This document shows, in pieces, positions 1 to 58,403 of a stretch of DNA of 58,403 nucleotides. The first letter of the stretch is position 1. Each line of letters opens with the position of its first letter. This DNA comes from a virus: the IMG/VR virus record IMGVR_UViG_3300007276_000054, positions 1-58,403 of that record; one strand, 5' to 3'. Under the pieces are notes generated by a model. The model was not told the DNA's origin. It was given only the letters and a program-made list of their open reading frames with translations, and searched no databases. A program made the position numbers and the translations under genes.

Positions 1-189
1 AATCTCTGCGTCTACCCTAGCCTTCGCTTCTTCAGGCGACACGTCAGGCTCATTGTCCAACAGATTTTTTACAATGCCTAACGCCCCGCTGTCTGGAAGC
101 AAGTCACCTACAGTGTCTAGCACATTGGGTGCTGCCTTAGCTAGCCACTTCCCTAGCCCGGTGTCCTTAATCTTTTTCTTTTCAGCCAT
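1..189 (-). CDS. Holin-like membrane protein, N-terminal part (gene cut by the window start)
   Basis: The frame opens at the ATG at 189 and runs off the window after 63 codons. The visible part is hydrophilic and begins MAEKKKIKDTGLGKWL, followed by a stretch with LPDSGALGIVKNLLD and a charged helix. This is the style of the N-terminus of small phage holins of the three-helix (GTA-holin-like) type, recalled from the family rather than searched. The first 8 nt of the gene overlap the end of the DUF5675-like gene, so the two are probably co-translated as a lysis pair. The missing membrane part probably corresponds to the piece at 58288-58403. Holins form membrane lesions that time lysis. The role is inferred from position and pattern. 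Confidence 0.6.
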   Translation of the reverse strand, partial: MAEKKKIKDTGLGKWLAKAAPNVLDTVGDLLPDSGALGIVKNLLDNEPDVSPEEAKARVDAEI

Positions 190-652
190 CGTAATCTGTG
201 TATGTTATGGTGCAGTCTTCACATCCTAGTGCCTCTGCAATCGCTGGGTAAACTCTTCTGTATGCTTCAGTAGAGCCCCCTACAAATCCAGTTGACTTTA
301 TGTTTTCTGTTTGAGTATTGCCTAGCAACAGGCAACCGCTCGTATCCCCTTCGTCATTGCCGCAATGAATCAGGATGTGCTTGAAATTAGGAACCTCCAT
401 CACCTCAAGCATCCCCTTGTGCATCTCTCCAAATCTTTTTGAATACCTATCGTGGTATCCTCCCCACGTTTTTAATCTGAGGTTGTATGTGCCAGATGGG
501 ATTCTTGTTTCGTGCATGACTTTTTCTTTCCTGTCTTCGTCCTCTAAGGTGAAGCAAAGAAATTCTCTGAAATCACTCCCGTTGCTTACATCAAACAGAA
601 GTCCAAGCGTGTCATTCTTTTGACTACTAAACCTTACTACCTCTAGATTCAT
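182..652 (-). CDS. DUF5675-like protein, probable lysis or cell-wall role
   Basis: 156 residues. The central block HILIHCGNDEGDTSGC (about residues 93-108) has the His-Gly-Asn...Gly-Cys arrangement typical of DUF5675 phage proteins and recalls the HGxx...GC active site of YkuD-type L,D-transpeptidases. Enzymatic activity is not proven. DUF5675 genes often sit beside endolysin or holin genes in phages, as here, where a holin-like gene follows with an 8-nt overlap. The start codon overlaps the stop of the giant virion protein gene (ATGA), pointing to translational coupling at the end of the late transcript. It could act on peptidoglycan fragments or be a lysis accessory protein. Confidence 0.65.
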   Translation of the reverse strand: MNLEVVRFSSQKNDTLGLLFDVSNGSDFREFLCFTLEDEDRKEKVMHETRIPSGTYNLRLKTWGGYHDRYSKRFGEMHKGMLEVMEVPNFKHILIHCGNDEGDTSGCLLLGNTQTENIKSTGFVGGSTEAYRRVYPAIAEALGCEDCTITYTDYDG

Positions 653-3600
653 TCTTCCAATGCTTGTAGATAAATATCCGTCTCAATCTTAGACGGCTCT
701 AGCATACTGAAGTAAGCCTGTGCCATCTCGCTTAACTCTTTGTAGTCCTGAGTATTCATGGACAAAGCCTTGGCTCGCATCACAACGTAGTAGTCTCTAC
801 TGTTCTTGACTCTCCTTTGTATTTCTCTGAGCTCACCTATATGCTTCTTAAAGGTGTCGGGGAACCTCTTCCGCATTGCTGTTTCAGCGATAGGTTGATT
901 GAATCCTTTTGAGAAAGCGTTAGCAACCTTATCAGCTTGCTGTGGGTCTGCTCCTGCTTCTTCCATGAGCTTCAAGAAACGAACTCTTCCACCCTTCTCG
1001 TCAATGTTTTTGACAGCTTCAGAGAATTGAGGGTCACTGGCAGCCAGTGCGTCCGCAACCACTTCATACGCAGCCAAGTCTTCCTCGCTGCCTAGGGCTC
1101 TTTCCTTACCCATGTTGTCAAGTGTCTTGATTAACTGCTCGGCTTCTTTGTTTCCGAAACCAATCAAGTTACCTCCAGTCATAGCTAGCTTCATGTAGAA
1201 ATACATTGCCATGTTTGGCCGGTCTTCAGGTCTTACGAAGTACTCCCTTCCTGTAGATGTAACAACTTTGTTGCTACCACTAGACATACTAATGACGTTA
1301 ATCATAGTGTTGTGAGACTCCGTAAGGAACTGACCGTATGGTCCGACGTAAGACAGCATAGACATAGGGTCACCCGGTTCAGTCCTAGACCCATAGATAG
1401 GAACACCACCTTTAACCTTGGACCAGCGCTCATAACGCTCGTCATAGCTCTCTTCACCTATGCCGAAGTTGTCCTCTTCAAGAAGCGGGAATATTAAGTA
1501 CTTGTTTACAGCAAACCTCATACTATTGTCAATCATCGCAAGAGGAATCTGCGGGAGGAAATCCACCAACGTAGATGCCCCTACATCCCACCAAGCCTTC
1601 TGCTTATCCTCTTCTGTTAACTGGTCTTCATCATCCCCAAAGATTGCAGATACTATAGCTGGCAACAGAATCTTACCCACCATGTGGAACGTAGCCAGCT
1701 CCGCAACACTACCGACGAGCGCCTTACCTCCTTCTCCTTTAGCCTTACCGCTTCCGTAGAAAATCTTCTTGACATCCGAGGTGATGCTTCTCTTCTTGTT
1801 GACGGCAAACCTAGAGAACGGGAGCAGAAAATTCTGCATTAAATAGGCGAGTTGAGGAGCAAAATCACTGCCCCCAGCGTACAGGTCAGCGGCCTGACGT
1901 GGAGTAGAAGCCGCTTGGTCTTTCGTCACCAATGAATCCGCATAACTCAGTGCCTCTTTGTTGGGACTAACGGCCTCTTGCTCCCAGTCAATGTCGCTTA
2001 CACTGTCAACTACACCCTGCTCAATTAGCGCATCAGCATAGAATCCAAACCACGAAGCGATAGCAACCACCTTGTCCGTACCCTTGAGGTTCTTGAGTGC
2101 GAGCTTATTTAGATACTCCGTCACCTTTTGGAACTGCGTAGCGTCAAATTCCATAGACCCAGTAAACGGGTCGATGTTACCGGCCTCGTAATCCCTGCTG
2201 AATACCGGGGAGTTCTGCAATAGTCTGTATCTGCCGTTGTTGTCCAGAGCAATCTTAGAGTCAGCCATGAACAAGCCCTTACCGCTGTGGTAAACCATCT
2301 CGGCTACCGTTTGCAATACATAGGGGAATGTCTTCAGTGGGTTCTTCGCTTGGAAGAAGGTGTTCAAGATTACTGGCGACTGCTTAGCCGTCTGAATCAA
2401 GAATCCACCAAAAGCCTTGGTGATTACAGCCAGCCTAATAATGTAGCTTGGGTTCTCGAAACGTTTACCGAACAAGACAAAGTCCTTCTGGAATACAGCG
2501 GGAACCTTGCCCGTGTCTTGGTGTACGTACTTGGAAATCTTTCTTTCTAGAGCCTGTTTAACTGTAGTATTGGGTATAAGGTCAGTGGCCTCTTGGGAAT
2601 TCATAACGAATCTATGTGCCAGTGTAGAGCCAACAGTCTCCATTAGCGTAACGTTCTCCCTCAATGTAGATTCATTGACTCTTAAGAAGTCTAAACCAAT
2701 AATAGCTTTACTCCCTGACAATGACCTTGGGTTACGTTCAAAGCTACTTCCAGCAACCTTCTTGGTTTGACCAAGTGCTGATTCAGTAAGGGCTTTGTGA
2801 AAGCCTTCAAACATTCTCATGGTTTCATTTACCACATCGTTTTTAGTTTGAATACGGACATCAAAAGGAGTGTAGTTGTCCTCCATCACTAGCTCTTTAC
2901 CTAGGTATCTCTCAACGTAGTTAGAGAACTGAGGAATCAAACCAACATGCATATCAACCATGAAGTCTACAAACTGAACTAACTCAGGTGATTCAGACTT
3001 AACCTTAGCTTGCAGCTCCTGAAGGCTATTGGTGTCACCAAACATAAAGTCATACGCTGCTTGCATTTCTGCAATCTCCGCCTTGGAAAACGCGCCACCT
3101 GCTGCGACCTGCTGTTGATTGTGGTATTCAATCGTGCGCTGCATGACTCCCTTTAGATTCACAAACCACTCAGCGGCGTTCTGACCTTCCTGAGTTTCAT
3201 TGTCAATGACGGGGACTTGACGGCTCATAGAGAATATCTGCATGATAGCCTTCTGACGAACTCCAGTAATCTTTTTCTTGCTCTTTCTCTCTAGCTCCTC
3301 AACCTTCTCAGACATCTTCTCTACGAGCATTGAGTGCCTGAAGTCAGCTCTACCGAAAGCGCCTTCAATAGAACCAAAGCCCAACGAACGTCTGAGTCTT
3401 GCTATCGTGATGTCATCCGTAGAAAAAGCCATCCGAATGTAGGAGTCAACCGTGTCCAAAAAGCCCATGTAAACCTTGGGTCTAGCCTGAAGACCTTCTT
3501 TCTTGAGACTTGCTAAATCACTAGCGTAATCTATATTACCTCGGACCAATGAATGAACATACCCCAATCCAAACACAGAGCCATTAACAATGAAGTCGTC

Positions 3601-6600
3601 AAGCTTGTAATCTAGGTGAGCTAGCTGTCTCCTATTAAGCTTTAGTAGTCTGTTCTTTAGGTCCGCGAAGTTCAGTTTACTCGGGTCTGCAATTCCTAAG
3701 ATGTCTGCAATCATAGGCTCTTCTAGAAGCACGTCAAGGTTAGCTGCAATTCTAGGCAACATGACGTCATCTACAATCATCTCTGATTCCTCTTCATTCT
3801 TGCCTGACTTCTCGTTGTACAGTGCCTCAAGTACACGCTCAAGGTGAGCGGGATTGCTGCTATCGAGCTGGTCGTTTACATTATTCTTATTCCACTCATC
3901 GATGTATCTAAGAATGTTCTTTCTGTTTTGAGATAGTTGAGACCTCTCATAACCAGCCTTGATTTTGTTGTACTCCTCGTCAACCGTAGTGTTGTTCTTA
4001 AGGGCCAGTCTCTCAGCTCTTGCTGCAAAGACAGCGTTTCTTCCTAGCGTTTCTTTAGATTGAAACTGAGCAACCAAAACTGCTAGGTCTTCAGCGGGTA
4101 GCTTAGGAAACGACACCGCTTCCCTTCCGTCTTCTCCCTTCTTTATTTGAGGGGCTTTCATCGAGCCCAGCGTAGCAAGGAGAGTCTGTTCGAAGGTTGT
4201 AATATCTTCGTTGTCCAGTAATGCTGGGTTGATTTTAGCTAATGCTTCTGCGTACTTGTTGTATGTCGCTGTAGACTTCAGCGCCTCGCCAGCCTTCCTT
4301 GGCTTTGCTGCTTTCCCTAGTCTCTTCTGCAATCCCCTAACCCTATTTACTTGGTCGAGGTACTCCTGCATTGCCTTCTTGGTATCTCTAGCATCGAAGA
4401 CGGCAGATAGCTTATCAATAAACGTCTGCATAACCTCAAAGCCTTCCGCCTTTACCCTTTTCCCGGACACTCGGTGAGCTTCTCTTGCAATCTTAAACAG
4501 CTTCTGAACCTGCGAGCTAGTAAAAGGAGTCTTGGAGTTTTCCTTCATTCGTTCCTTGACAATTTCTATTGCCTCCCTAAGGAACTCTTTGTAGTTTTTA
4601 GACTTGTCCCTCAATTGTTCGAGGTCGGTTCTAAGATTCTTGGCTTCAGTGGTAAGCTTTCTCACCTTCTTGTTCACCTCTTTCTTTCCAATGAGTCTTC
4701 CACGCTTGAAGTCATAAGCCCTACGGTACGCAGCAAGCGCAGCCTCCTTGGACATGCCCATGTCCTGTAACAGCTTTAAGATTTCTGGCTTGGCGTATGC
4801 CATGGTAGCCATCTGCCCAATAGACGCTTCGAGTCTTACCGGGTTCTTTCTTCTCTTGTCTCGCTTTACTGTGGGGTTACTGTATTCCTTGTCTAAGAAG
4901 TCAGCAATCTGACGAGTCAGGTCACCTTGAAATTTTACTTCCCCGGATACATCCCCTGCACTACGGCTAGTTCCTCCCCCTCTAGTTCCTTCCCGTCCAG
5001 AAGCTCCACCGCTTCTATCCACGTCTCTAGATTCGGGCTGCTCTCTGCCAATCTTGGATACGGCGTCCCGAATAGCGGGAGCCCAATCCGGCGTTCCAAT
5101 TCCGCCTGCTTCTTTGAGAAGCCCTTCTCTAAGTTGCTCTCTTGTAATTTCTGCATTTCTATACTTGGTATGGAGTGATTGAATCCTTGACTTATTTGCC
5201 TCGCTGTTCTTAAATCCAGCGGTATAGAGAAGCCTGACAGCCTCCCACGTAATGCTTTGCATCTCTCTTGGAAGCAAGCCTCGTTCCTCAGCGGCAATCC
5301 TATATGCTTCAAGATAAGCATAATAGTTACCGGAAATAGCGTGAACTGACGAATTAGAAACTTTTAACTCAGCGAATCCTTTCTTCAGGGCCCAAGGTTT
5401 CCAGTCTGCAACGCCCTTTACTTTTATACCAGCTGCTTTGGCTAGATTGGCGACCTCTTTTCCCCCGTAAACAACACCGTTCTTGTCTATGAAGGTGCCC
5501 CCAGTTGCTCCGAAGTTAGCTCCCACCTCCCCAGAAGAGGAAGACATGGGCTTGAGGAGGGCCGCTCCTACAGCGTGAGTATCAATGGTGGTGTCTGAGC
5601 CAAATCCGGGGTTGTGGATGTTGTTGAAGAAGTGTCGAATCTTGTGCTGCTCACCAAGCACCCTAGAAATCTCAGCTACATCTTCGGTAAGCAGGGCCGA
5701 AACAGCCTTGTCAATCATAGTCAAGGAAGACCAAGCGGCCCTCGACTCCTTGCCTTGTAAGTTTGTCTTCTTACCCCCCCGCTCACCGCTCGGTGTAATG
5801 ATGTCGTAAGACCTAGACATGTTCAGGTCAACAAAGGCCCACACAGCCATGGCTCTGACATTTCCCGGAGGGAGCTCAACAATAGAAGTACCGACGTACT
5901 TAGACAGCTCTCTAGCCCACGCAACTTTTGCACCCCCTGCATTCATGAAGAAGTCTACCATCTCTTGCGTGACTGGCTTATTGCCATTGTTAACCACAGC
6001 TTCGATGACCACCTCTCCAAGTCTGACGTTTTGGTACCAGTCCTTTTGAGGGGACAGGGCAGCAATGGCTGCCGCAACCTGAATCGGGTCAATGTCGTAC
6101 TCCTCCGCCAGTTGCTGGGCAATAATGTTGGCACCATCGTACCAAAGTGTAGCAACCTCCCTTAGGTCTGCCTCGAACGCATCGTGAAGGAAGAGCAGGT
6201 TGTTCTTTGCTTCCTCAATAAAGATATCGTACACCTCATCAGCGTACTTCATTGCGTCCTTACCCTCGAAAACAGAGTTCTTAAACTTTCTTACGCCTGC
6301 AACGATGTCAAGTTGAGACAAAAAGAGCGCGTTCTTGACGTAGATTTTAGGCTCGTTTTCTTTTACGTGAGCCAGACTAAGTATGTAGCTGTCATCTAGC
6401 TTAGATGATTTTGCAGTACCATACCCTTGACCAATTCTAGTCCCTTTAATGGTTTGCTTTTTGATTGACCGAGCAAACTCGCCCATCAACTTGGGCCCGA
6501 ACTTAGGGTCGTTCTCTGGACTAGGCTCAGCGAGCGCGTCTTGGAACTTGATAGGCACCCCTTCTGGCGTGGTCTTACCAGTGTCAAACATTGGGTCAGA

Positions 6601-9600
6601 AGGAAGAACCTTCTTCGTGTCCTTGGCAAGGACAAGAGCACCGATTTGAATGAGCTCACTAGCTTCGGTGACGGGCATACCGTCGCGCTTGTCGTAGAAC
6701 CAACTGTGTCTATAGGGATTCATACCAACCTGAACCCACCCCTCCTGAACACCCTCAGACTTATGGTCCTTGTGGTACTCTTTGGAGGCCATAATTTTCT
6801 CAGCCTTAGCCTTGATGGTTGCGGGGTCGTGATTCACCCAGTCACCGAACATCCTAGCTATTGTAGTCTTGTTTGTTCTAGTTGCAATACTCAACGAGCC
6901 GATTGGACTACCGCCAAACTTGACACCTTTAATTACGCCAGTCTGAGAATAAGCAACAGCCTTTCCGCTGGTGTCGCCAATCTTCTTTGCAAATGAGGAT
7001 GCGGTCTTGTTGCCTTCGTGAACAGAGGCAACCCATACATCGTAAGTATTGTATGCAGGGATATCTAATCTCAACCCAACAAAGTAACCCTCTGGTAATT
7101 CCTTATTGAGGTCGTAGATTCCTGTCTCCAACTGAGAACTTTTCAAGGCTGCGCCAATCTCTGGTAGCGTAGGCATATCGGGCACTACATCAAAAGGCGT
7201 GATAGGCATAACCCCTCTTACCACTTCGATGTATTGTTCCTGTGTAAGCGTCCCCTCTTTCATGGCCTCAATAGCCTCTACATTTCTGGGGACTCTATCA
7301 AGTCTTTGGTTTTTATCTAGCTTGAGTTCTGACTTAAGTTCTGTAAGCTGTTCCTCTGTTAAGTTGGCTGTGCTTAGGAAGCTCTCTAGCCCGGCGCCAG
7401 TTCTCAAGCTTTCATCAAGCTCTCCTTGAAACCTAACCTCCTCGTCGTCAGAAACTTGACGCTCTTCAGGCTTTAAATTCAGCCCCTCTGTAGCCTTTGA
7501 AAGACCAGCTACCGCCTCTGTAACATCTTCGCCCGAAGCCATCCTTCCCGTTAGGTTTTCAATAGCTCTACCTACGTCAGAGATGCCCGGAGTTGGAATC
7601 TTTCCAACAAAAGGCAATGGGCTAAGACCACGGTTTATCAATCCAGAAAACCGCTCAATCAATCCACGCTTCACCTCAATGCTCAAGTTACCGGCAGAGA
7701 TGTCCGCTAGAAGCTCCGTCAAAAACTCATCTGCAAATGCAGCAGACTGCATAAGCTTAACTATGTCGGTCTCCTTTGTTCCGTCAATACCTAAAGCCGT
7801 TAGTTGCTCTTGAACTCTCTCGCTTTGAAGCACTCTACTTAGGTACTTGCCGAACTTGTTGGCAACACCTTCACCTTGAAGAGATTGCGCTAGCTCTGTA
7901 GCTAAACCAACGAGAGCCTCGTCACCCAACATCGCGTCAAGACCTAGCTCGTGGTACCCTTCGTGGTACGCTGTGTTTTCAAGAATCGCAGGAACGAGCA
8001 AATGAATTTTGTAACCGCCGTCTTGTTGCTTAGCGACATACACACCTCTACCAACCTTTCCACCCGGGACAGAGTTTGCCATAGACGCTATAGTCTTATG
8101 AATCATAATCCCCTTGAACCCCTTCTTCGTCTTCGATAATGTCTTTACCGCAGTGATTGTGTTCCTTAAGCCATCCATAACGGCCTGAGGAGAAGATATT
8201 CTACCTAACCCAAGAGGCAAGTTCAATGCCATTTTATCGAGCAACAGATTATTAATCCTGTCAAGGACATTATCCGAGTTTGCTTCGTCAACAACAACGC
8301 TTTCCTTTCCTTCAAACAAGGTGTCAAGACTGTACTCTTCAAGAACTCTGGACACGTTGTCCATTATCTGGTTAGTCGTAGTCCGAGAACCCAAGTCGTG
8401 AGAAACATCAAGGTCTGTTTCCAGCTTTGCTCTCTGCTTAACCAATCCGTTTACTTCGTTCCTAAGTCTTCTTCTCTGGCTTTTGTTTTCAGTGCGTTCG
8501 TAATCAATAGCCTTCTTCGTAATCTGTGTTTGAATATCTACAAGAGTTGAGTAGGCTTCGGGGTCTGATTGTCTTAGCTCTTCATAGTAATCTCTTCGCT
8601 TCTTTCCCTCCGACTCGTTCTTTTGAATAGCGCCTACTAGTCTAGCCATTACTTCTCGGCGACCAGATACAGTTTCTTGAGCGTCTAGTTCTTTCTTGAG
8701 CTGTTGAATTACCAGCTTAGATTGTATAGACGGGATAGAACTTGCAGCTAAGCCAAGTGCCCCAACAGATGAACCAGCACCTGCAATACCACCACCCATC
8801 ACAGCACCTGCATAGAAGCCGTTCTTTATGGCCTTGTCCATTTGGACAACATCAATGTCTTGACCTTTTGCGTTCTGCTCAATGACGTACTGCATGCCGC
8901 CTGTGACAGCCTCTGTAATCGCCTCTTCTCCCATTGCAAGGGGAGTGTTCATGATTGCACCGTAGATGAAATCAGCAGCGCCTTTTGAGTTAGCCCTTAA
9001 GCCTTTAAACCTGTCAAATATTTTAGCACCTACAAATGCGGGCGCACCTTCTGCAACACCATACCCTAGAACGAAACCACCTTGCTGTACAACGTTCATC
9101 TTATTGAACCATTCCTCGTCACGAGCAATGTCATAAGCCGTCAACGAGCCCATCCCAGCTACAACTCCAGCAGTGAGCTTACTGTTTCCTGTAAGCCTTT
9201 GAGTGACAATAGCAGCAGCCATCATTGGCACACTATGGCCGAAGTCAGAGACAACATCTGCCATGCCTCCAGACCAGTCTCCGTTTTCAAACTTTGAAGC
9301 AGGGTCAACTTGAGGCGTTGAACTGTACCTATCAATAGAATTTGATAATTCCTTATAGGCTTTACGGTGCATGTCTGTCTTCTGCCTTCCGTATGCCCAC
9401 TCCCCAAACGCTAACTCAACAGCGTTTACGCCAACGTCCTCTAATCCGACACCTAACGTGCCCACTATCTTAACAACTTCTGAGCCTAACCCACGGAAGA
9501 AATCAGCAGTAACGTTACGTCCTTCAGACGTGTCACCGATGTACCCAGTGTCGTTGAGGTCCGCCATAATGTCGTACTCCTCAAGGAGGTGACGCTCAAG

Positions 9601-10554
9601 ATTTCTTACGTTCTCTTCATCAGTAAAGAAGTCTGCACTCAGTGTACCTTTTATAGCGTCATTAGTAGAACTGTTCACATCGGCCATGAGCCGCGCCTTA
9701 GCCGCACTTAACCTTCGTTGGTAGTACTGCTCTCTAGCAGACTCTTTAAATGCTTTGTTCTTATCTTGAATCTGTTCTTCAGAAAGCCCAGCTAAAGATT
9801 CGGCACCCTCTACTATCTCTTGACCAAACGCGGTGTATAGGGGGTTTCCTGTAGCTCCCATTGCGCTTAGCCCACGTCCTCTACCACCTACAGAAATAGA
9901 CTCAGCAACAGAGTCGTCGTCTCCCATTTGAAGTCCGCTTGAAAAAGCGTTGTCAGAACCCTTCAAGAGCTCCTCTAGTACCGAGTCATCGTTGTATGGG
10001 TTTAGCTTATTGCCATCACCATCTTCTCCTGAACGAGACTTAATAGAAGCCATTAGAGAAGCATTCATCATGCGTTGCTCTTCATTGCTCGCGGACCTCC
10101 AGCGTTGAGCTGCTTGAGGTCTTCCCGTTGCTTCGTAGTACCTGTCTGAGTTAAAGTTTATGTCGAAGTAATTCTCTAAGGAGTTCTGATATGTGTCGGT
10201 ATACGCGGTAATGATGTCAGCATCTTGTTTGCTAATGTCATTCCCGTCGTATAGGTACGAAGTCAATACCTCCGTCTCAGCCCTTGCATTGTATCGGTCA
10301 ATACTCTCTTGAGAGTAAGGGTCAACGATATTTACGCTCGGAACTGTACCCGAATTTCCAGACGCTTCTCTCGAAGAGACATCGATACTCGAGGTAGAAT
10401 CCGTAGAAACCTCTTGAGCCAAAAGAGAACCCGATGCGGAAGTTTTTTCTTTTTTTTTTTGACCGTAATAGTCGTTGATGATTTGGCGTACTTCTAATTT
10501 AGAGGCTCCATTAGCAATGGCTTCATCAACAAGTGCTTTCAATTCTGGCTCCAT
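649..10554 (-). CDS. Giant polyvalent virion protein (3301 aa), probably ejected into the host
   Basis: At 3301 residues this is by far the largest gene. It ends the virion cluster, where T7-like phages keep the ejected internal core protein. Visible parts: a low-complexity Ser/Thr/Lys region (about 35-75); Gly/Ala hydrophobic segments (about 580-605); a zincin-type HEGYH motif (864-868, followed by ELG); a conserved LPD-like block around 1120-1340; a block with LSPQKDWYQNVR (about 1500) and DTHAVGAALLKP (about 1660); a long Lys/Glu-rich helical region (about 1880-2000); and a C-terminal domain (about 2550-3300) with a hydrophobic stretch near 2945-2968. This multi-domain build matches the large polyvalent proteins of phages, thought to be injected to protect the genome or modify the host. 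No RNA polymerase DxDGD-type motif or lysozyme motif was seen. Stop and next start overlap (ATGA). Confidence 0.75.
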   Translation of the reverse strand: MEPELKALVDEAIANGASKLEVRQIINDYYGQKKKEKTSASGSLLAQEVSTDSTSSIDVSSREASGNSGTVPSVNIVDPYSQESIDRYNARAETEVLTSYLYDGNDISKQDADIITAYTDTYQNSLENYFDINFNSDRYYEATGRPQAAQRWRSASNEEQRMMNASLMASIKSRSGEDGDGNKLNPYNDDSVLEELLKGSDNAFSSGLQMGDDDSVAESISVGGRGRGLSAMGATGNPLYTAFGQEIVEGAESLAGLSEEQIQDKNKAFKESAREQYYQRRLSAAKARLMADVNSSTNDAIKGTLSADFFTDEENVRNLERHLLEEYDIMADLNDTGYIGDTSEGRNVTADFFRGLGSEVVKIVGTLGVGLEDVGVNAVELAFGEWAYGRQKTDMHRKAYKELSNSIDRYSSTPQVDPASKFENGDWSGGMADVVSDFGHSVPMMAAAIVTQRLTGNSKLTAGVVAGMGSLTAYDIARDEEWFNKMNVVQQGGFVLGYGVAEGAPAFVGAKIFDRFKGLRANSKGAADFIYGAIMNTPLAMGEEAITEAVTGGMQYVIEQNAKGQDIDVVQMDKAIKNGFYAGAVMGGGIAGAGSSVGALGLAASSIPSIQSKLVIQQLKKELDAQETVSGRREVMARLVGAIQKNESEGKKRRDYYEELRQSDPEAYSTLVDIQTQITKKAIDYERTENKSQRRRLRNEVNGLVKQRAKLETDLDVSHDLGSRTTTNQIMDNVSRVLEEYSLDTLFEGKESVVVDEANSDNVLDRINNLLLDKMALNLPLGLGRISSPQAVMDGLRNTITAVKTLSKTKKGFKGIMIHKTIASMANSVPGGKVGRGVYVAKQQDGGYKIHLLVPAILENTAYHEGYHELGLDAMLGDEALVGLATELAQSLQGEGVANKFGKYLSRVLQSERVQEQLTALGIDGTKETDIVKLMQSAAFADEFLTELLADISAGNLSIEVKRGLIERFSGLINRGLSPLPFVGKIPTPGISDVGRAIENLTGRMASGEDVTEAVAGLSKATEGLNLKPEERQVSDDEEVRFQGELDESLRTGAGLESFLSTANLTEEQLTELKSELKLDKNQRLDRVPRNVEAIEAMKEGTLTQEQYIEVVRGVMPITPFDVVPDMPTLPEIGAALKSSQLETGIYDLNKELPEGYFVGLRLDIPAYNTYDVWVASVHEGNKTASSFAKKIGDTSGKAVAYSQTGVIKGVKFGGSPIGSLSIATRTNKTTIARMFGDWVNHDPATIKAKAEKIMASKEYHKDHKSEGVQEGWVQVGMNPYRHSWFYDKRDGMPVTEASELIQIGALVLAKDTKKVLPSDPMFDTGKTTPEGVPIKFQDALAEPSPENDPKFGPKLMGEFARSIKKQTIKGTRIGQGYGTAKSSKLDDSYILSLAHVKENEPKIYVKNALFLSQLDIVAGVRKFKNSVFEGKDAMKYADEVYDIFIEEAKNNLLFLHDAFEADLREVATLWYDGANIIAQQLAEEYDIDPIQVAAAIAALSPQKDWYQNVRLGEVVIEAVVNNGNKPVTQEMVDFFMNAGGAKVAWARELSKYVGTSIVELPPGNVRAMAVWAFVDLNMSRSYDIITPSGERGGKKTNLQGKESRAAWSSLTMIDKAVSALLTEDVAEISRVLGEQHKIRHFFNNIHNPGFGSDTTIDTHAVGAALLKPMSSSSGEVGANFGATGGTFIDKNGVVYGGKEVANLAKAAGIKVKGVADWKPWALKKGFAELKVSNSSVHAISGNYYAYLEAYRIAAEERGLLPREMQSITWEAVRLLYTAGFKNSEANKSRIQSLHTKYRNAEITREQLREGLLKEAGGIGTPDWAPAIRDAVSKIGREQPESRDVDRSGGASGREGTRGGGTSRSAGDVSGEVKFQGDLTRQIADFLDKEYSNPTVKRDKRRKNPVRLEASIGQMATMAYAKPEILKLLQDMGMSKEAALAAYRRAYDFKRGRLIGKKEVNKKVRKLTTEAKNLRTDLEQLRDKSKNYKEFLREAIEIVKERMKENSKTPFTSSQVQKLFKIAREAHRVSGKRVKAEGFEVMQTFIDKLSAVFDARDTKKAMQEYLDQVNRVRGLQKRLGKAAKPRKAGEALKSTATYNKYAEALAKINPALLDNEDITTFEQTLLATLGSMKAPQIKKGEDGREAVSFPKLPAEDLAVLVAQFQSKETLGRNAVFAARAERLALKNNTTVDEEYNKIKAGYERSQLSQNRKNILRYIDEWNKNNVNDQLDSSNPAHLERVLEALYNEKSGKNEEESEMIVDDVMLPRIAANLDVLLEEPMIADILGIADPSKLNFADLKNRLLKLNRRQLAHLDYKLDDFIVNGSVFGLGYVHSLVRGNIDYASDLASLKKEGLQARPKVYMGFLDTVDSYIRMAFSTDDITIARLRRSLGFGSIEGAFGRADFRHSMLVEKMSEKVEELERKSKKKITGVRQKAIMQIFSMSRQVPVIDNETQEGQNAAEWFVNLKGVMQRTIEYHNQQQVAAGGAFSKAEIAEMQAAYDFMFGDTNSLQELQAKVKSESPELVQFVDFMVDMHVGLIPQFSNYVERYLGKELVMEDNYTPFDVRIQTKNDVVNETMRMFEGFHKALTESALGQTKKVAGSSFERNPRSLSGSKAIIGLDFLRVNESTLRENVTLMETVGSTLAHRFVMNSQEATDLIPNTTVKQALERKISKYVHQDTGKVPAVFQKDFVLFGKRFENPSYIIRLAVITKAFGGFLIQTAKQSPVILNTFFQAKNPLKTFPYVLQTVAEMVYHSGKGLFMADSKIALDNNGRYRLLQNSPVFSRDYEAGNIDPFTGSMEFDATQFQKVTEYLNKLALKNLKGTDKVVAIASWFGFYADALIEQGVVDSVSDIDWEQEAVSPNKEALSYADSLVTKDQAASTPRQAADLYAGGSDFAPQLAYLMQNFLLPFSRFAVNKKRSITSDVKKIFYGSGKAKGEGGKALVGSVAELATFHMVGKILLPAIVSAIFGDDEDQLTEEDKQKAWWDVGASTLVDFLPQIPLAMIDNSMRFAVNKYLIFPLLEEDNFGIGEESYDERYERWSKVKGGVPIYGSRTEPGDPMSMLSYVGPYGQFLTESHNTMINVISMSSGSNKVVTSTGREYFVRPEDRPNMAMYFYMKLAMTGGNLIGFGNKEAEQLIKTLDNMGKERALGSEEDLAAYEVVADALAASDPQFSEAVKNIDEKGGRVRFLKLMEEAGADPQQADKVANAFSKGFNQPIAETAMRKRFPDTFKKHIGELREIQRRVKNSRDYYVVMRAKALSMNTQDYKELSEMAQAYFSMLEPSKIETDIYLQALEE

Positions 10555-10557
10555 ACC

Positions 10558-12753
10558 TTATAGATTTTCTGGTCTCACAAAGGTAAGTGTTCCTTCTTCT
10601 ATTTTTGGAAGCAGGCCATTGGCTTTCATGCGAGCAATCTGAACTTCCATGTCTGCTTGAAGCTCTTCGTCGAGAGCCTCATAATAATCTTGCACGCCCT
10701 CTACAACATCTTCATTTAAATCAGCGAGGTCATCCAATACATTCATGAACGTGTTGTACGCTTCAGCCGTTTCGATAGTTGCTGGTTCCTGAGCTGCCGG
10801 GCCTGAACTTTCAGGTATCTCTATGTTCGATAAGTCAACTGCTGCTGTGGTGTCTGATTGAGCAGGCTCCGGAGGAGGTGGTGGTGGCGTCGTAACTGTA
10901 CTGTCAGTTGACGCTGTAGGAGGTGGTGGTGGCGTCGTAACTGTACTATCAGTTGACGCTGTAGCTGGACCACCTGTACCTGTTGACGCTGTAGCCGGAC
11001 CACTTGTACCTGTTGACGCTGTAGCCGGACCACTTGTACCTGTTGACGCCGTAGCTGGACCACTTGTACTCGCAGCAGTAGTGCTTGAGCCTACGGGTTG
11101 AGCTTGAGGTCTAATGATTCCGCTTTGGCCGAGAGAACCCTCTCTTAATTCATTAGTCAGGAACAATTCAATCTTGTCTCTTGCCAACAACCTTTGGTTT
11201 TCTGACATCGGCTTATTTCCCGATTCAAAAAGACCGTTGTTTAATCCCACTTTAAGCCTAAGGAATTCAGGTTCTCTTTGAGCGAGGTCAATAATGGTAT
11301 TGTCATACTTCTTGAACCAATCTTTAATAATTTGCTCCGCTTTCTCTTGAGACATGCCACCGTTAAGAAGAGCGTCAATGCTCTCTTGTCTGCTTTTAGT
11401 AGCAGACACCTTGTATCCGATTTCAGCACCTTGGTCATTAAAGATAATCTCCTCAATCTGAAGACCCCTTCCTTCCATTGTTACTTGGTACCTGTTGTCA
11501 GCAAGTGTTGGCATGATAAATTGCTGGTCTCCATTACTCGCGTCAGTGGCAATAAGCCCGGGAGCTTGAGCCAAGTAAGCCTCCATATCTTCAGCAGATT
11601 CAGATGATGCTTCTCTCATAGCTTCAGCCATTGCCGCCGCTTCGTCGTTAAGCGACTCTGCATATAATCCAGCCTCGTTGTCTTTACCAATTCTTTCTGC
11701 TATTGTTCCTGCCACCCCTTCATAGTAAGTAGCTTTTGCCTCACGTACTGCTCGAATCTGAGCGAGCTGCTCTTCGCTTCCCGGCGCTGGATTAGTGTTT
11801 CTAAATTGTTCCAAATCCACGTTGAACACGTACTCTCCATCTTCGTTGAATGAACCCTCAAGAAAACTAGCTCCCGGCATGTAGGCTTCTGGAGGATAAA
11901 TCATAGCTGCGTCAAGGACATCTTGTTGAGATAACTCCTTTTTGTTTGGAGCGTCGTTGACCTTGTATCCGTAGATAGAAATGGCTTGACCCATTTCATT
12001 AGGGTGCGCTTGATTCTTTTTGTCTAGCACTCTCTCTACGTCTGAATACAAAAGACCTAAGTCCAAATCACCCGTCTGAAAGTCAGTGCCTTCAAACCGT
12101 ACTTGATAGGTTCCTTCAGAGTTAGCAAAGTTCTCCGAGTACATAGTGTCTGAAATAGGAGCAACTAAATATTCTGTTCCTTCAAACTTAATTGGGGGGG
12201 CATATGCATTTCTTGCGTTGTTAAGGCTTGACTCCCTCCAAGGCACTTGTTTACCGCTTTCATCTTGAAAAGCAAAAGAGCCGTCGGCAAGTCTTACAGG
12301 AACACCGCTGTCGTGAACATTGTACTCAGCCTGAATCTCAGGCACAGAGACCGATGCATTTTGAAAGTTTCCAATGGCAACATTATCCATTATGTTTTTT
12401 TCTGCCGAGGACACAGCAGTGCCGATATTGACTAGGTCAACGTATTCTTGCTTAGCAGCTTGATAAGCCTGAACATCTTGAGCCCTGCCAGTCGAGTAGG
12501 CCATAGCCGCTTTTTCCTGCATATCCCCAAGAAGCACTTGACCCATTCTGTTATAGCGCCCACTTAATCCAGCGGGCACGTTTGCTTGTTGTGCCTTTGT
12601 GAACCCCATACGGGTATCTAGCTCAAGCTGACGTTGCTTTCTCTTCTCTGTGATTTCGCTCAGGCTAGAGGCAATGTTTGCCCCAGCTTGTCTCCCCATC
12701 TCCGTGAAGCTAACTCTATCAGCGAGGAAGCCGGTCTTAAATTTTTCAGCCAT
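10558..12753 (-). CDS. Putative internal virion protein with Thr/Pro-rich tandem repeats (731 aa)
   Basis: 731 residues, hydrophilic and acidic, without a recognised catalytic motif. It opens MAEKFKTGFLADRVSFTEMG; Ala/Glu-rich helical regions follow. Near residues 560-625 it has a low-complexity linker of 10-residue TASTGTSGPA repeats and two TVTTPPPPP units, then a short acidic C-terminal domain. It lies between a 304-aa gene and the 3301-aa gene, the place of gp15-type internal proteins in T7-like gene order, so it is likely a core or ejected protein. Its start overlaps the preceding stop (TAATG). Position gives the role; sequence alone does not. Confidence 0.55.
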   Translation of the reverse strand: MAEKFKTGFLADRVSFTEMGRQAGANIASSLSEITEKRKQRQLELDTRMGFTKAQQANVPAGLSGRYNRMGQVLLGDMQEKAAMAYSTGRAQDVQAYQAAKQEYVDLVNIGTAVSSAEKNIMDNVAIGNFQNASVSVPEIQAEYNVHDSGVPVRLADGSFAFQDESGKQVPWRESSLNNARNAYAPPIKFEGTEYLVAPISDTMYSENFANSEGTYQVRFEGTDFQTGDLDLGLLYSDVERVLDKKNQAHPNEMGQAISIYGYKVNDAPNKKELSQQDVLDAAMIYPPEAYMPGASFLEGSFNEDGEYVFNVDLEQFRNTNPAPGSEEQLAQIRAVREAKATYYEGVAGTIAERIGKDNEAGLYAESLNDEAAAMAEAMREASSESAEDMEAYLAQAPGLIATDASNGDQQFIMPTLADNRYQVTMEGRGLQIEEIIFNDQGAEIGYKVSATKSRQESIDALLNGGMSQEKAEQIIKDWFKKYDNTIIDLAQREPEFLRLKVGLNNGLFESGNKPMSENQRLLARDKIELFLTNELREGSLGQSGIIRPQAQPVGSSTTAASTSGPATASTGTSGPATASTGTSGPATASTGTGGPATASTDSTVTTPPPPPTASTDSTVTTPPPPPPEPAQSDTTAAVDLSNIEIPESSGPAAQEPATIETAEAYNTFMNVLDDLADLNEDVVEGVQDYYEALDEELQADMEVQIARMKANGLLPKIEEGTLTFVRPENL
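10872..11070 (-). repeat. Tandem repeats coding for a Thr/Ser/Ala/Pro linker
   Basis: Two copies of a roughly 45-48 nt unit (encoding TASTDSTVTTPPPPP) are followed by nearly four copies of a 30-nt unit (encoding TASTGTSGPA). Copies differ by single bases. Reading frame is kept throughout, so copy number can change without breaking the protein. It lies inside the 731-aa virion gene. Confidence 0.9.
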
Positions 12754-13667
12754 TAGTCTGCTTTTTCAAAGTCATTAACCATAGTTTCCACTTCCTTTCT
12801 TAAGACCTTCATTCCTTTGATTGACGTGTCTCTTGACTTCTTCTTAAGTCGGTTGGCGCGAGCTGGGTCAATTACGTACTCACCTCCCGTGAGAGCAAGC
12901 CCCATTGATTCTCCTTGCTCGTCAACCACGTACATCTCGTTCTCTTCATGGCTGAACTTCCCGGGAGTTTTTTGAACCTTAGCACCTGTTGCCCCTGTTG
13001 CCCCCTCCTTCAATGAATTCAGCCCAATACCACCAACAGCGGCGGTAGCAGCACCACTAACGAGTCCGCTAAAACCCTGTCCGATTTGCTGTCTAGCCTG
13101 TGCAAGTCTAGCTTCACTTAGAGACTTAGCGTCATACCCATAAGCGATATCTCTAGTAGACCTATTCTCACGAAGATTAACTTCTCGCTCTCTAGCACCA
13201 GCTAGGTTCGTAAGTGCCTGTGTTTGTAGCTGCTGTTGATTCAACGCTTCCGTTCTCATTTGATTTTGAGCCTGAGCCTGAGCGCCCATAATAGCACCCA
13301 AACCACGTGAACCATACTGCTGTGCTGCTTTTGTTGTGGTTGCCAGTGAACGATTGATATCGTCGGTACGCATCTGCAATAGCCGCTGGTCATACGAATT
13401 TTTTACAGCCTCATAGTATTCACCCGGGGTAGACAGGGACGGCTGGTTTGCCAACACCTTGTCTAGGTTTTCGTTAGCTTTAGCCAGCTCTCCCTTTGCG
13501 CTCTTCTTTGCGCTGAAGCCCGTAATGATATCTGCGATACCACCAAGGGCACTTCCAGCGCCCTGAGCAATCATCCCCGCATAGTCGCCTGTCAGTCCGT
13601 ATCCATCTTGACCACCACCACCACCACCACCTGCTGCTGCTGCCGCTGCTTGTTCGTTTTCGTCCAT
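12753..13667 (-). CDS. Putative internal virion protein (304 aa), Ala/Gly/Gln-rich
   Basis: The ATG at 13667 is chosen over an upstream ATG at 13715 because the latter would overlap the 1746-aa gene, and a TAAATTTG promoter box lies 5 nt before 13667. The protein starts with an Ala and Gly run (MDENEQ then Ala6, Gly7), then hydrophobic Gly/Ala segments, a long Gln/Ala-rich helical region (YGSRGLGAIMGAQAQAQNQM) and a second Gly-rich hydrophobic segment. Length, composition and place (directly after the tail nozzle, before two larger proteins) resemble the gp14-type internal proteins of podoviruses, which enter the host envelope during DNA ejection. No direct motif proves this. Confidence 0.5.
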   Translation of the reverse strand: MDENEQAAAAAAGGGGGGGQDGYGLTGDYAGMIAQGAGSALGGIADIITGFSAKKSAKGELAKANENLDKVLANQPSLSTPGEYYEAVKNSYDQRLLQMRTDDINRSLATTTKAAQQYGSRGLGAIMGAQAQAQNQMRTEALNQQQLQTQALTNLAGAREREVNLRENRSTRDIAYGYDAKSLSEARLAQARQQIGQGFSGLVSGAATAAVGGIGLNSLKEGATGATGAKVQKTPGKFSHEENEMYVVDEQGESMGLALTGGEYVIDPARANRLKKKSRDTSIKGMKVLRKEVETMVNDFEKAD

Positions 13668-13672
13668 GGTTA

Positions 13673-13680
13673 CAAATTTA
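13673..13680 (-). promoter_or_regulatory. TAnnTTTG -7 box, near-leaderless promoter
   Basis: The minus strand reads TAAATTTG, then TAACC, then the ATG at 13667. This fits the Bacteroidota -7 consensus TAnnTTTG. It overlaps the stop codon of the 1746-aa gene and would make an mRNA with almost no leader. Confidence 0.5.
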
Positions 13681-16600
13681 TTCTTTTTGGTCGTTATGCA
13701 ATGGTGAAACAGCATATACTGCGTTTACAGCAAAGAGCTCTACCGAAGCAGTGTTGTCGTTAGTTAGTTTTATTTTAGCGTGATAGTCTCTGATTTTATC
13801 TCCATTGATTTCGTCTGGAGAAACTGCCATCATAGTGCCACCGACACCACCAACGAAGGAGCCGCTAACCTGAATTGTATTTCTGTCTAAAACTTTTGTT
13901 ATTGTAACACCCTGACTGGCCTGACTGTTTGCTGCTAGCAAGAACATCGTGTCCCCTAAATTAAACGGAAGGTTGCTAATACGGCTAGAAAAAGTAATCT
14001 GATTGAGGCCACCTCCACCAACCGCGCTAACTGTGCCAAGCACCACCTTATGGGATGTGTTGGCCGTTGAGTTAGCTGTAATGTCCTTAGGTATCACAGT
14101 GTAGTACATGCCTTCCCTCTCCTCGTACATAGGCTCTGTGATGTTTGTAGTCTGCTCCGTGTTAGAAATAACAGCGGCCCATGTATCACTACCTTCCAAG
14201 CTTAGTGCGTTGTAAACCTTGACAGAGGATGGATTTTGCTTAGCCACTAATTCCACAACAGAATTAAACTGGTTCCCGTAAAAGTTGTTGTACGTAGAGC
14301 TTACGTTGTGTCTGTAAATCTGACCGTTCTCGAAGGAGAAGAATCTATTGTGCAGGTTTGCGTAAAGCTCAGGGTTAAATGAGTATTCAGTTAACCAAAA
14401 GTTCTTTGTCGCACTCCAAGCAACAGTCTTCCCGTCGTCATCCGCCCCTGCCGCAACAACAACATCTGCGCTCGCATCGTTACTTTCCAGAGCAGCAATA
14501 GCAACACACTGAGTAGGAAGCTTAATTGAACCGTCAGATGGATTGAATTGACAAACCCCACGAAACTTTCCTTTCGAGTGAATCACGTCCATCTCGATAG
14601 TCGCAGTACCCTTGTTTAGAGCGGGCTCAATAAAAACAGAGGCACGCTCTGTAAGCCTGTCAATATACATCACAGAACTTCCAACCTTATTCCACTGAGG
14701 CAACCTCTCCACTGGACGAATCACGTCAGAACTCCAAGTCACTGGGTCTTTATCCCAAGTCAGTAGATTCTCAAAAGAACTTACAGGCTTCACCTTTCCG
14801 CTTGCTGATGCGATTGTCGGATTAGTGTCCGGTGTAGGCACATCGCCAACATCAACACTACCTATTGAAATATCGTTTACTTGTTGACCTTCAACAGTGA
14901 CCACATACTCGCTGTTCTCTGGGTCGAAACCACAAGGGACTCTTGGAATCTGTTCTCTTACTATGAGGTCTGCGAATAACCCTTCAAAGAATGACTCCAT
15001 CTTAACGTCACTAATCGGCTCGATGCCTTTAGCTGACACCCTAACAACTTTACCTGCCTCCATGTCACAGAAGTAGGTGACACCGAACCTTTCAATAACA
15101 GACTCAGGGTTTCTTCCCGGGCCGTAAATTCCAGCGTAGTATGTCTCTGTCCCTAGTACGTTCTTGCTGGTAACAAGCATACCGTCTTTTGCTGATTCAA
15201 TCAACTGCCTGCCTACAGGGGTTACGCTGCACTTCTTTTCTTGAAGGACAAGTAAAGACTCTCCTTTATCTACAAGGTATGTGATGAAACCATCAGATGA
15301 ATTATAGTCCTTGTATGGGAACAGCACAGGATTAAACGATGACAAGTTCAATCTAGAGGAATCAGAAACAAAAGGCTCGCTATATGTTACTGCTGATGTT
15401 CTCGCAATTTCTTTTTGGTCAGGCGTTTCTATGTGAGGTCTTCCGACGCTGACTGCATGAGAGTCAAAAAAGTCACTAATCCGTTCATCCTCGACTACAT
15501 ACTTGGCATACGTAGCGCTATCAACGTCAATCGGACTGAAGGGACGGACAAGGTCGGCCTGAAGAGCGGGTATGTAAGGGACTTCAGGGTTAGTCAATTG
15601 CTCCCTGATTCTCATGTACACGTCTCCTTGGTCTAGGGTAATCACCCCGGGAAACAATCCGTTACTTCCTGTAGCCGATATTGTATTGCTGCCAAAAGAT
15701 GTACCAACGACGTTTTGATTGAATGAGTTTGAGGGGTGAGTAGTGTATGTATGTGTTCCGTCTCCCTCATCAAAGACATTTTCCACGAACGTATGCCCGC
15801 TAGTAGTTCCGCTGGTCAATACCTTGTCTCCACGGTACAATCTTTGAGTGGAGCTAAATCTATTGGGTGTGATTACAGAGATAGAAAACGTCGGAGACGT
15901 AGAATTACTCCTGTCTCCAGCGTGAGTACGAACTCCACCGACTTCAACAATATCATACTGTTCTCCTACTTCGAAGTAAACCTTTGTCTCTGAGGACCTC
16001 TTAGGTCTGTATATTTCTACTAGGCACCGCTGCGAGAAAAAGTCCACTCCTTTTCTTACAGCCTCTCTATCGAATCCCGGTGATGAGTTGTCTCTAATAG
16101 TCAGAAACCATCCGGTAGACCTATAGTTATCTTCGTCGTCTTCCGACGTCGTGTCCGTAAGCTTAATAGGGTTCTCATCGTCGTCTTGATAATACTTGTA
16201 TGAGGTGATTTTAAACTCAGTCATAGGGCGAACAATACCCTCACCGTCTGAATATTCAAGAACCCTGAGTACGTCACCCTCTTTGTACTCATAGCTAATC
16301 TCAGCACCCTTAAAGTCCTTGTATGAGTTTGACTTACCCTCGAAGGCACGCATAGACAAGAATATCTGACCGTTTATACCGCCTTCAAGACCTTGCAATA
16401 CCGGCCTTGTTTTCACCCCGTCGTTTGAACGTATGTCAGTGAAGTCTGTTCTCTTCCCTAGTGCAGCCTCGGCAATAGAAACTTGCAGTATCTTCTCATA
16501 GGTGTTGTTCTTAGAGTATACCGGAGCCCACTTTGTGGCCCACTCTGGTGGCTCATGAAGAACCCTAAAGTCTACACTTGTTCTTCCTTCCCTTCCCTGT

Positions 16601-18918
16601 CTCTGGGCATTACCAAAGTGAGGGACGCTTATCTCTGAAATCTTTTGAACTCCAGACGCTCTATTTCTGTGGTCGTAGTAGACCATGCCAAAGTCATGTC
16701 CCGCACCAGCCTTGAACGAAGTAAGGTCTGAGCCGTCAGATTGAATAATATCCAACGCCCCTCCAGCAACATCATAGTCAATAAAGTAAGACCTTATAGC
16801 CCCGTTGTTTCCGTTGCTCCAATCACGAAGTCCTTTACCCGATACTGGGTTTACGTATTGACTGTCTATGATAAGACTAATGTTAGGCCCGCTAAATTGA
16901 TATGCTGTAAACCCGTTATTAAGTACACCTCCCCCTTGAAAGGTGCCGGCTATTGGGTTGGTGCTACCATTAACAAAATCATTCCCAATCACTGACCCTG
17001 AGCTAGTGGTTTGCACAGGCGCTACAGCGTGGACAGCTTCTAAGTCTACACCAATGCAGCGAATTTTAAATTTCACCGTGCTATCAACCTCATTAAGCTC
17101 AGCCGAAGCAATCTTATAATCTAAAACACCTTCCATCCATACCGCTAGCCTGTCTGCGTCACTACTGTTACCGGCTGTCTGATTCCCAGCGCTAGCATGA
17201 ACCATTGCGCTTGCTCCAGAAAGGATGTGAGGGTTATTAGCCGGATTAGTGAGTGGTTCGCTATTGTAAGTAACAGGCAACTGTGCCTCTAAGCCTACAA
17301 TATTTTCTTGAATCCAAGTAAAAAACTCAGCCGTTGTGTTTGCGGACGGTGCAGAGAATTGAGACTGAAAGGTAAGATTACCTATTGGCTTTAAACTAAT
17401 GGCGTTGTAGTTGTTGTCGCTATCAAGAACAAAGACGCTACTAGAGTGAATCAAAGTATCCCCACCGCCGGAGTACGTTGCTGCTGTATACTGCTGCCTA
17501 GTGGCGCCAACAGCATCACCGGTTGCTTGGCCTGCCTGAACACCCTGAGTTGCCACTAAAGCGACCTTACTAGATGCTAGGCTAACGTTGAAATCAACCA
17601 CACCCTGATTAGCCTGAACCCCTCCAGAAGGGAAGTTAGATAAGTTAAGGTTGAAATGGATTCCGTCAGTTGTTGAATCTCCAAATCTGGCAATAGGACT
17701 TGATGGTAACCCCACACCAAACGCTGGGTTGCCGCCCACCTCAGCAAACATATGTTGATTCCGCTCAAGCTCACTATTACTGGTTGTGATGACTTCAGTC
17801 TCACCGTCAACCATAGGCAGGTTTAAGTTTATTGCCGTCGCTTCACGTGGGGAAAAAACACTATAAGAATAAACGTCTGTCTTCTCTAGGTTATCAAACC
17901 CTTCTACGTAATCGCCGTACATTAAACGACCGTTACATACAGCTTGACTAGACGCAAGCCTAGGCACAGCGTCAAAGGGCTTATTGACCTCTTCATCACT
18001 CAGAGCAGGGTAAACACCGTCGTTTCTAAATGTGAATGACTGGGTGCCTCCGGATATATTGTTGTCTAGTTCCGCAACCTTAAGAAACAATTGCTCGTTA
18101 TTCTTTCTTGCAAACGCACGAATCTTACGTACAGGGCCGTCAGAGTTAGATACGGTAACCTCCAGTTCATTGTTCAAGCCTCCAAGGAACTCCTGTGAAG
18201 GAGCATTAAAAGCCATGTTTGTAGGGCTTACAGCGAGGTCGCTATAGACACCTAAGGCAGAAACTTCTCCGTCGTCGTACACGTATTGATACGTGAATTG
18301 GAAACAGCTTTCTTTTAGATTGTTATATCCAATACTATTGTTTGTGACAAACGCAAAGGTGGCAGGAGCTTGAGGTGGTTGCTTGCACACAGTAAGAAAC
18401 TTATTCTTCTGAACGACTGTCCCCGTGTTTAGGCTCGGGTGATAGTTTCCTAGGAGTAGCTTTGTAGCGTTTATTTTTCTTGGCTCGTTGCGGTTGTCCG
18501 TAAAGTATAGAAGGTGTTCCTGATGCTGGTTAATGACCACATCCCCCTTCACAAAAGCATCACGCTGAAAATTCAAAACAGAATCCTCGTAGAGTTTTTC
18601 GTACTTGTCTGTAACAGAATCATATCTGTAAATCCCATGATTGCCACCTGAGTTGTACAGGAAAAAATACATGCACTTACCGGCCTCGCAAGAAACTGTA
18701 CCTACGATTCGATTGTCTCCGCTAGACGGGATTGAATCTGTCCCTGCGTCGGCTGGAGCAACGGCTGTGTTCCCCTCTACGTTTTTGATGATTCCTTGAC
18801 TACCGTCTGACTCATGAGATACGCGCACGTTAAGTGCGTCAGTCATTTCAAACGGCTTGACTAACCTCTCGTCTTCATCCTTGTTGAGGTACTGTGGTAT
18901 TAGCTTTTCGATTGCCAT
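13678..18918 (-). CDS. Large tail protein, nozzle/stabilisation type (1746 aa)
   Basis: The opening MAIEKLIPQYLNKDEDER...FEMTDALNVRVSHESDGSQG has the pattern of podovirus tail nozzle or stabilisation proteins (T7 gp12 and P22 gp10 types): a short N-terminal arm and then a beta-propeller-like chain. The rest is beta-rich with many aromatic and Gly/Asn turns and no enzyme motif. It starts at a TAATG overlap with the 268-aa neck protein gene, and in transcription order follows two ring/neck-type genes, as tail genes do in crAss-like phages. At 1746 aa it is much longer than T7 gp12 (about 794 aa), so extra domains, possibly receptor-binding, are probably inserted. Confidence 0.65.
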   Translation of the reverse strand: MAIEKLIPQYLNKDEDERLVKPFEMTDALNVRVSHESDGSQGIIKNVEGNTAVAPADAGTDSIPSSGDNRIVGTVSCEAGKCMYFFLYNSGGNHGIYRYDSVTDKYEKLYEDSVLNFQRDAFVKGDVVINQHQEHLLYFTDNRNEPRKINATKLLLGNYHPSLNTGTVVQKNKFLTVCKQPPQAPATFAFVTNNSIGYNNLKESCFQFTYQYVYDDGEVSALGVYSDLAVSPTNMAFNAPSQEFLGGLNNELEVTVSNSDGPVRKIRAFARKNNEQLFLKVAELDNNISGGTQSFTFRNDGVYPALSDEEVNKPFDAVPRLASSQAVCNGRLMYGDYVEGFDNLEKTDVYSYSVFSPREATAINLNLPMVDGETEVITTSNSELERNQHMFAEVGGNPAFGVGLPSSPIARFGDSTTDGIHFNLNLSNFPSGGVQANQGVVDFNVSLASSKVALVATQGVQAGQATGDAVGATRQQYTAATYSGGGDTLIHSSSVFVLDSDNNYNAISLKPIGNLTFQSQFSAPSANTTAEFFTWIQENIVGLEAQLPVTYNSEPLTNPANNPHILSGASAMVHASAGNQTAGNSSDADRLAVWMEGVLDYKIASAELNEVDSTVKFKIRCIGVDLEAVHAVAPVQTTSSGSVIGNDFVNGSTNPIAGTFQGGGVLNNGFTAYQFSGPNISLIIDSQYVNPVSGKGLRDWSNGNNGAIRSYFIDYDVAGGALDIIQSDGSDLTSFKAGAGHDFGMVYYDHRNRASGVQKISEISVPHFGNAQRQGREGRTSVDFRVLHEPPEWATKWAPVYSKNNTYEKILQVSIAEAALGKRTDFTDIRSNDGVKTRPVLQGLEGGINGQIFLSMRAFEGKSNSYKDFKGAEISYEYKEGDVLRVLEYSDGEGIVRPMTEFKITSYKYYQDDDENPIKLTDTTSEDDEDNYRSTGWFLTIRDNSSPGFDREAVRKGVDFFSQRCLVEIYRPKRSSETKVYFEVGEQYDIVEVGGVRTHAGDRSNSTSPTFSISVITPNRFSSTQRLYRGDKVLTSGTTSGHTFVENVFDEGDGTHTYTTHPSNSFNQNVVGTSFGSNTISATGSNGLFPGVITLDQGDVYMRIREQLTNPEVPYIPALQADLVRPFSPIDVDSATYAKYVVEDERISDFFDSHAVSVGRPHIETPDQKEIARTSAVTYSEPFVSDSSRLNLSSFNPVLFPYKDYNSSDGFITYLVDKGESLLVLQEKKCSVTPVGRQLIESAKDGMLVTSKNVLGTETYYAGIYGPGRNPESVIERFGVTYFCDMEAGKVVRVSAKGIEPISDVKMESFFEGLFADLIVREQIPRVPCGFDPENSEYVVTVEGQQVNDISIGSVDVGDVPTPDTNPTIASASGKVKPVSSFENLLTWDKDPVTWSSDVIRPVERLPQWNKVGSSVMYIDRLTERASVFIEPALNKGTATIEMDVIHSKGKFRGVCQFNPSDGSIKLPTQCVAIAALESNDASADVVVAAGADDDGKTVAWSATKNFWLTEYSFNPELYANLHNRFFSFENGQIYRHNVSSTYNNFYGNQFNSVVELVAKQNPSSVKVYNALSLEGSDTWAAVISNTEQTTNITEPMYEEREGMYYTVIPKDITANSTANTSHKVVLGTVSAVGGGGLNQITFSSRISNLPFNLGDTMFLLAANSQASQGVTITKVLDRNTIQVSGSFVGGVGGTMMAVSPDEINGDKIRDYHAKIKLTNDNTASVELFAVNAVYAVSPLHNDQKE

Positions 18919-19724
18919 TAGAACTTCGGTGCCTGAGTTGTGTTCTTACGAATCGTCTTCAGAGCTTCCTCCATACTAAATGCCTTTAGTCGCGCGTTAG
19001 CTTTTCGTCGCTCATTGTAGTACTCGGCTCTTGCTCTGTTTTTTTCTGACGCAGGTACACTGCTTTTTCGTTCTATGATTCTAAAGTATATGAACGAACG
19101 CAATGCCTCTTCTGCCTCTACGTGAACCGTCGGGTTTACTGACCGGGCTTCATCAGCGATATACTCAATAACAACATCAGAGAAAGCGCCCGCAGAAACC
19201 TCAATTCGATTCTGGTCTTCGTTCATTCTGTATTGCCCTTGATAGTGACCACCGCCTAATCCGTAAATTTGACCAATGTTGTTCTGGTAAACGTAGTTGC
19301 TGAAGACAACATAGTCGTCGTCTCCAAACACTCCGAGACCAAGCGTTCCTCCTTTGGCATCCTCCCTATCGTTGATGCCGTCTTGGTCACTGTCAATAGC
19401 GTTTCCTGACGCATCTTTAACATACTTCTGGGAGTAGTTGATATTCTTGTTCTCTCCAAGTACGTAGACTAATCCGTCTGACCCAACGATTCCAATCTTA
19501 ACTAAGGATACATAGTCGTCTGGCAAGGTCACTGTGTCGTTACTATTCTTTGATAGCTTCAACGACCTTACCCTCTTCAACATATCAAACCCCATCTCTC
19601 GGATTCCTCGCAGGGCAAAGTTCCTTACGACAACATCAGATACATTGCTGACGTAATCGTCAGAGTCAAGAGTCAGGATAAAGTCATTGACTACTTGGTC
19701 TACGGTGACTAGATTTCTTGCCAT
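18918..19724 (-). CDS. Neck/tail ring protein (crAss-like type, 268 aa)
   Basis: 268 residues. The N-terminus (residues about 1-70) has VTVDQVVNDFILTLDSDDY, a conserved Ala-Leu-Arg-Gly-Ile-Arg helix and then LPDDYVSLVKIGI. This matches the layout of head-tail connector/ring proteins found next to capsid genes in crAss-like and other Bacteroidota phages (family recalled, not searched). The centre has an Asp-rich loop, DSDQDGINDRED (about 110-121), resembling a calcium-binding loop. The C-terminal part is helical and basic. It is joined by a TAATG overlap to the large tail gene and lies 3 nt after the 245-aa gene. Confidence 0.6.
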   Translation of the reverse strand: MARNLVTVDQVVNDFILTLDSDDYVSNVSDVVVRNFALRGIREMGFDMLKRVRSLKLSKNSNDTVTLPDDYVSLVKIGIVGSDGLVYVLGENKNINYSQKYVKDASGNAIDSDQDGINDREDAKGGTLGLGVFGDDDYVVFSNYVYQNNIGQIYGLGGGHYQGQYRMNEDQNRIEVSAGAFSDVVIEYIADEARSVNPTVHVEAEEALRSFIYFRIIERKSSVPASEKNRARAEYYNERRKANARLKAFSMEEALKTIRKNTTQAPKF

Positions 19725-19727
19725 GCG

Positions 19728-20465
19728 TTATTGTTGTTGGGCCTTTTGCTGGCCGTAATTGTATACGTTGGCATCCCTCAAATTCACACCAATTAACCTA
19801 GCCATTTCCTCAACGATTTGTGGGGTGTAGTGCTCAGGTAGTTCGAAGTCCACACTAGTAGAAGCAGAGTATGTTTCCTTGTTGTTGTTCACGGTGAACC
19901 CGAACTTAGGAAGTGATACAGTTCTTGCGCCGGTTGTAGGGCTCAACCCTTCAGGCTGCTTGTAATACCGAACACGGATTTTGTTTAGATTCTGTGGGTA
20001 TACTTCAATCTGGTCATCTAAGAAAGCAATCGGCGAGGACTCACTTGGAGCACTAAGCGTGCTGTGAAGAACGTACTCTAACTTCTCCTCATCATATTCG
20101 ACGGGAATAGTAACAGAAGTGTTCTCACCAAACAATAAAGACCCGTCAGTCTTGACGTTGATTATTCTAGCTAGGTCGTCTGGCTTATTGAAGTGAGACC
20201 CAGATGTTCGAGAGATAGTGCCTGATGTTTTTGTAAACAAGGAGAGGTCTTCCTTAACCTGTTTAATGAAAGAGTTGTTTCTTCCCGGGTCAACTCCCCG
20301 CTTCCTCAGCGCTTCTGCGTTAAGCAGCTGCCTGAAAAGGCCATTAAAAATATTCGTTTGAGCAACGGGTGCAAAGGAATTAAACTCTGTGGGCGTGACA
20401 AATCCACGCTCATCTTTGTTAGCGATGTCCTTCAATGCATTATAAACCTCTCTAACACTTGCCAT
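19728..20465 (-). CDS. Head-tail connector/ring protein (crAss-like type, 245 aa)
   Basis: The N-terminus reads MASVREVYNALKDIANKDERG followed by FVTPTEFNSFAPVAQ. This Asn-Lys-Asp-x-Arg-Gly-Phe-x-Thr-Pro block is a recurring signature of a structural protein encoded beside the capsid genes of crAss-like and aquatic Bacteroidota phages. The remainder is beta-rich, with a Tyr-Lys-Gln-Pro segment near residue 165 (YYKQP) and a helical C-terminus rich in Gln. It is the first gene of the tail operon: a TATATTTG box and a terminator lie just upstream. The role as ring or tubular protein is inferred from family style and position. Confidence 0.6.
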   Translation of the reverse strand: MASVREVYNALKDIANKDERGFVTPTEFNSFAPVAQTNIFNGLFRQLLNAEALRKRGVDPGRNNSFIKQVKEDLSLFTKTSGTISRTSGSHFNKPDDLARIINVKTDGSLLFGENTSVTIPVEYDEEKLEYVLHSTLSAPSESSPIAFLDDQIEVYPQNLNKIRVRYYKQPEGLSPTTGARTVSLPKFGFTVNNNKETYSASTSVDFELPEHYTPQIVEEMARLIGVNLRDANVYNYGQQKAQQQ

Positions 20466-20482
20466 GGTAAGGTATTGTCTGG

Positions 20483-20490
20483 CAAATATA
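20483..20490 (-). promoter_or_regulatory. TAnnTTTG -7 box for the tail operon
   Basis: The minus strand reads TATATTTG, 17 nt before the ATG at 20465 and directly downstream of the terminator at 20492-20522. It would start a separate tail/internal protein transcript. Confidence 0.55.
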
Positions 20491-20491
20491 C

Positions 20492-20522
20492 AGAAAAAGA
20501 AAAGGGGCTTGCGCCCCCTTTC
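20492..20522 (-). terminator. Rho-independent terminator after the 276-aa gene
   Basis: On the minus strand a GC-rich hairpin (GGGGGC, loop GCAA-like, GCCCC) is followed by TTTTCTTTTT. It lies between the 276-aa gene and the tail operon and separates capsid-region from tail-region transcripts. Confidence 0.75.
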
Positions 20523-20544
20523 CAGTATCCATGCCGGTTACGTA

Positions 20545-21375
20545 TTAAGCAATAGCCTCTAACTGTCGGTCAATATCAGACAGAACTATCGAGCCCTTGT
20601 CCGTCATTACAAAGCGGGTCATAACCTCTACCTTGTCTTGCCCTACAGGTACCGAAGCAATCAACTTGCCAGAATCAAACCACACAACGGCGCCCTGCCT
20701 AAAGTCGATGATTTGAAAATCAAAGCCTTCTACTACTGTTGACCGCGCCTTTACCATAGGGCTGTCTACCATAGACATGAAGTGATTAGCGTCTCTCTTT
20801 GCAATCTGCACCAGTGTGCGTTTGATTTGAAGGTCTTTTTGAGACGTGTCAACATTCATAGCAATAGCTACAGGAAGCAACTCCTCGATAGGGCGCGACT
20901 TGATAATTGCTATAGCGTCATTAATTTGAAACTCCTGTTCCAAAACCTTCTCGGCGTCATCCTCTTTGTTCACAAGCTTGAAGACACGGCCTCCGTTAAC
21001 TGAGTTGTCTGGGTGGGCATCTAAATACGCGATGAGGTTTGGCTTGTCGTAGTTGACAATTAACATCTTATCGTTAAAGATGACGTGAGACCGAACAGAT
21101 TGTGTGCCTTGCTCGTCAATGAAAATGCTTGGTTCTGATGGGCAATATCTAATACCCCTTACGGAATTAGTTGCTTCATCATAAACCTGAATGCTATTAC
21201 CTCGAATCTTCAAAAACACACCTCCCTTTCCTCCTACGGTTTCGTAGACTCTAGGCAGCTTGGATTCATTCTTCAAGGTACGCTTTACGTTTCTCGTTTT
21301 AGTTGGCTCGGAAGCAACAACCTTTTGAGTGGGGGCTTTTCTTGGGCGACCCATACCCTTTTTCGTCTGTTCCAT
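20545..21375 (-). CDS. Conserved phage protein of unknown function next to capsid (276 aa)
   Basis: The basic N-terminus contains an AT-hook-like GRPRKAP (residues 9-15) and a Lys/Arg-rich tail. Residues about 70-130 carry a recognisable block: IRYCPSEPSIFIDEQG, then a segment ending in KPNLIAYLDAHPDN. I recall this block in other aquatic Bacteroidota phages beside capsid genes, without a known function. The C-terminal third is beta-rich. It lies between two hairpins, after the capsid gene and before the tail operon, so it may be a head-completion or DNA-binding protein. The assignment to function is open. Confidence 0.6.
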   Translation of the reverse strand: MEQTKKGMGRPRKAPTQKVVASEPTKTRNVKRTLKNESKLPRVYETVGGKGGVFLKIRGNSIQVYDEATNSVRGIRYCPSEPSIFIDEQGTQSVRSHVIFNDKMLIVNYDKPNLIAYLDAHPDNSVNGGRVFKLVNKEDDAEKVLEQEFQINDAIAIIKSRPIEELLPVAIAMNVDTSQKDLQIKRTLVQIAKRDANHFMSMVDSPMVKARSTVVEGFDFQIIDFRQGAVVWFDSGKLIASVPVGQDKVEVMTRFVMTDKGSIVLSDIDRQLEAIA

Positions 21376-21401
21376 TTCAATATGATTTTATTTAAAAGAA
21401 A

Positions 21402-21435
21402 GAATGTAGGGGAGAGCGATTCCCTCCCCCCATTC
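21402..21435 (-). terminator. Hairpin after the major capsid gene
   Basis: An imperfect stem (GAATG...CATTC outside, GGGGAG...CTCCCC inside) is followed on the minus strand by TTTCTTTTAAAT. It sits directly after the capsid stop codon. It may be a partial terminator or an mRNA 3'-end stabiliser that gives capsid message in excess. Confidence 0.6.
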
Positions 21436-21449
21436 TATTAGTCAGTCAC

Positions 21450-22904
21450 TTAGCTCTTGATGAGAACGTGCTGGTTAGCAGCACGAGTCACGAGGTTACA
21501 CTCAGAGCGGTAGTTAAACTTAGCAGCGTCCTTTCCGTCGGTCTTGAAACCGAGAACACCACCACCAGTTACCCAGTGCTCCATCTCACGGCTATATCCG
21601 CCAGCTGCCTTGTAGTTCATCTCCAAGGCTGGAGCTCTGTTACCTGTCTTTGGGTCAGCAACAGTGGTCAAAGGAATCATTACACCGGAAACCAAGTCGC
21701 CAGCAATGTCTCCCGCACCTGTCGCTCCGAGGAGAGTTGGGTCGTTCAACAGCTTCCAGCCGTGCTTATGGAAAGTATATCCACCACGAGCGAAAGACGC
21801 GAAGCCTAAGTTGGCTGCCATGTCCTTGTCGTTGTTGAAAGCTCCATAGCTACCCTGCAATCCAGCAGTGTTACTATTACCACCATTGGCAATCATGTTG
21901 TCCATTGCAAGCATCTGTCCTGTGTTAGCATAGACAGCGTACTCGGGAGGACATCCATTCTTGTCCATCATCTTGATGATTTGGTCGATGTCTTCAAAGT
22001 CAGTTGTCGTAGCGCCGACAAGACCTGTAGTCACCAAACCTCTATCTTCCAAGGCAGCAAAGTATCCTTCGGTGCCCTCGATGCCAGCCAAGGCAGCGTC
22101 ACTAGAAGTCACCTTCTCGCCGAGCAACATCATCATCTCTCTCTTGTCGAGGAAACGCTGACGGGTATCGGCTTCAGACTTCAAGTACCAACGGTAATCA
22201 CCTCCACCTACATCGATGTAACCGATGTTGGTTGCTTGAGAACCAGAAACCTCGTAAGACTCTTTGATGATGACATACGGGTTAGTTCTCTTCACAACGT
22301 TTGACTGGAGGAAGAAGTCGGGTTGGTCAGTTCCCTGAGCGTACATGTTACCGACAATGATTGCCACAACCGCAGCGTTGTCAGTGAAGGCAGTGAATCC
22401 ACCGCTAAGGAGAGACTTCACAACAATCTCAGTACCAGCGGTGTTCACGGCAGAGACATAAGCTCTTTCGTTTCCATTGATAATGAGTACGTCACCCTTG
22501 CGAGCAACGTTTTGAGGAGTTGTTCCCTCGGTGTATCCTGATGCAGCAGTAGCATAAAGAACTCCGTCGATAGTGAACGATACGTCAGCAGCTGTGACAG
22601 CGCCTTTGATAACGCCAGTGAGCTTCTGGTGGAGGCGAGCCTCTTCCCAGTAAGTAACTTCGTCAGCAGTTCCAGCAGCGTTTACAGCACCGGTAAGCTT
22701 CAAGAAGCCTGTGATGCCTTGGTCACCGAAAGTTTTGACGAGGTTAGCACGGATGTCCGGTGCGTTTACTTCGTCGATAAAGTCATGCAAGGACGTGTAT
22801 TTCGCCGGGTCTTGCAGGTTATAAGCGGAATTACCAATTCCTTTAGGGTTAGTAGCGGCAACATTGTTGCTGCCGCCTTGTTGGGTTACGTTAATCGCAG
22901 CCAT
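21450..22904 (-). CDS. Major capsid protein (HK97-fold type, 484 aa)
   Basis: 484 residues, the usual size of crAss-like capsid proteins. The Gly/Ala/Thr-rich chain with balanced charge, the N-terminal arm (YNLQDPAKYTSLHDFIDEVN), an E-loop-like region and a P-domain-like segment (KSEADTRQRFLDKREMMMLL, about 240-260) fit an HK97-type shell protein. A likely insertion domain (about residues 100-185) is beta-rich. The gene follows a scaffold-like acidic gene by 12 nt and ends at a strong hairpin, the usual arrangement for the most abundant virion protein. The call rests on context and style. Confidence 0.75.
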   Translation of the reverse strand: MAAINVTQQGGSNNVAATNPKGIGNSAYNLQDPAKYTSLHDFIDEVNAPDIRANLVKTFGDQGITGFLKLTGAVNAAGTADEVTYWEEARLHQKLTGVIKGAVTAADVSFTIDGVLYATAASGYTEGTTPQNVARKGDVLIINGNERAYVSAVNTAGTEIVVKSLLSGGFTAFTDNAAVVAIIVGNMYAQGTDQPDFFLQSNVVKRTNPYVIIKESYEVSGSQATNIGYIDVGGGDYRWYLKSEADTRQRFLDKREMMMLLGEKVTSSDAALAGIEGTEGYFAALEDRGLVTTGLVGATTTDFEDIDQIIKMMDKNGCPPEYAVYANTGQMLAMDNMIANGGNSNTAGLQGSYGAFNNDKDMAANLGFASFARGGYTFHKHGWKLLNDPTLLGATGAGDIAGDLVSGVMIPLTTVADPKTGNRAPALEMNYKAAGGYSREMEHWVTGGGVLGFKTDGKDAAKFNYRSECNLVTRAANQHVLIKS

Positions 22905-22916
22905 GATTTCTTGTTA

Positions 22917-24032
22917 TCAGATTTTAAAAGTCATTGTTGAACTACCACCGAAAGCATTAATAATCTGTTCGTCAAGTCCGCTTGTTTGCTGGGATGTGTC
23001 ACGTTGATTCGGCTGGTTAGTCACGTTAGCGGCATTTTCTACCACCTTCCGTTGTCCATCACTCATACCTTGCTGGTATACAGAGCGTACAATAGAGTCG
23101 ATGTTGTCAATGACCGCACGATGTGCGTTCAGCTTTTCATAGTTCCACTCACCGTCATCAAAGACGTAATCGTCGAAATGATTTTCAATCTTACTGTTTT
23201 TTGAAGCAAGCTCTTTACGGTAGTCTTCATTGATTCCAAAGGTGAAGTTCTCACCTGTAGGGAGTTCGAAGACGAGACCATCAAAGTCCTTAACCTCAGC
23301 CTGCATAGCAGACATCCAGTCTTCAGTGATAGGGGATTGCACTTCGCCTTCCTCAGACACAGGCAACATGTAATCGTCGCGCAGGTTTGAGATAGTCTTC
23401 CGTGCTGATTCCGCATCCATCTTCAGTTGCAGCTTAGCCATTTTGGTTTCGCTCTCATCAAAACGGTCTTCGTCCAGTTTGTATTTGCTTTCGAGCAACA
23501 TGTTGACTTCTTCCGTCGTCAGGTTACCGTGCTCTACTACCATCTGGTTACGCACAGCGGTGAAATCATCCATTTCAGATGGGTTCAATTGCTGAAACTT
23601 GTACCAGTCTTCTGGACTTCGACCCGTCTTTTGAACGAAATCATTGATAGCTTGTACGCGCTCGTCGATTTCAACGGGGATATTTGAATTAGCCAATGCA
23701 ATTGCGTCGAAAGAGCTTACGTCCGAGCCTAGCTTTTCACTAAGATATCGGAGTACCTCTGCATCGACGTCAACGTCAGGGCTTGGTTCAGATTCTTTTA
23801 CGGCCTCTTGAACAGATTCCTGAACAGGCTTGCTAGGTTGAGCTTGAGGCTCAGATACAGCTTGCGTAGTTTCAGGAGTAGTCTGTTGAACAGGCTCTTG
23901 ATTTGGGACAGGCTCCAAAGGAGTGTCTGCCACGGTTTCCGGAACATCATTCTGTTCTTGGTTAAATGTTGGTGGAGTATCACTAATAGTGATACCTGCA
24001 CTTTCAAGTGCGTTTTCGAATTGCTTACTCAT
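22917..24032 (-). CDS. Putative scaffold/head assembly protein (371 aa)
   Basis: The ATG at 24032 (MSKQFENALESAGI) is preferred; a longer frame to 24095 would overlap the upstream gene. The N-terminal 100 residues are disordered and rich in Gln, Pro, Glu and Val (for example EPVPNQEPVQQTTPETTQ). The middle is acidic and helical, with an ELPTGENFTFGI segment near residue 260. The C-terminus ends AFGGSSTMTFKI. An acidic, disordered plus helical protein encoded immediately before the capsid gene is the classic position and build of a phage scaffold. It carries no protease motif. Confidence 0.65.
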   Translation of the reverse strand: MSKQFENALESAGITISDTPPTFNQEQNDVPETVADTPLEPVPNQEPVQQTTPETTQAVSEPQAQPSKPVQESVQEAVKESEPSPDVDVDAEVLRYLSEKLGSDVSSFDAIALANSNIPVEIDERVQAINDFVQKTGRSPEDWYKFQQLNPSEMDDFTAVRNQMVVEHGNLTTEEVNMLLESKYKLDEDRFDESETKMAKLQLKMDAESARKTISNLRDDYMLPVSEEGEVQSPITEDWMSAMQAEVKDFDGLVFELPTGENFTFGINEDYRKELASKNSKIENHFDDYVFDDGEWNYEKLNAHRAVIDNIDSIVRSVYQQGMSDGQRKVVENAANVTNQPNQRDTSQQTSGLDEQIINAFGGSSTMTFKI

Positions 24033-24034
24033 TA

Positions 24035-24355
24035 TCAATTGTATTTCTTTTTCTGGCTTTTCGGTGGAGCCTTTTTGCTGCCTCCGGCCTTCCACAAGAA
24101 TCGGTTGGCCCAGTACGCGGCACTTCCCTTTCTTGCAATATTCTTAGCATGTCTACTCTTGAACGCAGCTCTAGCTTTTGAACTGTAGTTGTTCCCCATA
24201 CTCTGGTCGCCGAAGCGAACGACAGCTCCGTCCTCTTGACCGGGGCCAAGTGTACTTACAACGGCTGCTTTTTTTGTGGAATGACCCCGAGTTAGCTTGG
24301 GTTCATTGACCCCGCTAAACCCTAATCGTTTTGCTTTTTCCGCAGCCTTAGACAT
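24035..24355 (-). CDS. Small basic conserved phage protein (106 aa)
   Basis: Highly basic. It begins MSKAAEKAKRLGFSGVNEPK, has an RFGDQ segment near residue 48, then FKSRHAKNI (68-76) and SAAYWANRFLW (83-93). This set (an N-terminal Ser-Lys-Ala-x-Glu-Lys-Ala-Lys-Arg-Leu-Gly-Phe, then Phe-Lys-x-Arg-His and Ala-Ala-Tyr-Trp-Ala-Asn) recurs in crAss-like and other Bacteroidota phages near head genes. Its function is unknown; a DNA-associated or head protein is plausible. A TATATTTG box sits 4 nt upstream of its start. Confidence 0.65.
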   Translation of the reverse strand: MSKAAEKAKRLGFSGVNEPKLTRGHSTKKAAVVSTLGPGQEDGAVVRFGDQSMGNNYSSKARAAFKSRHAKNIARKGSAAYWANRFLWKAGGSKKAPPKSQKKKYN

Positions 24356-24359
24356 ACTA

Positions 24360-24367
24360 CAAATATA
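24360..24367 (-). promoter_or_regulatory. TAnnTTTG -7 box, near-leaderless promoter
   Basis: The minus strand reads TATATTTG, TAGT, then ATG (24355). A TTG lies about 18 nt upstream of the box, close to Bacteroidota -33/-7 spacing. It would drive the scaffold and capsid genes. Confidence 0.6.
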
Positions 24368-24376
24368 AACAACTAG

Positions 24377-24655
24377 TCAACCTCTCAATCTGCTCTTCAA
24401 CGCCCTGTAGAACTTGTCAAATTCATCAGCGTTATCAAAAGCCTTACTGTAATCCTCTACCCAAAGAACGTCCTTCTCTATAGGGTCTTCGTCTTCTACC
24501 CTTTCAATGGTTTCTTCGTTAAGTACTGTGTTGTCAACCCTAGATATGATTCTGTAGTAGTCCCCTTCTGTCACTCCTTTTGCAGGGGTGATTAACACAT
24601 CAGTTTCTTTGTATGCGTACCTAATGTAAAACTTATCTTTTAGCTCGTCATCCAT
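24377..24655 (-). CDS. Hypothetical acidic protein (92 aa)
   Basis: Small acidic protein (MDDELKDKFYIRYAYKETDV at the start, basic end KFYRALKSRLRG). It follows the 561-aa appendage gene with start and stop touching and ends the fibre transcript before the head-gene promoter. No family recognised. The mixed beta/helix pattern could be a fibre chaperone or adaptor; this is only suggested by position. Confidence 0.55.
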   Translation of the reverse strand: MDDELKDKFYIRYAYKETDVLITPAKGVTEGDYYRIISRVDNTVLNEETIERVEDEDPIEKDVLWVEDYSKAFDNADEFDKFYRALKSRLRG

Positions 24656-26340
24656 TATGGCACCGGGGTTAGATTGATTTCCGAAGTATTAGTACTAGCC
24701 GTTCCGTGTTTGTTTAACAGCTTAGCGAATAATGAAGGTGACAGCTCAGTGGTCTTAATGTTATCCAATGAAAGGTCTCCTTGATATGTTATACTTGAGC
24801 TTAAACCAGTCTCCCCTGTCTCCATTAAACTGGCGTTGGTTGTGTAGGTCTGCGGTTGCACAACGAAGTACAAGTAGTAGTCATCGTTGGTCGTCCTAAA
24901 AGTGCTCGGTATTTCAATCTCAATTTTCCTCCACAGAGTAGTCGAACTATTTACACCCCCATTTCCTGAGATTTGATAGTTGCTCCATTCGTTTTCTGTG
25001 CCAGTATTGTAACCACCATACTGAGATGAAGAAGCTCCCGGCCCCCCATAAACTCCGTCAGTGCCCGTATACACCCTAGCCCTTGTCTTCCCTCTTGAAA
25101 AGCCTGACACATTATTAACGTGCCTCGTCTCAACGTTGGCAAGCCATGTTGCTGAAGCGTCATTAGACGTGGCAGTGTCGTCTATATATATCGATAAGCA
25201 CCCGCAGTTCCCCTTAAAAGCGTATAGAAAAAAGCTAAGCACCAAGGTGTTACTGGTGTCATTCATTGACTGGTTCCAGTTAATAGCTTTACTTCTGAAA
25301 ATGAATTGCTTAGTGTTAGAGCTTCCGGATTGACCGCCTGCATTTGCTGACGTCTCACAGTATAGGAACCTAGAATTAGTGTCGGATACTGAGGTATCCA
25401 TTCCCTCTGTTAGGGTTCCCGAAGCTGGTGTAACTGATGAGGTGTTTGTTCCACCCCTCGGACCTGTATTCGATGAACCAGTACCGTTACCCGAACTTGA
25501 AGGGCCGCAACCCCACCTAGCAATATTTTTATTTAGCTCAATACTAGGGGTGTCGGAATTGCTCGAAGTTTTCCAGTAAGTTCCGTTTACAGCCCCGGAG
25601 CCATTCACCCAGTCAGTGAGGTTGTTGCTACCTTGAGTGCCTCCGCCATTACTAGGTGACCATAAAGTAGTTATACCTTGACCGTCCATAGTAACTATCT
25701 CCCCGCCAGATTCATTTCCAACATCGTCTGGTGCTGTTCCTGCGGCGGCTGAGTTACTATTGATTGCTATTGAGTTCCACTTACTTACCTCCGTCTGTGT
25801 GTAGTGAATCCTAACGGTTGGAGATTCCAACGCTACGGGGGCTCCATCATCAACAGCAGATTGGAATCTGAATATGTTTCCGTTAGCATTGACTGTGGTC
25901 TCAAAGTCAAAGACGAGGAGGTTTAGATTACTTGGTAAACTCATTAGAGTACCCAAGCCGTGCATGTCCGTTGCGCCCCCTACAACGTGATTAACATAAG
26001 CAATACCAACACTACTTAAGTGGTTAGCTGTAGTAGCCGTTCCCATCGATTCATAAGTTCCCTGAAGAGACCTGCCCGGTTGTATCGTAAATGTAACGTT
26101 ACCGGAATTGGCCCTTGTACAAACCCTGAATTCATAACCAACTATAACGGCGCCAGAAGGTATACCACTATTAGAAATCCCCCCCATCCTTACTGTAGAA
26201 CCTACAGTCGCACAATCAATGTATTGGTTGTCAGTAGGACTGCCTGCTACGAAGTTAGCTTCGGTCATCCCACTCCCGTAAGCAGCTCCTCCCGAAAGAG
26301 ATTGAACATCATCGAAGAAAAGGAAGTCTGTACTAGGCAT
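24655..26340 (-). CDS. Tail fibre/appendage protein, lectin-like composition (561 aa)
   Basis: The start is set at ATG 26340 (MPSTDFLFFDDVQSLSGGAA), which overlaps the stop of the upstream fibre gene (TAATG). The chain is rich in Gly, Ser, Thr and Asn with few Lys, as expected for an extracellular beta-structured appendage, with Asn/Gly/Ser stretches around residues 270-320. The C-terminal half (SSTTLWRKIEIEIP..., YYLYFVVQPQTY) looks like a beta-sandwich (concanavalin-like) carbohydrate-binding domain. It probably contributes to host recognition. Exact family unknown. Confidence 0.55.
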   Translation of the reverse strand: MPSTDFLFFDDVQSLSGGAAYGSGMTEANFVAGSPTDNQYIDCATVGSTVRMGGISNSGIPSGAVIVGYEFRVCTRANSGNVTFTIQPGRSLQGTYESMGTATTANHLSSVGIAYVNHVVGGATDMHGLGTLMSLPSNLNLLVFDFETTVNANGNIFRFQSAVDDGAPVALESPTVRIHYTQTEVSKWNSIAINSNSAAAGTAPDDVGNESGGEIVTMDGQGITTLWSPSNGGGTQGSNNLTDWVNGSGAVNGTYWKTSSNSDTPSIELNKNIARWGCGPSSSGNGTGSSNTGPRGGTNTSSVTPASGTLTEGMDTSVSDTNSRFLYCETSANAGGQSGSSNTKQFIFRSKAINWNQSMNDTSNTLVLSFFLYAFKGNCGCLSIYIDDTATSNDASATWLANVETRHVNNVSGFSRGKTRARVYTGTDGVYGGPGASSSQYGGYNTGTENEWSNYQISGNGGVNSSTTLWRKIEIEIPSTFRTTNDDYYLYFVVQPQTYTTNASLMETGETGLSSSITYQGDLSLDNIKTTELSPSLFAKLLNKHGTASTNTSEINLTPVP

Positions 26341-27434
26341 TAGGCAATCTCCAAGAAATCGAAAGAAGGATTGAAATGCACAAGAGTGCAAGGGGTGCCA
26401 CCCGAGGTTATCGACCTTATTGCATACCCCATGTGTCGGACTATGTCACCGGTAGTAGTAGGGATATTGTAAGTGAAATGTCCAGCATCGGTGTCAGACA
26501 AATACAAAATAGCTCCCGTAGCAAAAGTGCCGACAATCTCCGTGTTGGGGACAAGGACCGCACCTTGTAAAAAAAGAGTTACGGATTGCTGAGACGACAA
26601 AGTTTCATTAACATACAAACCCAGCATACCTGTAGCGGTAGTAGATGAGTTTGCTTGAGCAGGAACAAGTGTTCCGTTACTGGCGTATCTATGAATCTGA
26701 CCCTTGGTTAGAGAGCTTGCGGTAATCCTCATGGAGATATTGGTCCCCGTATTAGAGTAAGCCGAGCTTGCCGTTGAACTAGCGTTTAGTAAAGCATCAC
26801 CGTAAGCGTTATCCGTGTCCCAGACCGTACCGGTAGGCTTAGTTCCGTTAGACTTTGAGTTTATAACCCCAAAGTTCTGAAGCCTATAAGTACTATTGTT
26901 GTTTTGTTGGCTGACCGTGTAGGCTTGAAACGTAAGATATTGTTCAGCATCAATATTTGTATTGCTGTCCCCACCGGTAAGAACCCTGTGCTCAGCCCAG
27001 TCGTCTATTACCGTTCCGCCAGAACCACCATCAGCAAAGGAAAGGACTCCAGAGCCGTTTGTTTTTAGGAACTGCCCGGAGGTGCCGTCTGCCGCAGGTA
27101 GAGTCAGTGCTAAGTTTGCTGACATTGTTGCGGGCGCCTGAAGGCCTACGTAATGGTCTCCAGCGTCGTTGCTAGACTCGTAAAATTTTAGTTGAAGAAC
27201 AGTTGACCCTACTGGGTGTCGTAAATTAACAGCCCCGGCCTCTATCTCAACGAGGTCACTTGCTGCATTAACTGGAGAACTCGTGAGCTTGAGTAAATTA
27301 GAACCGTTGTCTGACACAAAAGTCAGAGCAGAGCTTTGGTCTAGCGTAAATGTCCTGCTAGCGTCCGCAGTGAGGTTTGCAGTAGCAAGATTGGTGTTGT
27401 CACCATCCGTAAGTATTTTTTTCCAAGTAGCCAT
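26340..27434 (-). CDS. Tail fibre/appendage protein with MATWKK start (364 aa)
   Basis: Begins MATWKKILTDGDNTNLATAN, sharing its first residues with the 426-aa fibre gene downstream in the sequence (MATWKKVLLEDQNIS). It is Ser/Thr/Ala/Gly-rich and beta-structured, with a TLPAADGTSGQFLKTNGSGV segment (about 112-131) that is common in trimeric phage fibre shafts, and a C-terminal domain ending VHFNPSFDFLEIA. It lies in a run of appendage genes joined by stop/start overlaps. It is likely a virion-attached fibre; the shared N-terminus is probably the anchoring peptide. Confidence 0.6.
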   Translation of the reverse strand: MATWKKILTDGDNTNLATANLTADASRTFTLDQSSALTFVSDNGSNLLKLTSSPVNAASDLVEIEAGAVNLRHPVGSTVLQLKFYESSNDAGDHYVGLQAPATMSANLALTLPAADGTSGQFLKTNGSGVLSFADGGSGGTVIDDWAEHRVLTGGDSNTNIDAEQYLTFQAYTVSQQNNNSTYRLQNFGVINSKSNGTKPTGTVWDTDNAYGDALLNASSTASSAYSNTGTNISMRITASSLTKGQIHRYASNGTLVPAQANSSTTATGMLGLYVNETLSSQQSVTLFLQGAVLVPNTEIVGTFATGAILYLSDTDAGHFTYNIPTTTGDIVRHMGYAIRSITSGGTPCTLVHFNPSFDFLEIA

Positions 27435-27443
27435 GGCGCCGCA

Positions 27444-27626
27444 TTACTTTGCAGCTTCCATCACGCCCTTGGATGGCTGCTCTTTTTCTTGAATCTTTTG
27501 CAAACGGACAAATTCTTTATCCAGTTTTTCTATAACCCTTGTCACAAAGGGAGCGTCTGAAGCCTTAACGGACACCTGTTCAATCGCCTGCTTCACAAAG
27601 TACACTTCTTGAATTTCAAATTTCAT
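27444..27626 (-). CDS. Small hypothetical protein in the fibre cluster (60 aa)
   Basis: A 60-residue helical, charged protein (MKFEIQEVYFVKQAIEQVSV...KLDKEFVRLQKIQEKEQP). It is preceded on the minus strand by an AT-rich stretch and followed 9 nt later by a fibre gene. It is predicted to be helical or coiled coil. No family recognised. Confidence 0.5.
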   Translation of the reverse strand: MKFEIQEVYFVKQAIEQVSVKASDAPFVTRVIEKLDKEFVRLQKIQEKEQPSKGVMEAAK

Positions 27627-27644
27627 TTTAATTGATTTTGGTTT

Positions 27645-27818
27645 TTACTTGGCCTTTAATTGATTTTGTAGCTTGTTTACTACATCTGCCAGTAAAAGTA
27701 CGTCCTTTCCTTCGAAGCTGCAATCATGCAGCATCTTTAATAGGAAAGTGAGCTCTTGCTGGGTCAGGGTGTCGGTGCTTATTGCGCCAGCATCCCTGCT
27801 CTTCGAAAGCATACCCAT
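27645..27818 (-). CDS. Small hypothetical protein (57 aa) in the fibre cluster
   Basis: A short gene whose ATG (27818) overlaps the stop of the 426-aa fibre gene (TAATG), ending at a TAA at 27645-27647. The product begins MGMLSKSRDAGAISTDTLTQ and continues with two helices (QQELTFLLKMLHDC, then EGKDVLLLADVVNKLQNQLK). The Glu-Leu-x-Phe-Leu-Leu-Lys helix followed by Phe-x-Gly-Lys-Asp-Val is a pattern I recall from small proteins of other aquatic phages. The stop/start overlap supports translation. Function unknown. Confidence 0.6.
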   Translation of the reverse strand: MGMLSKSRDAGAISTDTLTQQELTFLLKMLHDCSFEGKDVLLLADVVNKLQNQLKAK

Positions 27819-29098
27819 TAGTCAACTCTAATGAAGAGGTCTTTTGCGTCAGTCTCAAAGTAGAAAGAGCCAATACCTGCACCCTTAGTCTCTGTACCGT
27901 CTGTTGCACTAACAGGCGTGGGAGTGCCAAAGTCCATAATTGCGATAGGGTGCTTGTTCGTTGCGGTCTCTGCAACAGAGCTGGCATCAAGAAGCGACCA
28001 ACCAGTGAGCTGTACGTTGTCCCACAAGATGGACGCATAATCAGCTTCAGAGGAACTAGTGTCAGAGACAATATGGATACCACCTCCAGTAGCACCAGCG
28101 ACAGCAAGTGCGTCACTGCCGTAGGCAGTAGTTGGGTCACCGAGGCGGATGTTCTTGTCTTCAACAACAAGGGTTGCGGCATCGAGGGTTGTGGTAGTAC
28201 CGTTGACGGTCAAGTTACCGCGAACAACAACTGTCGTATCATCACCAGAGTCACCAATGTTCAATGTTTGGGAGCCACTGATTTGCCCCATCCGAGTGAT
28301 GAGGTTGGCTACACTAACATCAACGTCCGTACCCGCATCTGTCATGTCATCAACCACAAGGTCAATGGTACCGTCGGTATCATCGTATGTGACTGCAATG
28401 CGCGTCTCTGTATTGGACGAAAACATCGCCCCTACGATGTCTTGAACTGCCTCTGCCGTTAGCTGAGTATCAGCAGACATATCATCGACAACAAGGTCGA
28501 TTGTCCCGTCACCGTCTTGATAGGTGGCAGCGATGCGTGTCTCAGTGTTAGACGAGAACATAGCACCAACAATATCTTGGACCTCTTCCGTGGTAAGCGG
28601 CTGAGTGTCAGCGCTCATGTCATCTACCACCAAGTCGATAGTACCGTCGGTGTCATCGTATGTAGCAGCGATGCGTGTCTCTGTATTGCTACTAAACATG
28701 GCACCAACGATATCCTGAACCGCCTCAGCTGTGAGCTGAGTATCAGTATCAGCAGTCATGTCGTCTACAACAAGGTCGATAGTTCCATCACCGTCTTGAT
28801 AGGTGGCTGAAATTCTGGTCTCAGTGTTAGAGCTGAACATAGCACCAACAATGTCCTGCACCTGCTCGGTTGTCAGGGGTCCGTCTGTAGCTGCCGAGAA
28901 CGCACCAGTATTAAAGTCAGCTGTGATGGTTTTCAGCTCACCACTATCAAGAACAATCAGCTCAACCGAAGGGTGGTTACTACCCGTTAGTGAGCTAGTG
29001 ATGTCAGAGAGGCCGGATGCACTTACAGTACCGTCTGTGGTAATGTTAGTAACCGAAATGTTTTGGTCCTCAAGCAGGACTTTTTTCCATGTTGCCAT
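27818..29098 (-). CDS. Tail fibre protein with four 45-residue repeats (426 aa)
   Basis: Starts MATWKKVLLEDQNISVTNIT. Residues about 75-254 are four tandem repeats of about 45 residues, each with VQDIVGAMFSSNTETR, then Ala-Thr-Tyr-x-Asp-x-Asp-Gly-Thr-Ile-Asp-Leu-Val-Val-Asp-Asp-Met. This repeat is typical of beta-helical or trimeric fibre shafts. The C-terminal part (about 255-426) is Gly/Ser/Thr-rich, with LTVNGTTTTLDAATLVVEDK. A TATCTTTG box lies upstream. It is likely a host-range fibre shaft; no lyase or sialidase motif was seen. Confidence 0.65.
   Translation of the reverse strand: MATWKKVLLEDQNISVTNITTDGTVSASGLSDITSSLTGSNHPSVELIVLDSGELKTITADFNTGAFSAATDGPLTTEQVQDIVGAMFSSNTETRISATYQDGDGTIDLVVDDMTADTDTQLTAEAVQDIVGAMFSSNTETRIAATYDDTDGTIDLVVDDMSADTQPLTTEEVQDIVGAMFSSNTETRIAATYQDGDGTIDLVVDDMSADTQLTAEAVQDIVGAMFSSNTETRIAVTYDDTDGTIDLVVDDMTDAGTDVDVSVANLITRMGQISGSQTLNIGDSGDDTTVVVRGNLTVNGTTTTLDAATLVVEDKNIRLGDPTTAYGSDALAVAGATGGGIHIVSDTSSSEADYASILWDNVQLTGWSLLDASSVAETATNKHPIAIMDFGTPTPVSATDGTETKGAGIGSFYFETDAKDLFIRVD
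28337..28876 (-). repeat. Four in-frame tandem repeats (about 135-141 nt) in a fibre gene
   Basis: Each unit encodes Leu-Thr-x-Glu-x-Val-Gln-Asp-Ile-Val-Gly-Ala-Met-Phe and ends with Asp-Leu-Val-Val-Asp-Asp-Met. Units 1 and 3 share Gln-Asp-Gly-Asp, units 2 and 4 share Asp-Asp-Thr-Asp, so the array looks like a duplicated pair. Codons differ between copies at many third positions. Confidence 0.9.
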
Positions 29099-29124
29099 TA
29101 CAGGAAGTGTTTAATTTTATGATT

Positions 29125-29132
29125 CAAAGATA
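29125..29132 (-). promoter_or_regulatory. TAnnTTTG -7 box upstream of the repeat fibre gene
   Basis: The minus strand reads TATCTTTG, 26 nt before the ATG at 29098, in the short gap after the 162-aa gene. Confidence 0.4.
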
Positions 29133-29139
29133 AGGAGTT

Positions 29140-29628
29140 TTAAGTTACTCCGAAGTATAGATTGTCGTTGGTGTCTGCGTACATACCGCCCTCAAAAGCA
29201 TCAGGCGCTGACGAAGGGTCAAACTGCTTGAACTCCACCACACCGTCTAGCTTTACCCTGCCCGTCCCGTTGGGGGTGAACTGAATGTGACCGTTGCTTT
29301 TGGTGGTCGTAATTTTAAACTCTGTGGTTCCATCGTACAGGTCGAGGTCTCCTCCAAGCTGTGGGCTGGTGTCTTCAACAACATTCTGTAGACCACTACC
29401 ACTACCTATTTCCGTCCAGTTATTAGCATCCGTCCAAGTGCCGCTACCATAAATAAATGGCGTAGTCCCTACGATTGCCAAGAACCCGCTCACCCTAAGA
29501 TTTGCATTTAGTGAGTCTCTCTCGCCTGTGTTCGCAAAAAAGCCAAAGCCTTTTACCTGATTGCCGGTGGCGTCAAGTATAGGGGCGTTGGGATTGTTGT
29601 GCGATACTGGTCCGGGAAAAATTGGCAT
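29140..29628 (-). CDS. Fibre-associated structural protein (162 aa)
   Basis: 162 residues, beginning MPIFPGPVSHNNPNAPILDA. The centre has LQNVVEDTSPQLGGDLDLYD (about 80-99) and FTPNGTGRVKLDG. The Asp-Thr-Ser-Pro-Gln-Leu-Gly-Gly-Asp-Leu-Asp motif is a widespread signature in marine phage fibre or structural proteins. It shares a start/stop contact with the collagen-like gene upstream. It probably forms part of a shaft or spike; no enzymatic motif. Confidence 0.6.
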   Translation of the reverse strand: MPIFPGPVSHNNPNAPILDATGNQVKGFGFFANTGERDSLNANLRVSGFLAIVGTTPFIYGSGTWTDANNWTEIGSGSGLQNVVEDTSPQLGGDLDLYDGTTEFKITTTKSNGHIQFTPNGTGRVKLDGVVEFKQFDPSSAPDAFEGGMYADTNDNLYFGVT

Positions 29629-30899
29629 CAGAAATCAATAGTTAGAATCTGACCGATTGCAAAAGCTTTGTCGAAGTCGCTTCTGTAAAACCGATAAGAT
29701 GTGGTTATACCATAGGGGTTAGTTAAATTGTAATCTACTGGAGACTGGAAGTCGGAAAGAACGTCCACACCAGCCAAGTCCACTTTATTGAGGTTGCCAA
29801 ATGAGGCCGGGTATGCAATCCAAGTATAGTTGAGTGCTGTGTCCATTGAGGAGTTAGCAGTAACATTGAAGTCTGACTCGGAGCGCAAGGCATTGAAGGC
29901 AGTCGTAAGTCCAGAATCAAAAAGTGCTTGAGCGTTAGCGTCTGAGCTGATAGAGCTTGTAGTCGAGCCACCAACCTTGAGTCTGGGCCTAAACGAAATA
30001 GTAATGCTTCCGCTGTTTATGGTTTGGTCTCCGAGCCCAGAGCCACCATCGTCGATGGCAGTTGCTTTGTATGATACACTGGTATTGTTTCCTGTATCCT
30101 GCTCCTCTACAGACGACAAAGTCTTTGTTCCGTTTGCGTCTGAAAACCCCTGCTCAAGAACACTGCCTCCTCTTAGAAACTTCACGGAGTCGTCTATTGT
30201 TTGAGTGTTGTCTCCGATGGAAATAGCAAATGCAGAAACCCTAACGCCCTGACCCATCTCTAGTGTTTCATTTGAGCTAAGTGTGCTGAATGACCCATAC
30301 CCACCACCAGTCTGCTGAAGTGCTCTCGTGATAGACGACATGGAAATACTAGTTCGGTTGTACTGCTCCAACATGTTCCTAAGAACAGCCTCAATAGACG
30401 TACCCGAAGTTATAGGGTTAGTCATATGAGCGAAAGCGTTGTCGTTGTTCGAGATTGTAATCGCGGACACGATAGTAGAACCTACGTCACTCCACTGAGT
30501 ATTGTAGTTTGTTCCGTCAATTTTTGTAAGTGCCTGACCTGCTGTTCCACCAACAGGAACACCTTGACCGTCAGTACCGTCAGTACCGTCAGTACCGTCA
30601 GCACCGTCAGTACCGTTACTCCCCGCTGGTCCCGCCGGCCCCGCTGGTCCTGCTGGCCCCGCTGGTCCTTGTGGTCCGTCAGCACCTGTTGGTCCTTGAT
30701 TGCCATCCTCTCCCCGGACTCCAGTAGCACCTGTTGGTCCAGCACCAATCGCGCCAGCAACCGTAATAGAGTTATTGGCTACCTGATTAAAGACAACGGT
30801 CTTTATCTCAGAGCCACTCTTAACAATGGATACATTAATAATGTCTCCGTGCTCGCTAGATACTTTTACGCTTTTAGGTTGAGTTACGCTTACAGGCAT
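29628..30899 (-). CDS. Collagen-like fibre protein (423 aa)
   Basis: Residues about 54-113 are uninterrupted Gly-X-Y triplets, first GPTGATG and GPAGPAGPAG types, then Gly-Thr-Asp repeats. This forms a collagen-like triple helix used by phages as a rigid fibre shaft. Before it lies an N-terminal domain (MPVSVTQPKSVKVSSEHGDI) likely to bind the virion. After it comes VPVGGTAGQALTKIDGTNYN, a common fibre linker, and a beta-rich C-terminal domain of about 290 residues that ends SDFDKAFAIGQILTIDF. It follows the 130-aa adaptor gene in the fibre cluster. Confidence 0.75.
   Translation of the reverse strand: MPVSVTQPKSVKVSSEHGDIINVSIVKSGSEIKTVVFNQVANNSITVAGAIGAGPTGATGVRGEDGNQGPTGADGPQGPAGPAGPAGPAGPAGSNGTDGADGTDGTDGTDGQGVPVGGTAGQALTKIDGTNYNTQWSDVGSTIVSAITISNNDNAFAHMTNPITSGTSIEAVLRNMLEQYNRTSISMSSITRALQQTGGGYGSFSTLSSNETLEMGQGVRVSAFAISIGDNTQTIDDSVKFLRGGSVLEQGFSDANGTKTLSSVEEQDTGNNTSVSYKATAIDDGGSGLGDQTINSGSITISFRPRLKVGGSTTSSISSDANAQALFDSGLTTAFNALRSESDFNVTANSSMDTALNYTWIAYPASFGNLNKVDLAGVDVLSDFQSPVDYNLTNPYGITTSYRFYRSDFDKAFAIGQILTIDF
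30561..30740 (-). repeat. Collagen-like Gly-X-Y coding repeat
   Basis: Nine-base periodic DNA includes a run of near-identical (TCAGTACCG)-type units and a GGxCCxGCx-type block, together encoding about twenty Gly-X-Y triplets. Such arrays expand and contract easily by slippage. Confidence 0.9.
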
Positions 30900-30908
30900 T
30901 GAGCTTCA

Positions 30909-31301
30909 TTATGAGGTTATTGAAATATCTTCATTCACCTTCAGCGTGCCATAAATCAATGTGCTTACAGTATCTCCTGATTTTTGCTCAACGTCATATA
31001 CATACAGTCCAGCAGGCATTGTCTTCATTACACTCGCCGCTACATTAAGGTCAATGTATTTTGCAGTGACGTCCGTGCCGGACGCTGTCACGTCGTCCGT
31101 AAAGTTGGCACTGCCGTTGCTCACCAGAGAACCTACATCAGAGTCTCTCACCTCAAAAAGAAACACATCACCCGACGCGAAAGCAGCAGCATCACCCGCC
31201 GCGTTAGTAATAGTCAAGCGAAGAGAGAACGTGTCTCCTTTTCTACAAGTAACATCCACTCTGGATGAGGTATCTAGATTGATTTTTGTTGCGTTACTCA
31301 T
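30909..31301 (-). CDS. BppU-like beta-sandwich structural protein (130 aa)
   Basis: The pattern (DVTCRKGDTFSLRLTITNAA near the start, then VFLFEVRDSD, and PAGLYVYDVEQKSGDTVSTL near residue 105) is that of small beta-sandwich domains at the start of baseplate/fibre adaptor proteins (BppU N-terminal-like). It overlaps the portal gene by 8 nt and precedes the collagen-like fibre, so it may anchor fibres to the head or tail. The fold is inferred from pattern only. Confidence 0.55.
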   Translation of the reverse strand: MSNATKINLDTSSRVDVTCRKGDTFSLRLTITNAAGDAAAFASGDVFLFEVRDSDVGSLVSNGSANFTDDVTASGTDVTAKYIDLNVAASVMKTMPAGLYVYDVEQKSGDTVSTLIYGTLKVNEDISITS

Positions 31302-33744
31302 CTCCTAGGATTTGATTCATGATGTCATTGTTTGCTTCTGGGTCACCCTCAATTTCCCCTCTCCTTCCCTGTCTCTGAGAGATGAGCTTGCTTTGCTCAA
31401 CAGCCTGCTTCTGAACCCTAGAATCCTTACGGTCCTCCTTGAGTACTTCAATCTTTTGCCTGAACTCTTTATCGTCGGCCTTGAACCCGAGACTTGACTG
31501 AGCTCTAATCATCTCAATCTCTTTACGCATCTCATGCATTGCGGCAGCAACCTGAACATCAACCTGACCTTTTAATTGCATCTTCTGTGAATCGGCCTGA
31601 GCTTCCATTTGGATTCTCTGCATTTCCATTTGAGCCTTCTGCTGTGCCGCTTGTGCGTTCATCTGAGATTGCATCTGCATATTCTGTTGTTGTTGTTGTT
31701 GCAACTTAGCCAAACGCTTAGAGCGTCTAACAATCAACAGCCTTTGAGCTTGGTCAATGTCTTTTACTTGACGAACCGCCATCGCATCCTCTAGGTCAAT
31801 CTCTTTCTGCGCGAGGCTTGCCTGTACGTTCTGCTCTAGAAAGATTCGGTCATCGTCTGACATCTCTTGAACTACGCGAATTCCAAAGTTGTACATAGGC
31901 AGCTCGTTAAAGCTGTTGAGGATGTCCATACTTTTTTCTCCAATAGCCTTGGCGTAGACCCGGTAGAGAATAGATTCTTTTGGAATAACCTGTAAACACT
32001 TAACAACGTCTTGACAGACTCTCTTGTAGAGTACCATGCTCGCGTTTGTTATGTCGTACAAAGCGTTGTTACCAGCAGCAATAGCTTGTTGCCGCACGCC
32101 AACGAGTGCTTCCCCTTTCGGAGTACTTGCATCCATAACTTCATTGATGCCCGTAGCATCCCTAATCATACGGAGGTAGTGGTTGTATAGGCCGATGTAC
32201 TCGTTGATGTTTCGAATGCTGTTCTCAATAGACCGGATGGGTGGGTTTTGGAATCCCCCTTCTGGGTTCTTGCTTCTGTAGTAGAACACACCAGTCTGTT
32301 CATAGATGTCTTGAATCTGCAAGGGGGACAACTCACCACCTCTTCCTAGCTGCACGTTTTCAAGACCTTCAATATCCACTAGTACGCCGTCGGGCTTTGC
32401 CTTGGCTACCGCTTGCTGAATTTTCAAGTGAGTCAACTGTAGCTGGTCAGCAAATCCTAAGATGCCGCCCACCATAGACTTAGGCATCATTCGACGTAAA
32501 TTAGTAGTAGAAACACTATAAGAGAGCCGGGCCTTGGTAATGTCATGAACGTTTTTAGGTACGTTCTTTTTCATACCGTAGTTGTAAATCAAGTCAGTGC
32601 CCATCACGTGGCAGCCACCATATACGGTTTGATACTCCATCTTGTGAGCCTCCCTGTCGTACACAGAATTAGATGGCATCTTGTACTCAGAGCCCTTGAA
32701 GTAGAATCCAGTGTTTCCGTGTTGAGTGTCTTTACTCTCGTAGTACACGCAGTCCACAGAAACAAACTCAAAATCCATGATGTCTATCAAGTAGTCGTCA
32801 TACCCAAAAGTATACTTCTGTCTGGTTTGGTCGTAGGTTTTATAGTCAAAGGCACTGCCGTTATTGTAGCTTTTATTCTTTACTGAACTAGCAAGCTTCT
32901 CGTACTCTGACTCAGGGATGTCGCTGCCGGCCTGACGCTTAAGTTCTTGAATGCTGATTCTCTGAACGTGAGCACCGTACACGATATCAGACATGTTAGG
33001 GTCTTCCGTGTAGCTATGAAGGAACGTAGCCGGGTCAATGTACTTAGTACTAATTCCGTAGTTGGGGTCGTTGTCTCTTTTGGCTACTGCCATACCACAT
33101 ACTACCAAGTCTTCTACACACCGTCTATAAACCTTCTGGTCAAAGTCGTTCCAATCCAGAGTAAGTGCAGTGCCTAGTTGAGCTGCAATCTCTGCGTTGG
33201 TCTTCATGTTTTGCTCCATAAAGATTTCCGCCTCTTCTGTAGTATCGGGAAGTTCGTCAGGGTCAATCTTAGGTTGAAGACCTAACTGCTTTGCTTGTTG
33301 AAGCAGCTCCTTGTCTTTAATCGATGACTCAATTGTAGCACGAGCCATGTCCTTTTCGTTCTTACTTATCGGGTCAAGAGCCTCGACCGAAGGATAAGGT
33401 TTACGAGAAAGGATGCGGTTCACCACGACCTTTACGAATTTCGGGACAATAGGCACAGGGCTCCAGTCCAGATTTAGTAGTGTCCCGTCCCCGTTATTAG
33501 GGTCGAGAGAGTTTAGGATTTGCTTGTAGATAGACGTGTCCTGAGTTCCGTTGGCGTAATCTCGGCTCTTGTCAAAATCATACATACGGCGACGAAACAA
33601 TGATGTTTGGTCGGCACCGTATCCCCACTGTGAGTTAATCGCTTTAGCAAAGAGAAGTCCATATTTCTTGGACACCTTTACCTCAGGAGAAACAAACGGG
33701 TCAGGGAAGCTTCCATACTTGTTATTTTTGTTCCCGTCGGTCAT
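31294..33744 (-). CDS. Portal protein (crAss-like type, 816 aa)
   Basis: ATG 33744 (MTDGNKNNKYGSFPDPFVSP) is preferred; a longer frame would begin with TTG at 33789 and run through a promoter-like TATATTTG. The N-terminal block, with YGLLFAKAINSQWGYGADQ, a Tyr-Ala-Asn-Gly-x-Gln-Asp segment and LNLDWSPVPIVPKFVKVVVN (about residues 88-107), is characteristic of crAss-like phage portals. The middle holds wing/stem-type helices. The C-terminus is a very Gln/Met-rich coiled coil (about 685-765) and a charged tail. It forms the dodecameric DNA entry ring. It lies between terminase and the fibre genes, so fibres separate portal from capsid in this genome. Confidence 0.8.
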   Translation of the reverse strand: MTDGNKNNKYGSFPDPFVSPEVKVSKKYGLLFAKAINSQWGYGADQTSLFRRRMYDFDKSRDYANGTQDTSIYKQILNSLDPNNGDGTLLNLDWSPVPIVPKFVKVVVNRILSRKPYPSVEALDPISKNEKDMARATIESSIKDKELLQQAKQLGLQPKIDPDELPDTTEEAEIFMEQNMKTNAEIAAQLGTALTLDWNDFDQKVYRRCVEDLVVCGMAVAKRDNDPNYGISTKYIDPATFLHSYTEDPNMSDIVYGAHVQRISIQELKRQAGSDIPESEYEKLASSVKNKSYNNGSAFDYKTYDQTRQKYTFGYDDYLIDIMDFEFVSVDCVYYESKDTQHGNTGFYFKGSEYKMPSNSVYDREAHKMEYQTVYGGCHVMGTDLIYNYGMKKNVPKNVHDITKARLSYSVSTTNLRRMMPKSMVGGILGFADQLQLTHLKIQQAVAKAKPDGVLVDIEGLENVQLGRGGELSPLQIQDIYEQTGVFYYRSKNPEGGFQNPPIRSIENSIRNINEYIGLYNHYLRMIRDATGINEVMDASTPKGEALVGVRQQAIAAGNNALYDITNASMVLYKRVCQDVVKCLQVIPKESILYRVYAKAIGEKSMDILNSFNELPMYNFGIRVVQEMSDDDRIFLEQNVQASLAQKEIDLEDAMAVRQVKDIDQAQRLLIVRRSKRLAKLQQQQQQNMQMQSQMNAQAAQQKAQMEMQRIQMEAQADSQKMQLKGQVDVQVAAAMHEMRKEIEMIRAQSSLGFKADDKEFRQKIEVLKEDRKDSRVQKQAVEQSKLISQRQGRRGEIEGDPEANNDIMNQILGDE

Positions 33745-33767
33745 AGAATAAAGTTTGGGCTCATTTG

Positions 33768-33775
33768 CAAATATA
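33768..33775 (-). promoter_or_regulatory. TAnnTTTG -7 box for the portal gene
   Basis: The minus strand reads TATATTTG, 23 nt before ATG 33744, in the gap after terminase. It supports the shorter portal start. Confidence 0.5.
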
Positions 33776-33794
33776 ACAATAGTCCCCAAGGCTT

Positions 33795-35900
33795 TTACAC
33801 CTTGTATCTCCTGAAGAAGACCGCGTCGTCAAAAGTCTTTTTCTTTTGTTTAGGCTTTACTTTTTGAGCGGCGAGCAGTGCTAAACCAGAACTAATCGAC
33901 AAGTCATACTTTGTTCTGTTGTCAATCTTGAACCCTATCCAGTCTTCCAACGTCCTGTTGAAGTACATAGAGCCGGGGTTTCCATCCTCGTTTAATCCTA
34001 CATGATTGTGAATGTAGTCTTCTATTGCAGATGCGTGAGCTTGAATAACGTCTTGTGAGTTTGAGGGGATACCCTTTGTCTTTGACATAGACGAACCCGC
34101 CTTCAAGTGCTCTGGCCTATCCATGACATAGCCGTCGTAACCCCTTGATTCAAAGTACCTTACGATTCCGTACTTGTTGTTCTCAATCAAAAGGGGGTAA
34201 CCATAGAACACGGCAGCCATTAGAACATCCTCGTAGAAGATGCTCGCCATCGGTGGTCTGCTTGCATACTCTGCAACAAACATATTAGACGCACCGTTCA
34301 AGTTGAACTTGTTGTATATATGGCAAGCACCTTTGGATGACCTACCATCAACAGTAGCGTCTAAGTCATAAGAGTCAACACCCCCGCAACCCATAGACGG
34401 ATTTGAAGGTACACGTCTGCCACGCTCCTCACCTATGACACTTCTATTTCTGTCTTCAGGCATCCAGCTTATGTACCATCTTCCTTTCGGGTCTGGATTA
34501 AAAAACACCTTGGTGTCTTTGATTCCTTTACTCCATTGGAAATTTCCTCTGACAACTGGGCTAGGATACATGTGGTCATTGTGTTCGACCTGCTCGTAAA
34601 TCTTTCCAATGTTAAACAGACTTCCTTCGATGCTGTCCCTGAAAGCTTCGTCCGGAGTAAAGGGGAACTGACGAATGATTTCATTCATCTCTCTGGCGTC
34701 GTGTTTAACGGAGTCTCTTTCGTTCTTTAGGAATGACCTAGCACCCAATGACATGTTGTCACCGTCAAGTGTCTCTACCGGGCTCTCAGGGTCTTCTATG
34801 ATTGGCTTGCCGTGCTTGTCAAAGAACCCCTCAAGAGATTCATACGCAGGAATGAATAAACGATATAGTCCAGATACTGTTCTACCGTTAGCGTTTCGTT
34901 TAGTAGGGTCAGAGTCTTTCCAAATCTGCTTGTACTCTTCCCCTCCTTTGTCCATTGGATTTACAGTAGAGCCTACCAGAGCCTTACCCACAATACGTCT
35001 ACCCACGATAAGGCAGGTTCTTTCTATTCTCCAAGCCTCACGAATGTCTGAAGGCTTCTCCCACTTGCCGGCCTCATCCATGTAAAGCATATGAAGCTTC
35101 TCCCCATCGTATGCATTGTTTGTTGTGCTCTTCCAGTTTAGAACGGTGTTCAATGCATCACCAGCGTAAGACGTTTTGTTGTTCTTAGTGATTCTTTTAG
35201 ACGGCTCGCGAAAAGCTAATTCCATTCGAGGGTTAGTGGTACCGTCTTGAATTGGTTTGAAGAAGAACGGGTAGTGCCTAAACATAGACACCACTTTTTT
35301 CATGAAGATGTTTTCTTGTGCGTCCTTACCCGTCTTGGATTGGATGCCGAGAAGTTTGTCTTTTACCTGCGTAGCTTCGTCAAGCAGAACAGAAGCGCAG
35401 ATATTAGTGTAACCAGAGCGACGACACTTAGTGTAAAGCTGCCCAATACAACGTGAGTCAGCTTCGCACGCAGCCATGTGAAGAAAGATATCCCTTTGAA
35501 ATGCGAGATATGACGGGTACCCAATATCAATCTTAGTCCACTGGAGTAGCATGTAGTGCCTTCCGGTAACATACGTAGGCTTACCCGCGTTGTAAAACCA
35601 ATGACCGTCACGACGCCTTCGAAACTCCTCCTCGATATATGGACGAAATCTCTCTCGAAACTCCTTTGGCGATTCGGCCCACTCGTCCATGCTTCGAATA
35701 CGGGACAGCTCTTGTGGCAGAGGTACCCTGCTCCACACCTGCAAATCTGACGCCAGCCCTTCTCCTTGGATTCCTTCTTTTGGTTTTTCGGGTAGGCCAA
35801 TGAGAAGCCCCCCAAGTTCGATGACGTCCCCAAGCGTACCGTTGGGACAAACCTTGACAACCTCTTCATCATATCCATCTACAATTGCTAGGGCGTTCAT
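33795..35900 (-). CDS. terL: Terminase large subunit (701 aa)
   Basis: The start at 35900 overlaps the stop of the zinc-ribbon gene (TAATG). ATPase domain: a degenerate Walker A-like CRRSGYTN (about 159-166) after an adenine-binding Tyr-Thr-Lys, and a Walker B LHMLYMDEAGKW (about 279-290) with the catalytic Glu. SKTGKDAQENIF and NPRMELAFREPSKR lie between them. The C-terminal RNase H-like nuclease is marked by GVDSYDLDATVDG. This arrangement, including the weak Walker A, is as in crAss-like TerL. It packages DNA into the prohead through the portal encoded next. Confidence 0.85.
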   Translation of the reverse strand: MNALAIVDGYDEEVVKVCPNGTLGDVIELGGLLIGLPEKPKEGIQGEGLASDLQVWSRVPLPQELSRIRSMDEWAESPKEFRERFRPYIEEEFRRRRDGHWFYNAGKPTYVTGRHYMLLQWTKIDIGYPSYLAFQRDIFLHMAACEADSRCIGQLYTKCRRSGYTNICASVLLDEATQVKDKLLGIQSKTGKDAQENIFMKKVVSMFRHYPFFFKPIQDGTTNPRMELAFREPSKRITKNNKTSYAGDALNTVLNWKSTTNNAYDGEKLHMLYMDEAGKWEKPSDIREAWRIERTCLIVGRRIVGKALVGSTVNPMDKGGEEYKQIWKDSDPTKRNANGRTVSGLYRLFIPAYESLEGFFDKHGKPIIEDPESPVETLDGDNMSLGARSFLKNERDSVKHDAREMNEIIRQFPFTPDEAFRDSIEGSLFNIGKIYEQVEHNDHMYPSPVVRGNFQWSKGIKDTKVFFNPDPKGRWYISWMPEDRNRSVIGEERGRRVPSNPSMGCGGVDSYDLDATVDGRSSKGACHIYNKFNLNGASNMFVAEYASRPPMASIFYEDVLMAAVFYGYPLLIENNKYGIVRYFESRGYDGYVMDRPEHLKAGSSMSKTKGIPSNSQDVIQAHASAIEDYIHNHVGLNEDGNPGSMYFNRTLEDWIGFKIDNRTKYDLSISSGLALLAAQKVKPKQKKKTFDDAVFFRRYKV

Positions 35901-36085
35901 TAGATAACTCCACCCCACCGGTCACTCCTAAAGCTGGGTACACCGGTCTTGGGTTCATTGTTGTTCATGTGTGAGCCACACTCATCACACTTGATGTCGT
36001 GCCTTGCTTCTCCGTCAATTATTTTAATTGATACGTTGTGCCCCTTCTTTATGCTTTCACATTTTGGGCAAATAAATTCAGCCAT
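35900..36085 (-). CDS. Small zinc-ribbon protein (61 aa)
   Basis: Two CxxC knuckles are visible: FICPKC (residues 4-9) and IKCDECGSH (31-39), a typical zinc-ribbon. Between them is a basic strand (GHNVSIKIIDGEARHDI). Its stop overlaps the terminase start and its own start touches the previous stop, so it is translated with the terminase. It may bind DNA, RNA or a protein partner in packaging or late transcription. The metal-binding call is firm; the role is open. Confidence 0.7.
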   Translation of the reverse strand: MAEFICPKCESIKKGHNVSIKIIDGEARHDIKCDECGSHMNNNEPKTGVPSFRSDRWGGVI

Positions 36086-36378
36086 TACTTTGAGAATTTT
36101 TCAGCAAAACCTCCAGAGTAATCCTTAATCTCTTCAATAGAGCCGGTAACCTTTAGAGCTTTAGCCATTTGTTCTAGTCGTTGTCTTTCAACGAGCAGTT
36201 CTTTGCAGTCTATAGCGGTCTGCTTGATTGACTGTAGTTCAGCTTTTCTAGCGCTACCTCCAGCCTCGGGGTCAACCGGTCTCTTGACCTCGTCAATCAT
36301 GTTGTCTATAGCTATCTCCATAGACCTCATCAATCTCTCAGCCGCGTCTACGGTTGTAAATTTATTCTTTGACGACAT
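36085..36378 (-). CDS. Helical protein before terminase, candidate small terminase (97 aa)
   Basis: 97 residues, mostly helical and charged (AAERLMRSMEIAIDNMIDEV, then ELQSIKQTAIDCKELLVERQ). It lies two genes before the large terminase and overlaps the co-chaperonin gene by 17 nt. Size and position suit a small terminase subunit or DNA-binding adaptor, but no helix-turn-helix is clear. Treat as hypothetical. Confidence 0.5.
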   Translation of the reverse strand: MSSKNKFTTVDAAERLMRSMEIAIDNMIDEVKRPVDPEAGGSARKAELQSIKQTAIDCKELLVERQRLEQMAKALKVTGSIEEIKDYSGGFAEKFSK

Positions 36379-36949
36379 AAGACAAATCTTCTAGACGCAT
36401 CCTATAAACTATTGAGTCATCATCAAGCTTCATCTTGTAGTCAGAACCGACGTCAAAACCAACAACGTCTCCAATTTCAACACCCTGCTCGATTAGCTGC
36501 GGGTGAGGCATAACTACAATAGCCGTCTTGTCGTCAACCTCCTCTGTCTTAAGGTTAACGATAATACCAGAATCTGTAACCTCTTCTTCGGTTTCTTTTT
36601 CCGGTGGCTGAACAAAGACCCATCCAGAAAGCATTGACAGCTCACCTTCTGAATCTCTATAAGCAATTGCGTGAGAAGCCCTAGAGTGTTCTTGGTCATA
36701 AACCACAATGTACTTGTTGTCCCCAAGGCTAAGCGAAGGGTTTGTGGTTACGTGATGGTGAAAGAAAAGAGTGTCCCCCTCCTTTACTCCTGTATCTATT
36801 AAGAAGGGAGCGGAAACTACAGAGCCGTGACAAACGCGATGGTCAAACTCGTTGAACCTAGTGTCAAGGTAAAGTTCTTTTTCTCCCAGCTTTATTGTGT
36901 CCTCATGCTTTTCGAGCACCTCAACAACAAAGTGGCGCAATACTTTCAT
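36362..36949 (-). CDS. GroES-like co-chaperonin (195 aa)
   Basis: The chain shows two small beta-barrel halves. The first begins with VLRHFVVEVLEKHEDTIKLG, then GDTLFFHHHV (about 58-67) and a segment ending LSGWVFVQP (about 107-115). The second has SGIIV, then IEQGVEIGDVVGFDVGSDY and a C-terminal YRMRLEDLSYVV. The Gly-Asp-x-Val-x-Phe and 'Tyr-Arg-Met-Arg' endings are as in GroES folds and phage co-chaperonins (functional analogues of T4 gp31). It probably caps host GroEL to fold the capsid protein. No GroEL gene is present. It lies in the late run just before terminase genes. Confidence 0.7.
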   Translation of the reverse strand: MKVLRHFVVEVLEKHEDTIKLGEKELYLDTRFNEFDHRVCHGSVVSAPFLIDTGVKEGDTLFFHHHVTTNPSLSLGDNKYIVVYDQEHSRASHAIAYRDSEGELSMLSGWVFVQPPEKETEEEVTDSGIIVNLKTEEVDDKTAIVVMPHPQLIEQGVEIGDVVGFDVGSDYKMKLDDDSIVYRMRLEDLSYVVKE

Positions 36950-37182
36950 TAAAACTTACAGTCATATTCAATTAATAGCGGTTGATTCTCAACCGTTTTC
37001 CAAATGTACGTAGATTCTTCGTCCTCTAGGTATACGTGATACCGACGCACATTGTATTTGAATAAAGCTGCATCGTCTTCTACGATTGCTGATACCTTTG
37101 CGCTTCCTGCTTTCATGCCTACATAGTAGGCCATTGCGTCCTTGGGGTTTGGCCCAATGACAATCTTTCTAATTAGATTCAT
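36949..37182 (-). CDS. Conserved hypothetical protein (77 aa)
   Basis: 77 residues beginning MNLIRKIVIGPNPKDAMAYY. The Ile-Gly-Pro-Asn-Pro-Lys-Asp-Ala-Met-Ala-Tyr-Tyr-Val-Gly-Met block and the ending PLLIEYDCKF recur, as I recall, in small proteins of other aquatic phages. Start and stop overlap the co-chaperonin start by one base. The beta-rich pattern suggests a small barrel. Function unknown. Confidence 0.6.
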   Translation of the reverse strand: MNLIRKIVIGPNPKDAMAYYVGMKAGSAKVSAIVEDDAALFKYNVRRYHVYLEDEESTYIWKTVENQPLLIEYDCKF

Positions 37183-37186
37183 AAGT

Positions 37187-37465
37187 TTAGTTTAGTGAGA
37201 GTCCACTAAACCAATCCTCAGCCTCACCCTCTTGATTGTAGGCTTCAACTTGGAGTGTCATGAACTCTGCAAATTCGTCGTCGTCTGTGGCATTCCACCC
37301 ATAGGCTAAGTTCCACTTTCGAGCATCGTCTGTTTCTTCTTCTACAAAGCCAACAGCCATAGTGTATACTACCGTGTCAGAACCATACTTAGACACTACA
37401 TTTTCAAGCTCCTCGAAAACAGATTGAACTTCTTTTCGGAATGATTTTCTTAAAATATCGTCCAT
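37187..37465 (-). CDS. Hypothetical acidic protein (92 aa)
   Basis: 92 residues, acidic, with helical N-terminus (MDDILRKSFRKEVQSVFEEL) and several Asp/Glu clusters. It is preceded 2 nt upstream by a fibre-type gene and followed by a small conserved gene, in the same late transcript. No family recognised. Confidence 0.55.
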   Translation of the reverse strand: MDDILRKSFRKEVQSVFEELENVVSKYGSDTVVYTMAVGFVEEETDDARKWNLAYGWNATDDDEFAEFMTLQVEAYNQEGEAEDWFSGLSLN

Positions 37466-37467
37466 GA

Positions 37468-38301
37468 TTATGGTTCTATGATTGTATTTGTGCCGCTAGG
37501 TGCAGCTGAAGTTGTCGTTAAGTCAGCCGTAAGCATCCAAAGCGAGCTACTAATTCCAAATAAGTGGAATCGGTCACCAACGCCTCCTCCAGTGCCAGCG
37601 GCGTTGCTATCCAGTGAGAAGGACGTCGCTGTGTTAGCCTCAGCAATTTGGGTGTCCGTCTTATCAGCGGTGGTTGAGTTCAACGTTACCCTTCCCTTGA
37701 TTTTGGTAGAGCTAACCTTTGTGGTGAAGGTAATTGCGGTTGCTTTGGAAGACGTTAAGACAACTGTTATCTGAGCTCCGGCAACACAATCGGGTAGTAC
37801 AATGCTAGATGATGCAACCGCTGCGTCCAAAGTGTACGTTGCATTTGAAGCCGTCATCGCCGTTGCACCATTACCTAGATTAATTACGTTTGCTGAACCA
37901 GAGGAGATTGTTATTGTATCGCTATTCCGACTTAATCCAATCCCGTTACCCGCAGCGAACGTAACAGTCTTTGTTGTTCCAGCCGCGTCTGCAATAGTTA
38001 AGGTGGGCGCTGCGGTACCCCCTACCGTTGTGGTTACACTTTCGAAAGTAGGTAGTGTTCTATGCTCAACGACTTTTGAAGTTGAATTCCAAACAAGCAC
38101 CTTATCGTTATCGCTCCCGGCGGGTACCGTATTGAGCTGAAGAGTCTCTGCTTTAAGTGTGCTGGTAGACAATGACAAGGCAGAATTATTACCTTCGCCA
38201 TCTTGAATGACCTTAAGCGTGCCAGTAAGAACCGCTGCGTCATTGGTCTTAAGAAGACCTTGATAGGTGTTTTTGATTCGAGTTCCGCTGAGAGTAGCCA
38301 T
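37468..38301 (-). CDS. Structural/fibre-like protein (277 aa)
   Basis: Begins MATLSGTRIKNTYQGLLKTN, followed by DGEGNNSALSLSTSTLKAET and a Val-Trp-Asn segment (DNDKVLVWNSTSK). These are hallmarks of phage fibre or head-decoration proteins with repeated beta-turns. It is rich in Thr, Ser and Ala (Thr over 15 per cent by eye) and ends with a beta-sandwich-like domain (ITVVLTSSKATAITFTTKVS). It is the first gene of a minus transcript that starts at the divergent promoter region at 38.3 kb. It may be a decoration or fibre protein. Confidence 0.6.
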   Translation of the reverse strand: MATLSGTRIKNTYQGLLKTNDAAVLTGTLKVIQDGEGNNSALSLSTSTLKAETLQLNTVPAGSDNDKVLVWNSTSKVVEHRTLPTFESVTTTVGGTAAPTLTIADAAGTTKTVTFAAGNGIGLSRNSDTITISSGSANVINLGNGATAMTASNATYTLDAAVASSSIVLPDCVAGAQITVVLTSSKATAITFTTKVSSTKIKGRVTLNSTTADKTDTQIAEANTATSFSLDSNAAGTGGGVGDRFHLFGISSSLWMLTADLTTTSAAPSGTNTIIEP

Positions 38302-38306
38302 AGAAT

Positions 38307-38314
38307 TAACTTTG
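38307..38314 (+). promoter_or_regulatory. TAnnTTTG -7 box for the winged-helix gene
   Basis: The plus strand reads TAACTTTG, 15 nt before ATG 38330. It overlaps by position with the divergent minus-strand box at 38318-38325, so one operator could control both directions. Confidence 0.45.
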
Positions 38315-38317
38315 GTA

Positions 38318-38325
38318 CAAATATA
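38318..38325 (-). promoter_or_regulatory. TAnnTTTG -7 box for the 277-aa gene
   Basis: The minus strand reads TATATTTG, 16 nt before ATG 38301, within the 28-nt divergent gap. Confidence 0.5.
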
Positions 38326-38329
38326 CTAG

Positions 38330-38755
38330 ATGAGCAGACACCACAACGGTAGACGTAGGAGAGACTTTAGTAAACTGAACAAACGGTATGTAGCCAAAAA
38401 CTACATGAAAAAGTGGGGGCTTGTAGTTAGAGACATTAAAAAGAACTACGAGATACAACAGACAGAACTAGAGTTCATGATGTATGTGTATGACTTTGAG
38501 TTCTTTACCGTTTCTCACATAGCCAAAGTTATGAGCAGGAGCAGACACAAGTTATATGAAAGAACAATCCTACCTATGAAGAAACAAGGGTGGATTGAAA
38601 ATATCTATCACGGAAAAGAGGTAGACCAATATGTAAATGCGCTATTCCAAGAAAGGCAAAACCACGAACACCGACTAGGGCTTTCCCAGAAAGGGAGGAT
38701 GATGGTGCAGAGGGTATATCGAAAACTAGAAGGAGACGAACCCATTAAAATTTAG
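38330..38755 (+). CDS. Winged-helix (MarR-like) DNA-binding protein, candidate phage regulator
   Basis: 141 residues. The basic N-terminus (MSRHHNGRRRRDFSKLNKRY) is followed by a winged-helix pattern: helix QTELEFMMYVYDFE, then FTVSHIAKVMSRSRHKLYER as helix-turn-helix (about 64-83), and a wing around GWIENIYHGK. The C-terminus has an LSQKGRMMVQRVYRKL helix typical of MarR-type dimer arms. It is transcribed on the plus strand alone, inside the late minus block, from a promoter overlapping the divergent 277-aa gene, and its 3' end overlaps the endolysin gene by 11 nt. It could regulate the switch between promoter classes. Target unknown. Confidence 0.65.
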   Translation: MSRHHNGRRRRDFSKLNKRYVAKNYMKKWGLVVRDIKKNYEIQQTELEFMMYVYDFEFFTVSHIAKVMSRSRHKLYERTILPMKKQGWIENIYHGKEVDQYVNALFQERQNHEHRLGLSQKGRMMVQRVYRKLEGDEPIKI

Positions 38756-39593
38756 AAGTCATCGCTCCTTTGTATGTGTCCCTAAGTTCGTGGGGATACA
38801 ACCTTTTAAGCATGTACTCTTGATTTACATTACCGCCGGCAACATCATAGTATGTTCTTCCCTGAGAATCAGTGCCGGTAGCTATGATGACATCCGTATG
38901 GCTGTTGTACTTCTCTCCTTTACTTCCTGATTTCTTGAACTGATTAAACTTCCAGTCTGCGGTGTTCTTGAAGTCGCGCTTATCTCCATGCGCATCATCG
39001 TAACCCCTGAACAGCATGTCGCCAACTCTAAGCTGACTTGCTTGCTTTCCAATTAGTCTAGTCGCTTTGTAAGCGTCGTACTCATACGTCTCCTCGCCCT
39101 TCAATGCTTTAGTCTTGAACGCATCATTCATATAAAGTCTGTGTGCTGCGTATGGGCGAAACCCCATCTCTTTAGCTTCTTCATTTGAACTTGCCCCTAG
39201 AAACCCTCTTACATGGGCTGAGGTCGTGGCTGCGCTCCAAGCTGTTCCCGTAGCAGTGGCTTTAGAATCTCCTCGGTACACATCCGTCAGGAGAACCTCC
39301 TCGATAAACGCACCCGAACGAGGGTCTGATTCTTCAAGGAACTTCATACTGGTTACACCCGGTCGTGAGTCTTCATCAATAACGAAATTGTTTTGGATGT
39401 TTGCAGCTGTCATTGCAAGACGCATCTCTGCTTCCTCTCTATCGTTAATTCCCGGTGCTTCGCCGACATACTCTGCTTTACCCCTCCGCTCGTTACGCCT
39501 TCTCTTTTTTTTTCTTCCTCCGAATAGGCTACGAATTCCCGGCTTCCTAGATGAATCCCAGCGGTAGTCTTCGTCTTTTTTAGATACTTCCAT
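38745..39593 (-). CDS. Endolysin-like peptidase/amidase (DUF2272/CHAP-like, 282 aa)
   Basis: ATG 39593 is used; the longer frame opens with TTG at 39632 inside an opposing promoter motif. After a basic N-terminal region (GGRKKKRRRNERRGKA), the catalytic-type domain carries GTAWSAATTSAHVRGFLG (about 114-131), FRPYAAHRLYMNDAF, LRVGDMLFRGYDD, then SHTDVIIATG and YYDVAGGNVNQ. This order (Trp-Ser-Ala..., His-x-x-Tyr, Gly-Asp, His-x-Asp-Val-Val/Ile, Gly-Gly-Asn-Val) matches DUF2272 peptidoglycan hydrolases related to CHAP amidases. It is a probable endolysin or virion lysin. No signal peptide seen. Confidence 0.65.
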   Translation of the reverse strand: MEVSKKDEDYRWDSSRKPGIRSLFGGRKKKRRRNERRGKAEYVGEAPGINDREEAEMRLAMTAANIQNNFVIDEDSRPGVTSMKFLEESDPRSGAFIEEVLLTDVYRGDSKATATGTAWSAATTSAHVRGFLGASSNEEAKEMGFRPYAAHRLYMNDAFKTKALKGEETYEYDAYKATRLIGKQASQLRVGDMLFRGYDDAHGDKRDFKNTADWKFNQFKKSGSKGEKYNSHTDVIIATGTDSQGRTYYDVAGGNVNQEYMLKRLYPHELRDTYKGAMTSKF

Positions 39594-39610
39594 GACAGTT
39601 TTCGATTGCT

Positions 39611-39650
39611 GCACAATATACGGAATCTTCAAACGTTAAGGATGTAGACA
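39611..39650 (+). promoter_or_regulatory. Bipartite early-type promoter element (copy 1 of 8)
   Basis: GCACAATAT, 14-nt spacer, then CGTTAAGGATGTAGACA, ending 20 nt before ATG 39671. It is the only copy found outside the plus-strand early block and would give this secreted-protein gene early-type expression. Confidence 0.6.
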
Positions 39651-39670
39651 AACCTTCAAACACATTTACA

Positions 39671-40102
39671 ATGAAGAATATCATCATCATCCTAACAGCC
39701 CTTCCGGGCTTCCTCTTTGCTCAAAGCGAAATCGACATTAATATTATTGTAGCCCCACAGGGGAACCTGTTTGCCTCTACGGAAAACGACGACGCGGTAT
39801 GGTCGCACTTCTTAGAGCCGTTATACTACAGCATCGATAACCCTGCCTTCGTGCCCTTTGAGTATGGTTCAACAGTACTAGATTTCACAACAGGTCAAAA
39901 AGGAACTCATCACTTGCTCCTCACAGCTGGCAGCGATACAATCGCATACGTCATACTACACATTGACCACACAGTACTGTCAGTCCATAACTACCATGAA
40001 ATTCTAGTGAACCAAACCGAAGACTCAAACGCTACGTTTGCGCCTACACGCAACAATAAAGTGAGTAGCATCTTTGGACTTGAACCCGGACTGCAAGATT
40101 AA
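39671..40102 (+). CDS. Small secreted protein with signal peptide (143 aa), moron-like
   Basis: A classic signal peptide of Bacteroidota type: MKNIIIILTALPGFLFAQSE, cleavage expected after FA or AQ near residue 17-18. The mature chain is beta-rich without Cys and lacks a sorting domain, so it is probably periplasmic. It lies alone on the plus strand between minus-strand late genes, with its own bipartite promoter, and its stop overlaps the stop of the convergent 433-aa gene (shared TTAA). Such a unit looks like a 'moron' that alters the host, for example superinfection exclusion. No family recognised. Confidence 0.65.
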   Translation: MKNIIIILTALPGFLFAQSEIDINIIVAPQGNLFASTENDDAVWSHFLEPLYYSIDNPAFVPFEYGSTVLDFTTGQKGTHHLLLTAGSDTIAYVILHIDHTVLSVHNYHEILVNQTEDSNATFAPTRNNKVSSIFGLEPGLQD

Positions 40103-41400
40103 AAGTTTACCTTGAGGTCTTTTCGGGTGAACAGCTTACCGAATCCAGTGGGGTACTTTACAGTGCCCTTGTTCCCGAAACTCTCGGTGCGGTTGAACAA
40201 GCCTCTACTGACAGAAGTGACTCCGCGTTCACGCTCCTCTTTCGTGGGGTCAACCTTAACTCCTTTGTCAGCACGCTTGTAAATCACTCCTCCGCCATAC
40301 AGCTGACCCTTTTGTCTGGCGATTTGCTCAGCGGCTCTTCTACGTCTTTCATTAGCGAAGTCGGCGGCTGATTTTGTGGAGCTTTGGGATGTTGGAGAGA
40401 CGGCTCCTCTACGTCTTTCATTAGCTTGCTCTCTGCTCAAAGCATCCTTTGCTTCAAAAGAATCTTTAGCTCGGTCCATAAAGTACTCGTTGTCTGCTCC
40501 CTCATAACCCCTACCTCTTTCTTGAGAGCCAAACTCATCCATGAACTTTGTTACAAAATTAATCGATGCTTCGTTTTCCTCGGACAAGTCCACGCCAGCT
40601 TCTTCTGCGCGAGAAGCAAGAGCAGAGATGTCTCCCGGGGATACCATCCTATCTCCTACACCGTTGAGCACCTTAGGGAAACTAGCTCCACGGAACCCCG
40701 ACTGAGAAACTTCCGGGTTCGGGTCATAGAACCTTGCGGTTGGAACATCCATTTTATCAAAGCTGAGAGCTCCGTGAAAATCCCCAATCTTCTTGTCGGT
40801 CATATAAGAACTCATGAGATTCAGTTTCTCTTCGTCGCTCTTACCATCCAGTGCCCTAGCAAAGTTGCTATTGCCAGAAGCAATCATATTGTCAGCAGCG
40901 GCCAGAGCCTTCTCAGGATTTTCGCTAATAAATCTGTTAATCTTCGTTGCGTATTGTTGGTACTGGGAATCAAGAGAACCACTACCACTTAGGTATTTTT
41001 TTCCGAATGCAGTCTTCTTCAATCGCTCCTGCTCGTCTGGGGACATAGCATCGAGACCCCCGTCCGGGACGTTAAAGTTGTAGGCATCAATCTTCCCCTC
41101 ACCTTGGGCGGACTGCATGCCATCGTTGCTGGTGTATTCAACGCTAGCTACTTCTTTACTTCTAACGTAAGGGCTCTTCTTGCTCTTCTTTGGGTCGCCT
41201 TCTGGAACATCGTTCCCCTCATCTGCATATGCCATCTTTCCACCGAAGCGCATATACTTGTATGGCTTTTCCTCAATCTCGCCACCCATAGCATATCTCC
41301 TTACCTCTGCTCCAGAAAGAGCACGCCTTAAATCGTTGCTTCCTTTTCCATCGTTAGCAAAGAATGGAACCATCTTGCCGTTTACTTTGACCATCTTCAT
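40099..41400 (-). CDS. Hypothetical phage protein (433 aa), possibly virion-associated
   Basis: ATG 41400 is chosen because a TATATTTG box lies 5 nt upstream; a longer frame to 41541 would overlap the next gene. It starts MKMVKVNGKMVPFFANDGKG and has a Met-Gly-Gly-Glu then YKYMRFGGKMAYADEG segment (about 33-60), a style seen in disordered marine phage structural proteins. The chain is hydrophilic with many charged helices (ERRRGAVSPTSQSSTKSA...) and a basic end. No catalytic motif. It converges on the secreted-protein gene. Confidence 0.55.
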   Translation of the reverse strand: MKMVKVNGKMVPFFANDGKGSNDLRRALSGAEVRRYAMGGEIEEKPYKYMRFGGKMAYADEGNDVPEGDPKKSKKSPYVRSKEVASVEYTSNDGMQSAQGEGKIDAYNFNVPDGGLDAMSPDEQERLKKTAFGKKYLSGSGSLDSQYQQYATKINRFISENPEKALAAADNMIASGNSNFARALDGKSDEEKLNLMSSYMTDKKIGDFHGALSFDKMDVPTARFYDPNPEVSQSGFRGASFPKVLNGVGDRMVSPGDISALASRAEEAGVDLSEENEASINFVTKFMDEFGSQERGRGYEGADNEYFMDRAKDSFEAKDALSREQANERRRGAVSPTSQSSTKSAADFANERRRRAAEQIARQKGQLYGGGVIYKRADKGVKVDPTKEERERGVTSVSRGLFNRTESFGNKGTVKYPTGFGKLFTRKDLKVNF

Positions 41401-41405
41401 GGTCA

Positions 41406-41413
41406 CAAATATA
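41406..41413 (-). promoter_or_regulatory. TAnnTTTG -7 box, near-leaderless promoter
   Basis: The minus strand reads TATATTTG, TGACC, then ATG (41400). Confidence 0.6.
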
Positions 41414-41419
41414 ATGTTA

Positions 41420-41839
41420 TTAGCGCAGGTCTGTGTCGTGCTTCTTAGAGCCCTTGATGTAGCTATTGACCCTACCCATAGCCCAAGCAGCCATCGGAGC
41501 GCCGCGTCTAGAGCCTGACGAAAGCCAAGCACCCTGACCACGTCGGTACACCTTTGCTAGGGTTCCGTAAGAAATTCCGGAACTCTTGGCTTTCTTCTGG
41601 AGAGTGGCCTTGGTTGAGGCGTTTATTGGCTTGGCCTTAACCTTCGCTCCTTTCTTTGCCTCGGTTCTTTTCTTAAACTTAAGGAAGGAAATCTTCTTTC
41701 CCTTCCTGTACTCGTCTGCCATATCCTTCTTGTTGGCAGCATCCTCCTCTACAGTCGCTTTGATTTCCTTGCCTTGTCCGGGGTCGGTGTATCTAGTAGG
41801 GAGTCCGAGTTTGTATTCCTGTTTTCTCTTACTTGCCAT
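41420..41839 (-). CDS. DUF5824-like conserved phage protein (139 aa)
   Basis: Very basic. The C-terminal half has SGISYGTLAKVYRRGQGAWL (about 89-108), then SGSRRGAP and WAMGRVNSYIKG, ending HDTDLR. This Gly-Ile-x-Tyr-x-x-Leu-x-x-Val-Tyr-x-Arg-Gly ... Trp-Ala-x-x-Arg-Val-Asn-Ser ... Asp-x-Asp-Leu pattern is the DUF5824 signature found across many phages. Function unknown; elsewhere it can be attached to head maturation proteases or appear as a stand-alone. It overlaps the 62-aa gene by 11 nt. Confidence 0.7.
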   Translation of the reverse strand: MASKRKQEYKLGLPTRYTDPGQGKEIKATVEEDAANKKDMADEYRKGKKISFLKFKKRTEAKKGAKVKAKPINASTKATLQKKAKSSGISYGTLAKVYRRGQGAWLSSGSRRGAPMAAWAMGRVNSYIKGSKKHDTDLR

Positions 41840-42017
41840 GGCTGGCGATTTTAAACGAAGCCTCCTTTACGGCACCGGGGTGTGGCTGGTAATCTCCCTT
41901 CATGAGGTAGTATCTACCCTGCTCCTCCATCCAGTGATACCCGGACGGTGGTGGGACAGATACCTTCTTGGAGGATACGCTGAGCTTTGGGCGTTCTGAT
42001 TTACGAGCCGTCTCCAT
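41829..42017 (-). CDS. Small hypothetical protein (62 aa)
   Basis: 62 residues. VPPPSGYHWMEEQGRYYLMK (about 21-40) is a Trp/Tyr/Pro-rich core flanked by basic ends. It overlaps the DUF5824-like gene downstream by 11 nt and the 80-aa gene upstream by 17 nt. The Gly-Tyr-His-Trp-Met core is common in small phage proteins of unknown role. Confidence 0.55.
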   Translation of the reverse strand: METARKSERPKLSVSSKKVSVPPPSGYHWMEEQGRYYLMKGDYQPHPGAVKEASFKIASHGK

Positions 42018-42243
42018 CTTTCTGGCGTTTACGCTCTTTGGAAATCATCTTATTCATTGCGTCTTCACGCATTCCTGAAAGAAGATACACCATAGAGTAA
42101 TTCTTTAGTGTTGAGTCGGGTATGGATACCTCTGGAAATTCCTTTGCAAACCTAGCCTTAGTCTCTTTGAGAACAGACTCTTTTGTTACTGGCTCTTTAG
42201 GGTCACCTGCAACGGCACCTGATTTTGCTTTCTTGTACTTCAC
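42001..42243 (-). CDS. Hypothetical helical protein, GTG start (80 aa)
   Basis: GTG at 42243 is chosen because TATATTTG lies 4 nt upstream, as with several neighbours; an alternative GTG at 42261 would add six residues. The product begins MKYKKAKSGAVAGDPKEPVT and continues with helices (ETKARFAKEFPEVSIPDS, MVYLLSGMREDAMNKMI) and a basic end. No family recognised. Confidence 0.5.
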   Translation of the reverse strand: MKYKKAKSGAVAGDPKEPVTKESVLKETKARFAKEFPEVSIPDSTLKNYSMVYLLSGMREDAMNKMISKERKRQKDGDGS

Positions 42244-42247
42244 ACAG

Positions 42248-42255
42248 CAAATATA
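42248..42255 (-). promoter_or_regulatory. TAnnTTTG -7 box, near-leaderless promoter
   Basis: The minus strand reads TATATTTG, CTGT, then GTG (42243). It overlaps the alternative start region of the same gene and borders the stop of the 88-aa gene. Confidence 0.5.
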
Positions 42256-42257
42256 AC

Positions 42258-42524
42258 TCACTTAGATAGACCCCAGTTGTGATTGCTGTAGCCAACATGA
42301 ACCTTATAGTCTATAGACTTAATAGTGAGCCGGAGGTTTTCCCGCTGCTTTTTTATGCGGGCAGGAGTCTTAAATGCGTAAGATATTAATCTGTCCCTAT
42401 GAATGTCAGATGACCATATCAAGTCCTTGTCGTTCCCGGCTAGGACGACACCCTTGACGGGGTACTCCTTCTTAGATTTAGCATCGTATAGAACAACGTC
42501 ACAAAGGTGGATTGGGTCTTTCAT
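42258..42524 (-). CDS. Hypothetical protein (88 aa)
   Basis: 88 residues, basic, beginning MKDPIHLCDVVLYDAKSKKE, with VKGVVLAGNDKDLIWSSDIH and a C-terminal strand-rich part (YKVHVGYSNHNWGLSK). Possibly a small beta-barrel. It lies between the 68-aa membrane protein and the GTG-start gene. No family recognised. Confidence 0.5.
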   Translation of the reverse strand: MKDPIHLCDVVLYDAKSKKEYPVKGVVLAGNDKDLIWSSDIHRDRLISYAFKTPARIKKQRENLRLTIKSIDYKVHVGYSNHNWGLSK

Positions 42525-42551
42525 AGACCTATAACGCTACCGACCTAAGAT

Positions 42552-42758
42552 TTATTGCAGCTGGTTTTTAGCCAACAGAACTTTGACTTCTTGGACCTCT
42601 TTTAGCAACTGCTTTACGTCGTCCTTCATCTCAGAATTGTCTGTCTCCAAGGCAGTTACTCTCCCTTTCAATGAGCTGTAGTCTGATTGATGCTTAATCC
42701 AAATACCAATTAACGAGCCCGCTATGAGCAGTAGCTCAAATTGTGTCATTGCGTCCAT
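42552..42758 (-). CDS. Membrane-anchored coiled-coil protein (68 aa)
   Basis: ATG 42758, with TACTTTTG 5 nt upstream; a GTG two codons earlier is less likely. One N-terminal transmembrane helix (FELLLIAGSLIGIWIKH, about 7-23) is followed by a heptad-rich coiled coil (LKGRVTALETDNSEMKDDVK, then LLKEVQEVKVLLAK). This is the build of phage spanin-type or holin-associated membrane proteins, but it could equally be another membrane accessory. The promoter of its own suggests separate timing from the T9SS-type gene upstream. Confidence 0.6.
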   Translation of the reverse strand: MDAMTQFELLLIAGSLIGIWIKHQSDYSSLKGRVTALETDNSEMKDDVKQLLKEVQEVKVLLAKNQLQ

Positions 42759-42763
42759 GCTCA

Positions 42764-42771
42764 CAAAAGTA
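42764..42771 (-). promoter_or_regulatory. TAnnTTTG -7 box, near-leaderless promoter
   Basis: The minus strand reads TACTTTTG, TGAGC, then ATG (42758). Confidence 0.5.
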
Positions 42772-42788
42772 ATAACTGAAAGGCTTGT

Positions 42789-43997
42789 TTATTTCAATAC
42801 AATGACGTGACCTGATGCATTGACAATGTGTGAAGAAGCTACTTTTGAAGCCTTAAGAGAGTACACGTAACTGCCATCAGAAACGCCCGAAAGCGCCCAC
42901 TGCTCTCCCGGGTCATTGCTGTACCAAACAATCTGACCCCATCTATTATAAACGTTAAGCTCCCAAGTCCTCCAGCACTCAGGGTCTGTAACGGCATAGA
43001 ATGTATCATTAATACCGTCTCCATTAGGCGTAACGGCATTGGGAATAAATACGTCAACCTCGTCACACACCATACCTACTATGTCTTCACACAGGAGTCC
43101 AGAGTCGCAATCAATGTATTCTGTTACAACAGAGTATTCTGTTACCATTACCGTGTCAGTTAGGTATATGTACTCCGTAAGGACGACGTCTACATATGTG
43201 GTGTCGTAAACGGTTGTCTCCGTGAAGACCGTGTCCGTTAAGTATATGTAGTTGTCTATGTAGGTGGTGTCATACATGTACACCTCGATGTAATTGTCTA
43301 CTATCAGGGTGTCTATGATAGTTAGCGTTAAAGTGTCGGGCGGCATCTCCACGTACACTGTGTCGGTCTGATACACATAGACCGTATCCACCAACGTGGG
43401 GTCTGGGCAGAATGTCAATCTGTTATCACTCAGGTTGATGTCGGGGTAGGTTTGAGTTTGATTGAAGCTAGTTCCGGAGCTCCACCCTTCGGGGAATGGA
43501 AAGTCCTCGTAGTCCGCCGTTTGAGATACGTTTATCTGCCATATTACAACCTCCCAGCAGTAGCCCTCTAGCTCTGTATCTATGATGCAGTCCCAACTAA
43601 ACGGTGGATTGAGAACGAAATTAGTGAATCCGTTTGTCCATCCCGTATTGTTTGAGGACATAACATAAGACCATCCCGGATGAAACGTATTGGACGTGCA
43701 GTCCGTGTTCTCTCCATAGTCCTCTCCAGTTACCTCGTCCACGTAGTGGAGGCCAAACACAATATGAGTTACCGTCTCGTTGTTTGAGACATTGAAGCCG
43801 CCGCTTTCTTCGCACGTGTTACCATCGAATTGGGTGAACTCATTGCAGCCACAGTTCTCAGTGTTGAGCCATTGGACTTGAAAGGAGTGTAGTCCGTTAG
43901 AAACGGCGGCGCCAGTGTACCCTAGTAGTGCTATGTCGCAGGTCTGAGAGTAGGATACAAAGGGGGCTAAGAGAAGCAGAAGAAGGGAAGGTTTCAT
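42789..43997 (-). CDS. Secreted protein with T9SS type B sorting domain (402 aa)
   Basis: Signal peptide MKPSLLLLLLAPFVSYSQ (1-18). The mature N-terminal domain (about 19-200) is Cys-rich (at least eight Cys) and aromatic. Next comes a linker of Asp-Thr-Val-Tyr-Val-type repeats (about 201-296). The C-terminal domain (about 313-402) has FIPNAVTPNGDGINDTF (317-333), then LNVYNRWGQIVW (347-358), DGSYVYSLKA and GHVIVLK at the very end. This is the gliding-motility-type (CHU_C, type B) sorting signal read by the type IX secretion system. The protein would be exported by the host Sec and T9SS machinery to the cell surface. It starts the late minus block from a TAGATTTG promoter. Host-derived origin is likely; the phage role is unknown. 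Confidence 0.8.
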   Translation of the reverse strand: MKPSLLLLLLAPFVSYSQTCDIALLGYTGAAVSNGLHSFQVQWLNTENCGCNEFTQFDGNTCEESGGFNVSNNETVTHIVFGLHYVDEVTGEDYGENTDCTSNTFHPGWSYVMSSNNTGWTNGFTNFVLNPPFSWDCIIDTELEGYCWEVVIWQINVSQTADYEDFPFPEGWSSGTSFNQTQTYPDINLSDNRLTFCPDPTLVDTVYVYQTDTVYVEMPPDTLTLTIIDTLIVDNYIEVYMYDTTYIDNYIYLTDTVFTETTVYDTTYVDVVLTEYIYLTDTVMVTEYSVVTEYIDCDSGLLCEDIVGMVCDEVDVFIPNAVTPNGDGINDTFYAVTDPECWRTWELNVYNRWGQIVWYSNDPGEQWALSGVSDGSYVYSLKASKVASSHIVNASGHVIVLK

Positions 43998-44001
43998 GCC
44001 C

Positions 44002-44009
44002 CAAATCTA
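44002..44009 (-). promoter_or_regulatory. TAnnTTTG -7 box, near-leaderless promoter
   Basis: The minus strand reads TAGATTTG, GGGC, then ATG (43997). It is the outermost promoter of the late minus block. Confidence 0.5.
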
Positions 44010-44063
44010 GCAACTTTTTGGGCACAGCTTTCCCTCATTCACTCTCTAGTTATTGTGACGTTA

Positions 44064-44129
44064 GGGGCTCACGATTACCCCATGTGTCTAAGCCCCGTAG
44101 GTGTCAAGCTGGTCCGCCCAAGCGGGCCA
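44064..44129. other. Two hairpins in the divergent early/late gap (43998-44211)
   Basis: The gap between the T9SS-type gene (minus) and the 44-aa gene (plus) holds a stem GGGGCT/AGCCCC (44064-44096) and a perfect-type stem TGGTCCGC, loop CCAA, GCGGGCCA (44110-44129, one G-U pair). Neither is followed by a T-run, so these are not plain terminators. They may be regulatory RNA structure or a replication-linked element. Confidence 0.45.
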
Positions 44130-44211
44130 AGTGCGATACCGTTTTCGTGCCAAGGCAAAGCAAAGGTACACGAAAAAAACTACAAAGTCAAGTACTTATT
44201 ACGCTTCTTTA

Positions 44212-44346
44212 ATGGCTGAGCGAATTGCTCGTATCACCATCAAGAACCAGATTGTTATAACAGAGTATGCTACGTATGAAGAGACCATGCCTAATGTCAA
44301 TTTTGTTTCGGGCGCAAAAGTACATTTTGATTCGCCATTTGACTAA
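44212..44346 (+). CDS. Small hypothetical protein (44 aa)
   Basis: ATG 44212 opens a 44-residue product (MAERIARITIKNQIVITEYA, ending GAKVHFDSPFD), beta-strand rich. A longer frame back to 44101 runs through the hairpin region and is not favoured. It is the first plus-strand gene after the divergent gap. No family recognised; small early phage proteins of this type often bind host enzymes. Confidence 0.45.
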   Translation: MAERIARITIKNQIVITEYATYEETMPNVNFVSGAKVHFDSPFD

Positions 44347-44751
44347 TCAACCTTGTGAAAAAAGATGAGAGCAATACAGAGTCAGGGGATTATATATATA
44401 TAGAATCGAAATCGCATCAAAACCGAAACGATTTGTTGTAACCCACCCCCTTGGATTCGTGTCGGGTCGGCGCTAACATTCCAGCGTTTTGCCCAGCACC
44501 ATTGGAACCACAGCCCTCGTGACTGACACCACACCATGCAACGTGACGTGAACAGAGTCTCCGCACATCGATGCAGGTGCACAGGAGATAGGTACAATCA
44601 CACCCCTGCCTTTGCCGAGTTCGATTGAGTACCCATCTGTGGGTGTTAACATCTGTTGGCAATCACTGGATACTAGAACAAGATTGATATCCGTTTAACA
44701 CTCAACAACGCGACAGCTAATATATAACAGGCATCACATAACATACTGACA
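44347..44751. other. Non-coding 405-bp region, possible origin or regulatory region
   Basis: No convincing gene. It holds an alternating TA tract (about 44388-44402) beside ATCGAAATCGCAT-type AT-rich sequence, then a moderately GC-rich part with many CAC/ACC words, and an AT-rich promoter-like stretch TAATATATAACAGG (44718-44731) ahead of the gene at 44752. A 30-codon frame at 44536-44628 has no supporting signal. The region lies next to the point where early and late blocks diverge, a common site for an origin of replication. Confidence 0.4.
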
Positions 44752-45243
44752 ATGAACAAGTTAAACATCACATTCAAGCGGGGCATCAACACAATCGATT
44801 TGAGCGCCGAGGGGTACGGAGTCTTCCAGCAAAAGGTCACTGACGTTTTCGTCGATGGCGAATTCAAAATGTTCATCTCCAAGGACGAGGTGCTCAAGGA
44901 CTACTCTGCCTTCGAGGACAATGACAGCGAAATGGTTGCTGGGGGCCAGACCTTAAAGGAGTGCAAAGAGAACGTTCAGCGCGTCCTGTTGAAGGAGGCT
45001 CGTGAGGACAATCAAGATGCATATGAGGACGCGGTACTCGAGCGTCGACACATGCGAAATGTCAAGGACGCTTGCACCACCCCCAGCGAACGATTCGAGG
45101 CTCAGGAAGCCATTGATATCGCACAGGCCAAACTGGATGCATTGCAGTCTGAGTTCGAGGCGATACTGGACCGCCTAAAGGACCTGATGCCTAGCCACGC
45201 ACGGAGCATGGCGCAAATCCGATTAGGTAAGTCAGCACAATAA
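44752..45243 (+). CDS. Hypothetical protein with coiled-coil C-terminus (163 aa)
   Basis: 163 residues. The N-terminal half is beta-rich (MNKLNITFKRGINTIDLSAE, VFQQKVTDVFVDGEFK). The C-terminal half is a long charged helix, including ERFEAQEAIDIAQAKLDALQ and FEAILDRLKDLM. It opens a set of early genes of G/C-richer codon use. Its stop codon lies inside the next promoter motif. No family recognised. Confidence 0.6.
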   Translation: MNKLNITFKRGINTIDLSAEGYGVFQQKVTDVFVDGEFKMFISKDEVLKDYSAFEDNDSEMVAGGQTLKECKENVQRVLLKEAREDNQDAYEDAVLERRHMRNVKDACTTPSERFEAQEAIDIAQAKLDALQSEFEAILDRLKDLMPSHARSMAQIRLGKSAQ

Positions 45244-45275
45244 AGAAGAACCGGTGAACGTTACCACTATATAAC
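45235..45275 (+). promoter_or_regulatory. Bipartite early-type promoter element (copy 2 of 8)
   Basis: GCACAATAA (overlapping the previous stop codon), 15-nt spacer, CGTTACCACTATATAAC, ending 19 nt before ATG 45295. Confidence 0.7.
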
Positions 45276-45294
45276 CCCCAACCCCCACGTCAAA

Positions 45295-45756
45295 ATGAGC
45301 ATGCTTCCAATCGTTTCCATCAAAGTCCAGAACGGCACATCCGTCGTCACGCTCTCCACCATGGGAGACACCACCCACGTCCAGACCGACACCGGAGTCT
45401 GCTTCCACGTCCGCCAGCTAGCTGAGGACAGCGTGTACTTCAAGCCCGCCCGGACCATCCTCAATCAGGCCCGTCAACTGGACCGCACCGAGCACGAGAT
45501 GAGCCAATCGTTCAAGTCTGTTCTAAGGGCCCGTCACAGCATCCAGAGCCTACTCAAGGACGGCGTAGATGCACCGAGCCATGCCGACGCGGACCGAATC
45601 GTTAACGACGCCTTCGACACCCTAGCGAAGTTGGAGGTGCTCCGAATCGAGGTCATGCGGGACCGGGACGAACTCCATCAGGACATCAAAGCGCAGAACT
45701 TCAGCAGCCGGATTGCCAACGGGGACGGCACGTCCACAGAAATTTTAGAGTACTGA
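45295..45756 (+). CDS. Hypothetical protein (153 aa)
   Basis: 153 residues. Strand-rich N-terminus (MLPIVSIKVQNGTSVVTLST), then helices rich in Arg/Asp/Ala (ARTILNQARQLDRTEHEMSQ; LAKLEVLRIEVMRDRDELHQ). It shares its overall plan, beta N-terminus then coiled coil, with the preceding 163-aa gene, and both have a separate promoter motif; they may be distant paralogues. No family recognised. GC-rich third codon positions. Confidence 0.6.
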   Translation: MSMLPIVSIKVQNGTSVVTLSTMGDTTHVQTDTGVCFHVRQLAEDSVYFKPARTILNQARQLDRTEHEMSQSFKSVLRARHSIQSLLKDGVDAPSHADADRIVNDAFDTLAKLEVLRIEVMRDRDELHQDIKAQNFSSRIANGDGTSTEILEY

Positions 45757-45796
45757 CACAATAACCTGAAACCAGTACACGTTATACTATTGAACC
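45756..45796 (+). promoter_or_regulatory. Bipartite early-type promoter element (copy 3 of 8)
   Basis: ACACAATAA, 15-nt spacer, CGTTATACTATTGAACC, ending 36 nt before ATG 45833 (the longest leader of the set). Confidence 0.65.
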
Positions 45797-45832
45797 GAGG
45801 GGGTAACAGGGCCCCCTCACAATTGAATCCAG

Positions 45833-46759
45833 ATGAGCAAAGAAAAGCAAGACATCTACCAGAAAGTGACCGACCGCATCGTGGCTGGTCTGAACCAAAA
45901 GGGCCTCACATGGTTCCGTCCATGGACCTCCGACGGAATGATGGCCCCCATCAATAACTCAACCGGACGGGCCTACAAGGGCATCAACGTCCTCCTGCTT
46001 TGCGCCGAGGCTGTTGAGCAAGGCTACGAGCACAACGAGTGGGTCACCTACAAGCAGGCCGTTGCCATAGGAGGCAATGTCAAGAAAGGTTCCGAGTCCA
46101 CCTTCATCGTGTTCTGGAACATCGTCTACAAGTGTGTTGAGACCGGGAAGAGCTACCGCAAGTTGGAAGACATTCCCGTGGGGAAGCGATACACAAAGCT
46201 GTTCTTCCCTCGTTCCTTCAACGTGTTCAACATCGACCAGTGCGAAGGTTTGGAGCCACGCCGTGAAAAGGTAGAGCCCACCGGAGACTTCAACCCGATT
46301 GAGCAGGCCGAGAACATCTACAAGGAGCAGTACCCTAAGGAGGTGCGCCCCACGTTGGCTCACGGCGGTTCGAGCGCCTTTTACGTCCCCAGCAAGCACC
46401 ATGTGCAAATGCCTAAGCAGGAGACATTCATCACCAGCGATGACTACTACAAGGTGCTCTTCCATGAGTTGGTCCACAGCACAGGACACGACACCATCCT
46501 CAAGCGGTTGGACAAGGTTGCTGCCTTCGGAGGCGATGCTTACAGCAAGGAAGAGTTGGTCGCTGAGATTGGTTCGCAGTTCCTCGTAGGTCTGACAGGG
46601 ATACAACCCAAGGACGATGAGACCAACAGCCAAGCCTACATCAATGGCTGGTGCAAGAAACTCACTGACCATCCAAAGATGGCTTTGAGTGCAGCGAACA
46701 AGGCCATGAAAGCCGTGGACTTCATCACAGGGGAGGGGGCAGTAGCTCCTTCCCTCTAA
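45833..46759 (+). CDS. ArdC-like antirestriction protein with zincin domain (308 aa)
   Basis: N-terminal ArdC-type domain (about 1-120: IYQKVTDRIVAGLNQKGLTW, then WTSDGMMAPINNSTGRAYKG and INVLLL), a single-strand DNA-binding fold known from plasmid ArdC. C-terminal zincin metallopeptidase domain (about 175-300) with HELVHSTGH (211-219) and a downstream EELVAEIG (about 240-247) supplying the third ligand. Both domains belong to the ArdC/MPTase-PolyVal class. ArdC protects incoming DNA against restriction on entry into a new host. Expressed from its own bipartite promoter in the accessory early region, consistent with early defence. Codon use is G/C-richer than in structural genes. Confidence 0.8.
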   Translation: MSKEKQDIYQKVTDRIVAGLNQKGLTWFRPWTSDGMMAPINNSTGRAYKGINVLLLCAEAVEQGYEHNEWVTYKQAVAIGGNVKKGSESTFIVFWNIVYKCVETGKSYRKLEDIPVGKRYTKLFFPRSFNVFNIDQCEGLEPRREKVEPTGDFNPIEQAENIYKEQYPKEVRPTLAHGGSSAFYVPSKHHVQMPKQETFITSDDYYKVLFHELVHSTGHDTILKRLDKVAAFGGDAYSKEELVAEIGSQFLVGLTGIQPKDDETNSQAYINGWCKKLTDHPKMALSAANKAMKAVDFITGEGAVAPSL

Positions 46760-46770
46760 CCCCAGCAGCC

Positions 46771-46839
46771 ATGAGCCTATCGGAACTACAAGAGATGTAC
46801 GGACTCGAGTGGATTGACTACGTAGAGTTCTTAGATTGA
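46771..46839 (+). CDS. Possible 22-residue peptide
   Basis: ATG 46771 to TGA 46839 gives MSLSELQEMYGLEWIDYVEF plus two residues, 11 nt after the ArdC-like gene. Composition is acidic and aromatic. There is no independent promoter, so it would depend on read-through from the ArdC-like gene. Confidence 0.3.
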   Translation: MSLSELQEMYGLEWIDYVEFLD

Positions 46840-46876
46840 CCACCACGGCAATCGTTAACATTCATTCACAAATCAG

Positions 46877-46917
46877 GCACAATATGAAGAGACTTTACCC
46901 CGTTACTACTATACAAG
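46877..46917 (+). promoter_or_regulatory. Bipartite early-type promoter element (copy 4 of 8)
   Basis: GCACAATAT, 15-nt spacer, CGTTACTACTATACAAG, ending 11 nt before ATG 46929. This placement rules against starts further upstream (46836, 46884). Confidence 0.65.
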
Positions 46918-46928
46918 ACACAGAGAAA

Positions 46929-47285
46929 ATGAAAAAGATGACAGAATACAATTCAACCCCCATTGCATATGCAAGCTACCCAGCCACAGGTGTGGTAAGG
47001 ACAGACCGAAAGTTCAAGGCTCAAATCCAGTTCTACACTGGCAGCGCATGGGGCCGAGGCACATGGGACTGCACAAAGACCTTCAATGACGAAGGCCACC
47101 TTGACAACTTCATCGCTTACATCGAGCGTACAAAAGGATGGAACTTGGATGAGGTGTGGTACGTGAGCAACATCACTCCACTCAAGGATTCATGGGCCTA
47201 CCAAGGAGACCCGGTGAACCACTCCAAGCTCAGTGCATTCCACAAGCCTAATGGATGGAAGGCGCGAAGAGCAGCAGGTCTTTAA
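46929..47285 (+). CDS. Hypothetical protein (118 aa)
   Basis: Start at ATG 46929, just after a promoter motif (an in-frame ATG also lies at 46938). It begins MKKMTEYNSTPIAYASYPAT, then FKAQIQFYTGSAWGRGTWDC (about 28-47) and YIERTKGWNLDEVWYVSNIT (about 66-85). Trp/Tyr-rich and beta-structured, ending basic. No family recognised. Confidence 0.6.
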   Translation: MKKMTEYNSTPIAYASYPATGVVRTDRKFKAQIQFYTGSAWGRGTWDCTKTFNDEGHLDNFIAYIERTKGWNLDEVWYVSNITPLKDSWAYQGDPVNHSKLSAFHKPNGWKARRAAGL

Positions 47286-47302
47286 CAAAACCCCCACCCA
47301 GA

Positions 47303-47470
47303 ATGATTTTTGACAATTCCCCCAATCCGTTTGTAGAGCTAGACCTTAACAAAGAAGAGTTGGTTGAAGCCTATGGTTTCTTCGCCGATGTAGACCCTGA
47401 AGCCCAGAGTCTGGTGATTAGCGCAATGGATATGAAATACTCCCTGATGGAGCTTGTTAACTTCCATTAA
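47303..47470 (+). CDS. Small acidic hypothetical protein (55 aa)
   Basis: ATG 47303 gives MIFDNSPNPFVELDLNKEEL, then helical VEAYGFFADVDPEAQSLVIS. It lies 17 nt after the 118-aa gene and shares its transcript; the next promoter motif lies 8 nt after its stop. Acidic, helical, no family recognised. Small acidic early proteins are often inhibitors of host enzymes, but nothing here proves that. Confidence 0.5.
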   Translation: MIFDNSPNPFVELDLNKEELVEAYGFFADVDPEAQSLVISAMDMKYSLMELVNFH

Positions 47471-47478
47471 CAACCCGA

Positions 47479-47518
47479 GCACAATAACAGCATACTTGCC
47501 GCGTTATTAATACAGAAG
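47479..47518 (+). promoter_or_regulatory. Bipartite early-type promoter element (copy 5 of 8)
   Basis: GCACAATAA, 14-nt spacer, CGTTATTAATACAGAAG, ending 24 nt before ATG 47543. Confidence 0.7.
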
Positions 47519-47542
47519 CAGTTCAATTAAAATCTTAGTAAA

Positions 47543-48805
47543 ATGACCGAAGTAAAATTCAACATCGACATCGAGACAGACATGATGTCCATCGCTCAAA
47601 GCATAGCAGACAACAACTGCTTGGACATCTTGAAGTCTAAGTACGCCTTCAAGAACGCCCTGTGCGTGGCTTTCTACGACAAACACAAGGACTCTATGGG
47701 CCACTGCAACTTGCGCATCTGGAACGTAAACACTGAAGAGGTGGCTGAGCTCAAGGCAGAGCTTTTGCCAGAGGGACTCACGGAACTTGCGCGGTCAGTT
47801 CGCCAGCGTATGGAGAAGCAAATGATGGAGGAGTCAGGCAGGCGATACGTTTCCATTGGAGGCTCTGAGATGAAGCAGTTCCAAGATGCCATCGATGTGG
47901 CCTTCGGAGTGCAAACATTTCTAAGCGGAAGCAAGCACGACTACAGCTACGAGTTCAACAGAGTCATTGAATGCTTAGACGACATTGCCGACCACGGCTA
48001 CGGTACACGCCTCGACCAAGGCATGATTGAAGAGCGCAACACCCGTGCCCGTCGCAAGTTCAAGCGTGGTCGCTTCCTTAAGAAGGACACCCTGAAGAGC
48101 GGCGAGAGCAGCGCGTACAACATCAACGTGGACGCAGTTGTGCAAGACCACCCAGACATCATGGATGGCATCAAGGTCGTCCCTCCTGTTCTCCGTCTTT
48201 CTAAGGAGCAAGGTGACACTGAATTCACGATGCACCGCGTCTTGCCTGATGGCACCGAGAATTACATGACGTACCCGGACAATCTGTTCGCCGCCGTCAA
48301 CCAGCTGGGCAGTATGCTCAAGCGTCGAGAGGCTGGGGCTATCAAGAAGGCCACCCAGAACGCCGCTCAGGGCCGTGACCTCAAAGAGGACAACGGATTC
48401 TACACCAACGAGGAACTCGCTATCCTGTTGCAAGGTGTTGAGCTCCCTGAGGAGCAGACCTACGCCGTCATCGACACGGGCAAGCCCAACGAGCACAGCT
48501 GTAGCCGTCTGGTGACTGACGCGGAGCGCCACGCTGTTGTAGAGGAGCTGTTCGCAGCTGGTCGCAACCCACGCATCGTCATGAGTGGTATGACCCACGC
48601 CACGGCAAAGAAGGTGGAGGCCAAGCTCCAGCGTTCCGCCTACATCGTCTCGAAGCAGAAGAGTGTTTGCGAGAGCATCACCTCTCTGCGTGAGAAACTG
48701 GAGGAGTTGGTCAAGGAGAACAAGAACTTGTCGGAGTCCAAGTCTGACAACAACGAAGCGATGATGGAGCTAATTAACAGTTCTTCACAAGTCAGCGCAC
48801 AATAA
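47543..48805 (+). CDS. Hypothetical protein with coiled-coil end (420 aa)
   Basis: 420 residues. The N-terminal part (MTEVKFNIDIETDMMSIAQS) has a helical core and two Cys. The middle is basic (NTRARRKFKRGRFLKKDTLK, about 165-184) and followed by a beta-rich segment (VVPPVLRLSKEQGDTEFTMH). The C-terminus is a coiled coil (ITSLREKLEELVKENKNLSE). No family recognised. High expression is suggested by the consensus-like promoter motif and strong codon bias toward C-ending codons. It may act on DNA or a host complex; unknown. Confidence 0.6.
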   Translation: MTEVKFNIDIETDMMSIAQSIADNNCLDILKSKYAFKNALCVAFYDKHKDSMGHCNLRIWNVNTEEVAELKAELLPEGLTELARSVRQRMEKQMMEESGRRYVSIGGSEMKQFQDAIDVAFGVQTFLSGSKHDYSYEFNRVIECLDDIADHGYGTRLDQGMIEERNTRARRKFKRGRFLKKDTLKSGESSAYNINVDAVVQDHPDIMDGIKVVPPVLRLSKEQGDTEFTMHRVLPDGTENYMTYPDNLFAAVNQLGSMLKRREAGAIKKATQNAAQGRDLKEDNGFYTNEELAILLQGVELPEEQTYAVIDTGKPNEHSCSRLVTDAERHAVVEELFAAGRNPRIVMSGMTHATAKKVEAKLQRSAYIVSKQKSVCESITSLREKLEELVKENKNLSESKSDNNEAMMELINSSSQVSAQ

Positions 48806-48836
48806 CAAGGAAAGTCCTGCGTTATTACTGTAGAAG
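48797..48836 (+). promoter_or_regulatory. Bipartite early-type promoter element (copy 6 of 8)
   Basis: GCACAATAA, 14-nt spacer, CGTTATTACTGTAGAAG, ending 21 nt before ATG 48858. The first box overlaps the stop codon of the 420-aa gene. Confidence 0.7.
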
Positions 48837-48857
48837 CCACATGAAAAACACATCATC

Positions 48858-49106
48858 ATGACTGAAAAAATCATTAAGACAACAGAAGACGGATGGGACT
48901 GCGCTCCCTCCATCATGGAGGTATCCGAGCTACTCCCACAGGCTCGTGAGATGTACCACGAGATTCAGTGTTGCAAGCGAAGCATGAGCGCGAAGGACAT
49001 GCTCAGCGACCTCAAAGATTTCGTCACCGACCTCAAGCAAAGGATAGACGATGCCGTTGAAGTATTGGAAGGAGTTGAATTTGAAACCGTTGACGATGAA
49101 GACTAA
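48858..49106 (+). CDS. Hypothetical acidic helical protein (82 aa)
   Basis: 82 residues (MTEKIIKTTEDGWDCAPSIM start), then helices LLPQAREMYHEIQCCKRSMS and VTDLKQRIDDAVEVLEGVEF, ending acidic. It overlaps the next gene (ATGAAGACTAA). No family recognised. Confidence 0.55.
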   Translation: MTEKIIKTTEDGWDCAPSIMEVSELLPQAREMYHEIQCCKRSMSAKDMLSDLKDFVTDLKQRIDDAVEVLEGVEFETVDDED

Positions 49107-49326
49107 AGCATTTATGGTTCCAACCCGACAGCTTACAAAGCGTCTCTCGGACTACGAGTCAGGCAATCTCAATGTAGACCAAGTCCTTGACCTCTATTCT
49201 GTATTGATTCAGAATGGCATGGCGTGGACACTCGAAAGCAAGTACGGAAGAATGGCACGCCATCTCATTGATTCTGGTTCATTAACATCTGATGGCACAA
49301 TAACTCACGAACATCTCCCGTTCTGA
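49096..49326 (+). CDS. Conserved small phage protein, DUF7417-like pattern (76 aa)
   Basis: ATG 49096 overlaps the end of the preceding gene. The protein has RQLTKRLSDYESGNLNVDQV, then LDLYSVLIQNGMAWTLESKY and GRMARHLIDSG. The pattern Tyr-Glu-x-Gly-x-Leu...Leu-Phe/Tyr-x-x-Leu-Ile-x-x-Gly-x-Ala-Trp-x-Leu-x-x-x-Tyr-Gly-Arg is widespread in small phage proteins (DUF7417-like, recalled). Its function is unknown. Its 3' end overlaps the next promoter motif. Confidence 0.65.
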   Translation: MKTKAFMVPTRQLTKRLSDYESGNLNVDQVLDLYSVLIQNGMAWTLESKYGRMARHLIDSGSLTSDGTITHEHLPF

Positions 49327-49335
49327 CTACAGAAA
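49295..49335 (+). promoter_or_regulatory. Bipartite early-type promoter element (copy 7 of 8)
   Basis: GCACAATAA, 15-nt spacer, CGTTCTGACTACAGAAA, ending 17 nt before ATG 49353. The first box lies inside the 3' end of the 76-aa gene. Confidence 0.6.
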
Positions 49336-49352
49336 ACATTAAAACAATTACG

Positions 49353-49589
49353 ATGAGTGCATTTGAAAAAACCCCACGACCATTTAAGGTCGTAATGAAT
49401 AAGGCCACCAAGTCTGGTGTGTTTAAGATTCAAATCGGTGAGCTGGAGCTCAGTATCACCACCCTTGACGGTAACAACGAAGCCGTAGTCTTCTCCAAGA
49501 GTGGAGACCAGATTGCAGAGCGCAGGTTCACAGACTTCAATGAGGTTGTGTCCTTTTTCTGGAAGCTGGAGCACATCGATAGCGAGTGA
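49353..49589 (+). CDS. Hypothetical protein (78 aa)
   Basis: 78 residues, beta-rich (FKVVMNKATKSGVFKIQIGE, ELSITTLDGNNEAVVFSKSG), helical end (FNEVVSFFWKLEHIDSE). It lies 17 nt downstream of a promoter motif. No family recognised. Confidence 0.5.
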   Translation: MSAFEKTPRPFKVVMNKATKSGVFKIQIGELELSITTLDGNNEAVVFSKSGDQIAERRFTDFNEVVSFFWKLEHIDSE

Positions 49590-49593
49590 AGAC

Positions 49594-49689
49594 ATGGACA
49601 ACAAAAACTTTTCTGATACCATGTGCAATATTGGTTGGCTCGGTATCGTTATAACACTGACTCTAATCTTAATTCAATCCAAATGCTAG
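49594..49689 (+). CDS. Possible 31-residue membrane peptide
   Basis: ATG 49594, 4 nt after the 78-aa gene, to TAG 49689. The product starts MDNKNFSDTMCNIGWLGIVI and continues with TLTLILIQSKC, a single hydrophobic segment. It overlaps the next start (ATGCTAG). A promoter motif lies within it, so the frame could also be incidental. Confidence 0.35.
   Translation: MDNKNFSDTMCNIGWLGIVITLTLILIQSKC
49623..49663 (+). promoter_or_regulatory. Bipartite early-type promoter element (copy 8 of 8), recombination operon
   Basis: GTGCAATAT, 15-nt spacer, CGTTATAACACTGACTC, ending 19 nt before ATG 49683. It is the weakest match but has the same spacing. It would drive the six-gene operon ending at the terminator at 51971-52010. 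Confidence 0.5.
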
Positions 49690-49883
49690 AAGTACAAGAG
49701 AAAAACCGGAGGACATTTCAACTCCACGACAGCGAGACAATTTGTAAGCTGTTCCTTAACGCCTGTCGCCAATTAGACGCCGGGAAATTAACACCAGAAG
49801 AGTTTACCCAGAGTTGCATGCGTATCAACGACGAAGCAGAAAACTACGGTCTGTTGGACTCTTTAACTGATTGGGAATCATGA
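49683..49883 (+). CDS. Small helical hypothetical protein (66 aa)
   Basis: ATG 49683 (MLEVQEKNRRTFQLHDSETI), helical and acidic, with CRQLDAGKLTPEEFTQSCMR (about 28-47). It is the first gene of the recombination operon. Its stop overlaps the next ATG (ATGA). No family recognised. Confidence 0.5.
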   Translation: MLEVQEKNRRTFQLHDSETICKLFLNACRQLDAGKLTPEEFTQSCMRINDEAENYGLLDSLTDWES

Positions 49884-50092
49884 GCATTAAAAAAAAGTTC
49901 ATAAGAAAGGTGCTCAAAATGTTGAAACTTTCCCACGGATTCCCGAACTTCGCCAAACAAGCAAACGCGGAGCGGAAAGATTTCGTAACCCTACTGTCTC
50001 AACAGAGCATGATGCTCGACGAATATGAAACTCTAGTTGCTGAGTATGACAAGCAACTCAACCCTGAAACTAAAATTCAATCCAATGAGTGA
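49880..50092 (+). CDS. Small basic helical hypothetical protein (70 aa)
   Basis: ATG 49880 overlaps the previous stop (ATGA). Basic N-terminus (MSIKKKFIRKVLKMLKLSHG) and helical acidic C-terminus (QQSMMLDEYETLVAEYDKQL). It overlaps the annealing-protein start by 8 nt. Possible adaptor; unknown. Confidence 0.5.
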   Translation: MSIKKKFIRKVLKMLKLSHGFPNFAKQANAERKDFVTLLSQQSMMLDEYETLVAEYDKQLNPETKIQSNE

Positions 50093-50642
50093 TTACAAAT
50101 TCAAGACCACGAACATACGTGGCAAAAAATACGTCGAGGTAAGCGAGCGTATCAAATTTTTCCGTCAAGAAGAACGGTTTAAAAACTGGACAATCTCTTC
50201 TGAAATCACGATGTCAGATGACAGGAAAGAGGTTATCTGTAAGACCATCATCGCTGACACAGAACAACGAGTCATCTCTACGGGGCACGCTCACGAAGAG
50301 AGGGCTTCCAGCAACATCAACAAGACTAGCTTCGTAGAGAACTGTGAAACTTCAGCAATCGGAAGAGCTCTAGCCATGCTGGGAATTGGTATCGATGTAA
50401 GTATCGCGTCAGCAAACGAGGTGAAGGACGCCATCGCTAAACAAGACGCCAAGCCAGCAGTAAAGAAACAGACTACTGAGGAGTCTACAGAGAGTGACTA
50501 CCAGAAAGCAATAACCTTCTTGAAGAACTCGTCTGACCCCGTTGATGCGTGGAGCAAGATTAGCAAGCAGTCAAAAACCAAGTTCAGTGACGAGCAGTAT
50601 GACAGACTTCAATCGTTCGTTGCCGAAAAATCCAAGAGCTAA
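50085..50642 (+). CDS. Single-strand annealing protein-like (Erf/Rad52-type, 185 aa)
   Basis: ATG 50085 (MSDYKFKTTNIRGKKYVEVS). The core has VSERIKFFRQEERFKNWTIS, a beta segment, then ENCETSAIGRALAMLGIGID and SIASANEV (about 85-112). The Glu-Asn-Cys-Glu-Thr-Ser-Ala-Ile-Gly-Arg-Ala-Leu-Ala pattern is typical of phage ssDNA-annealing or ERF/Sak-like proteins. The C-terminal tail is disordered, then helical. The next gene, overlapping by one base (TAATG), is a PDDEXK exonuclease. Annealing protein plus exonuclease is the usual phage recombination pair (as RecT/RecE or Red). Confidence 0.6.
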   Translation: MSDYKFKTTNIRGKKYVEVSERIKFFRQEERFKNWTISSEITMSDDRKEVICKTIIADTEQRVISTGHAHEERASSNINKTSFVENCETSAIGRALAMLGIGIDVSIASANEVKDAIAKQDAKPAVKKQTTEESTESDYQKAITFLKNSSDPVDAWSKISKQSKTKFSDEQYDRLQSFVAEKSKS

Positions 50643-51406
50643 TGTTGAGTATTAAGCTAGCAGAAGCAGTAGGTAAGGGCCACTTATCCTATAGCTCAAT
50701 CAAGTACGCACTCCAAGACATGAAGCTTTGGGAGATGTACATGAAAGGCCAGCTCTTTAAGGAGAGCGAGGCACTAACCTTCGGAAGCATGTATGACTGC
50801 CTACTCTTTACTCCTGAGAACTTCGACAAGCAGTTCATGGTGCTCAATGATAGTGCCCAGTGTAAGGAGATTGGCGGGCGTGCCCCTCGAATGACAAACA
50901 AGTACAAAGCTTGGGTCAAGGACTATCACGAAGATGCTGAAGAGAAAGGAGTCAAGCTCATCGGAGAAGACGACTTCAAGAAGGCTAATGAGATGATTGA
51001 AAGACTCAAGGTGAGTGGCGTATTGGAAACCTACCTCATCGGTAACTACCAGCACGAGTTCAATCAGGAAATCAACGGGATACCTGTTCGAGGATTCTTG
51101 GATTGCCTGAACAAAGACTACATCAGTGACCACAAAACCACGAGGAGCTTATCGTCTTTCAGGTATGCAGTAAAAGATTACGGATACGATATCCAAGCTT
51201 ACATCTACTGCTCCGTGTTAGGCATTGACAAGTTCTACTGGGTGGCACAAGAGAAAGCATATCCTTTTGCTATTGGGGTCTATGAAGCAAGTGAAGAGAC
51301 CTTGGCTAGAGGAGAGCAGAAATTCAACAAAGCCGTAGAGAGAATCACCCGGTATTTGGACAACAACCTGAAGACCGATACGTTCTTCATCAAAGAAACA
51401 ATCTAA
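50642..51406 (+). CDS. PDDEXK exonuclease, RecE/DUF3799-like (254 aa)
   Basis: Start LSYSSIKYALQDMKLWEMYM and a Phe-Gly-Ser-Met-Tyr-Asp block near residue 47. Nuclease core: Glu139 (QHEFNQE), RGFLDCL with Asp154, ISDHKTT with Asp163 and Lys165, then YDIQAYIY with Gln185. This Asp-x8-Asp-x-Lys plus Gln helix is the PDDEXK core of phage exonucleases of the RecE/DUF3799 type. It partners with the annealing-type protein translated just before it. Both ends overlap neighbours (TAATG). Confidence 0.75.
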   Translation: MLSIKLAEAVGKGHLSYSSIKYALQDMKLWEMYMKGQLFKESEALTFGSMYDCLLFTPENFDKQFMVLNDSAQCKEIGGRAPRMTNKYKAWVKDYHEDAEEKGVKLIGEDDFKKANEMIERLKVSGVLETYLIGNYQHEFNQEINGIPVRGFLDCLNKDYISDHKTTRSLSSFRYAVKDYGYDIQAYIYCSVLGIDKFYWVAQEKAYPFAIGVYEASEETLARGEQKFNKAVERITRYLDNNLKTDTFFIKETI

Positions 51407-51672
51407 TGACATTGCAACAACTCATCGAGAAAGCAAACTCCCACTTCGGTATCGACGTGACTATGCCAACAAACTTCAGCGGCGATGGTTTTGAACCACG
51501 TTGCCTGACCACGTACTACGCCATCACAAATATGAAGGCTCCGTACAACAAGTTGGCAGACGTCATGAAGTCCGACAGGAACGAGCTTAGACTGATGTGG
51601 TTGTATGCAGAAGGAAACCTCGGCGTAGTGAACAAACGTCGAGCGTACAAAGCGTTCACAAACACTCTTTAA
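51406..51672 (+). CDS. Small HTH-like hypothetical protein (88 aa)
   Basis: 88 residues beginning at a TAATG overlap. It has LQQLIEKANSHFGIDVTMPT, then CLTTYYAITNMKAPYNKLAD and a basic end. The layout (an ageing helix 'Phe-Gly-Ile-Asp-Val', then a Tyr-Tyr-x-Ile helix and 'x-x-Leu-Ala-x-x-Met') recalls DnaA-C-terminal-type HTH proteins of phages, but only weakly. It is encoded in the recombination operon and may bind DNA. Confidence 0.5.
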   Translation: MTLQQLIEKANSHFGIDVTMPTNFSGDGFEPRCLTTYYAITNMKAPYNKLADVMKSDRNELRLMWLYAEGNLGVVNKRRAYKAFTNTL

Positions 51673-51684
51673 TTTTTTCATACC

Positions 51685-51945
51685 ATGGCTGATAACAGCA
51701 ACGTGTATGCGGGATACACAGAATCCCCGCGAGTCCAACAGCGAATCTCTTTCACTACGGAAGAGCTTGATAACCTCAAGCAGTACGCTACTGAGAAAGG
51801 ACGTGTCTACTTGACCGTCGTGTCTGTCCCTCACAAGGACGATAACCGCAAGATGAAAGCCTTTTGTGAGGTCTATGACCCCAACGCTCCCAAAGAGCAA
51901 GACCGAAAGGCAAATGCAATGACTACAACTGAGGTTCCTTTCTGA
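51685..51945 (+). CDS. Hypothetical protein (86 aa), end of recombination operon
   Basis: 86 residues: MADNSNVYAGYTESPRVQQR, a helix (TTEELDNLKQYATEKG), strands (RVYLTVVSVPHKDDNRKMKA), then an acidic, Thr-rich tail ending TTTEVPF. The acidic C-terminal tail resembles the tip of single-strand DNA-binding proteins, but no OB fold is evident. A terminator follows 25 nt later. Confidence 0.5.
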   Translation: MADNSNVYAGYTESPRVQQRISFTTEELDNLKQYATEKGRVYLTVVSVPHKDDNRKMKAFCEVYDPNAPKEQDRKANAMTTTEVPF

Positions 51946-51970
51946 GGAATCCATAGTAGTTGTTAGTGAG

Positions 51971-52010
51971 GGGGGGAGGCATCGACCATCGTATTCTTCC
52001 CCCTTTTTCT
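51971..52010 (+). terminator. Terminator of the recombination operon
   Basis: Stem GGGGGAGG (51972-51979) with CTTCCCCC (51996-52003), then TTTTTCTT. It lies immediately before the tRNA. Confidence 0.8.
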
Positions 52011-52011
52011 T

Positions 52012-52085
52012 GCCCTCGTAGCTCAGATGGATAGAGCAACTGCCTTCTAAGCAGTAGGCCATAGGTTCGATTCCTATCGAGGGTG
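52012..52085 (+). tRNA. tRNA-Arg (anticodon UCU)
   Basis: Full cloverleaf: acceptor GCCCTCG/CGAGGGT (first pair G-U), D arm GCTCAGATGGATAGAGC, anticodon stem ACTGC/GCAGT with loop CTTCTAA (anticodon TCT at 52046-52048), T arm ATAGG TTCGATT CCTAT, discriminator G. CCA is not encoded. It reads AGA (and AGG) codons and resembles the bacterial tRNA-Arg(UCU) closely in D and anticodon arms. It lies between two operons. Confidence 0.95.
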
Positions 52086-52282
52086 CATTAAGTCACACGC
52101 CCATCTTAAACTTTACCTTGTCGGGTGAGGTGGGGTGTCCAGTCCTTTACCTTAAGTATTATAGTAGGAGTAAGGGGTCAAGTCAGGTGGTGTGTGGCGA
52201 CTTGTGTAGGCCCTGTTATGGACATCAAAGACTGACGGCTCGGAAAGACGAGCATCCTCGAACACAATTAAACCAATTATAA
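52086..52282 (+). other. Non-coding region with possible RNA structure between tRNA and replication operon
   Basis: 197 nt without a gene. Possible stems include a 7-bp helix GGTGTCC with GGACATC (one G-U) and a hairpin GCTCG-GAAAGA-CGAGC (52238-52253). An AT-rich stretch, CCTTAAGTATTATAGTAGGA (about 52149-52168), looks like a -10 region. It could be a structured leader or small RNA co-expressed with the tRNA, and must hold the promoter of the replication operon. Confidence 0.4.
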
Positions 52283-52897
52283 ATGAATATTTTTCAAGAA
52301 ACGTGGGAAGAGTACCTGCTAACTATCGGGCACGAGCACGAGAACAACAGGCAGAGACCCAACGTAGAGTGCCGGGCCGCGTTCTCAAATGCGTGCGCAC
52401 CTTTCTTTCACAACGATAACGTTTCAAAACTGTGGTCAAAAGACAGGACTACAGTATACCATTATCTTCGCAGTCACGAAACATACTACAGATACAGCAA
52501 GGATTACAGGGAGTGGTTCAACGCGGCTACACAGGTAGTCACTGACAAGATTGAGCTCGTTGACCTGAATGACTTGACTGGAGAAGCAAAGAATAAAATA
52601 GGAGCTCATGAGCAAATTGATTCAATCACAGGGACAATCAAAGTCCTCCAAAACGTCCTTAGAAAAATCGAAGCCAGAGTACGAGGCAGTAGACCATCCC
52701 AGTCACTACAAGACGGGGGGCAAGGAAGTGTACCAGATGATGCAAGACATATGGGGGACAGAATTGTACATAGGGTTCTGCGAGATGAACAGCTTCAAGT
52801 ATCGGATGAGGGCAGGAAAGAAGCCGGGTCAGTCGATGAGTCAGGACATGGAGAAGGCCAAGTGGTACGAGAACCAAGTGAAGCTACTCAAGGATGA
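52283..52897 (+). CDS. DnaA C-terminal-type HTH protein (204 aa), 3' half overlaps the DUF3310 gene
   Basis: Residues about 30-85 include CRAAFSNACAPFFHNDNVSK, then LWSKDRTTVYHYLRSHETYY and YREWFNAA. The Lys-Asp-Arg-Thr-Thr-Val-Tyr-His...Arg-x-His-Glu pattern is that of the DnaA C-terminal helix-turn-helix, which binds origin boxes. The stretch after residue about 120 is Gly/Arg/Asp/Glu/Ser-rich and lies in an alternative frame over DUF3310, so it may have been overprinted; no stop occurs before 52897. Its stop overlaps the primase-helicase start (ATGA). It may act in replication initiation. Confidence 0.6.
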   Translation: MNIFQETWEEYLLTIGHEHENNRQRPNVECRAAFSNACAPFFHNDNVSKLWSKDRTTVYHYLRSHETYYRYSKDYREWFNAATQVVTDKIELVDLNDLTGEAKNKIGAHEQIDSITGTIKVLQNVLRKIEARVRGSRPSQSLQDGGQGSVPDDARHMGDRIVHRVLRDEQLQVSDEGRKEAGSVDESGHGEGQVVREPSEATQG

Positions 52898-52985
52898 AAG
52901 AGAGAAAGGTAACAATCTACCCGACAATCTATCGCACACAAGAGGCAGTAGTCACGACGTTGGATACTGTTCTAACGAGGATTAA
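52608..52985 (+). CDS. DUF3310-like protein (125 aa)
   Basis: The core reads EYEAVDHPSHYKTGGKEVYQ (about 24-43), then FCEMNSFKYRMRAGKKPG and DMEKAKWYENQVKLL. The HPSHY, Lys-Tyr-x-x-Arg-Ala-Gly-Lys-Lys and Lys-Ala-x-Trp-Tyr signatures are DUF3310. I recall that T7 gp1.7, a nucleotide kinase, is often grouped here; this is not checked. Reading frame is +1 relative to the 204-aa gene, sharing 290 nt with it, and the last 92 nt overlap the primase-helicase start. The tail after residue about 100 is not conserved and may have been gained by overlap. Confidence 0.75.
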   Translation: MSKLIQSQGQSKSSKTSLEKSKPEYEAVDHPSHYKTGGKEVYQMMQDIWGTELYIGFCEMNSFKYRMRAGKKPGQSMSQDMEKAKWYENQVKLLKDEREKGNNLPDNLSHTRGSSHDVGYCSNED

Positions 52986-54690
52986 AGAAGGGAGGAGTAA
53001 AGAACAGGTCACCAACGTTAGAGGGGGCGACAAGACAGCCAAACAAAAACTACCCGCAGTCTGTTTCAGTGGCATCTTTAAAGATGGAAAGAGAAACGAC
53101 GACGCACTGCTCTATCATAGTGGACTGGTTGTTCTAGACTTTGACCACGTTGACGTTGACCGCACTAAGAAAGCGCTGGCCGCAAACAAGTACATAGCTG
53201 CTTGTTGGGTATCTCCTAGCGGAGACGGAGTCAAGGCACTTGTAGAGGTAACTAATACGGAGAAGCACCGAGAGCACTATCGGTCCCTGAAGAAATACTT
53301 TGATGAGCAGTACGGCTTAGAGCTTGACAGTACAGGTGAGAACGAATCCCGGGCTTGCTTTGAAAGCTTTGACCCCGACCTAGTATTTAAAGCAGAGTTC
53401 GAGAAGTATGGTGGCATGTTGTCTGACCGCTCAGAGCAGCAACAAATCAAAGACACGGGAGAGAAGACAGATTATCAGAAGGTGAACATCGCCTCGATGA
53501 TGATTAGCAAAGCCGAAGAAGGAGAGAAGCACAACATCTTAGTCAAAGCTGCTACTTTACTTGGTGGTTTTGTAGCGTCAGGAATAGTCGAGGAATCTGT
53601 TGCTCACTGGGTGTTGCTTCGTGAGATTTCTAAGCGTGATGTAAGAGACTTAGACGCTGCAAAGAAGAGCATCAAAGAAGGTATTGAGAACGGAAAGAAA
53701 CTCCCTATCTCTGAGGTGTTGAACAACGAGGAGCGCATCCGTAGAGAGATGAAGCTTACCGACGGTGACATGAGCTTTGTGTCTAGCGACAACGTTGACT
53801 ATGATTGGATTGAGAGGTACGTAGCGGGCGACATTCCTGTTGGTCTATCTACAGGAAACGAGTACTTGGACAATAACTTTGTTTTCAAGAAGGAGTTTGT
53901 AATGATAAACGGGCACAGCAACATTGGCAAAACGACATTTGCTTTATGGATGATGGTTGCCAGCTCGATGAATCACAACTGGCGCTGGGTTATTTACTCT
54001 AGTGAGAACAGAACCGCTGCAATCAAGATGAAGCTTGTGACGTTTGCCCTTAACAAGCAGATTGGAATCACTACCTATCAAGAACGAAAGAAAGCTCGTG
54101 AGTGGGTTGAAGAGCACTTCATTGTGATTGATAACAGCAAGGTGTACAGTTACACGGACATCATCTTGTTCTGTGAAAAGATTCACCGACAGAACCCCAT
54201 CGACGGGTTGTTCATTGACCCATACAACAGCTTGAAGATTGAGATGTCGTCAGGTAGAGGGGTGGGTGTACATGAGTACCATTACGAGGCTGCTAGTGAG
54301 TTCCTGACCTTTAGCAACAACTTAGATATTGCTGTCTGGGTAAACGCTCACAGCGTTACAGAATCTCAGCGTCGTAAAGGAGATGATGGCTTACCTATCG
54401 CTCCATTTGCTGAAGACACAGAGCACGGAGGTAAGTGGGTCAATAGAAGTGACTGCTTCATTACACTGCATCGAAAGATTCAAAGCCCTGACCCTCTACA
54501 ACGCCGGTGTATTGAAATGCACGTGCGCAAAGTCAGAGAGACTGATACAGGTGGTAAACCTACCCCGTACATAGAGCCTTTGTTGTTTGAATTCAACAGC
54601 ACAATGAGTGGATACATGATGTTGAAACCAAATACAAAACTGTTCACAAGCCTAGGTGAACAACTTGTTGGCGAACAGACGTCCCTTTGA
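52894..54690 (+). CDS. Primase-helicase: BT4734/VirE-N type domain plus RecA-type helicase (598 aa)
   Basis: N-terminal domain (about 1-170): TIYPTIYRTQEAVVTTLDTV, then LPAVCFSGIF, LLYHSGLVVLDFDHVD (Asp-x-Asp-His metal site), then a Trp-Val-Ser-Pro-Ser-Gly-Asp-Gly-Val-Lys segment. This is the BT4734-like, archaeo-eukaryotic primase-type fold common in Bacteroidota. The C-terminal RecA/DnaB-like ATPase has Walker A NGHSNIGKTT (about 339-348) and Walker B DGLFIDPYNSL (about 439-449), with an Asn-Ala-His-Ser sensor segment later. It unwinds and primes phage DNA. Start overlaps the preceding stop (ATGA). Confidence 0.8.
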   Translation: MKERKVTIYPTIYRTQEAVVTTLDTVLTRIKEGRSKEQVTNVRGGDKTAKQKLPAVCFSGIFKDGKRNDDALLYHSGLVVLDFDHVDVDRTKKALAANKYIAACWVSPSGDGVKALVEVTNTEKHREHYRSLKKYFDEQYGLELDSTGENESRACFESFDPDLVFKAEFEKYGGMLSDRSEQQQIKDTGEKTDYQKVNIASMMISKAEEGEKHNILVKAATLLGGFVASGIVEESVAHWVLLREISKRDVRDLDAAKKSIKEGIENGKKLPISEVLNNEERIRREMKLTDGDMSFVSSDNVDYDWIERYVAGDIPVGLSTGNEYLDNNFVFKKEFVMINGHSNIGKTTFALWMMVASSMNHNWRWVIYSSENRTAAIKMKLVTFALNKQIGITTYQERKKAREWVEEHFIVIDNSKVYSYTDIILFCEKIHRQNPIDGLFIDPYNSLKIEMSSGRGVGVHEYHYEAASEFLTFSNNLDIAVWVNAHSVTESQRRKGDDGLPIAPFAEDTEHGGKWVNRSDCFITLHRKIQSPDPLQRRCIEMHVRKVRETDTGGKPTPYIEPLLFEFNSTMSGYMMLKPNTKLFTSLGEQLVGEQTSL

Positions 54691-54704
54691 ATGTAAATTG
54701 TAAA

Positions 54705-55187
54705 ATGTCACAGCGATACAAAAAGAATCTGACTCGTCCACATAAGTCGAAGAAGAGAAACCTGAGTAGAGGTCGTGTTACCATGAAGTCTACACTTGAA
54801 ACGTATTGCTATGACCAGCTGAAGGAGGCAAAGCTCAAGTTCTATTATGAGCCTGAAACGTTTGAGCTGGTGAGCTCATTTAGATACGGCGGAGTATACT
54901 ACAAGTCGTCAAAGGGGAAGGATGTCATGACAAACGCTACAGAAAGGGTAGTGTTGCCAATTAAATACACCCCTGACTTCGTTAGTCACGAGCACAAGTT
55001 CATCATAGAAACTAAGGGCTATGTCCCTTCTCAGCACACGTTTCCGCTACGTTGGAAGCTATTCTTACATTACCTAAGAGACAATGATATGGACGATTAC
55101 ATGTTGTTCATTCCTAAAAATAAAAAGCAAGTCGATGAAACGATTCGCGTAATCAAACAACACCTAAATGGACAAGGAGAAACTTAG
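54705..55187 (+). CDS. Endonuclease I-like Holliday junction resolvase (160 aa)
   Basis: ATG 54705 (MSQRYKKNLTRPHKSKKRNL) is preferred over a TTG at 54687. A basic N-terminal arm is followed by the PDDEXK core: Glu32 in the first helix, KYTPDF with Asp91, FIIETKG with Glu102 and Lys104. Spacings (Asp to Glu 11, Glu-x-Lys) are near those of T7 endonuclease I (Asp55, Glu65, Lys67). It probably cuts branched replication intermediates before packaging. It overlaps the next gene by 20 nt. Confidence 0.75.
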   Translation: MSQRYKKNLTRPHKSKKRNLSRGRVTMKSTLETYCYDQLKEAKLKFYYEPETFELVSSFRYGGVYYKSSKGKDVMTNATERVVLPIKYTPDFVSHEHKFIIETKGYVPSQHTFPLRWKLFLHYLRDNDMDDYMLFIPKNKKQVDETIRVIKQHLNGQGET

Positions 55188-55392
55188 TAGGTTGTATAGC
55201 TTCTCCACAATAGAAATACAGAAGCTAACTACCGAGCTCTACGAAGAGCTTCATAACGACAAAGGGGAACCCAAGCTTGAATGGGAGCCAATGCTCAACG
55301 ACGTAAGAAAATACAAGCGATTGGTCATTCAAGAACTAGAGGCTCTGAAGGTTGCACTTAAAGAGTTCTTGGAGCACCATGAGCACAGTTGA
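55168..55392 (+). CDS. Hypothetical helical protein (74 aa)
   Basis: 74 residues (MDKEKLSRLYSFSTIEIQKL), all-helical, acidic and ending in EFLEHHEHS. It overlaps the resolvase end by 20 nt and the nuclease start by 14 nt. No family recognised. Confidence 0.5.
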   Translation: MDKEKLSRLYSFSTIEIQKLTTELYEELHNDKGEPKLEWEPMLNDVRKYKRLVIQELEALKVALKEFLEHHEHS

Positions 55393-55966
55393 ACGAGATA
55401 AAAAATGGGGGGCGGTAGTAGAGCATCAGTGGGCTGCTTGGCTTAAGGCTAGGATACCCGACGTGGAGGTTACTCATGCCCCTGACTTAAAGCACCCGGC
55501 TTGGGATATGTACACCACCGTACCTACAGGAAGGAGGAGGTACTACGAAGTTAAATGGGACGCCAGCGCACAGGCACCATGGAAAGATTATCGTGGCAAC
55601 AAAAGAGACGCTACAGGTAACGTCTTCATTGAGTATGAAAACCCCTACCGCAATGAGAAGTCTGGCATCGAGGCGTCTGACGCACATTACTGGGTGTACG
55701 TAATGAAGATGGCTTACGAGCTCGTTGGCATGGAGCAGGTGCAGAAGTACAAGGTTCAGGCTCTCGTGCTTGACAAGGAGCTGCTCAAATCGTTCACGGC
55801 AGACGGCAACTACAGGGTTGTAGACACCAAAAGAGATTCCAAAGGAGGCCAACCTAACGCCCGAGGAAAGCTAGTCCCCATCTCGGATATACTATCAAAC
55901 AAAGAAGCTTCAGGACTACGAATGAAAGTAGATTTTACTGAGTATCTTCGCCCACTTTTTCTTTAA
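55379..55966 (+). CDS. PDDEXK-type nuclease (195 aa)
   Basis: ATG 55379; a longer frame opens with TTG at 55352. Candidate PDDEXK residues: Glu15 (VVEHQWAAWL), Asp43 (AWDMY), Glu57-x-Lys59 (YYEVKWD), followed by a Lys/Arg-rich stretch and a Tyr-Glu-Asn-Pro-Tyr segment. This fits a phage restriction-like endonuclease domain, perhaps for recombination or host DNA degradation. Stop lies 12 nt before the reductase gene. The call rests on the catalytic pattern; its exact family is unknown. Confidence 0.65.
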   Translation: MSTVERDKKWGAVVEHQWAAWLKARIPDVEVTHAPDLKHPAWDMYTTVPTGRRRYYEVKWDASAQAPWKDYRGNKRDATGNVFIEYENPYRNEKSGIEASDAHYWVYVMKMAYELVGMEQVQKYKVQALVLDKELLKSFTADGNYRVVDTKRDSKGGQPNARGKLVPISDILSNKEASGLRMKVDFTEYLRPLFL

Positions 55967-55978
55967 TCCCATACTATT

Positions 55979-57883
55979 ATGAGTAAACCATCTCAGACCC
56001 CGGATATTCCATGGGGTCCAGTAGGATACGTGACCTATAAAAGAACGTATTCTCGCAAATTAAATGAAAAGGCCAGCGAAGAATGGCCTGACACTGTTTC
56101 CCGTGTGCTTTCTGCCTGCGACAAACAGCTTGGTGTTGACTTCACAGATGAAGAGGAACAAGAAGTTCGTGACATCATGTTAAACTTGAAGGGCACGGTA
56201 GCAGGTAGGTTCCTGTGGCAGCTTGGAACAAAGACAGTTGATAGATTGGGACTCCCATCACTACAGAATTGCGCCTTCGTTGTTGTAGACCAACCCGTGC
56301 GTCCCTTCACATGGGCGTTCGAGATGTTAATGCTTGGAAGTGGCGTTGGGTTCAACATCCAGAGAGAGAATGTTTACCAGCTGCCTAAGCTTCAAAAGAA
56401 AAAGGTAAAGCTGGTAAGGAAAGATGAGAACGATGCAGACTTTATAGTTCCAGACTCTCGTGAAGGGTGGGTGGAGTTGCTTGACCGTGTGATTAGGGCG
56501 TCCTTTGAAACAGGACAGGGCTTCTCCTACGCAACACACCTTATCAGACCCGCCGGAGCACCAATCAAAGGCTTTGGAGGAACTGCGTCTGGAGCAGAAG
56601 ACTTGGTGAAGGGGATGGTGAGCATCAATGAGTTGCTTAACTCTCGTTCCGGTAAAAGACTGAGACCAGTTGACTGCCTTGATATCATGAATATCATTGG
56701 TAGCGTAGTGGTAGCAGGAAACGTTCGTCGGTCAGCTCAGATTGCTCTTGGCGACCACGATGACATTGAGTACTTACGCGCTAAGCGTTGGGACTTAGGG
56801 AGCATTCCAAACTGGAGGGCTATGTCAAATAACTCTGTTGTGTGCGACGACATCAGCCTTCTTCCTGAAGAGTTTTGGGAGGGGTACAAAGGAAACGGAG
56901 AACCGTATGGGTTAATCAACCTTGAATCCTCTCGTCGCATGGGTAGGACTAACGAGACTCAGTATCCTGACCCAGACGTTCAAGGATACAACCCTTGTGC
57001 TGAACAATCATTAGCTAACTTTGAGACGTGCTGCTTGGCTGAGATTTTCTTGCCAAACATTGAGTCAGAAGAGGAGTTACTTAAGGTTTCTAAGTACCTG
57101 TACAGAATCAATAAGCATAGTCTTGCGATTAAATGCGCAGTGAAGGAGACTGAAGAGATTGTCCATCAAAACATGCGAATGGGTATTGGGGTTACCGGGT
57201 ACCTACAAGCAACTGAAGAACAGCGTCAATGGTTATCTGGCGTTTACCCTAAACTAAGAGAATACGACGATGACTATTCAAGACTACGAGGATTTCCAAA
57301 GTCTATTAAGCTCACCACAGTTAAGCCCAGTGGGACGTTGTCTTTACTTGCTGGCGTTACACCGGGAGCTCATCCCGGATACTCAGAATATTTCATTAGA
57401 CGAATTAGAATGGCTTCAGGTAGCGACCTTGTACAAGCTTGTCGGGACCGAGGGTATAGCATAGAGTACGTCAAGAACTTTGATGGCACTGAAGACCATG
57501 GAACCGTAGTCGTTGAATTTCCGTGCAAGTTTCCTGAGGGTACGATGTACGCAAAAGACATGACTGCTATTGACCAACTGAAAGTAATCAAAAGATTGCA
57601 GCAAGAGTGGTCAGACAACAGCGTGTCTGTAACAATCTACTATCGCAAAGAGGAGCTAGAAGACATCAAGATGTGGCTCGCATTAGAGTATGACAACGTA
57701 AAGTCTGTTAGCTTTCTACTGCATAATGAACACGGGTTTGCGCAAGCTCCGTTTGAAGAGATTTCTAAGGAGGTCTATGACGATATGAGCTCTAAGGTTA
57801 GGCCCATTACTGGCCTTGGTGTGTTAGACATGGGGGACATCGAGATTCAAGATTGTGATACAGGAGCATGCCCAGTACGATGA
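55979..57883 (+). CDS. Class II (adenosylcobalamin-dependent) ribonucleotide reductase (634 aa)
   Basis: Monomeric, Lactobacillus-type RTPR pattern. Active-site cysteines visible: LQNCAFVVVD with Cys98, NPCAEQSLANFETCC with Cys340, Glu342 and Cys351, and a C-terminal CDTGACPVR with Cys626 and Cys631. Spacing from Cys340 to Cys351 (11) equals that between the thiyl radical and its partner cysteine in the L. leichmannii enzyme. Cys626/631 is the redox pair re-reducing the active site. It supplies dNTPs for phage replication and needs host B12. It overlaps the last gene by four bases (ATGA). Confidence 0.88.
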   Translation: MSKPSQTPDIPWGPVGYVTYKRTYSRKLNEKASEEWPDTVSRVLSACDKQLGVDFTDEEEQEVRDIMLNLKGTVAGRFLWQLGTKTVDRLGLPSLQNCAFVVVDQPVRPFTWAFEMLMLGSGVGFNIQRENVYQLPKLQKKKVKLVRKDENDADFIVPDSREGWVELLDRVIRASFETGQGFSYATHLIRPAGAPIKGFGGTASGAEDLVKGMVSINELLNSRSGKRLRPVDCLDIMNIIGSVVVAGNVRRSAQIALGDHDDIEYLRAKRWDLGSIPNWRAMSNNSVVCDDISLLPEEFWEGYKGNGEPYGLINLESSRRMGRTNETQYPDPDVQGYNPCAEQSLANFETCCLAEIFLPNIESEEELLKVSKYLYRINKHSLAIKCAVKETEEIVHQNMRMGIGVTGYLQATEEQRQWLSGVYPKLREYDDDYSRLRGFPKSIKLTTVKPSGTLSLLAGVTPGAHPGYSEYFIRRIRMASGSDLVQACRDRGYSIEYVKNFDGTEDHGTVVVEFPCKFPEGTMYAKDMTAIDQLKVIKRLQQEWSDNSVSVTIYYRKEELEDIKMWLALEYDNVKSVSFLLHNEHGFAQAPFEEISKEVYDDMSSKVRPITGLGVLDMGDIEIQDCDTGACPVR

Positions 57884-58173
57884 ACCCACAACCTAGCAAA
57901 CAGTTTCTCGCTAACCTTATTGCGTTTAGAAGGGAGCAGTTCGTCCAGACTTTGGCGGACAACGAAGCGCTACTCGCTGACGGATTTGAAGAAGCTCTAA
58001 TCGGACATACTAACGGACACAACGTGGTTGCTGTGTATGACTACGACTTATGCGTACAAATCCTGATGGAGGGAGAAGGCATGAGCACTGAAGACGCCAT
58101 TGAATTCATGGAGTTTAATGTGGTAGGCTCTTACGTCGGGGAAAAGACTCCGATATTCATCTCTCTATCGTGA
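57880..58173 (+). CDS. Conserved small phage protein (97 aa)
   Basis: ATG 57880 overlaps the reductase stop (ATGA). It begins MNPQPSKQFLANLIAFRREQ, then IGHTNGHNVVAVYDYDLCVQ, and FMEFNVVGSYVGEKTPIFIS. The Ala-x-Tyr-Asp-x-x-x-Cys ... Glu-Phe-Asn-Val-x-Gly-Ser/Ala-Tyr-Val-Gly-Glu-x-Thr-Pro pattern is a widely distributed phage protein of unknown role, often near reductase or replication genes. It is the last gene of the plus block. Confidence 0.7.
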   Translation: MNPQPSKQFLANLIAFRREQFVQTLADNEALLADGFEEALIGHTNGHNVVAVYDYDLCVQILMEGEGMSTEDAIEFMEFNVVGSYVGEKTPIFISLS

Positions 58174-58261
58174 GGGCTATGAGCCATTGTTGGGTGAGCC
58201 AACTTTACTATCTTGGTACTGTTACGCCGGACTAGTGTCGGAGTTTCGTTACCTTAATTAG

Positions 58262-58294
58262 ACCCCTGCTCTTCGGAGTGGGGGTTTTTATTTT
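58262..58294 (+). terminator. Strong terminator at the convergent end of the two blocks
   Basis: CCCC-T-GCTC, loop TTCG, GAG-T-GGGG, then TTTTTATTTT on the plus strand. It lies between the last plus gene and the minus-strand holin piece, whose stop codon is in the T-run. It should end the replication operon. Confidence 0.85.
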
Positions 58295-58403
58295 CTGGTC
58301 TTTTCGATTGTTCGGCCAGCAAAGTAAGCGCCAAAGGACGTTAGCATTAGAATCTGTAGCAGGTCGATGTAGCTATCCTTCACGTCGAACGGCCACTCTT
58401 CTA
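58288..58403 (-). CDS. Holin-like protein, C-terminal part (gene cut by the window end)
   Basis: The open frame on the minus strand enters at 58403 and ends at the stop 58288-58290. 37 full residues: EEWPFDVKDSYIDLL, then a transmembrane-type helix (QILMLTSFGAYFAGR) and TIEKTRK. This is the style of the C-terminus of small phage holins. The N-terminal half is probably at 1-189. A direct join of the ends would give a stop codon (TAG), so at least one base, and probably about 130-200 nt coding for one or two membrane helices, is missing. Confidence 0.6.
   Translation of the reverse strand, partial: EEWPFDVKDSYIDLLQILMLTSFGAYFAGRTIEKTRK

Follow-up and report, generated by a model that had tools for sequence, protein, structure and literature searches.

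The locus described here raises the question of what a phage might gain from a gene whose product ends in a sorting domain of the type IX secretion system (T9SS), a secretion system specific to Bacteroidota. The window, meaning the whole stretch of DNA that was analysed, is the virus record IMGVR_UViG_3300007276_000054 of 58,403 bases. Its TerL (33795-35918; phrog_6681, E=1.4e-201) and its portal (31294-33789; phrog_6547, E=6.5e-188) both match crAss-type PHROGs, and judged by these two genes the record is a crAss-like phage. Among the matches listed, most phage records with a related TerL belong to Flavobacterium or Cellulophaga phages (42-48% identity). The reading favoured here, with a probability of roughly one half, is that this is an accessory gene of the phage, encoding an orphan type B cargo for display on the host surface, where it would most likely serve in receptor masking or superinfection exclusion.

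The preliminary description had proposed that the phage encodes a T9SS type B cargo with a signal-peptide-like start, a Cys-containing domain, a DTVYV linker and a type B sorting domain, and this anatomy was confirmed on the ORF that heads Table 1. The N-terminus, the cysteines of the N-domain and the DTVYV-type linker are visible in the window protein and recur in the aligned members of its family. The sorting domain was recovered by profile search: over residues 317-385 the protein matches Pfam CHU_C (PF13585, type IX secretion signal domain; E=4.4e-14, 52.8 bits, cut-off 27). The NCBIfam model of T9SS type B proteins (TIGR04131) gives 30.3 bits with the window protein, under the cut-off of 35 that is passed by 7 of 10 relatives tested (35.6-41.9 bits). 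The assignment as phage-encoded type B cargo draws further support from what is described below: the gene is conserved and under purifying selection, it has passed repeatedly from phage to phage, and its sorting domain has been exchanged, all of which suggests that the host T9SS is really used.

Table 1. Features of the cargo gene and its surroundings (positions are those of the window)
Feature	Position	Strand	Basis or remark
Cargo gene, T9SS type B, 402 aa	42789-43997	minus	ORF; CHU_C; dN/dS 0.04-0.11 where dS could be estimated
Putative signal peptide, residues 1-18 (MKPSLLLLLLAPFVSYSQ)	43944-43997	minus	sequence by eye; hydrophobic leader kept across the family
N-domain, residues 18-202, mostly beta-strand predicted	43392-43946	minus	family alignment and AF2 model
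Linker, DTVYV/TDT-rich, residues 203-313	43059-43391	minus	sequence; payload/tag break in relatives at the linker/CTD border
Type B T9SS C-terminal sorting domain (CTD), residues 314-402	42792-43058	minus	Pfam PF13585; TIGR04131
Bacteroidetes-type promoter-like site, TTG-N20-TACCTTTG	44161-44191	minus	pattern scan; heads the minus-strand block
Conserved 5' leader	43998-44160	minus	promoter and leader comparison
70-aa neighbour, hydrophobic N-terminus and coiled coil	42552-42764	minus	missing with the cargo gene in L086
Left flank of accessory site, 88 aa	42258-42524	minus	70% identical in L086
Right flank of accessory site, 163 aa	44752-45243	plus	88% identical in L086

The cargo gene is, as had been claimed, the first gene of a minus-strand block, which includes packaging and structural genes and whose position suggests late timing; opposite lies a block of plus-strand genes, among them ArdC and genes for replication. 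The ArdC-type antirestriction protein, which has a zincin domain, is encoded at 45833-46759 (+), and a single tRNA-Arg (tct) is found at 52012-52086 (+). The promoter-like site is the sole host-type one just upstream of the cargo gene; it matches the consensus and is conserved in four relatives. Promoter and leader of the block (43998-44215) are together 89-94% identical in the related contigs L004, L006 and L007. The same site is found in the relative L086, which is without the cargo gene, and therefore belongs to the block; of the promoter that had been ascribed to the gene as its own, the site itself stands and its exclusiveness does not. The conserved leader was also considered as a structural RNA, which was set aside (fold z-score 0.04, no Rfam match). 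Within the minus-strand block there is one lone plus-strand gene (39671-40102, 143 aa) with a signal-peptide-like start; it is kept at 77-85% in L004, L006 and L007, and a different gene with a signal-peptide-like start stands there in L086.

Four contigs, L004, L005, L006 and L007, carry the cargo gene at 66-83% identity to the window. Gene order is the same as in the window over many kb in L004, L006 and L007, and L005 shares part of the neighbourhood. Comparison of the window with L006 gives a dN/dS of 0.04 for the whole gene and 0.03-0.04 for the N-domain and linker, and comparison of L006 with L007 gives 0.11, figures that are rough because synonymous sites are near saturation; on these estimates the gene is under purifying selection in its syntenic relatives. 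L086, whose TerL is 84% identical, retains both flanks and lacks the cargo gene together with the 70-aa neighbour, and thus presents the empty form of an accessory site.

Proteins that combine a signal peptide with a CHU_C domain are ordinary in Bacteroidota, which could be counted in favour of an assembly chimera or a fragment of a dying host. This reading is refuted, as nearly as such a reading can be, by the syntenic relatives: the same synteny recurs in other contigs at 70-83% identity, the gene is under purifying selection, and its G+C (0.468) is practically that of the window (0.467). The cargo gene is thus not a misassembled host fragment, and neither the absence from relatives nor the misassembly against which the preliminary description had cautioned was found. 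The place of the gene at the head of a block with packaging and structural genes would suit a function in the virion or in lysis, with CHU_C being no more than an Ig-like fold. Such a function is highly improbable, as the complete family members aligned combine a signal-peptide-like start with a C-terminal sorting domain, the gene is accessory and missing in close relatives such as L086, and its position differs among phage lineages.

The alignment of the N-domain (45 sequences) has 15 invariant columns, three of which are Cys, and the AlphaFold2 model is beta-rich and of moderate confidence (pLDDT 71.2, pTM 0.70). No Pfam or PDB sequence family was matched by the domain, and the search of its fold against the PDB gave nothing at E<=0.001 (best E=0.022), the matches being generic beta-sandwiches; a specific fold match being absent, the binding role given to the domain here is one that we infer. 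The best match among viral models, and the closest annotated relative, is protein A0A7S9STS8 of Virus NIOZ-UU157, which has a similar size (406 aa) and is 60% identical over the N-domain. Its name, 'Gliding motility-associated C-terminal domain-containing protein', is an automatic annotation, and no discussion of it was found in the accessible parts of the literature naming this virus.

The same two peptide patterns, which recover 58 of the 59 known family sequences, were used on viral contigs and on 84,980 prokaryotic species genomes, and they retrieved 97 relatives in the former versus a single one in the latter. With patterns of this coverage, relatives of ordinary divergence should have shown, and more distant ones may be missed. 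The sole genomic match, L158 (WLWP01000006.1), is a 61.6-kb contig binned in a Pseudomonadales MAG; it is syntenic with the phage contigs L057 and L058, encodes a crAss-type TerL, and contains the only CHU_C match within the 5.8-Mb MAG genome. A second contig of this MAG also gives a crAss-type TerL match. When plasmids were searched with the relative L040 as query, matches were to the CTD only and all on Bacteroidota plasmids. Deposited phage records yielded neither the N-domain nor the companion protein introduced below, only the CTD being matched, in two uncultured phages of 635-642 kb. Within the collections searched, the N-domain therefore looks virus-specific. The suggestion that the whole gene might be captured from a host is accordingly not supported in these collections: no close whole-protein bacterial homologue was found, bacterial matches concern the CTD only, and the one genomic match is itself a phage contig.

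When viral contigs were scanned, 76 loci were obtained, and with further scans and the TerL loci L137 and L157 the family extends to about 95 contigs, counts that are not independent, as several carriers, which are metagenomic, are near-copies from related samples. The carriers encode either crAss-type TerLs, which belong to several lineages and are as little as about 20% identical, or an unrelated Terminase_6N, and a T4-type Gp23 capsid match was obtained in 9 of 18 carrier records tested. Kinship of the cargo does not follow that of the phages. TerLs that are 20% identical (L030 and L040) or 28% identical (L074 and L061) accompany cargo proteins that are 75% and about 80% identical, respectively, whereas L157 and L137 have TerLs 88% and cargo proteins 38% identical. 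The window cargo itself is 45-48% identical to that of the T4-like L018, versus 38% to that of its crAss-like cousin L040. In a maximum-likelihood tree of the N-domain, grouping of the crAss-like carriers as one clade is rejected (AU p=5.7e-10), and the tree requires five or more switches between crAss-like phages and others; the long branches of L137 and L157 call for caution in reading this tree. As the gene tree rejects crAss monophyly, the cargo gene moves between phages.

The position of the gene varies across phage lineages. In many crAss-like relatives it occupies a slot between a small gene and TerL, which measures up to about 1.7 kb without the cargo gene and 1.6-2.7 kb with it. Chaperonin-like genes are also encountered: a Cpn10-like protein is encoded at 36362-36949 of the window, and in L148 an ORF in the pre-TerL slot (7550-9097) reads like a 515-aa GroEL.

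The two ends of the protein have, in part, separate histories. Between L044 and L047 the N-domains are 95% identical versus 34% for the CTDs, with the break at the linker/CTD border and with the DNA flanking the gene about 80% identical on both sides; L025 compares alike with L039, L040 and L044. In the converse case, CTDs that are 77-80% alike stand on N-domains only 45-49% alike. That N-domains 93-95% identical can stand with CTDs only 34% alike indicates that the sorting tag can be swapped like a label, and assembly error is made unlikely by both tag types recurring across several contigs and unrelated phages.

What the label would be read by is suggested by work on bacteria. According to the accessible part of PMC12618676, PorP/SprF-like proteins are the specific partners of type B cargo, which they collect and anchor. 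Secretion of such cargo requires five motifs of the CTD, A-E. In Flavobacterium johnsoniae, as far as the accessible parts of two reports go (PMC12618676, PMC9143113), orphan type B cargo, which lacks an adjacent shuttle gene, can use a shuttle encoded elsewhere, and the CTD of SprB alone is enough to direct other cargo to the gliding machinery. The phage protein resembles such orphan cargo, and it is on this resemblance that it is very probably exported by way of the host Sec pathway and T9SS and anchored on a host shuttle. A search for the shuttle family (PF11751) in 27 records gave zero matches, with the positive control likewise silent; a host shuttle is proposed because no phage shuttle gene was found in this search. 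Possession of a T9SS by the host of the window is suggested by the sorting tag and by the TerL kin in Flavobacterium and Cellulophaga phages. Some carriers encode further T9SS cargo, this time of type A: the second cargo proteins of L225, L226, L227, L228, L229 and L230 (680-1049 aa) end in a type A sorting domain and contain several copies of a GCTDPxAxNYN-type motif.

That the exchanges fit the tag to different host shuttles is a tentative proposal. The tag could instead be the active part, filling the PorP/SprF-like shuttles of the host and displacing type B adhesins such as SprB, so that gliding stops and surface structures needed by other phages are lost. Exchange at the linker/CTD border is compatible with this, as is the cognate CTD-shuttle pairing (accessible part of PMC12618676), and phage resistance in Flavobacterium columnare goes with loss of gliding (PMC3534065). 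A mere decoy, however, would have no need of an N-domain that stays 93-95% identical where the tag was replaced, and the partner proteins of relatives would be left unexplained; shuttle competition is thus regarded as unlikely to be the main function.

These partners are of two kinds. Beside most family genes lies a companion gene for a protein of 119-144 aa whose start resembles a signal peptide and whose tail is EF-hand-like. A scan based on the companion gave 59 loci, in 55 of which a family gene is close by; the other 4 have a CTD-bearing gene (3 of them near the contig start). The two genes mostly overlap by 9-12 bases, and in the T4-like group the family gene lies just upstream of the companion instead. 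The second kind is an M43 peptidase, whose domain relates the family to pappalysin/cytophagalysin-type peptidases. In L061, L062 and L066 its gene takes the companion's neighbouring place and shares a tail motif with the companion; in L059, L060 and L065 the M43 domain is fused within the N-domain protein; and in L253 an M43-like gene was read from the sequence upstream of the cargo gene. In the window neither a companion gene nor an M43 peptidase was found. The companion fold was modelled poorly and the model set aside (AF2 pLDDT 56.9, pTM 0.27). A cohesin/dockerin-like pairing of the N-domain with the EF-hand-like tail was also dropped, as Dockerin_1 and EF-hand matches fall under the cut-off.

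A gene for a BspA-like leucine-rich repeat/DUF285 protein stands directly upstream of the cargo gene in L158 (8655-9944) and L057 (7410-9899), the Pfam assignment having been made on L158 only. Such neighbours, together with the M43 peptidases and the additional type A cargo of some carriers, would fit a protein that binds surfaces or substrates and so aids the infected cell, over a slow infection, in attachment, aggregation or feeding. In the window protein, though, no recognisable catalytic or carbohydrate-binding domain was found, and the N-domain is without a close bacterial counterpart, so that a benefit of this kind is also held to be improbable as the primary role. Among purposes, receptor masking or superinfection exclusion is placed first, at slightly less than even odds and with the sequence itself giving no decisive preference, followed by competition for shuttles or gliding, and then by adhesion or feeding.

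Under the favoured reading of surface display, the protein would be exported in the infected Bacteroidota host by Sec through its signal peptide, whereupon the type B CTD would hand it to the host T9SS. It would then stay on the outer surface, attached to a PorP/SprF-like shuttle of the host, with the N-domain as an exposed, virus-specific binding module and the repetitive linker as a stalk. There it would most likely coat or occupy a structure of the infected-cell surface, either a phage receptor or the gliding/T9SS surface apparatus, and competing or newly released phages would fail to adsorb to the covered structure. The exchanged tags of relatives would plausibly suit different host shuttles. 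More broadly, and at somewhat less than even odds, unrelated phages of Bacteroidota, both crAss-like and T4-like, may share a circulating cassette for surface display that is confined to viruses. Its payload would be a conserved binding domain, which may be accompanied by an exported companion or an M43 peptidase, and its T9SS tag would be exchanged to match the shuttles of the hosts. The gene family suggests that phages use the type IX secretion machine of the host to remodel the infected-cell surface.

Phage-encoded T9SS cargo as such was already known from two isolated remarks. In Cryophage, cargo with a T9SS sorting domain was proposed to be exported by the host system, possibly for superinfection exclusion (Bellas et al. 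2020, PMC7468147), and the accessible part of a second report describes BACON cluster 2 proteins of crAss-like phages that have a T9SS sorting domain and are encoded near head genes (PMC6949934). The N-domain family, its companion, the crossing of lineages and the tag exchange appear to be new, no description of them having been found in the open-licence literature. With these the remarks become a defined, testable gene family that is found across lineages of phages. Should the protein indeed be displayed, phages would alter the infected-cell surface through a secretion system confined to Bacteroidota, and the natural tag exchanges would offer ready-made material on how type B CTDs match shuttles.

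The comparison with known systems can be drawn as follows. SprB and the orphan type B cargo of Flavobacterium johnsoniae have the type B CTD in common with the phage protein but are chromosomal bacterial proteins (PMC12618676, PMC9143113) with no known kinship to the N-domain. Pappalysin/cytophagalysin-type M43 peptidases, represented in the family, have no counterpart in the window. The BACON proteins and the window protein are both T9SS sorting-domain proteins of crAss-like phages, but the former consist of BACON repeats and come from gut phages, and an N-domain of the window type is not reported in the accessible part of that paper (PMC6949934). In Cryophage, type A tags are carried by an endoglucanase, a GH39 protein and a PA14 protein of a single phage (PMC7468147), whereas the window family combines a type B tag with a virus-specific domain present in several unrelated phage lineages, a companion in relatives, and exchange of the tag.
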